Origin: Cyanobacteria bacterium DS2.3.42
GTDB taxonomy: Bacteria > Cyanobacteriota > Vampirovibrionia > Obscuribacterales > Obscuribacteraceae
Length of the DNA: 44,841 nucleotides
Reading direction: 5' to 3'
NCBI GenBank assembly: GCA_013823055.1
Contig: PNLN01000175.1
Coordinates: forward strand, 1-44,841
Position 1 is the stretch's first letter. Every line of letters begins with the position of its first letter. A program made the translations under genes and the position numbers. Positions 1 through 44,841 of this stretch are shown here, piece by piece. Below the pieces are notes generated by a model, which saw only the letters and a list, made by a program, of their open reading frames with translations, made no database searches and was not told where the DNA came from.

Positions 1-800
1 AAGCCATTTGCTCTCGCCATCATCTCGTGGTACGCATTGATTCCGAATTCACCAGCAGCGGCACTGGCGCCGATGATAGATCCAATCATCGGAATGTAGT
101 TAGCCGCTAACTGGGGATGTAACTTTACCCGTGATGCTTTCTCCAATGCCTGACCGCGATTTACCACCGATATGATAGAGCCGGACAAGCCCATTCCTGA
201 ATTTATCTCCTGAAAGAAGGCGTAGCGCCAGCCTTTCCAGCGACCTTGCTTTGCTACTTCCATGGTGTAGTGCAGATTGTATCGCTGCAATTCGATCTCC
301 TTGAGAAGAATTTGCTTTGTCAAATCATCAACTTGCCCGACCGCTTCCACAGGCGACACTGATGTATCACCTCTCAATACTGGGCGATCGCCTGTGACTT
401 GTGCAATTGCGGATGCAGAATTCGATGACGGTAATTCTGGCTGCGATGCAGCATCACTCGTAGCATCAACAATCGGAGCAACTTCTACTTGTAGAGTATC
501 GGTTTGCGGAGCCTTCGCCTGCGTACTGGGAGACGACGCGGCCGCTAACAAATCTTCAGCTATAGGAATCTCACCGAAATCAACACTGCTGCTTCCGGCT
601 TGAGTTCCGGGCAGAGCCGTCACCGCTGCAGTTTGATAGTCACTAGCGAAGCACGCTGAATTGGCCTGTATCAAAAACGATGCAGCCAGATATGTACAAA
701 CTATACTTTTACGACTGTTTTTCAATAACACTTGGAGATACCTGGATTTACAATGACAACCACAGCTCGTAGTTCGCGTGAAACACAGTTCAGTAGCCAT
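1..800 (-). CDS. Partial CDS (C-terminus off window start); hypothetical exported/membrane protein
   Basis: Read by hand on the minus strand: open from the ATG complement at 798-800 to the window edge (MATELCFTRTTSCGCHCKSRYLQVLLKNSRKSIVCTYLAASFLIQANSACFAS... then ...QILLKEIELQRYNLHYTMEVAKQGRWKGWRYAFFQEINSGMGLSGSIISVVNRGQALEKASRVKLHPQLAANYIPMIGSIIGASAAAGEFGINAYHEMMARANG). Missing from the ORF track because no stop is in the window. Confidence 0.7.
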   Translation of the reverse strand, partial: MATELCFTRTTSCGCHCKSRYLQVLLKNSRKSIVCTYLAASFLIQANSACFASDYQTAAVTALPGTQAGSSSVDFGEIPIAEDLLAAASSPSTQAKAPQTDTLQVEVAPIVDATSDAASQPELPSSNSASAIAQVTGDRPVLRGDTSVSPVEAVGQVDDLTKQILLKEIELQRYNLHYTMEVAKQGRWKGWRYAFFQEINSGMGLSGSIISVVNRGQALEKASRVKLHPQLAANYIPMIGSIIGASAAAGEFGINAYHEMMARANG

Positions 801-890
801 ACTAATTTAGCTCCTTGACAGTTTTCAATGGCATAAATTCACGAGCCCTTTTATCAAGAAAGAGTCAAGGGAACCTTTCAACCCTGTGCC

Positions 891-1886
891 CTACTCATGC
901 AGTCTAAGTTTCACAAAAACAGGCAAATGATCGGATCCAATTGCCGGTCCGGCCCGGCGAGAATCAACACTAAACTCCCAGCTCACAAGTACATGGTCTA
1001 TCGGAATGAGCGGTGGGATTGGGAGAAACTTACTGACTCTGCCATTCCTGGCCGGCCATGAAGGTTGAGGGCCAAATCCTTGTTGTGTGTCCTTCAAACC
1101 AGCCTTCAGAAGTTTCTGGAATTTCGACGACCATGGACCGCAGTTCAAATCGCCAATGAAAATCTTCGGGCCCGATATCGCGCCGATCTCATCAGCCAGC
1201 AGATCTATCTCACTATTTCTCTCCTCGAATCCAGAAAGTGATTTCGGCGTGGTCGGATGCGCGATAATCACATTAATAATGCGATCCTTCACTTTTAACT
1301 CGGCAAACATTCTGGGATGGTGCGACTTTCCGAATGAAGCAATGCAGTCTTTCACGATTGGATATTTGCTGAAAAGCGCTAGTCCGGCACCTTCATTTAC
1401 AAATTTTCTAAATGGATATGGCTTCATGGTACCAGCAAGCGCATCTACCCACTTCTTATTTATTTCAACGATTGCCACCACATCCGGTTCACGTGTCCTA
1501 ACAATATCTTCAAACGATTTGTAATTATCATTGTGTTGGAATTCGGAGTTGAAGTTCAAAACACTGATGCTAATTTCTTTCGGTCTAGCAGAAAGATCTG
1601 CTGTTGAACCTCTACTAGGAAGGAACATCGCTGCTACTGGAATGGTGGACACAATTAACAAAATTAGGCTAAGCGCAAGTAAACGAAAAGCGCGTAACAC
1701 TCCTAGAATCAGCACGCAAATAGCCAGAATGAGCGGGTAGATCAATCTAAATTGGCTGAATTGGTCGAAAATCCAGACTCCAGGGACGAAACTGAGCAAA
1801 CCAAGAGCGGTCGTGCCAAAGACGACGGTCATCACGAGAATCTTCAGAATTCGCCAATTTCGTGAAACAGTAGCCTGGTCCGGCAA
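891..1886 (-). CDS. Endonuclease/exonuclease/phosphatase (EEP) family protein with N-terminal TM helices
   Basis: ISVLNFNSEF..., DVVAIVEINKKW, FIGDLNCGPWS, IDHVLVS, GSDHLPVFVKL motifs typical of the EEP superfamily. Confidence 0.85.
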   Translation of the reverse strand: MPDQATVSRNWRILKILVMTVVFGTTALGLLSFVPGVWIFDQFSQFRLIYPLILAICVLILGVLRAFRLLALSLILLIVSTIPVAAMFLPSRGSTADLSARPKEISISVLNFNSEFQHNDNYKSFEDIVRTREPDVVAIVEINKKWVDALAGTMKPYPFRKFVNEGAGLALFSKYPIVKDCIASFGKSHHPRMFAELKVKDRIINVIIAHPTTPKSLSGFEERNSEIDLLADEIGAISGPKIFIGDLNCGPWSSKFQKLLKAGLKDTQQGFGPQPSWPARNGRVSKFLPIPPLIPIDHVLVSWEFSVDSRRAGPAIGSDHLPVFVKLRLHE

Positions 1887-1992
1887 TTCGCCTCTCCCCT
1901 CAATTCGAGATTAATTCTAACCCGGTCGCAGAGCGAGAGATCTTACTAGTAGGAGGGAATAAGAAATTAGACCTATACTAGGATGTACATAA

Positions 1993-2694
1993 ATGACAGA
2001 AGAGACTCACGAACTCGCGGTTATTGACCTGCCAATCCTGAATCCAGATCATATCCAGCCGCAGGATTACCTGCGTCCTTTGATTGGCGCCACCATATAC
2101 GCTTTGGTTTTCACGGCGCCCGGCACGTTGATCGGTCTCAGTATGGGACTTGGGTTTACCAGGTTTATGTCCATGCAATTCGGCGTGGTGGCGATGATTG
2201 TGGGCTTGCTGTTGATCTCGGCGATGGTTCATCATGCCGTCTGGTTGCGCCGGCTAAGAAATCACGGTGCCAGCGCTTTTATATCGTACGAAGATCTGGA
2301 AATGCCGTTGGAAGAAGCGTTTGAATTATGTCTCGCTGCGACTACTCAATTGCCGAACTCAAAGATTGAAACATTCGAAGAATCAAAATGCATTGAGTTG
2401 CGAGTGAAAGGAAACTTCTGGGTGACAGTGGACCGCATGGTTGAAATTAAGTTCGAGAGTCTAGGAGAGAACAGAACACGAGTGTTGGTAGACTCCGCAT
2501 TTAAGCTCACCAGAGCGCGAACGCTGCTAATCAACAAAATATGGGGACCGAAGTGGACACCGATCGTTTTTCGTCTTGACGTACGAAAGAACAAGCAACT
2601 ACTTCAGAAAATCACTGAATATCTGCAAAGAGTTCCGGAATGGAATCACAAATACATTTATGGTGATTCCTTCGGCGGAGAGAAGGTCGCCTAA
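1993..2694 (+). CDS. Hypothetical protein with two predicted TM segments near the N-terminus and a soluble C-terminal domain
   Basis: 233 aa ORF, hydrophobic segments at aa ~35-85; no recognised family. Confidence 0.7.
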   Translation: MTEETHELAVIDLPILNPDHIQPQDYLRPLIGATIYALVFTAPGTLIGLSMGLGFTRFMSMQFGVVAMIVGLLLISAMVHHAVWLRRLRNHGASAFISYEDLEMPLEEAFELCLAATTQLPNSKIETFEESKCIELRVKGNFWVTVDRMVEIKFESLGENRTRVLVDSAFKLTRARTLLINKIWGPKWTPIVFRLDVRKNKQLLQKITEYLQRVPEWNHKYIYGDSFGGEKVA

Positions 2695-2915
2695 CAACCG
2701 CACACCACTTGGCAAGCGCATGCGGTGCAAAATCCTTTCTGGTGAAGGATTAGCGCATAAGCACGTTTGGATTTCACTGCCAACTTTAACTGTTTCTCAC
2801 AGCTATCAAGCGAGCGTCAATGGTTATGCCTCAAGGAGGCTCCAGCGGCAGGAAAGAGGATTAGATCGAATCAATAAACATCAAGTGATTCCAAGTTGTT
2901 TTTACGCGCGGGTTA

Positions 2916-2921
2916 TAATCT
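2916..2921 (+). promoter_or_regulatory. Candidate -10 element (TATAAT) upstream of the 2951 CDS
   Basis: TATAAT 30 nt upstream of ATG 2951; no convincing -35 found. Confidence 0.35.
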
Positions 2922-2950
2922 ATGGCTTTTGAGCGCCTTCAGGCCAGTCA

Positions 2951-3898
2951 ATGCCATCGTATTTGATACTGCGAATAGTCAGCTTTTTCATCGCATTTTG
3001 CGTGCCGATTCTTTTCGTAAGTCCAAAGCTGTTTGCGATTGTATTGGTTCCCCTCACAATCGCTCACTACTTTCTGGCTGTACCTTATTCGAAGAAGCAC
3101 ATCGCAAATGTAATGAAGCGCCGCTCTACAAGCGTTTACTTCATGACCTTAGTTGCGGGTTCACTCATCTTAGCTGCACAAAAAGATGCGAACCCACTCT
3201 TCTTTATGTTCGGAATTCATTACGTCTTCACTGAAGTCTATTTGATGTACGACAATGTCATGCCGAACCGATGGAGAGACACACGAGCCCTCAGAGTTGC
3301 TTCCATCCTTTGTAATTCATTTGCCTATTTCGCGGCCATTAAAACACACTGGTTTCATCAGAACCACCTGATGTCAAACTTCATCTGGATTGGATACGCA
3401 GTTAGCGGCTGTGTATTTGTTTACCAACTTCTAAGAATGAAAAATAGCCTGAGCAGGCAGCAAATACTGCACGCATGCATTTTCGAGACTTTAGGACTAG
3501 CATTAGTGATTCTGGGAAGGTTTCACCCAATTTCTGTTGTGAGTTTCATCTACTATCACATCGTCTTTTGGATCCTTTATCCCAGTTATAAAATGATTCA
3601 ACATAGGCAAATCAAACCGCTAACAATTTTTCTGACCTCAAACATCGGTCTGGCCTTGGTATTGATGATGATTTCGCCGTTAAGCCGACTTCCGTTCCAT
3701 CTGAATTTTATGCAATGGGTCATGTTGTTCAACGGCGGAGCACTCGTGCATATCATCACGTCGTTCGGCATGACGACCGCACAGCCTGGCTGGATTACAA
3801 GGATTTTTCATCCTGACTTTACGCGCAGGGATGACTCTGCTGCTAACCCTGCATTAGTTGCAGCTCCCGTTGTTCGCGAGAAAGTATTACAAAACTGA
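2951..3898 (+). CDS. Hypothetical polytopic membrane protein
   Basis: 315 aa ORF with many hydrophobic segments. Confidence 0.75.
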   Translation: MPSYLILRIVSFFIAFCVPILFVSPKLFAIVLVPLTIAHYFLAVPYSKKHIANVMKRRSTSVYFMTLVAGSLILAAQKDANPLFFMFGIHYVFTEVYLMYDNVMPNRWRDTRALRVASILCNSFAYFAAIKTHWFHQNHLMSNFIWIGYAVSGCVFVYQLLRMKNSLSRQQILHACIFETLGLALVILGRFHPISVVSFIYYHIVFWILYPSYKMIQHRQIKPLTIFLTSNIGLALVLMMISPLSRLPFHLNFMQWVMLFNGGALVHIITSFGMTTAQPGWITRIFHPDFTRRDDSAANPALVAAPVVREKVLQN

Positions 3899-4005
3899 TT
3901 GCATCAAATCGTTCAATAACCGTCACAGGCAATCCAAACAGGCTCGAATTTTTAACGAGATGTCATAAGGAAAACGCCACAAAATGTTAGTATTCACGAG
4001 CCAAA

Positions 4006-5256
4006 ATGATGTCGAAGCCTGGCGTGGGGAGTCTTGTGAGCAAAAGCACTGCCACGATTACAGATAGGGTTCGTCCAGATTCCCTCTCTGAAGAATTGCA
4101 GGACCAGTTAACCATTCGGGAGATCAGTAAGGTCCCGAACATTGGACTGCGTCTTCCTATGTCGAAATCCAGCCTTCGCAAATTCTGCGCCGCGTTGCTT
4201 GCAATTTTTGTGTTTCTTCTTGTCGCTGAGGGGCTCGCGCGCGCCGTCATATGCGTTATCGATCCAATTCAATTCGGATCTGCAGAATTCGATGCAAAAA
4301 TGCGCCTCGCCAAGACGCCTGTGCCCGCGGGTAAGCCATGCATCTATTTCGCCGGTTCGTCGCAATCCAGCCGCGCAGTTTACGCAGATCTGATTGCCGC
4401 GCAGCTGCAAAAGGCGGGACACGATGTTGTAGTAAAAAATATCGCATGCTGTGGGAGTTTTCCGATAGAGCAATTGATGATCCTGGAGCACGCTCTAAAG
4501 ACGTCTCCGGGTCCGGCAATAGTGATCAGTGAATGCAACCAGACCGGATTTTCGACATCCGAATCTTTCCTCAACAGTTATAGTCGACACTTCACAAAGT
4601 CTCTGTACATGAAAAACATGCACTCAGACTGGCCAATTCTCAAGCGCTTTGATTTGTGGATGAAGCAAAACATCTACCTTGTCCGGTATAGAACGATTTT
4701 GAAAGAACGGCTGGTGCAATTGCCGGCCAATATTTTTTCTCCTGGAGAATCGCACTGGAAAAGACAACTCACGGGTACAGCCTCTACGGCGATCTCACCG
4801 GCAGGGTGGGCACCAAACTATCTGGTACCTTCAGAGAAAGTACATTTGAATTTCGATATGGTTAAAAGCTTGCTCGAAAGCAACGCTTTCGAGCCGAAGG
4901 GAGAGACGGAAAAAAAGCGAACCAGATACCCCCTGACGAAAAAGTTTTTTGACCTGGCAAAACAACGAAATCTGAAGACGGCGATGCTGTGGCTGCCCCT
5001 GCATCCAAACTACCAAGCCTACTTCAACAAAGAGATGAAGACAAACGATAGAGCAGTGCAGGCACGCATGGAAAACGCTGCAAGGCTAGAGAATTGCCCA
5101 CTGATAGACGTGCATGACTACGGGGTTGATGAAGACTTCACAGATTCATTCCACGTCACTGCCGGCGGAGCCGTTGAGATTTCGAAAAAGATTGCAGACC
5201 AGTTGCTTGCACAAAAAGAAGTTTTCCTTAAACCACTTGCGGATGATGTGCGATGA
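4006..5256 (+). CDS. SGNH/GDSL-like protein partnered with MBOAT (AlgJ/DltD-like role); alternative start at 4156
   Basis: N-terminal TM (FCAALLAIFVFLLVAEGLARA), GSSQSS nucleophile-like block, late DSFHVTAGG block; overlaps the MBOAT gene by 4 bp (ATGA). Confidence 0.75.
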   Translation: MMSKPGVGSLVSKSTATITDRVRPDSLSEELQDQLTIREISKVPNIGLRLPMSKSSLRKFCAALLAIFVFLLVAEGLARAVICVIDPIQFGSAEFDAKMRLAKTPVPAGKPCIYFAGSSQSSRAVYADLIAAQLQKAGHDVVVKNIACCGSFPIEQLMILEHALKTSPGPAIVISECNQTGFSTSESFLNSYSRHFTKSLYMKNMHSDWPILKRFDLWMKQNIYLVRYRTILKERLVQLPANIFSPGESHWKRQLTGTASTAISPAGWAPNYLVPSEKVHLNFDMVKSLLESNAFEPKGETEKKRTRYPLTKKFFDLAKQRNLKTAMLWLPLHPNYQAYFNKEMKTNDRAVQARMENAARLENCPLIDVHDYGVDEDFTDSFHVTAGGAVEISKKIADQLLAQKEVFLKPLADDVR

Positions 5257-6704
5257 ATTTCGTATCCAGTCAATTCGTAGTACTTATGGTGGTCACATGG
5301 CTGCTGTTCATGGCTATACCAGCGCGTTTTCGCTGGCTGTTGCTGCTTGCTGCCAGTTATGTATTTTACGCATCATGGAGCATTCCATTTGTTGCTGTCA
5401 TTTTGATCACTACCACTGTCGACTATCTAGCCAGCAAAATTATTTACGCAAATGCTTCTCCATCATTTCGCAAACTCACGCTGTGGACGGCTATCCTGAT
5501 TAATTTGGCTGTTCTCGCTTACTTCAAATATTCCAATTTTTTCCTCGATATCAATGCTTCGCTGATGCAGCTGTTCGGCGTCAGCAATGCCTTGCCGGCT
5601 CACGTGGAATTACTGTTGCCGCTCGGCATTTCTTACTATACGTTCGAAGCTATAAGCTATGTTGTCGATGTTTATCGCGGGCAAAAACCAGCGGCAAATT
5701 GGCTGTCGTACAACTTTTACATCATGTATTTCCCGCATTTGATTTCCGGTCCGATTGTTCGCTTCAACGAACTGTGGCCGCAGTATATGAATGGTATTCA
5801 AAGACCCACATTGGAGCGTCTGGGTAAAGGTCTCGAGCTGATTATCTTGGGCTATTTTTTCAAGGTCATTATTGCAGACAGCTGTGCATCCCTTTCCGAT
5901 CCCGTATACTCAAACCCGGCTGCTGCAAACGTTTTAAGCACATATGTCGGTGTCCTCGCTTTTACAGTTCAACTGTATTTCGATTTTCTCGGCTACACAC
6001 ATATAGCTCGCGGCAGCTCACTTCTCTTCAATCTAAAACTGCCAATCAACTTCAATCATCCGCTCAATTCAGCCAATATGGCCGACTTCTGGCAACGCTG
6101 GCAGATTTCGCTGTCGCGGTGGTTACATGACTATCTCTTTGTTCCGCTGGGTGGTTCGAGAAAGTCGTTTCCTCGGACATTTTTCAATATTTTCATTACT
6201 CTACTGGTCGCGGGAATTTGGCACGGAGCCGGTTGGACATACGTTTCAATGGGCGTGTTCTTCGGACTAACAGTCGGCGGATACCACGCCTGGCGAAGGT
6301 TGCGCAAAAAGCTCTTCAAATCACGCGATAGAGCGATCATCAATCATCCAGTCTACGCTTTTACTGCCGAAAAACTTACATTCACAATGGCAGTTTTTTT
6401 CGGCATATTTTTCCGCGCGCCCGATATGCAGACTTTGCAAATAATTTTTCAACGCTTACTTGAATTCCCACAACTGGCGGCTCAAGTAAAGTTGTCCATG
6501 GGCACCAATCATTACACGGATATCGGTGTGTTTTTCGCTATGTTAGCAATCCTGCAACTTGGACCGTGGGCAGCAAGACTGTATGAACGAGTCTTCGTGC
6601 CGCTGCCATACTGGATGAAACTCCAAACAGCTACCGCTGTTGTGTTGTTGTGCTGGATATATTGTGCGGAGTACACGCCTCCGTTTATTTACTTTCAATT
6701 CTAG
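5253..6704 (+). CDS. MBOAT family O-acyltransferase (AlgI/DltB-like)
   Basis: LPLGISYYTFEAISYVVDVYRG, MYFPHLISGPIVR, ADFWQRWQISLSRWLHDYLFVPLGGSR, AGIWHGAGWTY motifs characteristic of AlgI-type MBOATs. Confidence 0.95.
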   Translation: MNFVSSQFVVLMVVTWLLFMAIPARFRWLLLLAASYVFYASWSIPFVAVILITTTVDYLASKIIYANASPSFRKLTLWTAILINLAVLAYFKYSNFFLDINASLMQLFGVSNALPAHVELLLPLGISYYTFEAISYVVDVYRGQKPAANWLSYNFYIMYFPHLISGPIVRFNELWPQYMNGIQRPTLERLGKGLELIILGYFFKVIIADSCASLSDPVYSNPAAANVLSTYVGVLAFTVQLYFDFLGYTHIARGSSLLFNLKLPINFNHPLNSANMADFWQRWQISLSRWLHDYLFVPLGGSRKSFPRTFFNIFITLLVAGIWHGAGWTYVSMGVFFGLTVGGYHAWRRLRKKLFKSRDRAIINHPVYAFTAEKLTFTMAVFFGIFFRAPDMQTLQIIFQRLLEFPQLAAQVKLSMGTNHYTDIGVFFAMLAILQLGPWAARLYERVFVPLPYWMKLQTATAVVLLCWIYCAEYTPPFIYFQF

Positions 6705-6718
6705 ACAGACAAGTTAAT

Positions 6719-7411
6719 TCAGATGCGGAGTGTCTTAACAGTTCCGGCACTGCCTATGATCACGCGCTCGACAATGTCGACAAATAAACCGTGTTCAACT
6801 ATTCCTGGCACCGCGGACAGTTGCTGAGCCAAGGCTCTTGGATCGGCGATCAAACCAAAGTCACAGTCCAAGATCCAATTGTTTTCATCAGTAAGGAAAA
6901 CGGCTCCCTCTCGTTTTCTGAGCACACTTGCCGCACCCATATCTTTGATTGTTTGCTGAATCAATCCGCAAGCGAATGGAACTATCTCAATGGGAAGATG
7001 GAATTTTCCCAGGCGCTCTACAACTTTTTTCTCGTCAACGATAATCACAACTTGCTTCGACGCGAAGGCGACGATTTTCTCGCGCAACAGTGCGCCTCCG
7101 CCGCCCTTGATCAAGCAAAGCGAAGGTTCAACTTCATCAGCACCATCAATGTCCAGATCGAGCGTCGGATAGTCATCCAATGAAACAATCGGAATCCCGA
7201 CACTTTCAGCCAACGCTGCTGTTGAATTAGATGTCGGAACACCTTTGATCTTGAGACCCTGCTTCACCCGCTGCCCGAGCAACTGCACCGCAAACACTGC
7301 CGTTGATCCGGTGCCAAGTCCAAGCACCATGCCGTCGGTCACGAGTTCCACTGCCGCTTTCGCTGCTAATTGTTTTTCGTCGTCAGCATTCATGTTGTAG
7401 CACACTTCCAT
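6719..7411 (-). CDS. rpiA: Ribose-5-phosphate isomerase A (start possibly 7393)
   Basis: GLGTGSTA, PTSNSTAALAE, LDLDIDGADEV, LIKGGGGALLREKIVA motifs of RpiA. Confidence 0.97.
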   Translation of the reverse strand: MEVCYNMNADDEKQLAAKAAVELVTDGMVLGLGTGSTAVFAVQLLGQRVKQGLKIKGVPTSNSTAALAESVGIPIVSLDDYPTLDLDIDGADEVEPSLCLIKGGGGALLREKIVAFASKQVVIIVDEKKVVERLGKFHLPIEIVPFACGLIQQTIKDMGAASVLRKREGAVFLTDENNWILDCDFGLIADPRALAQQLSAVPGIVEHGLFVDIVERVIIGSAGTVKTLRI

Positions 7412-7428
7412 TCTTTTTCTGTATCACA

Positions 7429-9264
7429 CTAGTTTGGCGGGAGAACAACTTTCTCCCATTGCTTTCTCAGATTCTCGTTTTTCAAATCCGTCTGACGATC
7501 GCTTTCTCTTTCGATTGCAGCGGCTTTTTCTTTTCTCGCTTTTTCGTCTCGCTCCCGCTTTTTCTTTTCTTGAAGAATACGATTCAAATCGCCTGTAGCT
7601 TTCTTCATCGACTCATATTGTTTTTGCCTTCCGTAAAACTCCGCCATTGCATGAACAACTTCAGCATCGTCGGATTGAATCGCCTGAGCTCTCTTCAAGT
7701 AGCTGTCCGCCTCGGCAATATGTCCTTCCTCCTCTTCAATTTTGCTGAGTTCAAGCAGAACAAGCTTCTTAGGTTTGGGTCTCGGGATCATCAAAGCAAA
7801 TTCTAGCGCCTTTAGATAGTAACCTTTTGCATCATGCGAATTTATATGAGTGTACTTGCTGCTGAAGCCTAACTTATAATTGGCATCATATTTGGCCTCG
7901 ACAGCAGACTTATCTGTAAGCGGAAGCGGCATGTCGGCTACTTCCTGATAGTAACGTCGTGCAGCTGATCTATTTTGAGCACCGGCCTCGCAATCACCAA
8001 GATCGACCTTCAAAGCGGCAATGTATGTAGGCGATTCTTTCGCGGCAATCGCCAACTCAAGAGCCTTAGTCAAGTCACTGCGCGCCTGGTCGAGCTTTCC
8101 TTCCTTAAAATTTTTCCGTGCAGTCCAGCGCAAAGCTCTTGCTTGTTCATGTTGCGTTTGTTTTAGGATGATCGCAGCTTGTTTTTCATTCTCCTCATTA
8201 CCGCGCAAGTAAGTTGTGTATACAACAGCTCCGGCACTCAAGGTCATTACCGCGATTGCAAGTGCGATTATGATCCGGCTAATGGATGCATTTCCCGTTA
8301 CTTTGAGTCCGAGAAATAGTCTCTCTAATTCTTTGCGCACGGAAAGCGTATCAGGATATCTGTCTTCCGGTTTTTTCTCCAGGCACTTCATGACGATTTT
8401 GTCGATCGACTCAATTTCTTTGATGTTGCGGCAAACGTTTGTCAAAGATTGAGGCCTTTCTTGCAGGTGTTTGACTATGGTGGCAAGTGCATTTTCACCG
8501 GCTAGTGGAGGTTTGCCCGCAAGAGCCTCATACATTACACAGCCAAGTGAGTACACGTCCGAGCGTGAATCGACCTTACTACCGGAACACTGCTCAGGGC
8601 TCATGTAGAGCGGACTGCCAAATACTTCTCCTGTTTTTGTCAGTGCTTGATCATCATTGTTTTCAATTTTTGCAATGCCGAAATCAACAAGCTTAAGCAC
8701 CTCTTGACCCTTCTCCTGACAGAGCACAAAATTGCTCGGTTTAATATCGCGATGGACAACATTATTTTCGTGAGCGTGACTGAGCGCATCGCAAGCCTGG
8801 ACCATAATCGCCAGCCACCGGCCGACTTGAAGCCCGCCTTCTTTTTTGATTTCGCTTGAGAGCGGAAACCCTTCGAGATAGCTCATCACAAGGTATGGCA
8901 TGCCGTCTTCTGTGATATTGAAGTCGTGCACTTTGACGATGTTTGGGTGTTCCAGTCTGCTGGCTGCCTTTGCCTCTTGTTGAAAACGCATCGAATCGAT
9001 CTGGTTGGAACCACCTTGAGGAAGCAAAAGTTTGAGCGCCACAAACCTATCTAACGCCAGATCATGCGCCTTATAAACAACGCTCATGCCACCGGTGCCG
9101 AGCTTTTCTTTGAGCTCATATTTGCCAAGCCGCGTGCCTTCGACCGGAATTTTTTGATCACCGCCGGAAGAACTCACAGCGACAAGCGTTGACTCGCCAT
9201 CAGCATCGGCGCCCACGACCGACTTTGCGAACTCAGTTGGCTCGATCGGGTCTCCAGGAGACAT
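7429..9264 (-). CDS. Serine/threonine protein kinase with TM segment and C-terminal TPR-like repeats
   Basis: LGTGGMSVVYKAHD, VVHRDIKPSNFVL, VDFGIAK, GSPLYMSPEQ kinase motifs; TM (ISRIIIALAIAVMTLSAGAVVY); helical repeats afterwards. Confidence 0.95.
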   Translation of the reverse strand: MSPGDPIEPTEFAKSVVGADADGESTLVAVSSSGGDQKIPVEGTRLGKYELKEKLGTGGMSVVYKAHDLALDRFVALKLLLPQGGSNQIDSMRFQQEAKAASRLEHPNIVKVHDFNITEDGMPYLVMSYLEGFPLSSEIKKEGGLQVGRWLAIMVQACDALSHAHENNVVHRDIKPSNFVLCQEKGQEVLKLVDFGIAKIENNDDQALTKTGEVFGSPLYMSPEQCSGSKVDSRSDVYSLGCVMYEALAGKPPLAGENALATIVKHLQERPQSLTNVCRNIKEIESIDKIVMKCLEKKPEDRYPDTLSVRKELERLFLGLKVTGNASISRIIIALAIAVMTLSAGAVVYTTYLRGNEENEKQAAIILKQTQHEQARALRWTARKNFKEGKLDQARSDLTKALELAIAAKESPTYIAALKVDLGDCEAGAQNRSAARRYYQEVADMPLPLTDKSAVEAKYDANYKLGFSSKYTHINSHDAKGYYLKALEFALMIPRPKPKKLVLLELSKIEEEEGHIAEADSYLKRAQAIQSDDAEVVHAMAEFYGRQKQYESMKKATGDLNRILQEKKKRERDEKARKEKAAAIERESDRQTDLKNENLRKQWEKVVLPPN

Positions 9265-9415
9265 GACACCTCATGAACATCAAGACAGACAAGAATTTCA
9301 GCACAAATCCCCCAATAGAATATACCCACCTGCCTGAAGTGAGTTCAAACAGGGTACTGTTATTGAGGAACCGGTTTAATATCACTCACTTCTAAAACTT
9401 TATAATGGGAGCATC

Positions 9416-10963
9416 TTGGTGCAGAGCCGTCTCTATCCATTCAATAATCACTCAAGAAAATCACTCCTTCTTTCGACACTTGTGGCATCGAACATACTCT
9501 CTGGCGGCTGGCAGATAAAAGCTTTCGCTGAAACCAAGAAAGTCAGGGAAGACCCAACCGTGGTTGAAGCACGCACCTTGATTGAAGCCAACAAGGTCGC
9601 AGGTGCAGAAGCAAAACTCGCCGCAGCATTGCGCTCGAATCTTGCCAATGACAGTATTCGCATGCTTCATGCTGACACGCTCTACCAACTCGGGCGTTTT
9701 CACTTCGCTGCAGATGAAATCAAAGTCGTACTCGAGCACGAGCCGAACAACGCAGAAGCCGTCCTGTTAAGCGGCAAAATATTTCAGAGCATGCGACACT
9801 CGGTAGAAGCAATAGAAGCATACAAGAAATTTCAGTTGCTGAAACCCGATGATCCGCGCAGCCAGCAATACGGAGCCTTGATTGTCGTTCTGGAAACAGA
9901 AACGCGAAATGCAGCCCAAAAGAGACACACAGAGAATTCTGGCGATGATTATCTTGCCGCAGTTGCAGGCAGCAACCTGCTCAGATGGAAAGCCGATAAG
10001 CCGATTACTGTCTATGTGAAAGACGGAACGGGAGTTGAGGGTTATCGGACGGAATACGAAGAATCGCTTAGACAAGCCTTTGACGAATGGACAGAGGCGA
10101 CCGCAGGGAAGATCAAATTTGTATTCGTAACTGATCCCAGTACGGCTCAAATGTCTGTGCTTTGGACTAATGATTTGCATGCTCCGGCGATGACTGCAGA
10201 AGCTGGAATTGCCAGAACATCTTTCGGAGGCAATGGCATCGAAAATGCTGAAATCTCACTGCTCACTCTTGACCCACTGAAAGATGGACCCCTGGGAAAA
10301 AATCGCCTGTTCAATACTTGCTTGCACGAAATTGGCCATGCGCTTGGTCTGCAAGGGCATAGTCCTTACCCTGAAGACATCATGAGTGGAACACTAATTG
10401 TTCAACAAGGTCTTTCTCCGCGTGATATTCGCACCATTAATCGGCTCTACTCCAATGCAACCGTAGAAGAGCGTAAATTGCCTGACAAGGACGAATACGG
10501 TCGTCCCTTACCTCCGGCAGTTTTGTGTCAAAGGCATGTGCAGGAGGGCTCTGTAGCCGCCGGAAACAATCAGTTCGAGAAGGCTATCACTGAATTTGAA
10601 GCGGCACTGAAAATAGACCCGAAGCAAGAGCGCGCACGAGAGGGAATAGCCATTGCTTACAATAATATGGCAATCGAAAAAGACACGAATTCAGACAAAG
10701 CAGTAGAGTTATTCCGAAAGGCACTTTATTGGGATCCCACCTGCGATGTAGCTCGAGGAAACCTGAATTCCTATCTGCAATCAATGGGTATGGACCCGAA
10801 GTCTTTTGATGTTCGTGTAAAACTCGCCGAAAAGTGCTTGGAGCAGAAGGATACTCGTGGTGCTATTGTCGAGTATACAGAGGCGCTCATTTACAAAGCG
10901 GACGATGCTATTCGAAAAAAGCTTGAAACCCTGCAAGCAAGAAAAGCGCTTCCTCACTCTTAG
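9416..10963 (+). CDS. Exported TPR protein with matrixin-like zinc metalloprotease domain
   Basis: Signal-like N-terminus; TPRs on both sides of HEIGHALGLQGH (HExxHxxGxxH) and DIMSG Met-turn. Start TTG 9416 or GTG 9419, with GGGAG just upstream. Confidence 0.9.
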   Translation: MVQSRLYPFNNHSRKSLLLSTLVASNILSGGWQIKAFAETKKVREDPTVVEARTLIEANKVAGAEAKLAAALRSNLANDSIRMLHADTLYQLGRFHFAADEIKVVLEHEPNNAEAVLLSGKIFQSMRHSVEAIEAYKKFQLLKPDDPRSQQYGALIVVLETETRNAAQKRHTENSGDDYLAAVAGSNLLRWKADKPITVYVKDGTGVEGYRTEYEESLRQAFDEWTEATAGKIKFVFVTDPSTAQMSVLWTNDLHAPAMTAEAGIARTSFGGNGIENAEISLLTLDPLKDGPLGKNRLFNTCLHEIGHALGLQGHSPYPEDIMSGTLIVQQGLSPRDIRTINRLYSNATVEERKLPDKDEYGRPLPPAVLCQRHVQEGSVAAGNNQFEKAITEFEAALKIDPKQERAREGIAIAYNNMAIEKDTNSDKAVELFRKALYWDPTCDVARGNLNSYLQSMGMDPKSFDVRVKLAEKCLEQKDTRGAIVEYTEALIYKADDAIRKKLETLQARKALPHS

Positions 10964-10997
10964 AAGTTATGATCAGTTTGGCAAAAACGGGAGCATC

Positions 10998-11774
10998 CTA
11001 ATTTTCAACTTGCTCCGCTTTTTCTTGAAACTGCTCCCAAGATTGCACTGTGCTTTTGGGTGCAGGATGCTGTTTGTCATACACAATCAAAACATTAGTG
11101 AGGGGACGTCCGGCCTTAACGAGTATGGACCCGTTATAGGCAAGCGCGCGTGATGCACCTCCGTCCAAATTCATAGCTTCATAACAGCCAATCTTTTTCA
11201 TCAAATCGGCTTCCTTCTCCAGAGAAAGTCCATACATAAAAGTGACGAGATAGATGCGGTCTTTGCTGGCTGGATATCCGAGCGCCTGGCGTGGACCGAT
11301 CGTGAGCACATGTGAATCCGTGAATCCTTCAATATCCGGATGAACCCAGACTTCACCCTGCCTGAGCAATCGCGGTCCGCACGTCAAGGAGAACCAATGC
11401 TTATCCCATTGCGGTTGTCCTTCCGCGCGTGCCGTCACCATCTCCAGTTTGTTTTCGGCTCTAATACCAAGAGTGGTGCCATAATTTTCCCAGCGGCTGT
11501 ATTTAAGCACCTTACCGTCGGAAACTAAATTGCCCATGACCCGCTGCTCTTTGTCCTTGCTGAAAAAGGTTCCATTCATCAGCACGGCGCCTTTGTGGGC
11601 GGCAACAAAAGACTCAAAGTTTTCCGCACCATAAGAAACACTTGCGCTGTTAGCCTCCTTTGCGTTGTGAGGCAAAAGCACCGAAAGATAGGTGTCATCG
11701 TCAGTTAAATCAATTGTCGTTTGATAAAACGGAATTCCATCGATTTTTCGCTTTACGAATTTGACCGGATTTTT
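10998..11774 (-). CDS. Phosphodiester glycosidase (NAGPA/DUF2233-like) domain, 3' part of a probable frameshifted gene
   Basis: GAVLMNGTFFSKD, GPRQALGY, MNLDGGASRALAYNGSILVKAGRPLTNVLIVY. The frame stays open upstream of the annotated GTG (11681) to a TAG at 11775-11777, with plausible domain sequence (NPVKFVKRKIDGIPFYQTTIDLTDDDTYLSV). Confidence 0.75.
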   Translation of the reverse strand, partial: KNPVKFVKRKIDGIPFYQTTIDLTDDDTYLSVLLPHNAKEANSASVSYGAENFESFVAAHKGAVLMNGTFFSKDKEQRVMGNLVSDGKVLKYSRWENYGTTLGIRAENKLEMVTARAEGQPQWDKHWFSLTCGPRLLRQGEVWVHPDIEGFTDSHVLTIGPRQALGYPASKDRIYLVTFMYGLSLEKEADLMKKIGCYEAMNLDGGASRALAYNGSILVKAGRPLTNVLIVYDKQHPAPKSTVQSWEQFQEKAEQVEN

Positions 11775-12076
11775 CTACCCCTGATTCTCTTATTCGCTTT
11801 CTGTGGCGGTGGTACGAAAAAAGGCGGCGGCTCAGGCAGTCCGACCTCTGCCAATTCCTCCTTAGTGGGCGGCGGGATCGAAAATCGTGGAGGCTCGGGC
11901 CACTGAGTTTTTACTCCCTGAGTTGGTTGCCCCGGCGTCTCAATCGGTGTTGGACGCATCAGCTCTTTAAACTTTTCCTCAAGCACACTGCACCCACTCA
12001 ATAGAAGCAAGCTGCTGACCGCCAGACTGAGCCGGAAAACACTTCTAGAAGCAGAGGTCCTTGTCTTACGCATCAT
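11753..12076 (-). CDS. Lipoprotein N-terminus with proline-rich linker, 5' part of the probable frameshifted lipoprotein-glycosidase gene
   Basis: Signal with lipobox (LSLAVSSLLLLSGC), Pro-rich linker (PPPTKEELAEVGLPEPPPFFVPPPQ), abrupt end in the overlap with the glycosidase frame; 4-bp ATGA overlap with the upstream gene. Confidence 0.65.
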   Translation of the reverse strand: MMRKTRTSASRSVFRLSLAVSSLLLLSGCSVLEEKFKELMRPTPIETPGQPTQGVKTQWPEPPRFSIPPPTKEELAEVGLPEPPPFFVPPPQKANKRIRGRKIRSNS

Positions 12077-13170
12077 CGTCCTAGCGTCGTATAGAGGTCG
12101 CCAGGCGGCAATTCGTAGAGCGCGCGCAGTGTTGCGTAGTCATTCTTGGTAACTGCCGTATTGCTCGAAAATGAAGTCATCTCCCGGTAACTGACCGTCT
12201 TTCCTTGCCCACACATCAAGTCATCGATATTGTTGCTGTGCTGGGTCAATCCGAGCACATGCCCAAATTCATGCGCGCTCGTCTTGCGCAATTCGGTAGG
12301 CACTCGCGAGCCCCACTTCCTCAAATACTCTGTCTCGATATGCACTATGCAACGCGCATTCGGTGTTCTCGTCCAGGGATAGAATGTTCGGCCAACACTG
12401 CCGGCACCGCTTTCCGGGCACCAGAAATATAATACATCTGCTTTGGTAGGATCATCGACAAATTCAAATGAAACGATGCCTTCACTGGCTACCCAACCCC
12501 AGTCGTTGATACCATTTTTGACCATATCTCGATATTGGGGAACGTAGTGGACAACAGTTTCTAATCGTTTGAAAAAAGCTGGGCTATCAAACATCGAATA
12601 TAGAGCTTTGCATTTGTTCGAATCAAGCTCTGGTCCAACAAAGCCACGCGGAAGCTGCAACCCGTCGGAGACCCAGACCTTGATTGGACCTTTTCCTTTC
12701 TCCCAGCGCATCAATTTACCGTTTTCCACCTGAGAATAGGGCTCGATGCCGTGGAATTCTCTGCGCCACTGTTTTAAAGACTTCATGGCCAGGTTACTGA
12801 ACTCCGAGTTGGGCGAAGTCATCACGACCACACGGCAAAGTGCATGTTCAGCGGTTTTTATATCATTAGCATAAAGAGCAGCGGCACCCAAATAGAAATT
12901 GACGGAAACATCATCGGGATTAAGTGCAAAACACTGTTTGAAAAGCTTCGTCGCCTCAACATAGTTGCGTTGCAGATAAAAACCAAATGCCCTTTTCATT
13001 AACGCTTCTGCGTTCGGAGTCGCAGTTTTAGCCTTCTTTCGAGTGGAAGGGGAAACGCGTGCGCAAGCAGGTTTTGCACCAATAGTGGTGCCGCCTGAAA
13101 TAACGCCGATTGCAATTGCAAATGCGACGTGCTTTCGAAATGTTGTCTTTGTTTTCTCAATCGAACTCAA
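12073..13170 (-). CDS. Exported TPR protein with matrixin-like zinc metalloprotease domain (paralogue of 9416-10963)
   Basis: Signal-like N-terminus; TPR; HEFGHVLGLTQH and DLMCG Met-turn. Confidence 0.88.
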   Translation of the reverse strand: MSSIEKTKTTFRKHVAFAIAIGVISGGTTIGAKPACARVSPSTRKKAKTATPNAEALMKRAFGFYLQRNYVEATKLFKQCFALNPDDVSVNFYLGAAALYANDIKTAEHALCRVVVMTSPNSEFSNLAMKSLKQWRREFHGIEPYSQVENGKLMRWEKGKGPIKVWVSDGLQLPRGFVGPELDSNKCKALYSMFDSPAFFKRLETVVHYVPQYRDMVKNGINDWGWVASEGIVSFEFVDDPTKADVLYFWCPESGAGSVGRTFYPWTRTPNARCIVHIETEYLRKWGSRVPTELRKTSAHEFGHVLGLTQHSNNIDDLMCGQGKTVSYREMTSFSSNTAVTKNDYATLRALYELPPGDLYTTLGR

Positions 13171-13262
13171 AACAGTTTACCCACAAACTCTGACGGCACT
13201 TTCATGTTTCACATTATCCAGCATAGCCGCCTAATATTGTGAAGCAACGGGATTAACCCCAA

Positions 13263-13880
13263 TTACGATTTCATCGCCGCATCAAACACTAATGCCTGCA
13301 ATTGCGCCGGGTCACTTTCCATTTCGTCTATAGCGTAAGACCTGACCGTCATACCGAATTTCAACAGAGACGGAATCGTTTCTTCCTGCACTCTGTCAGA
13401 TACACCGCGCAAGTCGTGCAGAATTTCGCAATACGACATCGTACCGACTATTGCTCTGGTATGACCAAGAATGATCTCGGCGATGGTCTGAGAAGTTTGA
13501 TTGTCAGAGGTCTCGAGAAAACATTCGGCGGCAGTCATTACGCTGACAGGATCAGGCTTAACGTTGACCTGAGCAACCGCATTAAACTTGATGGGAGAAC
13601 CGTCTTTTGTGATGTACGGCGTCTTTGGCTCCAACTGAATTGGTCTGCATTCGAGACCGACATACCGGCAGTTTTGAATAATAGGAAACACTGGTGTTCC
13701 ACCGCCGATCAGTACTTTATGTCGAGCGCCCGCGACGCTGTCAGAAGCAAGCATACCGGAAACAATCATCGCTTGGTTGGGCCCACAGGTTTTATAAAGC
13801 GAGCTAGTCATCCACACAAAGAAACCCGAGCTCACAACTAACGCCGCCACGATACCTGCAACGCCAATTTCCATGCCCAT
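13263..13880 (-). CDS. Short SPFH/Band 7 (flotillin-like) domain protein
   Basis: N-terminal TM; YKTCGPNQAMIVSG, GGGTPVFPIIQNCRYVGLECRPIQLE, TKDGSPIKFNAVAQVNVKPDP, ILGHTRAIVGTMS resemble flotillin/SPFH; only 205 aa. Confidence 0.75.
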   Translation of the reverse strand: MGMEIGVAGIVAALVVSSGFFVWMTSSLYKTCGPNQAMIVSGMLASDSVAGARHKVLIGGGTPVFPIIQNCRYVGLECRPIQLEPKTPYITKDGSPIKFNAVAQVNVKPDPVSVMTAAECFLETSDNQTSQTIAEIILGHTRAIVGTMSYCEILHDLRGVSDRVQEETIPSLLKFGMTVRSYAIDEMESDPAQLQALVFDAAMKS

Positions 13881-14101
13881 AATAAAATACTCCTGTGAGA
13901 CGTTGAGCCCTGTGTATCACGGACTCGCCTTAGTCGATTTCTTGTTTTTCAAACTTGCAAACTATATTTCTCGATCTTAGCGAAACGCCATTCAATCGCC
14001 CGAATTCTCATCAAATGATCATTATCTTGACAAAATCATAAGGCTGCCAACCAGCTATCATTGATGATCAATTCAAAAGCAAACGAAAAGGATCAATTAC
14101 C

Positions 14102-14602
14102 TTGGAATCGCTTCTCATTCGGCCGGGTGTTTTTAGCGACTTACCGCAGCTGACCGAAATTTATAACTACTACATTATCAATACGAACATTGCTTTCGAT
14201 ACTGAGGCAATGACTATCGATGATTACAAGCCATGGTTCGACAAATATTCCGATACCGGTCCTTATCGGCTGTTTGTCGCGGAGCTGGACGGAGAAGTAG
14301 TAGGTAGCGCCGGCAGCAGACAGTACAGAGACCACCCCGCATTTGTGGAAACAGTCGAATTTGGCATTTATCTAAATTCAAAAGCAAAAGGAAATGGGTT
14401 AGGCAAAAAGCTCTACACCGCCTTATTCGAAGCATTGAAGGGAGAGAAAATACACCTCGTCGTCGCCGGAGTAGCATTGCCCAATCCAGCTTCAGTCGCG
14501 TTGCACAAATCAATGGGATTTACTGAAGTAGGAGTGTTCGATCAATACGCGCAAAAGCACGGACAGTACATTAGCTCTATGTGGCTTCAAAAGCGCGTTT
14601 AG
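14102..14602 (+). CDS. GNAT family N-acetyltransferase (phosphinothricin acetyltransferase-like), TTG start
   Basis: LIRPGVFSDLPQLTEIYNYYI, TVEFGIYLNSKAKGNGLGKKLYTALFE, NPASVALHKSMGFTEVGVF. Confidence 0.9.
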   Translation: MESLLIRPGVFSDLPQLTEIYNYYIINTNIAFDTEAMTIDDYKPWFDKYSDTGPYRLFVAELDGEVVGSAGSRQYRDHPAFVETVEFGIYLNSKAKGNGLGKKLYTALFEALKGEKIHLVVAGVALPNPASVALHKSMGFTEVGVFDQYAQKHGQYISSMWLQKRV

Positions 14603-17038
14603 TTATCTGCGTCGTCCTAGTCTGCGGCAGATTCCACCTCTGCAGCACTGTTGGCGAACGCATTCCTGGCTATAGCACGCACCGCTATTACATCTCATTC
14701 GATCGCATGTGCCTTGAGAAAGATTGGAAGTGTATTCGGTTCTCTTTTCTGTGACTTTGACCGGATCTCCAGCGGTATGCGCACGCGCAAGTTTGTCCTT
14801 GATTTGATCGGCAGAAATGGAAGCAGCCTTTTCAGAGTCTTTTATCAATTGCTCGACATTTACTCCGGCTTTCTTCAGTTCTTCTCCGAAAGCCTGATTG
14901 CCTTTCAGTTCAGGCGCAGATTTGTACGCGTCTCTCAAGACCTCTAACCCGGCTGCCATCATCGCCGCTTGCTTCTCTGGTTTGGCGAGAGCGCTTGCAC
15001 TTCTGACCATGTCCAGTCCGAGTTCCGCTCGTAGCAAAAGCGGTGCATTTTCCAGTTCGTTGAGAGTCTGCAACTCCTTGTCTCTGGCGGCTTTATCAGG
15101 GATGGCAGCTATCTCTTTGCGCCTTTGTGCAAGCAGATCGGGTCTAGCTTGCGAAGCTGATTGAAGGGCTTGCACAAATTTGTCCTGGCGTGCCTTCCAA
15201 CTGGCAGCATCAGTAACCGGCATTTGCAATGCTGCTTCTCTGGTCGCCTTGATTTGTTCGCTGAGCGCCTTTGCACTTTCGGAATTCATCGACAGTCTAA
15301 ATTCTTTGGCATGCGCGGCAGTTGCATCACTGGCCAGCGATGCTTTGGCGGCCACTTCCTGGTTGATGTTTGAATTCCAGTGGAAGCTGGTTACTTTTTC
15401 CGGTGCCGGATATCCAGTCGTGTCGGCTTTGAGCGATTGAACGCTGGTCAATACTTTATTGGTTTCGCTGCCACCGCAGGCCTTGATGCTGGTGTCGATC
15501 CAACTCTGCCACTCTTTCATCTTGGCGTTGTTAGGATCGGCTTTAACGCTGGCATCGACTTTGTCACGATCGACCACAAGGAATTTGAGTTTGGGATTTT
15601 CCTCTTGCAGTTTTTTGACGTTTTTAATCGCCTCTTCACTGCCTGGTATACCGCGTCCGACAACTACTATTGCCACTCCGGCTCCTGCCTTTGCAGCCTC
15701 TTTGTAGGCTTCACCGAAGTTGTCGATTGTGAATGCGCCGGTGTCTTTGATCGACTGACCGAACGCATCAAGTTTTTCGGCCTTATCTTTTGCTTCTGCA
15801 GGAGTTTCTGCTGGAGTCGGTTTTTCCAAATCGGTCGGACCTTTCGGTCCATCTATTGGAGTGGCAGGCTCCGCAGGTTTTTGAACTTCGAGCGGCTTTA
15901 CGACAGGTTTTTCAACAGGTTTTTCGACAGGTTTTGCCACAGGTTGTTCAACCGGCTTTTCAGGCTTAACTACCGGCTCCAGAACGATCTGCTGCTGTTG
16001 CATCATGCGCAGCATCATTTGATCTCTAATTTGTTTCTGGACCTGAGGTGGGAGTCCTTCTATCCCGGCTCTATTAAAGTCCCTTCTGAGGTTTTGAATC
16101 GAACCATAATCTTCTAAGCGAAATTCTCCATTGGTAGCCTGACCGGGAAGCTTTAGCCGTAAGTTAGGACCCAATAGTGAATCCTGACCATTGAGTGAAT
16201 CTTGTCCGTAAGGATCTCTGCGCCTGGCACCAAGCGGATCCAGAAGATCCAAACCATTTCTATTTCTACTATTAGGATTTAGGAGCGCATCCAAAGGATT
16301 GTTCCTATTTCTGCCCGATGGATCCAGAAGAGCATCTAGCGGACTTCTTTGTTTAAACGGATCATTGAAAATGAGGTCGCGCTGGCTGTTGCGGTTTCGA
16401 CTTGATGGATCCATCCATGTAGTCGCATCCCTGGGATCATAACCGTCTCTGTAATCGCGTCCCTCACCAGGCAAACGCAACTGATGGCGGCTTTTCGATT
16501 CAAATTCCTGGCGCCTGGCCGGATCGAAGTGAAGCCGACCCTTCGGATCGAGAATCACACTACCTGACGGATCGAGGCTCAAACATCCGGGCGGTGCAAG
16601 ACCGTCACCGGCATCAAATCTGAGTTGCCCGCCCGGCTCGAGGCGAAGTTGCCTGCCGTCTAGACGCAGCTGTGGTATGGAAAGATCGCGCTCCGGGGGT
16701 CCCATCGCACCATCGCCTCTAAGCTTGGGGTCGGTGCCGCCATCTTTTTTTCTAAAGTTATCCAGCACTATTGGAATTCGAAAGTCCAGCTGCTCGACTC
16801 CTTCTCCATTTCTCTTACCGGAGCCCCGCCCCTGCAACTCAGGATGTTCTTTGATATAGGCGGCAGATTCTTTCGGATACAACTCTGTAAAGTCTGCAAG
16901 CGACAACTGCTGGCAACTTTTATCAGTGCAAAGGATCACCCTGTCCGGGCTGCTTTCGTCTTGCTTAACTTTAAACGGTTCCTGGAATACAGCTCGCGTC
17001 TCGCTACGCGTCGGAGCAAATTCTGCGGGTTGTGCCAT
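14603..17038 (-). CDS. Large low-complexity hypothetical protein: repetitive Asn/Arg- and Pro-rich regions, thioredoxin-fold-like middle, Cys-rich C-terminal tail
   Basis: 811 aa ORF; LRLDGRQ/LRLEPGGQ/LRFDAGDG short repeats; PLDALLDPSGRNRN repeats; KPVEKPV repeats; tail CDRMRCNSGACYSQECVRQQCCRGGIC. Confidence 0.75.
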   Translation of the reverse strand: MAQPAEFAPTRSETRAVFQEPFKVKQDESSPDRVILCTDKSCQQLSLADFTELYPKESAAYIKEHPELQGRGSGKRNGEGVEQLDFRIPIVLDNFRKKDGGTDPKLRGDGAMGPPERDLSIPQLRLDGRQLRLEPGGQLRFDAGDGLAPPGCLSLDPSGSVILDPKGRLHFDPARRQEFESKSRHQLRLPGEGRDYRDGYDPRDATTWMDPSSRNRNSQRDLIFNDPFKQRSPLDALLDPSGRNRNNPLDALLNPNSRNRNGLDLLDPLGARRRDPYGQDSLNGQDSLLGPNLRLKLPGQATNGEFRLEDYGSIQNLRRDFNRAGIEGLPPQVQKQIRDQMMLRMMQQQQIVLEPVVKPEKPVEQPVAKPVEKPVEKPVVKPLEVQKPAEPATPIDGPKGPTDLEKPTPAETPAEAKDKAEKLDAFGQSIKDTGAFTIDNFGEAYKEAAKAGAGVAIVVVGRGIPGSEEAIKNVKKLQEENPKLKFLVVDRDKVDASVKADPNNAKMKEWQSWIDTSIKACGGSETNKVLTSVQSLKADTTGYPAPEKVTSFHWNSNINQEVAAKASLASDATAAHAKEFRLSMNSESAKALSEQIKATREAALQMPVTDAASWKARQDKFVQALQSASQARPDLLAQRRKEIAAIPDKAARDKELQTLNELENAPLLLRAELGLDMVRSASALAKPEKQAAMMAAGLEVLRDAYKSAPELKGNQAFGEELKKAGVNVEQLIKDSEKAASISADQIKDKLARAHTAGDPVKVTEKRTEYTSNLSQGTCDRMRCNSGACYSQECVRQQCCRGGICRRLGRRR

Positions 17039-17174
17039 CTGGTGAGCATCCTGGGTGGGGTTATTAGAATGCTAAATGAGAGTTGTTTCACTTTCATTGC
17101 AAACCCGCTCAGGTAATACCGGCGCGCCTTTTTAGCAACGAAAAGCGGCGCTTTCCGAATTAAAACACCGAAAA

Positions 17175-19214
17175 CTACTTGCCCGCTTGCTTTTTGGACT
17201 TAGAGCGCTTTTGCTTGCCGACTGGAGCTGAAGTGGCTGGAATCGAGGATGCGCCTGGTTGGACAGCTTGCGTAGTGCCGCTAAATCCACTTGCCGGTTC
17301 CCAGACCTGCGGATCGGCAGGCCCGGCTGGAGCTGCAGCGGTTGCGGCGTCAGTTGAATTTGCCGGCTTGAGAGTAGAGCGCTTGTCCATCCAGGCACTA
17401 ATCGACTCAAGCAGCATATTAGATTGCCTAAAAGTCTCAAAAATCAAATGCTCTTCAGCCCCAATGATAAATAGGTTTTTGTCTTGTGAGCTTACGGCTT
17501 CAAATAACTCATAAGTTCCTTTTGGTTTTACCAATTTGTCTTTAAGGCCTTGCACAAAAAAGACAGGTAGATTGTTCAACTTAGAGCACATCAGCTTTGT
17601 TTCGCGCATGAAGACCGCGAATCTCATTAGCTCCTTAGGAGACATTTCCATTTTTGCTTTCAGATCATCATGCCAAGCCTCTCTCACTTGCGGAATTGCT
17701 GAGGCCTTATCAACCACCATGTCTCCTACCCTAAAAGGCTTATTCGGGTTTTTTAGAAAATGAACAGCAACGCTAAGTCCCATTTTTCGGGCCTGAAATC
17801 TTTCCGCTGATGGAACAGAGGAGATCACGCCGTGCAGATTCTTGGTGTATTTCGCAGCAGCTCTTAAGGCAATTGCCCCGCCCATTGACTCGCCAAGCAG
17901 GTAGATAGGAACACCCTCGTGGCGGTCTGCGATTAATCCAAGAATGCTGCCAACGTCATTGATTGCTTCGTTCAGACGCAGATCTTCCTGACCGGGCGTC
18001 GTCAGCCAGGCACCAAAACCGCGAACGTCCATCGCATAGACGGCATAACCTTTGGCGGACATCTGAAAACCGAATGGCGTAAATGCTTGATTGTCTAAAC
18101 CCAAGCCGTGCACGCATAAAATAGCTCCCCGTGCTGGTTGCTGTGTGGGCAGCCAGCCGATCACAGGCAGAGTGCGCAGTTTGAACTCACCAGCCAGCCA
18201 AATGAACTCTGCCGAACTCTTGGGCGCGAATTCGCTGATGTAGTGTTTTTCGAATATTTCCTTGCGTTCGGAAAGTGGTGGCAATTTGCCGTGCGATTCT
18301 AGACTAAATCGATAATTCATCAGTTTGTCAATCGAGTCAGAAACTGCCTTTCGCATCGGCTCTTCGTTCGGTGGGTTTTTCATATGCCGGTAAAGGTTCA
18401 GAGCTTGCAATTGAGCCCAAAACAATACACCTGCGTCATCCCAGAGTCCGGATTGAGCGCGCTCGGCTGCCACAGCTAGAAATTTTTCGGAATAAGCTTG
18501 AGCCTCTGTGTACCGCTTTTCGATTATCAGAATGCCCATCGCCGATTCATACAGATCGGCAAGAATTCTGGAATTAGTTGGCAGGGCTGACGAAATTATG
18601 AGAGCGGAATTGTAGCTAGTTAGAGCATCCGAATACTTTCTTTCTCCATAGTAACAATCACCGATTCTCTTGAGCAAAAGGGCGTGACGCAGCTGACCTT
18701 GAGAGTCAACGGCAGGAGGTTGGTGCTGCAAAACAGTCTCCAGATGTCGCCTCGCCTCATTGCTTTTCTCTTGCATTTTCTCAAGAGCGGCCAGCATGTA
18801 AATGAGGTCAATTCTGCGTGAATTATCCTTCTCGTCGCTGATGACGTTCTCCAGCATTTTTTCTGCTTCGACCAACTTTCCATCGAGCGCTGCTTGAATT
18901 ATCTCTTGCTCGGTCGCGTCAACGTTGATGTATGGCTGGCTTTGCTGCGAGCCAGAATGGTTTGCGTGAGAATTGGACGCCAGTAAAATGCTGGATGCTC
19001 GCGCCAAATGGTTGACTGACGTGGCCGCAGAGCTTGGTGAACTAATGGCGGGCAGCGGCATTAGAAAAGATGGTGCTATCAAAGTCGCGACCAAAGGCGC
19101 CATCAGTGGTGCCACCACATGCAATGCGCGTTTTCTCTTTACCGAGGATTCCAAAACCATTAACCTGCCTAATTTCGCTTGCGAAACTTGATGCACCCAT
19201 TGAACATATAGCAC
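17175..19214 (-). CDS. TPR-containing protein fused to alpha/beta hydrolase (monoacylglycerol lipase-like)
   Basis: Signal/TM-like N-terminus; TPR region; AILCVHGLGLDNQAF, AMDVRGFG, LLGESMGGAIALRAA (GxSxG), VFFVQGLKDKLVKP, EEHLIFE. Confidence 0.9.
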   Translation of the reverse strand: MLYVQWVHQVSQAKLGRLMVLESSVKRKRALHVVAPLMAPLVATLIAPSFLMPLPAISSPSSAATSVNHLARASSILLASNSHANHSGSQQSQPYINVDATEQEIIQAALDGKLVEAEKMLENVISDEKDNSRRIDLIYMLAALEKMQEKSNEARRHLETVLQHQPPAVDSQGQLRHALLLKRIGDCYYGERKYSDALTSYNSALIISSALPTNSRILADLYESAMGILIIEKRYTEAQAYSEKFLAVAAERAQSGLWDDAGVLFWAQLQALNLYRHMKNPPNEEPMRKAVSDSIDKLMNYRFSLESHGKLPPLSERKEIFEKHYISEFAPKSSAEFIWLAGEFKLRTLPVIGWLPTQQPARGAILCVHGLGLDNQAFTPFGFQMSAKGYAVYAMDVRGFGAWLTTPGQEDLRLNEAINDVGSILGLIADRHEGVPIYLLGESMGGAIALRAAAKYTKNLHGVISSVPSAERFQARKMGLSVAVHFLKNPNKPFRVGDMVVDKASAIPQVREAWHDDLKAKMEMSPKELMRFAVFMRETKLMCSKLNNLPVFFVQGLKDKLVKPKGTYELFEAVSSQDKNLFIIGAEEHLIFETFRQSNMLLESISAWMDKRSTLKPANSTDAATAAAPAGPADPQVWEPASGFSGTTQAVQPGASSIPATSAPVGKQKRSKSKKQAGK

Positions 19215-19372
19215 AAAGGCACGTCACGAATGTGGAGTCCCTTGCAGAGGCAGGTCGGACCTCCCCCGTGATCGCCGAAACGCTTCCAGGGATGGCAACT
19301 GCGCGCTTTGAGGCTAAGAAGGACATTAATCGGGCATATAAATATGGGAAACACCGTTAGGAGGCTTCGGCG

Positions 19373-19981
19373 ATGGGACTTGACGACGCAAAACCCACAA
19401 AGGGTAAGGCTTTAGAGGTTGGCGCAACCACGCCGGACACTCAGGTTGAGGCAAGCGCAATTGAATTGGCCGCTCGCCTCACCCCGGAGGACAATATGCT
19501 AATTCGGGCGGCCAACCCTGGCGAAACTGCGGACCCAGAAAAGCCTTATGAGAAACAGGTCCGCGCCATGTTCGGCACGGAAGACAGATATGTGAGCGAC
19601 TCGCGGGCCGGTCTGCGTCAGGCGGTTAATGAAGAGATGAAGACCGGGACAAAATTGAAGTCCACAGACACTTACGAAACGGTTCAGGACAGAGTCGCAG
19701 GCATGATCGCTCAAGGTTTTGGACCGGACAGCACCTGGAGCCCGTCGTACAAAACCATGGTCATGCAGAGGCTGAGACTGGGTAATGAGAATATTACTCG
19801 CGAAGGTGCCGCCAACAAACAAACGGTCTATGACGCAATCATGGCCAGCGACAGAAAGATGGCGGTTGCCGTCCTGGGCGAACCTGGCAGGAATGCGTCA
19901 GGGCAGGTACTGGAAGACGCGGTCAACAGATATCAGTACAGAGAAATGCAAAAGAAAGGCATTAAAACAGACTACAACTGA
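19373..19981 (+). CDS. Hypothetical protein
   Basis: 202 aa ORF with GGAGG-like SD (taggaggcttcggcgATG); 1-nt overlap with the next ORF. Confidence 0.7.
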   Translation: MGLDDAKPTKGKALEVGATTPDTQVEASAIELAARLTPEDNMLIRAANPGETADPEKPYEKQVRAMFGTEDRYVSDSRAGLRQAVNEEMKTGTKLKSTDTYETVQDRVAGMIAQGFGPDSTWSPSYKTMVMQRLRLGNENITREGAANKQTVYDAIMASDRKMAVAVLGEPGRNASGQVLEDAVNRYQYREMQKKGIKTDYN

Positions 19982-20370
19982 TGACCGAACCATCGAAAAA
20001 AACGAGCAAAGAGCCGCCAGTCTATGCGCTGGTCCGAGTCAGTCGCTGCTACAACTGCGACGCCAGGCTAGAGCCGGGCAGTATCGTCAAATTCGAACCG
20101 GGCAAAGATGAGCGAGAAGTTCGTTGTCGCAATTGTGCAAAACTGACCGAGCTTGAATTTCTTAAGAGCGGCAATGCAAAAGTTACTCAACTGGCGAAGA
20201 AATATTCACAACGCACGGTTGTAGTGATGCAATGGTCGGAATTGTGGAAAACTTATGAGCGGATCGGGTTGCTGGTTGAATCTGCTGCGATAGACCAGGT
20301 TGAGAAAGAATTGAAAATTAAATTCGAGAATCGAGAATCTCAACAAGAGACACCAGGACAAAAACGATAA
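19981..20370 (+). CDS. Hypothetical protein with CxxC...CxxC zinc-ribbon-like N-terminus
   Basis: CYNCDARLEPGSIVKFEPGKDEREVRCRNC. Confidence 0.65.
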   Translation: MTEPSKKTSKEPPVYALVRVSRCYNCDARLEPGSIVKFEPGKDEREVRCRNCAKLTELEFLKSGNAKVTQLAKKYSQRTVVVMQWSELWKTYERIGLLVESAAIDQVEKELKIKFENRESQQETPGQKR

Positions 20371-20380
20371 GGAAAAAGTC

Positions 20381-20824
20381 GTGACCAAAAGCGACACGAA
20401 AAGGAACACTGTCAGTTCCACAGAAAGAAATTTCTACAAGCTCTGGACTCCTGTTACCTTAAGATATGGAGACACAGACAGGCAGGGGCACATTAACAAC
20501 GCAGCCTATTGCACGTTCTTCGAATCCGGACGAGTAGCATTTCTTTGCCACGAACATGGCACCATCGCCGACGATGGTTTTTCATTTGTAATTGCAAAAC
20601 TGTCTCTCGATTTTCTCAAAGAAATGAATTTCCCCGGCACGGTCGATGTTGGAACGCGCGTCAATCACATAGGCAAAAGCTCATTTACATGCGGACAAGC
20701 GCTTTTCAAAAATGGCGAGTGCTGTTCGACGGCCGAATCGGTGATTGTTCTGACCGACGATTCAACAAGACGTTCTTCTCCAATGCCTGAAAAAGTTTTG
20801 GCCGTTTTGCGAGAACTGCAGTAA
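20381..20824 (+). CDS. Acyl-CoA thioesterase, 4HBT/YbgC-like family (GTG start)
   Basis: LRYGDTDRQGHINNAAYCTFFESGRVAFL hot-dog active-site block. Confidence 0.88.
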   Translation: MTKSDTKRNTVSSTERNFYKLWTPVTLRYGDTDRQGHINNAAYCTFFESGRVAFLCHEHGTIADDGFSFVIAKLSLDFLKEMNFPGTVDVGTRVNHIGKSSFTCGQALFKNGECCSTAESVIVLTDDSTRRSSPMPEKVLAVLRELQ

Positions 20825-20837
20825 AGGTTGTTCGTCT

Positions 20838-21596
20838 CTATTGTTTGGCAATAATTGCGAACTTGCTCCCGCAGTCCGATGCAAAAACAGTCGCGGAGCC
20901 GGATGGTGTGGGAACTGAACCGACAATCTGGTAGCCCTGCGACTCAAGCTCGTCGGCATGCTTTTCAAAATTGCTCACTGACAAAACGACGGAGCAAGTG
21001 AAGGCGATTTCTTCAACAATAATCACTTGCGGTCCGGCAGGAAATTTGATGGCGCAAATGTGGCCGCCACTGGACTCCCAGACCTTTTGCCCCTTCAATA
21101 CATCGCAGAATGCTCTAGCATCTGCGCGTACGTCGCGCGATGGATGCACCAAATACTCAACCTGCGTACCATCCTGAGCGCTTCGGCTGCTTGGCGCAAC
21201 AGTCTGCGAAACAGGTGAACGGGAAGGTGCTGGAGAAGGCGCGTTGGAAATTGATGAACCAGTCGATGATGAGGACGAACTGCTAACGCTTGCAGAAACA
21301 GGCGCAGCCGGCAGGATCGCGGGTGGTCTCAATCCGCGCCTTCTTTCCATATTGAGGCGCAACATTGCTGAAGTCGTACGCTGCTTGAAGTCCATCGCCA
21401 GATCCGCTTTTCCTGTGTTCTCGATCTGTCGCGCAATTTTTTGCAATTCTTCGGCAATAGTTTTCTGATGGTCACCAAATTCTTCTTCGAGAGAAGTAAT
21501 TATCTTGATGATTACTTCTTCGGAATTTTCGATGGAAGCATCGTTCATCGCCGATAAGGCAAGGTCGAGCCGGCTGCGTAAATTATCGTTAGCCAT
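20838..21596 (-). CDS. Hypothetical protein: helical N-terminus, Ser/Pro-rich linker, C-terminal glyoxalase/VOC-like domain
   Basis: VEYLVHPSRDVRADARAFCDVLKGQKVWESSGGHICAIKF...FASDCGSKFAIIAKQ; SVSSSSSSSTGSS linker. Confidence 0.6.
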   Translation of the reverse strand: MANDNLRSRLDLALSAMNDASIENSEEVIIKIITSLEEEFGDHQKTIAEELQKIARQIENTGKADLAMDFKQRTTSAMLRLNMERRRGLRPPAILPAAPVSASVSSSSSSSTGSSISNAPSPAPSRSPVSQTVAPSSRSAQDGTQVEYLVHPSRDVRADARAFCDVLKGQKVWESSGGHICAIKFPAGPQVIIVEEIAFTCSVVLSVSNFEKHADELESQGYQIVGSVPTPSGSATVFASDCGSKFAIIAKQ

Positions 21597-21772
21597 AATT
21601 GCGGGAGCAAACTCCTTGATAGCCGCCGGGCAAAATGTAATTTTATACTTTGTGCCTGGCTAACCGCCAGAGCCGTATGACATCCTTTCGTCCATGAGAA
21701 TGTCTCGAAACAGTCTGACTCGTGGCACAATAACGCTTAGAGTTACCGAGTGAGCGGTTGCCTGCAATAAAA

Positions 21773-22447
21773 ATGGCAAAAATCATAGTAGTTGAAGACG
21801 ACACGGAAATTCGCGAGGCACTCGTGGATGTCTTAGTGCACGAAAAACATACGGTGGATGCTCTGGGTGATGGCGCCGATGCCTGGGAAAGCCTGCAACG
21901 TTTTCAATATGATCTGGTCATTCTTGACTGGGGTCTGCCCGGTCTTGACGGTCTGGAGGTGCTGAAGCGCTTCCGAGGCAATGGGGGCGGCACGCCTGTA
22001 TTGTTTTTAACCGGCCGCAATACTGTTGACGAAAAACTGACCGGCTTAGATTCGGGTGCCGATGATTATTTGCCGAAGCCTTATGACATGAGGGAATTTA
22101 GAGCCCGCGTGTCGGCATTGCTCAGGCGACCGAAGGAATTGACGAGCGACATCATACGCTGGTCGGATATCGAACTCGATGGCAAAGCTTTTCGCTGCCT
22201 GAGACGCGGAGAAGAAATCAGATTACTTCCCAAAGAATTCGCCTTATTGGATTTTCTGATTCGCAATCGCAATCTCGTGTTTACTCCGGATCAACTAGTC
22301 GACAAACTGTGGGCGGGCGACGCTGAAGTTTCCGTTGATGCGATTCGCCAGTGTGTAAAACGCTTGCGCACAAAGATCGATGTTTCCGACAGACCGTCAT
22401 ACATCACCACTGTTGTCGGCGTCGGATATAAAGTCGAGTCCGAATAA
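21773..22447 (+). CDS. OmpR/PhoB-family response regulator (receiver + winged helix), orphan
   Basis: IIVVEDDTEIREAL, LVILDWGLPGLDGLEVL, PVLFLTGRN, DYLPKPYDMREFRARVSALLRR, LLPKEFALLDFLIRN, SVDAIRQCVKRLRTKID; ATG 21773 preferred over TTG 21758. Confidence 0.95.
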   Translation: MAKIIVVEDDTEIREALVDVLVHEKHTVDALGDGADAWESLQRFQYDLVILDWGLPGLDGLEVLKRFRGNGGGTPVLFLTGRNTVDEKLTGLDSGADDYLPKPYDMREFRARVSALLRRPKELTSDIIRWSDIELDGKAFRCLRRGEEIRLLPKEFALLDFLIRNRNLVFTPDQLVDKLWAGDAEVSVDAIRQCVKRLRTKIDVSDRPSYITTVVGVGYKVESE

Positions 22448-22459
22448 CGCTTTCAGAAC

Positions 22460-22497
22460 AAAAAAAACAGAAGAGTCGCATTGCTGCGACCCCTCTT
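22460..22497 (-). terminator. Intrinsic terminator for the minus-strand gene ending at 22515
   Basis: Minus strand GAGGGGTCGCA-GCAA-TGCGACTCTTC hairpin (about 11 bp including two G-U pairs, GNRA loop) followed by TG then T8 (A-run at 22460-22467). Confidence 0.8.
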
Positions 22498-22514
22498 CCC
22501 TTGCGAGTTAAATT

Positions 22515-23408
22515 TTATTTGAATACGGTGTCATCATGTTCTTTCCTCCAGCGTGTGCCGAAGTAGCTGTCATCTTGCTTCAGGACATGACCATCTCTCA
22601 CGACTCCTTTCATAATTGGTCCGTTAAAGGTGGGTGACCAGAGACTAATCATTCCATTGTTGTCAGTGCTGATATCAATGGACAGAGTGGTGTCACCATC
22701 CTCGACCTGTATTGAATTGAATCCGTCTTCATGGAGCTCCCATGCAGCGCGTAATCTGTCCGCAGGAGATTTATCGTTGTCTCCAAGAATCTTGATCAGA
22801 TCGTCTTTATCCAAATCCTTGAAGTTATCATCATCGACTTTGGTTTCATCGTCGGAGTCATCGCCTGATTCATCGTCGTCGCTATCATCATCGTCGTCGT
22901 CACCATCGCCGACGGTGCCATCACGATCTTCGATGAACTCTCGTACGGATTCCGAACTGGACATAAGACCATCGGTCTTATATTTCGAAACCTCTGACCA
23001 ATCGACAGTATCTTCGCCTATCCCGAAAGCCGGATCCCAGAACCAGTCTTTGCCCCTTATGGTTGTGATATCGTCTTTTATGAGGTTGGCAGCAAGGGCG
23101 GTCAATGGTGAATCGGAATTGATTGCACCAGCGATCTCGTCTTCTGATAGTTTGCCGATGCCCAAAATCGAATCATTCCAGTGATTGGAATTCAGCCGAT
23201 CGAACTCGCTGGTAATCAATGAACCACTCAAGCCTACCTCGGGCAAAACGGTTTCCAGCCCTTCATAGCTAATCTTTCCACTTGCCAGTCCCTTTTTCAG
23301 ACCCTCGTTTACTTCGTCCCATAGTCCTGGGTTTTGAACTGCGGAGTTGATGTCGGAGACGGCATCCCTGTACGCATCTGTTCTGTATGAATCGATACCG
23401 TCAACCAT
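22515..23408 (-). CDS. Hypothetical Asp-rich protein with C-terminal GTRWRxxHxDxxF domain (ORF track start 23447; ATG 23408 preferred)
   Basis: GGAGG Shine-Dalgarno 10 nt before ATG 23408; DGDDDDDDSDDDESGDDSDDE run; C-terminus DSYFGTRWRKEHDDTVFK. Confidence 0.8.
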   Translation of the reverse strand: MVDGIDSYRTDAYRDAVSDINSAVQNPGLWDEVNEGLKKGLASGKISYEGLETVLPEVGLSGSLITSEFDRLNSNHWNDSILGIGKLSEDEIAGAINSDSPLTALAANLIKDDITTIRGKDWFWDPAFGIGEDTVDWSEVSKYKTDGLMSSSESVREFIEDRDGTVGDGDDDDDDSDDDESGDDSDDETKVDDDNFKDLDKDDLIKILGDNDKSPADRLRAAWELHEDGFNSIQVEDGDTTLSIDISTDNNGMISLWSPTFNGPIMKGVVRDGHVLKQDDSYFGTRWRKEHDDTVFK

Positions 23409-23543
23409 GACTGAAGAACCTCCGAAATCGCAAAGGAAGAACACCAAATGCGGTGCTGCATTGGGGGAAAACGTTGAAGTAATGTATTTTGAAGTGGGTG
23501 GGGTTACTTGGTCGGTGTATCAACTTCAACTGCCGACGGTATT

Positions 23544-23577
23544 AACTTAACGCAATCGTATGACATTCGTTTGACAG
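23544..23577 (-). promoter_or_regulatory. Candidate activator-dependent promoter, box 1: CTGTCAA-ACGA-ATGTCAT-N10-TAAGTT
   Basis: Same geometry as boxes 2 and 3; upstream of CDS 22515-23408. Confidence 0.6.
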
Positions 23578-23601
23578 GTGCGGATAACCAAACTTGTTTA
23601 T

Positions 23602-24546
23602 TCACGAAGCGCAGAACATGCTGTCTGGGTGATTGTTACGCCATCTGGTACCCACGAAATCAACGTCCTGCCCAGAGGCATCTTTCTGTTGCGTAAAACT
23701 ATCGCCGTCACTGATGGCTCTTAGAATGACAAACTCTTTTCCTGTAGAAGGATCGACTGCAAACATGTGCACCATACTTCGCTCTGAGCCTGCTACTGGA
23801 ATGACCTCCATACGCACGCCTAGCTGATTGCCGTTCGAGTCTGTGATGGATGCCGTGGTTTGTCCATCTGCGACAAGAGACTTAATTGCCTTTAGACGGT
23901 CGGTAACTGAAGAGTTTTTTGATTTCAATGCGCCGAGTGACGATGACTCATCCATCTCTGGGGCATAGGCAGGTCTTTCGTTATGCTCGTCGGAGGAGCC
24001 GCTAAATTGCATGTAGTCAGGATTTGCCACTTCTGTCTCAGGTGCAAAAGCAGGTCTTTCGCCGTCTTCATATGTAAGTGTCGTCGCATCAGTCGCCCCG
24101 CTAAACTGCATATAATCAGGATTCTCGGTGTTTAGCAGCGGTGCTTCGCTCGGCACATCTTGTGCTTTCGAAGTTTGCGCGGACAGAGCAGCGAGTTCTT
24201 CCAAAGTGACGTCGCGAGTTGCCCTACTCATGAATTCAGCGGCGAGCTGCTGAAACAGGTCACCTGACGCCATCAGCTCATTGCCCTCGCCCATTTGAAT
24301 TATCTGGTCTCCATTGCGATCTAGAGATTGCGCTTCCGCCCACGTCAGGGCAGGAAGCAATTCCCGATTGACCAGGTCCAGCAGAGCCGCATCTTTGAAT
24401 TCTCTGTTGCCTGAAAAATCCTGACTGCCGAAAAGGTTGACCGCCTCTGTCGCCAAATGATTAGCGCTGTCAGCCTGATTGTTCAATGCAAGCGCATCTA
24501 CAACCGTATTTCCAACTATTGCAGCGTCACCTGCTGGGGCAGCCAT
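23602..24546 (-). CDS. Hypothetical protein with EF-hand-like loop, internal NPDYMQFSG repeat and C-terminal GTRWRxxHxDxxF domain
   Basis: GGAGG SD upstream of ATG 24546; DRNGDQIIQMGE; two NPDYMQFSG...ERPA(F/Y)APE units; C-terminus VDFVGTRWRNNHPDSMFCAS. Confidence 0.82.
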   Translation of the reverse strand: MAAPAGDAAIVGNTVVDALALNNQADSANHLATEAVNLFGSQDFSGNREFKDAALLDLVNRELLPALTWAEAQSLDRNGDQIIQMGEGNELMASGDLFQQLAAEFMSRATRDVTLEELAALSAQTSKAQDVPSEAPLLNTENPDYMQFSGATDATTLTYEDGERPAFAPETEVANPDYMQFSGSSDEHNERPAYAPEMDESSSLGALKSKNSSVTDRLKAIKSLVADGQTTASITDSNGNQLGVRMEVIPVAGSERSMVHMFAVDPSTGKEFVILRAISDGDSFTQQKDASGQDVDFVGTRWRNNHPDSMFCAS

Positions 24547-24689
24547 GATCTTCCTCCAAACGAGATTTCATGGTTCGCGCAATGCGAATGAAAACTCTCT
24601 TTGCGGAGAAGGAACTCCATCTTCGGAAAACCCTCTCCGCCTCACTGATAGTATTGTGGGAAGAAACTTCCTCGACTTCCCACAGCGAC

Positions 24690-24723
24690 AATCTAGATAC
24701 TTTGTATGACATTGATTTGACGA
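24690..24723 (-). promoter_or_regulatory. Candidate activator-dependent promoter, box 2: TCGTCAA-ATCA-ATGTCAT-N10-TAGATT
   Basis: Same geometry as boxes 1 and 3; upstream of CDS 23602-24546. Confidence 0.6.
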
Positions 24724-24766
24724 AACCTTTTGAGTTGGAAGAAAAATGTGATTTCTCCCAAGTGAA

Positions 24767-24802
24767 AAGAGCCAACTCCAACAAATGTTGGCATTGGCTC
24801 TT
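24767..24802. terminator. Strong imperfect hairpin, possible terminator (minus strand) or leader structure
   Basis: AAGAGCCAA-CT-CCAAC-AAAT-GTTGG-CA-TTGGCTCTT: 9 + 5 bp stems with a 2x2 internal loop; only TTTT after it on the minus strand. Confidence 0.5.
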
Positions 24803-24915
24803 CCCGACCTCTCCGTTCAAATTTCTTGGAAGCTATTTAAATTTCGACCGCGGCGCTTAACTGAAAGTCTCACCCTGGAAACCTTCCGTTTTGCGGTGCC
24901 GCTTCCAACACTTGC

Positions 24916-24949
24916 AATTTAGACGACCGGCATGACATTCGCTTGACGG
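24916..24949 (-). promoter_or_regulatory. Candidate activator-dependent promoter, box 3: CCGTCAA-GCGA-ATGTCAT-N10-TAAATT
   Basis: Same geometry as boxes 1 and 2; 39 bp past the stop of the RND gene. Confidence 0.55.
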
Positions 24950-24988
24950 ATCAAAGCCAAGTGAAAAACTGGAAAAACCCCGGCAAAG

Positions 24989-27900
24989 TCAGACAGAACG
25001 CCGTGTGGGTGCAGGCGCCTGAGTGGACCCAAATTTTGTTTTCAAACCTTCGAAGAAGAGGTAGAAAATCGGAGTTATATACAAGGTGACAAGTTGAGAA
25101 ACCATCAATCCGCCAAAGACCGCCAGCCCGAGTGGTTGCCTTGCCTCGCCTCCGGCCCCCCAGCCCAGTGCCAGGGGGATGCTGCTCATAATCGCCGCCA
25201 TCGTAGTCATCATGATCGGGCGAAACCTCACAATACAGGCTTCGTAAATCGCCTCACGAGCAGGCTTGCCGTGATTACGCTGCGCATCGAGCGCAAAGTC
25301 CACCATCATGATGGCATTTTTCTTGACGATACCTATTAATAGAATCAGCCCGAGAAAGGCGTAAATGTTGAGATCGATGTGGCAGACATAAAGAGTGATC
25401 AAAGCTCCCAGTCCGGCAGGCGGTAACCCCGCCAGAATAGTAATTGGGTGCAGGAAGCTCTCGTACAAAATACCGAGAACAATATAAATGACAATCACCG
25501 ACAAGATGAGCATCGACCACATGCCCTTGAGAGACGACTGGAAGGCTTCTGCGCTGCCCTGGAAGCGATAGTTGACGCCATCGGGAAGCACTTGCTTTGC
25601 CGTTGTTTCAACGGTCTTTACGGCGTCTCCCAGTGACGCACCTGGTTTTAAATTAAAGGAAACAGTGGCGGCCGGCATTTGCCCGACATGATTGACCAAA
25701 AGCGGCCCGACCGAAGGCACCATTTTTGCTACCGCGCTCAATGGCACCAATTCACCGGTCTTCGATCGCACATATAAAAGCGGCAATGAGTTTGGTTGTA
25801 AGCGATACTCCGGTTCTAATTCAACAATGACTCTATATTGATTGCTGGGGGCATAAATCGTCGAGACCATCCGATTGCCGTATGCACTGGAAAGCGCGTC
25901 TTCTACCTGCTCAGCAGAGAGCCCCAGTGTAGCGGCTTTATCTCTGTCCATTCGAACATCAATCTGCGGACTATTGATTTGCAAATCAGTTGTCACATCT
26001 TGAAAGTCCGGCAAATCTTTCAGGCGTTTCTCCAGATCAAAAGTACTCTTGTATAACTGTTCTGTATTTGAGCTCTGTAGAGATACTTGATAAAGGCTTT
26101 TAGTCAGTTGACCGCCGATCCTTATGGACGGTGGATTTTGCAAGAAGATTTTGATACCTGGCACTTTAGAAAATTGCTCTCTCAGGTCTTTGATAATTTC
26201 ATCTGCCGATTGTTTTCTTTGTGCTCTCGGCTTTAAGTGCATAAAAATACGCCCGGTGTTGCCGGCCACATTGGGACCGCCGGCGCCGACAGACGACATA
26301 ATGTCCTGAACATTGGGATTGTTCATCGCTATTTCGGCGAGTTCTTTTTGATGTTTTACCATGTCATCAAACGAGATTCCCTGCACGCTTTCAGTCAATC
26401 CGAAAATCTGATCGATGTCTTCAGAAGGCATGAAACCTTTGGGAATTCTGACGAAGAGAATCGCAGTCATGGCTGTCATCACAAGGAATGCAGTAAAAGT
26501 CAGGCGCGGATGGTTCATGACCACCTGCAAACTCTTATCGTAAAAACGCGTCCACATGTCAAAAATCGACTCGGTGAATTTAAGCAGCGCCGATTGCTGC
26601 ATCGTCGAGTGAGCGCTTAAGAATCGGCTGCACAAAAGTGGCGTAAGGCTGAGTGAAACAATTCCGGACAGAAGAATGGCACAGCTGATGGTGACGGCAA
26701 ATTCATTGAACAAGCGACCAACAATGCCACCCATAAAAAGAATTGGAATGAAAACTGCCACAAGAGAAATTGTCATAGAAACAATCGTGAACACGATTTC
26801 GCGCGAGCCGATGAGCGCTGCATTCATTCTTGATTCTCCGGCCTCCTGGTGCCGGACGATGTTTTCCAAAACCACAATTGCATCATCAACGACAAATCCG
26901 ACAGAAAGCGTCAATGCCATGAGGGACAAGTTATTGATACTGAAACCTAGAAGACTCATGGCACCACATGTGCCGACAAGCGAAAAAGGCAGAGCGAGAC
27001 TCGGGATCAAAGTTGCAGAAACATTGCGTAGGAATAGAAAAATGACGATCACGACCAGCACAACGGAGAGCGCCAGAGTCAACTCTACATCGCGCACAGA
27101 CTCTCTGATACTTTGCGATCGATCGTAGAGAGTACCGATTGAAACAGATGCAGGAATTTGCGCGCGCAACGAAGGCATTACTCTGTTGATGGCATCGACT
27201 ATCTCTACTGTGTTGCTGCCGGGCTGTCTTTGCACGCCAAGCACAATTGCGCGTGTCTTATTAAACCAACTTGCCGTCTTATCGTTTTCCACACTATCGA
27301 GTGCTTTGCCGACTTCTTTCAGACGCACGGGCGATCCATCTCGATAAGCAACAATCAACGGTTCGTACTGTGCGGCAGTCAACAATTGTCCGTTGGGTTG
27401 GACCATATAAGATTGAAACTGCCCGTAAAGCGCACCCGATGGCAAATTAACATTGCCCTGTCTGATTGCGTTGGTAACCTCATCAATGCCGATGCCGCGG
27501 GTGGCAAGCGCATTGGGATTGACCTGGGCGCGAACGGCAAACTTTTGCGGTGCCAGAACCTGAACCTGAGCAACACCGGTGATCATCGAGAGTCTCTGCG
27601 CGATTATGGTCTCGGCATATTCATCCACCTGAAAAAGCGGCAGGGTCGGAGAACTAACAGCAAGATAAAGTATCGGCTGATCGGCCGGGTTTACCTTTTT
27701 GGCAGTAGGCGGCGTCGGCATACCAGGCGGCAATTGAGACGAGGCAGCGGCGATTGCCGCCTGAACGTCTTGGGCAGCCGCGTCGATATCGCGATTAAGA
27801 TTGAATTGCAAGGTCACATTGGTCAGACCGATGGCGCTTGTTGAATTCATCGCCTCCAATCCGGCAATAGTGGAAAACTGCCGCTCCAGTGGCGTCGCGA

Positions 27901-28087
27901 CGGCAGACGCCATCGTGTCGGGATTGGCTCCAGGCAATTGAGCGCTTACTTGCAAGGTCGGAAAGTCAACGTTGGGCAAATTGTTGACGGGTAAAGTTGA
28001 ATAGCCAAGCAAACCGAATACGAATATTGCCACCATGACCAGAGTGGTCATTACTGAGCGGCGAATGAAAAGATCGGTCAGACTCAT
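24989..28087 (-). CDS. RND efflux transporter, HAE-1/AcrB-like permease
   Basis: 1032 aa; N-term SLTDLFIRRSVMTTLVMVAIFVFGLLGYSTLPVNNLPNVDFPTLQVSAQLPGANPDTMASAVATPLE; NLSLMALTLSVGFVVDDAIVVLENI; GIVKKNAIMMVDFAL. Confidence 0.96.
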   Translation of the reverse strand: MSLTDLFIRRSVMTTLVMVAIFVFGLLGYSTLPVNNLPNVDFPTLQVSAQLPGANPDTMASAVATPLERQFSTIAGLEAMNSTSAIGLTNVTLQFNLNRDIDAAAQDVQAAIAAASSQLPPGMPTPPTAKKVNPADQPILYLAVSSPTLPLFQVDEYAETIIAQRLSMITGVAQVQVLAPQKFAVRAQVNPNALATRGIGIDEVTNAIRQGNVNLPSGALYGQFQSYMVQPNGQLLTAAQYEPLIVAYRDGSPVRLKEVGKALDSVENDKTASWFNKTRAIVLGVQRQPGSNTVEIVDAINRVMPSLRAQIPASVSIGTLYDRSQSIRESVRDVELTLALSVVLVVIVIFLFLRNVSATLIPSLALPFSLVGTCGAMSLLGFSINNLSLMALTLSVGFVVDDAIVVLENIVRHQEAGESRMNAALIGSREIVFTIVSMTISLVAVFIPILFMGGIVGRLFNEFAVTISCAILLSGIVSLSLTPLLCSRFLSAHSTMQQSALLKFTESIFDMWTRFYDKSLQVVMNHPRLTFTAFLVMTAMTAILFVRIPKGFMPSEDIDQIFGLTESVQGISFDDMVKHQKELAEIAMNNPNVQDIMSSVGAGGPNVAGNTGRIFMHLKPRAQRKQSADEIIKDLREQFSKVPGIKIFLQNPPSIRIGGQLTKSLYQVSLQSSNTEQLYKSTFDLEKRLKDLPDFQDVTTDLQINSPQIDVRMDRDKAATLGLSAEQVEDALSSAYGNRMVSTIYAPSNQYRVIVELEPEYRLQPNSLPLLYVRSKTGELVPLSAVAKMVPSVGPLLVNHVGQMPAATVSFNLKPGASLGDAVKTVETTAKQVLPDGVNYRFQGSAEAFQSSLKGMWSMLILSVIVIYIVLGILYESFLHPITILAGLPPAGLGALITLYVCHIDLNIYAFLGLILLIGIVKKNAIMMVDFALDAQRNHGKPAREAIYEACIVRFRPIMMTTMAAIMSSIPLALGWGAGGEARQPLGLAVFGGLMVSQLVTLYITPIFYLFFEGLKTKFGSTQAPAPTRRSV

Positions 28088-28109
28088 TGTCTAGGGCTCA
28101 TGTCCATAC

Positions 28110-29471
28110 TTACGGCTTGCTCCCGGTATTGACAGCCGGCTGAATTTCTACAGGCGCATCCGGCAACAATTGCATGTGTCCATCAACAACGACCTGATCG
28201 CCAGGTTTGATATCACCTTCAATCACTGCAGTGTCGAGGGCTCTGTACTTGGTTTTCACAATTACAAGCTTTGCCTTATTGTCCGCGCCGACAACATACA
28301 CATATTGTCCGAGTTGCCCAACTTGCACTGCCTGTGCCGGTACGACCAGGGCATTGTATATGGTGTCAAGATTAAGGACCGCAGTCACGTAAGTCCCCGG
28401 CCAAAGAATTTCATTTTCGTTGGCAAAGGTGGCCTTCAAAAGAATGGTGCCTGTGTTTCGCTGTACACTGTTGTCGATGAAAGTGAGCTGACCGGTGATT
28501 TTTCCGAGACTCTCAGCCAATCCCTCGACACCCACCGTTAGCGGATGCAACTTTTGCAATTCTTGAATGCGCGGCAACTCATGCTCGGGCACGGAAAAAT
28601 TGACATAAACAGGCTTCACTTTGTTGATCACGACCAGGCTCGAAGTATCGCCAGCCTTCACCATCTGCCCTCTGTGCACAAGCAGCGCGCCCGTCTTACC
28701 GTCCATTGGCGCGGTTATGCTGCAATAGCTGCGTTGAAGTCTGGCATTCAATAAATCCGATTCGGCCGCTTTGAGAGCCGCTTGAGCAGCTTCCAATTGA
28801 GCCTGATCCGATTGAATCACAGACTTTCCATTTTCCATGGCAGCCGAGTCCGCTTTCACGGTTGCAGAAAGTGAAGCAACATTGGTGCCGTAGCGATTTT
28901 CTTGTTCGACCGAGACGGCGCCCTCTTTCACCAGTTCCTGATAACGCGCATGGTCCCGCCTGGCATTGGCTTCCTCGGCCATATCCTTTTCGCGATTTGC
29001 CGTCAATCTGACCAATTCAGAGCGATCTTTGGCTATTAGCGAACGGCATTTTGAGACATCAGCTTTGGCTTGGGCAACCTTCGCGCTCGATTGTCTGATT
29101 GCCTCATCAAACGGGCGCGGATCGATCGTAAAAAGCCGTTGCCCGGTCGTTACTCGATCGCCTTCGGCAAAGAGCACATCGACAAGCTCGCCGTCCACAC
29201 GCGAACGCACCGCGACAGTAGACAAAGGTTCTACATGACCGACCGCCTTAAGCTCCTTCGGCACGTTCATTCGCTCCACTCTGGCGACGCGCACGACTGC
29301 AGCCTTTTTAGCCTCCAATGGTTTTTTCTCGCGATCGCCGCTAAAGAGCGCAAAGGCAGCTAAGGCTCCCAGCAAAATCAAAACAATGATTACAGAGACG
29401 ACACGATTATTTGGCTGTCCGTGAGCGACAGAACTGCTGGTTTCAGAAGTCTGTGTGTCGCGCGTCAGCAT
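28110..29471 (-). CDS. RND efflux periplasmic adaptor (membrane fusion protein, HlyD family)
   Basis: GHVEPLSTVAVRSRVDGELVDVLFAEGDRVTTGQRLFTIDPRPF; long coiled-coil; GQLGQYVYVVGADNKAK. Confidence 0.95.
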   Translation of the reverse strand: MLTRDTQTSETSSSVAHGQPNNRVVSVIIVLILLGALAAFALFSGDREKKPLEAKKAAVVRVARVERMNVPKELKAVGHVEPLSTVAVRSRVDGELVDVLFAEGDRVTTGQRLFTIDPRPFDEAIRQSSAKVAQAKADVSKCRSLIAKDRSELVRLTANREKDMAEEANARRDHARYQELVKEGAVSVEQENRYGTNVASLSATVKADSAAMENGKSVIQSDQAQLEAAQAALKAAESDLLNARLQRSYCSITAPMDGKTGALLVHRGQMVKAGDTSSLVVINKVKPVYVNFSVPEHELPRIQELQKLHPLTVGVEGLAESLGKITGQLTFIDNSVQRNTGTILLKATFANENEILWPGTYVTAVLNLDTIYNALVVPAQAVQVGQLGQYVYVVGADNKAKLVIVKTKYRALDTAVIEGDIKPGDQVVVDGHMQLLPDAPVEIQPAVNTGSKP

Positions 29472-29472
29472 T

Positions 29473-29934
29473 TTACTTGCGCTCCTCAGCCAGAGCTTCC
29501 TTGAGAATTCTCAAGCCGTTTTGGATTTGCATTACTTGGTCGTCAGGCAAACGCATGAGCACTCTTGTCAGTTCGGCAATCGCGACTTGCTCAACGACTC
29601 TGTATTCATCTTGACCCTTTTGCGTCAGTGAAAGTTGCAGGCAACGGCGCTCCTTTGGATCTTCGCTGCGAGTGACCAGACCTTTTTTCACCAACCGATC
29701 GACAATGCTGGAAGTAGTGGCATTGCTGACGGCTAGGTATTCGGAGACAGTAGTAAGTGTGCTTGCCGGGTTGCGTCTTATAAATGAAAGCGCTCGAATT
29801 TGCGGAACTGAAGCTTTATCGCCAAGCTCGCGCCTGATGCCGCGCCTGAGGTAGTGCATTACTACAGGAATCGATTCGAGGATTTCCCGCGAGCAGTTAG
29901 TGGAAGTAGGCTCTGTGGCAACCATTACCGTCAC
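29473..29934 (-). CDS. MarR-family transcriptional regulator
   Basis: PQIRALSFIRRNPASTLTTVSEYLAVSNATTSSIVDRLVKKGLVTRSEDPKERRCLQLSLTQKG winged-helix signature. Confidence 0.93.
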   Translation of the reverse strand: MTVMVATEPTSTNCSREILESIPVVMHYLRRGIRRELGDKASVPQIRALSFIRRNPASTLTTVSEYLAVSNATTSSIVDRLVKKGLVTRSEDPKERRCLQLSLTQKGQDEYRVVEQVAIAELTRVLMRLPDDQVMQIQNGLRILKEALAEERK

Positions 29935-29951
29935 TCCAGCATGTCAATATA

Positions 29952-29957
29952 ATTATA
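29952..29957 (-). promoter_or_regulatory. Candidate -10 (TATAAT) of the marR-MFP-RND operon
   Basis: Perfect TATAAT on minus strand, 17 nt upstream of the marR start; the palindrome lies in the spacer/-35 region. Confidence 0.55.
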
Positions 29958-29961
29958 GACT

Positions 29962-29984
29962 AATAGTTAGCGCATCTAACTATT
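29962..29984. promoter_or_regulatory. Candidate MarR operator: AATAGTTAG-CGCAT-CTAACTATT
   Basis: Perfect 9-bp inverted repeat, 5-bp spacer, just upstream of marR and overlapping its predicted promoter. Confidence 0.75.
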
Positions 29985-29993
29985 TATTTCAAA

Positions 29994-31349
29994 TTAGAGC
30001 GCCCGCTTAGTTTCCGGACTCAGCTTGAGCTCCGGCAAAGGTTCAATTTGCTCCCTGGACGCGCCGGCAGAATCATCGAATGAGTCTCTCACGTCATCAA
30101 TCCGAACAGGCGGTAAAGACATGCGGACCTGCACTGTGAAATAAACAGCCGCAAGAATTGAAGAAAACAGAGCAAGCACGAGCATTCCTTGAATGTGGCC
30201 TACTTTGGTAAAAACCTGCCCGATCATCAATGGAAAGGTAATTCCTGCAAAGGCTCCTGCGGTTATGACCAGAGAGGTTATAGAAGCACTGTGCTGCTTG
30301 TAGCGCTCTGAAGCACTGGCTATGAGAGTCGGAAAAATCGGTCCAAAACCCAGTCCGAGCAAGAAGACAACCAGAATCAAAGGGTCACCCACACTGGTTA
30401 GCAAGACAAGGCTTAAGATTCCCGAAACGATCAAAGCCATAGCGCAAAGGGCAATGCGTGCGGCAGGAAAGTATTTAAATAGATGAACAGAAACCATGCG
30501 TCCGGTCGTCAATCCACCCCAGAGAGCAGTCATGCTCCAGCCGGCTAAATCTTTGGATAATGCGCAGGTCATATTCAGGTAAGTGAACAGCCAGGTTGCC
30601 ATTGCGACTTCGATGCCCACATACAGAAAAACTGCCGCAGTGTACAAAAGTACAGGCGCCTGCAGAGGGCGAAAACTGTCAGCGGATGGGTCAGGTTTGG
30701 GCACTCTGACGTCCAGCCTTTTGGTGGCAAAGGCGGTCATAAACACGGCCAGCGCATAAAGCGCGCCAAAGAAATAGACTGCATGATAAGACCAGGGCGA
30801 GTTAAGCCCCAACAAAGCGACCACAGGTCCAAGCAATGCACCGACGCCGAAAAATACGTTGAGCTTGCCTACAGCGGCGGCGCTGGGTCCGGTAGCCAAA
30901 CGCAAGATGCAGATGGTCCCGGTTATACCATTGAGACCTGCTCCAACACCCAGTGCTGCAGCGCCTAAAGATAGAACAAGGATTTGGCTGCCGAAAGCCA
31001 ATATCGCCAAACCAATACAGAACAACAGAGCAGCTGTAAGCAGGCATTTTCGCCCACCGAATTTTTCCACGAGCTGGCGACCAATTGCCAGCGGAACCAG
31101 AGAACCGGCGCTGTATACGCTAATTAGCGATCCTGCCTCGACCAGTTGCATTTTTTGCGCAGCGGCAATAGATGGAATCATAGGACCAAACCAGCCCGCG
31201 TTCAGCCCAGCCAGGCATGTCATCGAGCCGGAAAGCATTAAAATGCGCACTGTCAGGCGTTCATTGTCTAAAGACGTCTCGTTCAAACTGGATCGCGCCC
31301 GCATCAAAGTTTCCAACTGAAGATTTTTGCACAGAGGCTGAAAGTGCAA
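29994..31349 (-). CDS. MFS transporter (start may be 31304)
   Basis: About 12 hydrophobic segments; MLSGSMTCLAGLNAGWFGPMIPSIA, GFGPIFPTLIASASERYK. Confidence 0.88.
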   Translation of the reverse strand: MHFQPLCKNLQLETLMRARSSLNETSLDNERLTVRILMLSGSMTCLAGLNAGWFGPMIPSIAAAQKMQLVEAGSLISVYSAGSLVPLAIGRQLVEKFGGRKCLLTAALLFCIGLAILAFGSQILVLSLGAAALGVGAGLNGITGTICILRLATGPSAAAVGKLNVFFGVGALLGPVVALLGLNSPWSYHAVYFFGALYALAVFMTAFATKRLDVRVPKPDPSADSFRPLQAPVLLYTAAVFLYVGIEVAMATWLFTYLNMTCALSKDLAGWSMTALWGGLTTGRMVSVHLFKYFPAARIALCAMALIVSGILSLVLLTSVGDPLILVVFLLGLGFGPIFPTLIASASERYKQHSASITSLVITAGAFAGITFPLMIGQVFTKVGHIQGMLVLALFSSILAAVYFTVQVRMSLPPVRIDDVRDSFDDSAGASREQIEPLPELKLSPETKRAL

Positions 31350-31431
31350 GAGAAAAAATCCGCAATCAGTCGCAATTCAACACATAGCGATGCTACTGGA
31401 CTGTCGGTCTGAATCAAAATTGGACTGGCAG

Positions 31432-33582
31432 CTAACTAATATTGCTCGCTTTGTCTTGTTTTCCGCGGCGCGGAATGCCGGTGTTGATCGGCACGACAAA
31501 GCGCATAAGAGTACCTTCTTCTCGCGAACTCTGGCAGAACATCGTGCCCCCATGCCCTTCGGCAATCTGGCGGCAAAGATAGAGTCCCAGACCGGCACCG
31601 GCACCAAAACGCTTGCCCTGCCAGAGGCGATGGAAGAGTTGTTCCATATCTTCTGTGCTGATCGGCTCTCCACCATTGTGTACTTCCAGAATCGCCTGCT
31701 TATCACTCAGTTGCAATTGAATCTTCACTTGAGTGTGCTCTGGCGCAGAACCGATCGCGTTGCCGAGAAGGTTGATTAGCAGAGTCTTCAGAGCCATTCT
31801 GTCAGCAGTCAAAATCAGCTTTTTAGGAGCCTCCAACTCCAGATGAATATGCTTTGCTTGCATTGTCGGACCAGCATCCTTGACGCAATCGTTGAGAATG
31901 CCGACAAGGTCAAAGTGTTCAAAAATAAACTGATCTTTTCCTGATTCGTATCGCAAGACCTGCAAAAGGTTTTTTACCATCAGCAAAAGATTTTCATGGC
32001 TGCGATGGAGGCACTGGATGAATTCGGTCTGTTTATGATCGAGCGGCCCGACATACCCTTGAAGAAGAGCATCCAGTGCGCGTATAGCACCAATCACAGG
32101 TACCTTTAAATCATGCGCCAGAGAGGCCATGAAGTCTTCTCGCTGCGACTGCAAGCGCATTGTTTCGGAAATATCTTCAAAGTGACACAAAACGCCAATC
32201 ACATTGCCGACCGCATCGTGCATTGGCATCTTGCTGGTGCTCAGCCAGACGACATCTCCGTTTTCCTTGGTCAGTTGCTCGATGATATTGAATTGCGGCT
32301 TATTCTCTTCCATTACCTTGCGATCGCAAAGTTGGTAAAAGTCTGTTTGCTCTGCTGTCCAGGGCAAATCAAAATCGGTCTTACCGATTATCTGATCGGC
32401 ACTAGGGTATCCGGCAATTTGAGCAAAATTCTTGTTGCAACCCAGAAAAACGCAATTTCTGTCTTTCCAAAAAATCGATGCTGGAATAGTATCCATGACG
32501 AATTGCAAACGCTCATGAGCCTGCTTTTGTTCGTCGATGTCGGTGGCGCTGCCAAACCATATTCGGATCTTGCCATCGCGATCCCGCACTGGCACTCCCT
32601 GCACTAAAAACCAGCGATACTCACGAGTCCTGAGATCAAGCAAACGATGTTCATTCTCATACAACTCACCAGTTTCTAAGCATTTTGTGAAACGACTTGT
32701 GGCACGCTCGAAATCGTCAGGGTGCAAAGCCTGCTGCCACCCATCCCCGTAAGCATCCGAGTGCTTCAGGCCGGTGTAGTCATTCCATTTACTGTTGACG
32801 AAATTCACGTACCCATCTGGCTGTGCAGTCCAGACAATTAGCGGCAAAGACTCCGCCAGGCTGCGTGACCACTCGGAAAAGTAGTCGGTATCGTCAGTGG
32901 TGCCATCATCATTTTTAGTTGGCTTCCTTTGACGAGGTCCGACAACTTTGAGTGAGACCGGCTCAGCAGAAGACATTTCCTGCAACGCAAGCTCATACAA
33001 TTCCGCTAACTCGTCCATCGAATCTTTGGTGAATGAATCGTTGTCGGTCAACTTCGACGCCAACATCGTTGACAAAACCCGAAAATAGGGTGCAACATCC
33101 GACGCCAATTGCACGGTCGTCTCAAAAGCGACCACTAATTGCGACTCTTCGGTGGCACGCACTGTGGCTACCACCTTGGCGCCGCATTCTGCAGTAGCTT
33201 GAGTCTCTTCAACACTGCCTGACAAAGCGTTGAGGTCGCCTGAATCTGCAGGTGGAATCTCATCTAGCTTGTCATGCTCACTGCCATGGCTTTCAAGATA
33301 CATGACCGTCCCTTTACGGGCAGCAGGCGCCTTGGGACGGTCGGAAGCATTGCGGATTTCGGTCTGCGTCACCACAGCCTTTTCTGAACTGTCGGTAACT
33401 TTAGTACAGGGAAGAAAGAATAGACGTGCAGACTTAAGTACAGGTTTTCCGCTCACCAAAAAGTCTCGCACTAAGAGCTTCGAAAGTTCATCAGCACGTG
33501 CATCAATGTCCGACTCGCGGCATTTGTACTTACGCAATACCGAGACTACATCGGCCAGATCATTGAATCGCAACAGATTCAT
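31432..33582 (-). CDS. PAS-domain sensor histidine kinase, orphan
   Basis: Two PAS regions (SLPLIVWTAQPDGYVNFVNSKWNDYTGL; VMDTIPASIFWKDRNCVFLGCNKNFAQIAGY), HisKA SLAHDLKVPV, HATPase LLINLLGNAIGSA, GAGAGLGLYLCRQIAEGHGG; unassigned N-terminal ~240 aa. Confidence 0.93.
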   Translation of the reverse strand: MNLLRFNDLADVVSVLRKYKCRESDIDARADELSKLLVRDFLVSGKPVLKSARLFFLPCTKVTDSSEKAVVTQTEIRNASDRPKAPAARKGTVMYLESHGSEHDKLDEIPPADSGDLNALSGSVEETQATAECGAKVVATVRATEESQLVVAFETTVQLASDVAPYFRVLSTMLASKLTDNDSFTKDSMDELAELYELALQEMSSAEPVSLKVVGPRQRKPTKNDDGTTDDTDYFSEWSRSLAESLPLIVWTAQPDGYVNFVNSKWNDYTGLKHSDAYGDGWQQALHPDDFERATSRFTKCLETGELYENEHRLLDLRTREYRWFLVQGVPVRDRDGKIRIWFGSATDIDEQKQAHERLQFVMDTIPASIFWKDRNCVFLGCNKNFAQIAGYPSADQIIGKTDFDLPWTAEQTDFYQLCDRKVMEENKPQFNIIEQLTKENGDVVWLSTSKMPMHDAVGNVIGVLCHFEDISETMRLQSQREDFMASLAHDLKVPVIGAIRALDALLQGYVGPLDHKQTEFIQCLHRSHENLLLMVKNLLQVLRYESGKDQFIFEHFDLVGILNDCVKDAGPTMQAKHIHLELEAPKKLILTADRMALKTLLINLLGNAIGSAPEHTQVKIQLQLSDKQAILEVHNGGEPISTEDMEQLFHRLWQGKRFGAGAGLGLYLCRQIAEGHGGTMFCQSSREEGTLMRFVVPINTGIPRRGKQDKASNIS

Positions 33583-33809
33583 TATCGCCCACCTTGATTC
33601 ATACTCTAATTATTCCAAACCAGAGCGGATACAAGCGTCTTTATATGAATTTTTCACTCCTGATAGGGATTACAAATCACACAAAATCACCCTTCCAGGG
33701 GAGTTATTTCCTAGAAAACCGGGAAATCTGGGTTTGAGGACTGGAAATCAAGTCAGGACAAGGATCGCTCCAAAACGCTTGCATAGACAGCGTTTTGAGG
33801 ACAGCGTCC

Positions 33810-34751
33810 CTATTCTGCTGAAAAACGCCTTTGCAGGCTGGCGGTTTCGCCCTCACTTTTGATTCCGGCTTTTCCTTGGCTTTCGGCATTGTTATTGGCC
33901 GCACTGACAAATTTTTTGAAAAGATCCCGATTGGCGGAAAAATCTCTTTCCGGGTGCCATTGAACTCCAACTACAAATCGCTCACCTTTCATCTCGATTG
34001 CTTCAACAACGCCATCGTCTGTGGTGGCAGCGACGGCCATCTCGTCGCCGGTTCTATCAACGCACTGATGATGAGAGGTCGGCACATTTAAAGAGTCAAT
34101 CCCGTAAATACTCTTGAGCTTCGTCAATTTTGCAAAACGAACCTCATGTTTGTTAAAACCCTTCTGCCAGCCTTCTTTACTGGCATGGGCGACCTTCATT
34201 TCAGGAAACTTGGTGGGAATGTCTTGTACCAGAGAACCACCGCGAGAGATATTGAGAGCCTGACAGCCTGCGCAAATTCCCAGAAACGGAAGTTTGGTTT
34301 TTTCTACAACTGTCTTAGCAAGCAAAATGTCGAAGCGCCAGCGCTCTTCATCCATGATTTCAGTCTTGGCGTCAGTCTTTTGCCCGTACAAACTCGGCGG
34401 ATAGTCGGCGCCCCCGATCATCATCACGCCATCAAGAGTCTTGAGTACGCGGTTCAAATCCTCTTCAGGCATGGGCGGCAAAAGCACAGCAATGGCGCCG
34501 GAGTTTTTCAGCGCTTGTAAGTAAAGCGCCGACAGTCCAATCAAGCGAGGCTTATCGCCATTGACATCGCAATTTACACCAATGATGGGCTTTCTAGCAC
34601 TTTCCTTTTGCGCCTCTTCAGCTCCTGCCGAAATAGACACAAAAAAGGCAAGAAAAAACAGTAATGCCGCCATTGCCGAATGTTTCACGATTGTCTCCCA
34701 AGAAAATCCTGAAATATCATATACGTCCGGCTGCAGTCTTTTCTGAGCCAA
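33810..34751 (-). CDS. Exported peptidase C26 / gamma-glutamyl-GABA hydrolase-like class I glutamine amidotransferase (GTG start at 34688 plausible)
   Basis: PFLGICAGCQALNISRGGSLVQDIP, SHHQCVD, VVGVQWHPERDF; GGAGA 7 nt upstream of GTG 34688; signal sequence MAALLFFLAFFVSISAGA. Confidence 0.9.
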   Translation of the reverse strand: MAQKRLQPDVYDISGFSWETIVKHSAMAALLFFLAFFVSISAGAEEAQKESARKPIIGVNCDVNGDKPRLIGLSALYLQALKNSGAIAVLLPPMPEEDLNRVLKTLDGVMMIGGADYPPSLYGQKTDAKTEIMDEERWRFDILLAKTVVEKTKLPFLGICAGCQALNISRGGSLVQDIPTKFPEMKVAHASKEGWQKGFNKHEVRFAKLTKLKSIYGIDSLNVPTSHHQCVDRTGDEMAVAATTDDGVVEAIEMKGERFVVGVQWHPERDFSANRDLFKKFVSAANNNAESQGKAGIKSEGETASLQRRFSAE

Positions 34752-34790
34752 GGCTAAGACGCCTCAAAACTTAGAAGTTGAAGCCCGCTC

Positions 34791-36167
34791 TCAAGACTTT
34801 ACTGCCAGTGCCGTCTCTTGAGCCACAACATCCTTGCCGACCAGGCTGCCTTCACCCAATTGAGCTTCCAGTGCGCGGCGTGTCGCTTCGAATTCCAAGC
34901 GAGTGTATTCCTTGCTCAGCTTCCAGCCGCAGTAAATCCAGCTCAACGCACAAATGCCCGCCGCCGCCATTACGCCTTTGGCGCCGAAGCCCAGAGCAGT
35001 GTTGACAATGAAGATGATCACTCCGGCAACGCCTCTGGACATTCGATAGACAAACATCTCAATGACAGGCTTGACGTTGTAGAGTACATCTCGGCTTGTG
35101 ACCGTGTACATAAGCTCTTTTGCGGCTTTGAACCAGGCGTGGCGCATCGCTTCATCGCCATGAAAAACCGCCATCAAAATAATCGGATTTGGAAAAATGG
35201 CAAACATAGTCACACCGGCGAAGATCAAACCCGCCGAAGACGTCAGGCAAAATCCGGAGCCCATTTTGCGCACAATTGCAGATACCAAAAACAGCTCGAC
35301 AACGAATTCAACCATCCCGCGCCAACGCTCAAGATTGGCGTCTAAAGCGGCAATGGCGTCGCGACCGGTGGCCATGTTTTTCAATATGTCGTTGTAGAGA
35401 AACTGCACCATATCCGGTGTTGTGCGTTCGAATGCGACGACAAAAAACAAGAGAAGCAAAAACTTGTTTTTGAAAATCAAGCTGAATGCACCCGTGATAC
35501 TCGACACCTTGGTCTTGTCGAACTCGGGCGCAGCCGCGCGCTCAGCGACCTTCTTGGTCTTATTGAGGAATTCCAGAATATGAAAGATTCCCAGCGTCAA
35601 AGCGACAAGTCCGGCTGCAACCAGAAGCAAGTTGGTGGTTCCGATTGTGCCCACCAGACAAGCCGTTATCGTGCTGCCCAAAACAGCGCCCAATCCGCCG
35701 CCGGCGGCAATAATTCCAAAAAGGCGCTTGGCTTTATTGGAGTCGCAAACATCATTGGCGTACATCCAGAAAGTGGTCACGCCCATGATCGAGAAAACAT
35801 CAAGCCACACCCAAAAAGCACCGGATGCTATGGGAGATTCGAATTTGAATATCTGCCACCAGGCAAGCAAATTGACAATGAATATACCGTAAACGGCACT
35901 GATCAAAATCTTTCTGGGAGTCTTCGAGAATTTGGAATAAGCCCAGACTACAATCCCGGTTACCAGCGCTGTGCCTATATAGACAAGCGGCATATATTCG
36001 TTGCCCAGTCCGGAAAGAAATAGGCCGCGGCGAATCGGTCTGAGAATGTAGTAGACACAAATAAAAAGAAAGAGCCACACAAATAACAGCGACGTTATTG
36101 TGCGTTCTCCTTTTTGAACGCTTAAGAAGAGATCCAGGAAACCCTTATCGTGCGACATCTTAGACAT
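34791..36167 (-). CDS. Tlc-family-like NTP/NDP exchange (ATP/ADP translocase-related) transporter
   Basis: ERTITSLLFVWLFLFICVYYILRPIRRGLFLSGLG, TTFWMYANDVCDSNKAKRLFGIIAAGGGLGAVLGS; 11-12 hydrophobic segments. Confidence 0.75.
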   Translation of the reverse strand: MSKMSHDKGFLDLFLSVQKGERTITSLLFVWLFLFICVYYILRPIRRGLFLSGLGNEYMPLVYIGTALVTGIVVWAYSKFSKTPRKILISAVYGIFIVNLLAWWQIFKFESPIASGAFWVWLDVFSIMGVTTFWMYANDVCDSNKAKRLFGIIAAGGGLGAVLGSTITACLVGTIGTTNLLLVAAGLVALTLGIFHILEFLNKTKKVAERAAAPEFDKTKVSSITGAFSLIFKNKFLLLLFFVVAFERTTPDMVQFLYNDILKNMATGRDAIAALDANLERWRGMVEFVVELFLVSAIVRKMGSGFCLTSSAGLIFAGVTMFAIFPNPIILMAVFHGDEAMRHAWFKAAKELMYTVTSRDVLYNVKPVIEMFVYRMSRGVAGVIIFIVNTALGFGAKGVMAAAGICALSWIYCGWKLSKEYTRLEFEATRRALEAQLGEGSLVGKDVVAQETALAVKS

Positions 36168-36323
36168 GGCGTATGTTCTCGCAAAGGTGAGCCGCCTCTC
36201 ATATGCAGGGCTTCCACGCGGCTCTTACAAAGGGGGAATTGTAACGCCGAAACGCTAAAATAGCGCGCCATTCAGGCATACATGACTTTAGTCTAATGTG
36301 TTAGTGCGCAGACCTTCGGCCCG

Positions 36324-37973
36324 CTATAAAGTCTGGCTTTCCGCCTGTTGGTGAGTGATTCCAAAGGTTGGCGCCTTGTATTTCTCACCGCGATACTGAG
36401 GAGGAATCGCAATTTCGTTGCCGTCGCGAACAGCAAAGAAATGGGGCGACATGATTTCAATTCCGGCTTCATTGAATTTGTCCTGAATCTTCTTGTGCAA
36501 CTCCGAATATACAAAAGGCATTTCATTGGCCAGCTCAGTGAAGACATTAAGCTGATAGTCCACGTAAAAATCGGCCAGTTCGTTTTGCAAAATAAATGGC
36601 TTCGGTTCTTTCAATAGTCCATAACTATCGGCTGCAGCAGCCATCAAACAAGCCTCCACATCTTTCCATGACGATTCGTAGCCAATGGTGACGGACGTGT
36701 AGAGAATCAATTGTTTTTCGCGAGCCAGGGTCGAGTAATTGATGATATTTGAGGTCATAATCGTCCCATTGGGAATGGATATAACCTCATTTTTCGGAGT
36801 GCGTATCTTCGTCACAAATAGATTTTTTTCAACTATGTCGCCTAACGCTTCACCGATTTTGACCCGGTCTCCGAATTTGAAAGCATTGGTATATGTCAAA
36901 ACAGCGCCGGCCATAACATTGCTAACCACACCGGTGGAGCCGAATGAAACTAAGATACCGATGACCAGACCGACTTGCTTAAATGCCGGAGATTCCCAGC
37001 CAGGAAGATAAGGCATTGCCACCATTAGTGCACACGCCAATATCAGGAAACGGGAAAGTTTGTAGGTCGGCTCAGCCCAATCCGGATCGAAATCAGCGAA
37101 TTTGATGGTTTCATCACGTAAAGAGTCGAAGAAAAATCGTGCAAATCCCATCACGGCATAAGCAACAAGACTAATAAGAACGAGCATTACAAGCGAAGGG
37201 AAATACTCCAATATCTTTTCCCAAACAGACGCCAGCGGTGCCACCGTATTTGCCATCACTGCTTTGGCAAGATGTTTGGTATTTGGAAAAAAGCCAAGCA
37301 CTTGCACAATGTAGGTAGCAATTAATGCAAACCACAAGAAAATCTGAGAAAACTTGACCATGGTCAAAAGCAGGTCAGCAAGCGAATGTGCGCCGATCAA
37401 TTCGGCGTTCTGAATGCGAACGGCTTTAATACCCTGCCCACGCGCGTTTGTAATTGATGTGCACAAGTCAGACGCTAATTTACTGATAAGGACGAGCAAC
37501 AAAAGCAGAACAATTGTCGATGCAATTGTCAGGCCAATGCCGAGTGCTACTCGCGAAGCAGTGTTTTCTTCCCGACGCGCCGATACCGCAAGTCGCACTT
37601 TTGAAGCAAAATCATTAGCCATCTGAGTGGTTGAAGACTGAGCGATTTTTGCGTCGTCCGGCGTCACGGTAGCAATGACAGTAGAACCGGAAACAACATC
37701 CGTGCCCGAGGAAGTCTCCATTACTCGAATTGAGTCGACGTCAAAATCAGGGCTTTCGGCAAGCTTCTGCAGAGCTTCCGATGCCATAACAGCTCGCTGC
37801 CTGGGTGTGTACTCACCGACATTGGAGTAGAAGTAAAAAAGCCGCTTGCCTTTTACGACAACTGCAGCACCTTCTGATGTTTGAGCAGGCGGAGAAGTTT
37901 GCCCGACCGTCGACTGTCCGGAAAAGATTATCAGAACAAATAAGGCCAGCAGGAAATTGAGGACAAGTTTCAC
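36324..37973 (-). CDS. Mechanosensitive ion channel (MscS family) with N-terminal signal; ORF track start 38039, GTG 37973 preferred
   Basis: FGSTGVVSNVMAGAVLTYTNAFKFGDRVKIGEALGDIVEKNLFVTKIRTPKNEVISIPNGTIMTSNIINYS; GAGG SD before GTG 37973. Confidence 0.93.
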   Translation of the reverse strand: MKLVLNFLLALFVLIIFSGQSTVGQTSPPAQTSEGAAVVVKGKRLFYFYSNVGEYTPRQRAVMASEALQKLAESPDFDVDSIRVMETSSGTDVVSGSTVIATVTPDDAKIAQSSTTQMANDFASKVRLAVSARREENTASRVALGIGLTIASTIVLLLLLVLISKLASDLCTSITNARGQGIKAVRIQNAELIGAHSLADLLLTMVKFSQIFLWFALIATYIVQVLGFFPNTKHLAKAVMANTVAPLASVWEKILEYFPSLVMLVLISLVAYAVMGFARFFFDSLRDETIKFADFDPDWAEPTYKLSRFLILACALMVAMPYLPGWESPAFKQVGLVIGILVSFGSTGVVSNVMAGAVLTYTNAFKFGDRVKIGEALGDIVEKNLFVTKIRTPKNEVISIPNGTIMTSNIINYSTLAREKQLILYTSVTIGYESSWKDVEACLMAAAADSYGLLKEPKPFILQNELADFYVDYQLNVFTELANEMPFVYSELHKKIQDKFNEAGIEIMSPHFFAVRDGNEIAIPPQYRGEKYKAPTFGITHQQAESQTL

Positions 37974-38261
37974 GCAGCTACCTCGCCGGACGTAAGAAGA
38001 CGTGAGTATTGTTCCTCTCCGACCTTTCAGCGAAACCATGAGGCAGCAAGGTCGAAGTCTCGAACTGGTCGTGAACCGGACTTTCGCGGGTCTTGACTAG
38101 CCACAAGGCGAGCTTGAGGTCGGTATGGCGCAGAAGAGTGATACCTGGATACAATGCCTTACAGGGCGTTTGTGAGCGCCTTTAACAAGGGTATATTCAG
38201 TCGGCGATCGATTCACAGTTCTCAAGAGAATCTATCGGATTTAGTCTCCTGGAGTAAAAAA

Positions 38262-38777
38262 ATGACCGACATCAAACGTGTATCTCTCGCATTACTGGCA
38301 CCCCTCATGATTGTTTCCATGCCGATCGACGGTCAAGCCGAAGATACGGTGATCAAACGCACGACCATAATTGAAGGAACCAGTCGCGGCACACCAAATG
38401 CAGCCTCGCTAGCACTAATCACTATCAAACAATATAGTCTCAAGTTCAAAGAAAGATTGAAAAACCTTAGACAGCAAAACGATACAGCTCTTTCAAAAGG
38501 CTGGATCAATGCTGATGAGCACACGAGGTTCAACACTGAAGTAGACCGTTTGACCTCACTGGAAGCTACGGTTGAAGCGGCCGGATTTCCGAAGGCTGAC
38601 TTGGATAACCTTGAAAAACAAGTGACTAAATTGAACTCCGATCTCTCTACGGCTTCCACCAAACAGCCAAAGACTACTGCCACAACAACGACCACCACAA
38701 CAGCAAAAAAGACCGCTGCCGGTGACGCAAAACTCAAGAAAAAAACAACCACAAAGACTACTTCAACCAAGAAGTAA
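38262..38777 (+). CDS. Secreted hypothetical protein with Thr/Lys-rich C-terminal tail (paralogue of the next gene)
   Basis: SD (ctggagtaaaaaaATG); signal peptide VSLALLAPLMIVSMPIDGQA; tail TTATTTTTTTAKKTAAGDAKLKKKTTTKTTSTKK. Confidence 0.8.
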   Translation: MTDIKRVSLALLAPLMIVSMPIDGQAEDTVIKRTTIIEGTSRGTPNAASLALITIKQYSLKFKERLKNLRQQNDTALSKGWINADEHTRFNTEVDRLTSLEATVEAAGFPKADLDNLEKQVTKLNSDLSTASTKQPKTTATTTTTTTAKKTAAGDAKLKKKTTTKTTSTKK

Positions 38778-38819
38778 CTTACTGGAATCAAACAGCGCGT
38801 TTGCGCGAGGGAGAAGATC

Positions 38820-39326
38820 ATGATTGAGCTCAAAAAGGGTGTGCACGCGATCCTGACACTGCTAGCGATCCTCTCCCTGGCGCCGGCTGGAAATGCCGGA
38901 AACGAACCGACGCAGCTCATTCCCACAACACCGGCAACACGCCCTGCGGCAAAATCAAATACTTGGGACAGGCCCGAGATGGCACCTTTCAAGAGAATTC
39001 AAATGCTGGCTATCAAATATCGGCAGAAACTTTCGAATTTGCAAACGATGTTGGACCAGGCAAAACGAACAGGCTCCATATCTGATGAAAACTATAAACG
39101 ACTCCAGGCCGAACTCGTTCGTCTTAACGAAGTCGAACCATCAATGGCAAGAGGCGGATGGAATCAAAAAGATGTCGACGCATTCGACAAACAAATAGCA
39201 AATTTCGAAGTTCAGAATGCCAAAGCAAACGCAAAAGGCACAGTCCAGTTCTCCGCGCCTGAAGCAAACAAGACTGATGACGCTAAGAACTCAAAAAAAA
39301 CAGCCGCAACTCCGGTAAAGAAGTAG
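38820..39326 (+). CDS. Secreted hypothetical protein with basic C-terminal tail (paralogue of the previous gene)
   Basis: SD (gagggagaagatcATG); signal ILTLLAILSLAPAGNA; tail NSKKTAATPVKK. Confidence 0.8.
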   Translation: MIELKKGVHAILTLLAILSLAPAGNAGNEPTQLIPTTPATRPAAKSNTWDRPEMAPFKRIQMLAIKYRQKLSNLQTMLDQAKRTGSISDENYKRLQAELVRLNEVEPSMARGGWNQKDVDAFDKQIANFEVQNAKANAKGTVQFSAPEANKTDDAKNSKKTAATPVKK

Positions 39327-39349
39327 TTCAAACATTTTCTGCCCAAGCT

Positions 39350-40561
39350 CTACGCTCGGACTATGCCAATTTTTTGAGGTTGGAAACCGGGAAAGACATC
39401 CTGGCTGTTTTGCAGTGCCATCCTCTTCGTGAGGACTTCTGAAAGAACCGACCGGTAATCGAACATGACTTCTAGCCCTGCCGGTCCTAGCACCCATTTT
39501 GCTTCGTTCAATCCTGGGTAGTGACCAAGTATCTGTCCGCCGCGAACACCATCTCCCAAGATCATTGCCGCAAAACCGCGACCGTGATCCGTTCCAAGTG
39601 ATCCATTTTCGTAACTTCGACGCCCAAATTCAGTGATCACCAGAGTCGTCACCTGTTTGCGCCGGCTACTGAGATCGGTGTCGAAAGCAGCCAGTGAATC
39701 GCTTAGAGTTTCTATCAAACCAGCCTGCAGTCCGGAAACAGAACCTTGAATAAAATGAGTGTCCCAGCCATCCAGGTCAATGCACGCCACTTCCAGGCCA
39801 ACATCCGCTTTGATCAAGCGAGCGATCTCGCGCAATCCTCGGGCAAATCCACTGTCAGGATAAGAGGCGCCCTGCGAAGGCTTGTACTCAATAGCGCGTA
39901 AAGATTCAACTCGTTTCAAAAGGTGCAAAGTGTCGAGTCCGGGCGCCGACAGCAGTCCAACATCGGCATTATATAAATCAGTCAAAACCTTTGCCACAAC
40001 TGCCGGATTTTCGCACGGCGCCTTGATTCTAATCTCATCAATCGAAGAAATCGCACTGGCACCCGGTGCGCCTCTTAGAGATTCAGGAAGTATGGGTCCG
40101 ATTGAAACGGCCGAGAGTGGAGTCAAATTGTTGCCGAAACGCGCCCGTAAGTATCGCGCCAGCCAGCCGCCGCCAGCCGTTTTCTTGAAAGCGTCACCGT
40201 GGTCCATCTGATCTTGAGTTTCGAAATGCGAGCCGGTCGGATTGTCCGTTCCTACGGCTTGCACAACAGCCAATCTGCCTTCTTTGTAAACAGGCAAAAT
40301 CGCCGACATCTTGGGATGCAGTGAATAGAAATCATCGAGCTTTACTGAAGAATCGCTGCCCTTACCGCTTTTCGGATGAGGAATCGAAATTGTCGGCCTT
40401 ATCTTGTAGTAAGTGTCATCGGCATAAGGAATAAACATATTCAACGTATCGGCGCCGCCGCGCAGAAAGACACATACCAATGTACTATCACTAGCTCCAC
40501 TCAAAGTTTCAGAGCGCAGTGCCAACCGTTGTAAGAATTGCCGTCTTGTTTGCGCAGGCAT
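39350..40561 (-). CDS. DUF1501 domain-containing protein
   Basis: TRRQFLQRLALR..., LVCVFLRGGADTLNMFIPYADDTYYKIRPTI, LDGWDTHFIQGS, VTTLVITEFGRRSYENGSLGTDHGRGFAAMILGDGVRGGQILG. Confidence 0.93.
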   Translation of the reverse strand: MPAQTRRQFLQRLALRSETLSGASDSTLVCVFLRGGADTLNMFIPYADDTYYKIRPTISIPHPKSGKGSDSSVKLDDFYSLHPKMSAILPVYKEGRLAVVQAVGTDNPTGSHFETQDQMDHGDAFKKTAGGGWLARYLRARFGNNLTPLSAVSIGPILPESLRGAPGASAISSIDEIRIKAPCENPAVVAKVLTDLYNADVGLLSAPGLDTLHLLKRVESLRAIEYKPSQGASYPDSGFARGLREIARLIKADVGLEVACIDLDGWDTHFIQGSVSGLQAGLIETLSDSLAAFDTDLSSRRKQVTTLVITEFGRRSYENGSLGTDHGRGFAAMILGDGVRGGQILGHYPGLNEAKWVLGPAGLEVMFDYRSVLSEVLTKRMALQNSQDVFPGFQPQKIGIVRA

Positions 40562-40565
40562 TTTT

Positions 40566-42083
40566 TTAAACCTTTTGAAACGCAGGTGAAGAGAGGATCA
40601 ATCCGATTAGCTCCGCTCGAACCTTCTCATCATTCAAATCACGATGAGCAGCGTATTGCCTAAACGTTTTACTTTCATCTTGCGATGGTCGCCGCCCGGC
40701 AAAATATGCAAACAAAATGTCGGGAGCATTTTGGGTGCCATGGAGACTTTCCAGGCCAATTGCAGAACACAGTGAATCAAGAGTAACGTTAGCGGAATCA
40801 ACCTCATTGGAGCAGAGAGCAAAGGCGAAATTCCATCTCCACAAAAGCGTTCCCAACCAGGGATTTGCTTCAGTTGGATAGCCGTCGGGAGTCGGGTATT
40901 GAAATGGTCCATGTCCCATTCTGGTTAGAAACTCAAGAACCGGATCTCCAGCCATAGTATCGGCTCCGGTGGCACGCAGACAGCTGACGACATATTGAAA
41001 CGGACGCTTCAACTTCGTACCTGCTGATGCATTAAACTCAAAAGAGTTGAGGATCTCCCGTAGCATCGGCTTTATCTGTCCGCCACTTTCGCTGAAGCGT
41101 TTTGCTACTCTCTTTGTCAGTCCAGCCGGCGGCTCTTCCGAAACAAAATGTGCGACCAATTTCTTGGCAATATGCTTAGCGGTGGATGGATGATTGCAAG
41201 TAATATCAACTAGCATTTCGACATCTTTCTTCCCAGCGCCGGAAGGAATTTTCTTACCGAGAACAACCTTCTCACCATCATCGTGCAATGCGGCATCGAA
41301 ATACGCAGTGCCTCTATTCGAGCCGCTATGCAAGCGCCAACCGGTCAGGCAACGAGCCGCTTCGTAAACATCTTTCTGCGAATAGCCACCGTCCACACCA
41401 AGTGTATGCAATTCCAAAAGTTCGCGGGCGTAATTCTCGTTTGGTATTCCATGCGGACCTTCTTTTCTGTTCTCTTTACCATCGAGGTAAACCAGCATCG
41501 CCGGCGACGTAGCAGAACCAATTACCAAATCACGGAAGCGACCGAGAGCGTTTTTCCTGATCACCGAGCGGTCATCGGTTGCTTTCAAATAAATGCAGTC
41601 ACCCTTTTCAATATAAATATTGAAGTGGTCGCTGAAAAACTCCACCATCGATTCCAAAAGCTGTCTTTTACTGTAGACACTTCGCAAAAGGTGATAGCGG
41701 CAAAGGTCCTTGCGTAAGGCCTCACGCTTGAATTCATAACAAGTGCCCGGATCGAGAAAGATGCTTTCAAAACGACGGGTTCTAAAGTCGCAAATCTTGT
41801 CGTCGATTTTGTCCGGCTCGAGCTGTTCTTCAATCCACGCTTTGACTCCCTGCTCTCTCACACGCTCCACGTCTCCCGGCCACGGTCCAAAACCAGCGCG
41901 AGAAAGCAAGTTGAAAACTGGATCAATCTCAGCTCCGTCTGTCACGGACACTTTCTTGGGAATACCGGCACCTAGCCTGTCAGCGATCACGCCGTTCAAA
42001 TTACTGCAGCCGCCAAAAGGCAAAGCACAGCCAATCAGTCCACCGATTGCCAGGAAGTTTCGCCTTGTAATTTTTGACGTCAT
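40566..42083 (-). CDS. DUF1800 domain-containing protein, predicted Tat-exported lipoprotein
   Basis: TRRNFLAIGGLIGCALPFGGC; LLSRAGFGPWPGDVERVREQGVKAWIEEQL, NENYARELLELHTLGVDGGYSQKDVYEAARCLTGW. Confidence 0.94.
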   Translation of the reverse strand: MTSKITRRNFLAIGGLIGCALPFGGCSNLNGVIADRLGAGIPKKVSVTDGAEIDPVFNLLSRAGFGPWPGDVERVREQGVKAWIEEQLEPDKIDDKICDFRTRRFESIFLDPGTCYEFKREALRKDLCRYHLLRSVYSKRQLLESMVEFFSDHFNIYIEKGDCIYLKATDDRSVIRKNALGRFRDLVIGSATSPAMLVYLDGKENRKEGPHGIPNENYARELLELHTLGVDGGYSQKDVYEAARCLTGWRLHSGSNRGTAYFDAALHDDGEKVVLGKKIPSGAGKKDVEMLVDITCNHPSTAKHIAKKLVAHFVSEEPPAGLTKRVAKRFSESGGQIKPMLREILNSFEFNASAGTKLKRPFQYVVSCLRATGADTMAGDPVLEFLTRMGHGPFQYPTPDGYPTEANPWLGTLLWRWNFAFALCSNEVDSANVTLDSLCSAIGLESLHGTQNAPDILFAYFAGRRPSQDESKTFRQYAAHRDLNDEKVRAELIGLILSSPAFQKV

Positions 42084-42661
42084 CCAGCAGCACCGACTGC
42101 TTCGTCGGCAACTTTTCTTTCGGTGTCTGAAGCAATCGGTTTCTCGACAACTCTCTCGTCCAGGATGAAGTCACCACCAGCCTTTCTACCTGCAATCAGT
42201 CGCGAGGTCAACGCACCGGCGCCGATAATTAGAGAGGCCGGTAAAAGAAAGAACCACCCAAGGACAGGAAACAAAAACGCCAGTTCAAGAACAATGCCAC
42301 CACGAAGAGTGCATTTCCAGGGGCGCTCAAGATCTGCTGGTGAAGGGAGTTTTCTGCCCACCATCGTAGCCAGCCCGGCGGCACCGATGTTCGAATAGAA
42401 AAGGAAAAACACCAGAGTCAAGATTGATGCCATGTCACAAAATGGGTTTTTCTGATTGCCAAAGAATGCTACCCCCAAGAAGCAGGCCGCTGCTATCGGG
42501 ACACCCATCCAGAAAGGCTTTACTCTGCCCTTTTCCAAATAGTTGGCTATATTCTCATTCTGCTTAGGATACAAACTGCGCGACAAGAGCCAGAGTGCCG
42601 GAAAAGCCAGCAATACCCCAACTATGAGGAGAAACCACATGATTACGTCGGCTACAAGCAT
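42080..42661 (-). CDS. Hypothetical membrane protein
   Basis: 193 aa, several hydrophobic segments; 4-bp overlap with DUF1800 gene. Confidence 0.75.
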   Translation of the reverse strand: MLVADVIMWFLLIVGVLLAFPALWLLSRSLYPKQNENIANYLEKGRVKPFWMGVPIAAACFLGVAFFGNQKNPFCDMASILTLVFFLFYSNIGAAGLATMVGRKLPSPADLERPWKCTLRGGIVLELAFLFPVLGWFFLLPASLIIGAGALTSRLIAGRKAGGDFILDERVVEKPIASDTERKVADEAVGAAG

Positions 42662-42754
42662 GAGTCTTACCTGAAAGGAAGTCTGTGACTGCGGACGACC
42701 AAGACGTTCTCAGAACATCTTAGATCACATCCTATATCATGCCCAAAACGCTGA

Positions 42755-43798
42755 TTATTTTGTCGATGCAGCCGAGGTGGAAAACCTCAAAGCGTCCACC
42801 TGCAACCAATCCAGGGCATTATCGAAGAGCAGCTTTCGCCTGGTTGCTTCGGAAAATTCGCTTACCGATTCTATTAGTTCGCCAGGTCTGTCCTCGCCCA
42901 GGGGAAAAGGATAGTCACTGCCCAGGACGACTCGATTTTCGCCGAAAATAGAGACTATCTGCTTCAGTATCTCTTTGTCGTGGACAAGTGAATCCACAAA
43001 GAATCTACCGAGATAATCTTTCGGCGCAAGCTTATTGTCTATAGCGCAGAGGTCCGGGCGAACCTCAAAACCGTGCTGAATCCTTCCCAGCGTAAATCCG
43101 AATGAACCACCTCCGTGCGCGAATGCAACACGCAATTTCGGCAGACGCTCAAGCACGCCGCCAAATATCAGCGAGCAAATCGCCCGGGTGGTTTCTGCAG
43201 GCATGCCAACCAACCAGGGAAGCCAGTATTTTTGCATCTTTTCCTCACCCATCATTTCCCAGGGGTGAATGAAAATGGCAGCGCCCAATTGTTCTGCGGC
43301 CTCAAAAACCGGAAACAAAGCCGGATCGCTAAGGTTCCATTCATTAACATGAGAGCCGATTTGCACTCCCTGGAATTTCAAATCGCGCATACAGCGCTCC
43401 AGTTCCTTGACTGCGAGTTTTGGATCTTGCAGTGGCAGCGTTCCTAACCCCACAAAACGGGCAGGATTGACTTTCACTGTTTCTGCCAAATCGTCGTTCA
43501 AAAACCGCGCTATCGCCAACCCGTCTTCAGGTTTCGCCCAATAGCTGAACATAACGGGCACTGTGGAAAGCACTTGAGCATCAACATGAACAGCGTCGCA
43601 TTCAGTCAGGCGCTGCTCGCCGGACCAGCAATTACTCTCAACTTCACGGAAAAATTTACCGTCGTCCTTCAGCATCCGCGCTTTGCACGGCTCGTGATGG
43701 TCGAGAACAACGAACCCACCATAACCGAACCGCTCCTTCCATTTCGGGATCTCGCGCGGCAAAATGTGCGTATGAATGTCGATTCTTGGTAGTGCCAC
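42755..43798 (-). CDS. Amidohydrolase, 2-amino-3-carboxymuconate-6-semialdehyde decarboxylase (ACMSD)-like
   Basis: IDIHTHILP, KERFGYGGFV, QVLSTVPVMFSYWAKPEDGL, RFVGLGTLPLQDPKLAVKELERC, GVQIGSHVNEW, KYWLPWLVGMPAETTRAICS, FAHGGGSF, LGSDYPFPLGE: close to ACMSD sequences I know. Confidence 0.92.
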   Translation of the reverse strand: MALPRIDIHTHILPREIPKWKERFGYGGFVVLDHHEPCKARMLKDDGKFFREVESNCWSGEQRLTECDAVHVDAQVLSTVPVMFSYWAKPEDGLAIARFLNDDLAETVKVNPARFVGLGTLPLQDPKLAVKELERCMRDLKFQGVQIGSHVNEWNLSDPALFPVFEAAEQLGAAIFIHPWEMMGEEKMQKYWLPWLVGMPAETTRAICSLIFGGVLERLPKLRVAFAHGGGSFGFTLGRIQHGFEVRPDLCAIDNKLAPKDYLGRFFVDSLVHDKEILKQIVSIFGENRVVLGSDYPFPLGEDRPGELIESVSEFSEATRRKLLFDNALDWLQVDALRFSTSAASTK

Positions 43799-43857
43799 TT
43801 AAACCCTTGAATACTCCACAGTTGTCGTAAACGCCCATAATATACAATTGCCACGCT

Positions 43858-44841
43858 ATGACCACAAACTTTCATCGCCTCGGCGCCATCATCAAAATCA
43901 TTGCTAACCAGCCGGGCATTACGCTCTCCAAGTTGGTAAAGGCGCTCAGTCAGCAAAAAATTGTTGTGACCGAACGCACAGTAGCCAAGGACATCCTCAT
44001 TCTCAAAAATGAGATGGATATGCTGCCCAAAAAGGAGCGACTGCGCAGCGGCTATCTGCTTAGTGAGATTTTCACGCTGTCGAATACTGAAGTCGATCTT
44101 GTGCTCGACGCTATGCACACTTTGGGCGCGAAACTCAGCGACGATGAAGCATCAACGATGCGTGACAGATTGATCGAATACATTGAGAATTCAGGTCTGA
44201 AGAAAACGCCAGGGCGCTCGATCAGTCACCGCACCATCTACAAGAAAACAAAAGATCAGCAAGAAATAGAAAAAATATTGCTGGCATCAATTCGGCAAAG
44301 TCTGCCTGTCTTGTACACGTACAAAACTCCTCGCCTGGCACAGCCGGTGCGTTGTACTGGATATCCTCTATTGATGCTGTTTCACGAGCGAGGCTGGTAT
44401 TGCATTTTGAAAGACCAGGACAAACAACAATATCATCCGCGACGCTTGGACAGAATCAGAGAATGCGCGCAGCTCTCCCAAGGGCCTGGGAATCCGTCGT
44501 ACGAAGAAGACATCCGTGAAGCGCAATTTCTGATCAGCGCCGGCTGGGGCATGTCTTTTCCTCGTTCTATGCAAGAATTCAAAGAGGCGGATAAAGGACC
44601 GCGCATCGTCGCGCGATTCGATCGCACAAAGGCAAGCTACATTCTTGAAGCCATGGAGAGACACCCGCTCGGGAAGGTGGTTGCAGCCAAAGATGGAACC
44701 GGCGAAGTCGAGTTTCACATCAAGCTCGGAAATCCGGAAGAATTTCTCTTCTGGGTTCGCTCATTCGGCTCCAAAGCATGGATTGTTGAGCCTGAATCGC
44801 TGAGAGAGAAAGAACGCACTGAAATTCGCCGCATGATGCGC
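43858..44841 (+). CDS. Partial CDS (runs off window end): HTH + WYL-domain-type transcriptional regulator
   Basis: Read by hand: MTTNFHRLGAIIKIIANQPGITLSKLVKALSQQKIVVTERTVAKDILILKNEM...RQSLPVLYTYKTPRLAQPVRCTGYPLLMLFHERGWYCILKDQDKQQYHPRRLDRI...; open for 328 codons to the window edge, so absent from the ORF track. Confidence 0.8.
   Translation, partial: MTTNFHRLGAIIKIIANQPGITLSKLVKALSQQKIVVTERTVAKDILILKNEMDMLPKKERLRSGYLLSEIFTLSNTEVDLVLDAMHTLGAKLSDDEASTMRDRLIEYIENSGLKKTPGRSISHRTIYKKTKDQQEIEKILLASIRQSLPVLYTYKTPRLAQPVRCTGYPLLMLFHERGWYCILKDQDKQQYHPRRLDRIRECAQLSQGPGNPSYEEDIREAQFLISAGWGMSFPRSMQEFKEADKGPRIVARFDRTKASYILEAMERHPLGKVVAAKDGTGEVEFHIKLGNPEEFLFWVRSFGSKAWIVEPESLREKERTEIRRMMR

Follow-up and report, generated by a model that had tools for sequence, protein, structure and literature searches.

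A predicted NAGPA-family lipoprotein gene, most likely interrupted by a private one-base deletion in a Candidatus Obscuribacterales draft genome

The locus studied here raises the question of why a reading frame with the marks of a lipoprotein comes to its stop just where a second frame, for a phosphodiester glycosidase and displaced by a single nucleotide, has become open. Are these two genes, one gene whose product is recoded or switched, or one gene that has been broken, be it in the cell or only in the deposited sequence? The window (the whole stretch of 44,841 nucleotides that was analysed) forms contig 2 of a draft assembly, of Candidatus Obscuribacterales / Melainabacteria type, that comprises 4.18 Mb in 271 contigs and is 64% complete. 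Its close relatives, the nearest at a DNA identity of about 81%, are metagenome-assembled genomes of Candidatus Melainabacteria, Cyanobacteria and Candidatus Obscuribacterales, and from the kind of relatives and the draft statistics we infer that the window's genome is a metagenome assembly as well. The features of the locus are:

12073..13170, minus strand: upstream gene, TPR and matrixin-like (Peptidase_M10) protein (open reading frame and Pfam)
11753..12076, minus strand: lipoprotein half, N-terminal; 107-aa open reading frame with signal peptide, lipobox LSGC and Pro-rich linker
11992-11990, minus strand: Cys codon of the lipobox (LSGC) of the lipoprotein half
11777-11775, minus strand: in-frame TAG bounding the glycosidase frame upstream (sequence reading)
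11774-11770, minus strand: A5 run at the junction, in the overlap of the frames (sequence reading)
11755-11753, minus strand: TAA, stop of the lipoprotein frame (sequence reading)
10998..11774, minus strand: C-terminal half, NAGPA / phosphodiester glycosidase domain; 258 aa plus stop (Pfam PF09992, E 3.2e-23)
11679..11681, minus strand: GTG, first standard start codon of the glycosidase frame; the sequence upstream is ACGATGACACCTATCTTTCG
11079..11585, minus strand: Pfam NAGPA match, model positions 5-169 of 169 (profile search)
11000-10998, minus strand: stop of the glycosidase frame (sequence reading)

The earlier note had traced the lipoprotein frame to the TAA and the glycosidase frame back to the TAG, with the A5 run between them, and its coordinates are all correct. 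The last eight codons of the lipoprotein half before the TAA are off-frame. At its other end, the TGA of the TPR/matrixin-like gene overlaps the lipoprotein ATG (ATGATG), so that the two are probably co-translated. This upstream gene is also present in the genus relatives L029 and L030, and was not found at the corresponding place in L026, L027, L028 and L031. A second matrixin-like gene (9416-10963, plus strand) faces the locus from the opposite side, and an Rfam search of the window returned no match.

What decides between the readings is above all the state of the gene in related genomes. Among the 49 other genomes of the family we found 20 orthologues, six in the same genus (85-93% identity over the glycosidase half) and 14 in others (57-65%); at a threshold of E <= 1e-40, 29 of the 50 family genomes gave no match for the gene. 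In every one of the six from the same genus, and in 13 of the other 14, a single open frame of 340-512 aa runs through the junction and the match is free of internal stops; most of these translations were read directly, and that of L149 was taken from search output. The fourteenth, L017 (G019:C128, minus strand, match 6968-7477), is likewise open across the junction and is broken further downstream, where a frameshift after about query residue 171 costs it the C-terminus; its N-terminal part lies outside the sequence seen. In that other genus of the family the gene thus seems to decay independently. A split at the junction occurs in the window copy only and in none of the 20 orthologues. The two frames of the window correspond, end to end and with zero residues missing, to the two halves of these single proteins, the lipoprotein half being 61-80% identical to the N-terminal part of the continuous orthologues. 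In certain other genera of the family the protein has a different N-terminus. The frame change of one nucleotide is therefore real in the deposited sequence and beyond chance, and the proposal of the earlier note that one lipoprotein-anchored, NAGPA-like protein has been split by one base receives strong support from the orthologues. The arrangement that would have spoken against it, two separate genes with a proper Shine-Dalgarno sequence and start for the glycosidase, is not what the orthologues have.

In a DNA alignment, the window is one base short of its relatives at the junction, whose codons there read GGC AAA AAA AAT, GGT CGA AGA AAT, GGA CGC AAA AAT, GGC AGA AGA AAC, GGA AGG AAG AAT and GGA AAA AAG AAC. 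The loss can be placed in or beside the A5 run, within AGAAAAA (11776-11770, minus strand). It cannot be assigned to that run alone, because losing a base before or after the G at 11775 leads equally to a protein of the relatives' type (G-R-K-N or G-K-K-N). The suggestion that an additional A in the A5 run restores the frame is thus right in that one base is lacking, and goes too far in assigning it to the run.

As for the nature of the protein, the C-terminal half belongs to Pfam family PF09992 (NAGPA), scoring 83.2 bits against a curated cut-off of 25 and covering nearly the whole of the model. Among the solved structures of the NAGPA / phosphodiester glycosidase family (PDB 6pkg/6pki, the uncovering enzyme, and 3ohg, a DUF2233 protein), it matches such entries as 6pki and 3ohg by sequence, including the NLDGG motif, although overall identity is low and the window protein adds a bacterial lipoprotein signal and a Pro-rich linker. 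An NCBIfam search gave no match. Read by eye, the window's lipobox is LLLLSGC and that of all six genus orthologues (L/M)(S/T)GC, as expected of lipoproteins. For L026, the intact orthologue from SJ878, AlphaFold gave on six sequences a model with a pLDDT of 35, too low for use. From its sequence, the intact protein of the genus is predicted to be a lipoprotein that carries a NAGPA-type domain outside the cytoplasm; phosphodiester glycosidase activity and anchoring in the membrane would follow from this, and glycan phosphodiesters are perhaps its substrate, judging by family and signal alone. The same genome has a second NAGPA-domain gene, a 609-aa frame without internal stops on contig 1, so that the organism would keep such a domain were the break genuine.

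Between the GTG at 11681 and the point downstream where the Pfam match begins (11585) there are 32 codons, so the claim that a start there cuts into the domain does not hold for the Pfam model itself. It does hold in a wider sense, as about 31 residues would be dropped with positions that are conserved in family-level orthologues (F106, Y117 and L123), and for that reason this GTG is an unlikely start.

Both halves of the gene are under strong purifying selection, with a dN/dS far below 1. Compared with the nearest species, SJ878, the upstream half has a dN of 0.114 and a dS of 1.34, and the downstream enzyme half a dN of 0.037 and a dS of 1.38. Across 245 codons there are 15 amino-acid differences, six of which fall on the window branch, two on the sister branch and seven on neither with certainty; by a rough estimate, freedom from constraint for a tenth of the branch would have produced tens of changes. 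The slight excess on the window branch (six against two, which are small numbers) fits error and mutation alike. Relaxed selection or additional disabling changes, as would mark a pseudogene, were not seen, and further stops are absent, which does not exclude a very recent pseudogene. It follows from the selection on both halves that the break is either extremely recent or unreal.

Is the assembly then prone to such errors? We compared 0.84 Mb of the window's genome with about 1.9 Mb of G006. In 118 orthologues (about 45,000 codons), the window copy is the sole genuine gene of this genome with an internal frameshift, and the assembly is therefore not indel-rich. Four other frameshift or stop flags were, after inspection of the DNA, judged to be upstream non-coding conservation, start-site artefacts or spurious open reading frames. 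The remaining, fifth flag, where a gene in L058 meets a stop at its residue 10, was judged from its position alone to be a start-site difference. With the comparison turned round, the search output suggests an internal shift in two genes of G006 (their partners are L078 5495-6445 and L082 11330-13312). Both genomes thus appear to have singleton frameshifts of this kind, at about 1-2%.

The same comparison brought up two conserved stretches upstream of genes. One, L078:3640-3948 (plus strand, contig C30 of the window's genome), covers about 300 nt before a SpeH-like gene (ATG 3949; the name comes from reading the sequence rather than from a family search) and shares about 90% of its bases with G006, including one block in which 50 of 50 are identical, while farther upstream identity falls to roughly 55-78%. 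The segment L078:3700-3950 folds better than shuffled sequences (z -2.5), and the stretch had no Rfam match at gathering score; it is possibly an undescribed leader RNA. The other, L060:17500-17640 (minus strand), lies ahead of a well-conserved gene and has bases that are conserved in G006 as well as several in-frame stops; it looks like a non-coding leader rather than a protein.

Taken together, we consider it very probable that this is normally a single gene, which in the window carries a private one-base deletion, either an error of consensus or assembly or a recent mutation, and that no programmed switch is involved. In the genus the gene is one open frame of about 363-387 codons, encoding a lipoprotein signal and lipobox, a Pro-rich linker and a NAGPA-family domain. 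In the window's genome, as assembled, one base is missing at the boundary of linker and domain, so that the sequence as deposited would give rise to a truncated lipoprotein of 107 aa only, without the enzyme. Such a loss would be private and recent, and we propose no programmed or regulated switch. The uninterrupted orthologues, the joining of the halves, the low dN/dS in both, the mere six changes on the window branch and the single frameshift in 118 orthologues all favour this reading. Antonov et al. 2013 (PMC3711429) expect most singleton frameshifts whose homologues are intact to be errors of sequencing, and Cooley and Wright 2024 (PMC11017572), whose study does not extend to metagenome-assembled genomes, trace many supposed pseudogenes of bacteria to errors of assembly. 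Like the singleton frameshifted prokaryotic genes of those studies, the window copy has a one-base change in one genome, intact homologues and no recoding motif, and we see no notable difference; the genome here is a draft in 271 contigs, and the portion of it that was compared shows a low rate of indels. The mechanism is ordinary. As to its cause, we infer with a slight lean that the base was lost in consensus or assembly, which has roughly even chances, although the scarcity of indels in the rest of the compared sequence speaks against an assembly rich in errors throughout. A genuine and very recent loss-of-function mutation or strain polymorphism is a serious contender at somewhat less than even chances; real loss of the gene is plausible given its absence from the search results of 29 family genomes and its decayed look in G019.

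Could the window's lineage nevertheless have turned the break to use? A lineage-specific form of recoding or switching, in which the short lipoprotein is accompanied by occasional full-length enzyme through slippage, seems to us very improbable. Slightly more doubtful still is a programmed -1 ribosomal frameshift or transcriptional slippage at the A5 run that would yield the full-length protein beside the short one. The P-site AAA in AGA AAA ATC could indeed re-pair one base back, which gives exactly the join observed, but an X XXY YYZ heptamer is absent in frame, the site varies rather than conserving any slippery heptamer, and the orthologues cross it in frame with differing bases (GGTCGAAGA, GGACGCAAA, GGCAGAAGA and others). 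Moreover, the 85 nt of RNA downstream fold no better than shuffled sequences (z 0.31), which speaks against a stimulatory structure. Selection against slippage-prone A/T runs is evident in many bacteria from about nine nucleotides (PMC1088944), a length that A5 does not reach, and the window has 143 exact A5/T5 runs, with several other A/T runs of at least five in this same gene.

Phase variation, in which the length of the A run would differ between cells and turn a surface enzyme on and off, is just as hard to credit. A surface-exposed product, a homopolymer at the break and the patchy presence of the gene in the family would all suit it, but A5 is shorter than the 7 nt used as a cut-off for phase-variation tracts (PMC3711429), the tract is not conserved in relatives (L026 has A8 there) and none of the orthologues is in an off state at the site. 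Of the three causes offered in the earlier note, the assembly indel and the recent pseudogene thus stand, whereas a phase-variable or slippage site falls away with a run so short, common and unconserved, at which no orthologue shifts frame. Least probable of all is a pair of functional genes, one for a short lipoprotein and one for a glycosidase that would stay in the cytoplasm and begin at GTG 11681 or, by re-initiation, close to the TAA at 11753. Neither frame has further stops, but no orthologue has this arrangement, and the glycosidase frame has neither a Shine-Dalgarno sequence nor a standard start near 11753. Its first ATG, GTG or TTG is GTG 11681, which lacks a Shine-Dalgarno-like sequence and, as a start, would omit a conserved stretch together with the signal peptide.

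For a single gene that has lost one base, the annotation should join both halves in one interrupted gene, and the glycosidase of 227 aa that starts at the GTG should not be read as a cytoplasmic enzyme. What the locus shows instead is a lipoprotein-anchored protein of the NAGPA type, as predicted from its sequence, with conserved counterparts in six of the genus's seven other genomes.
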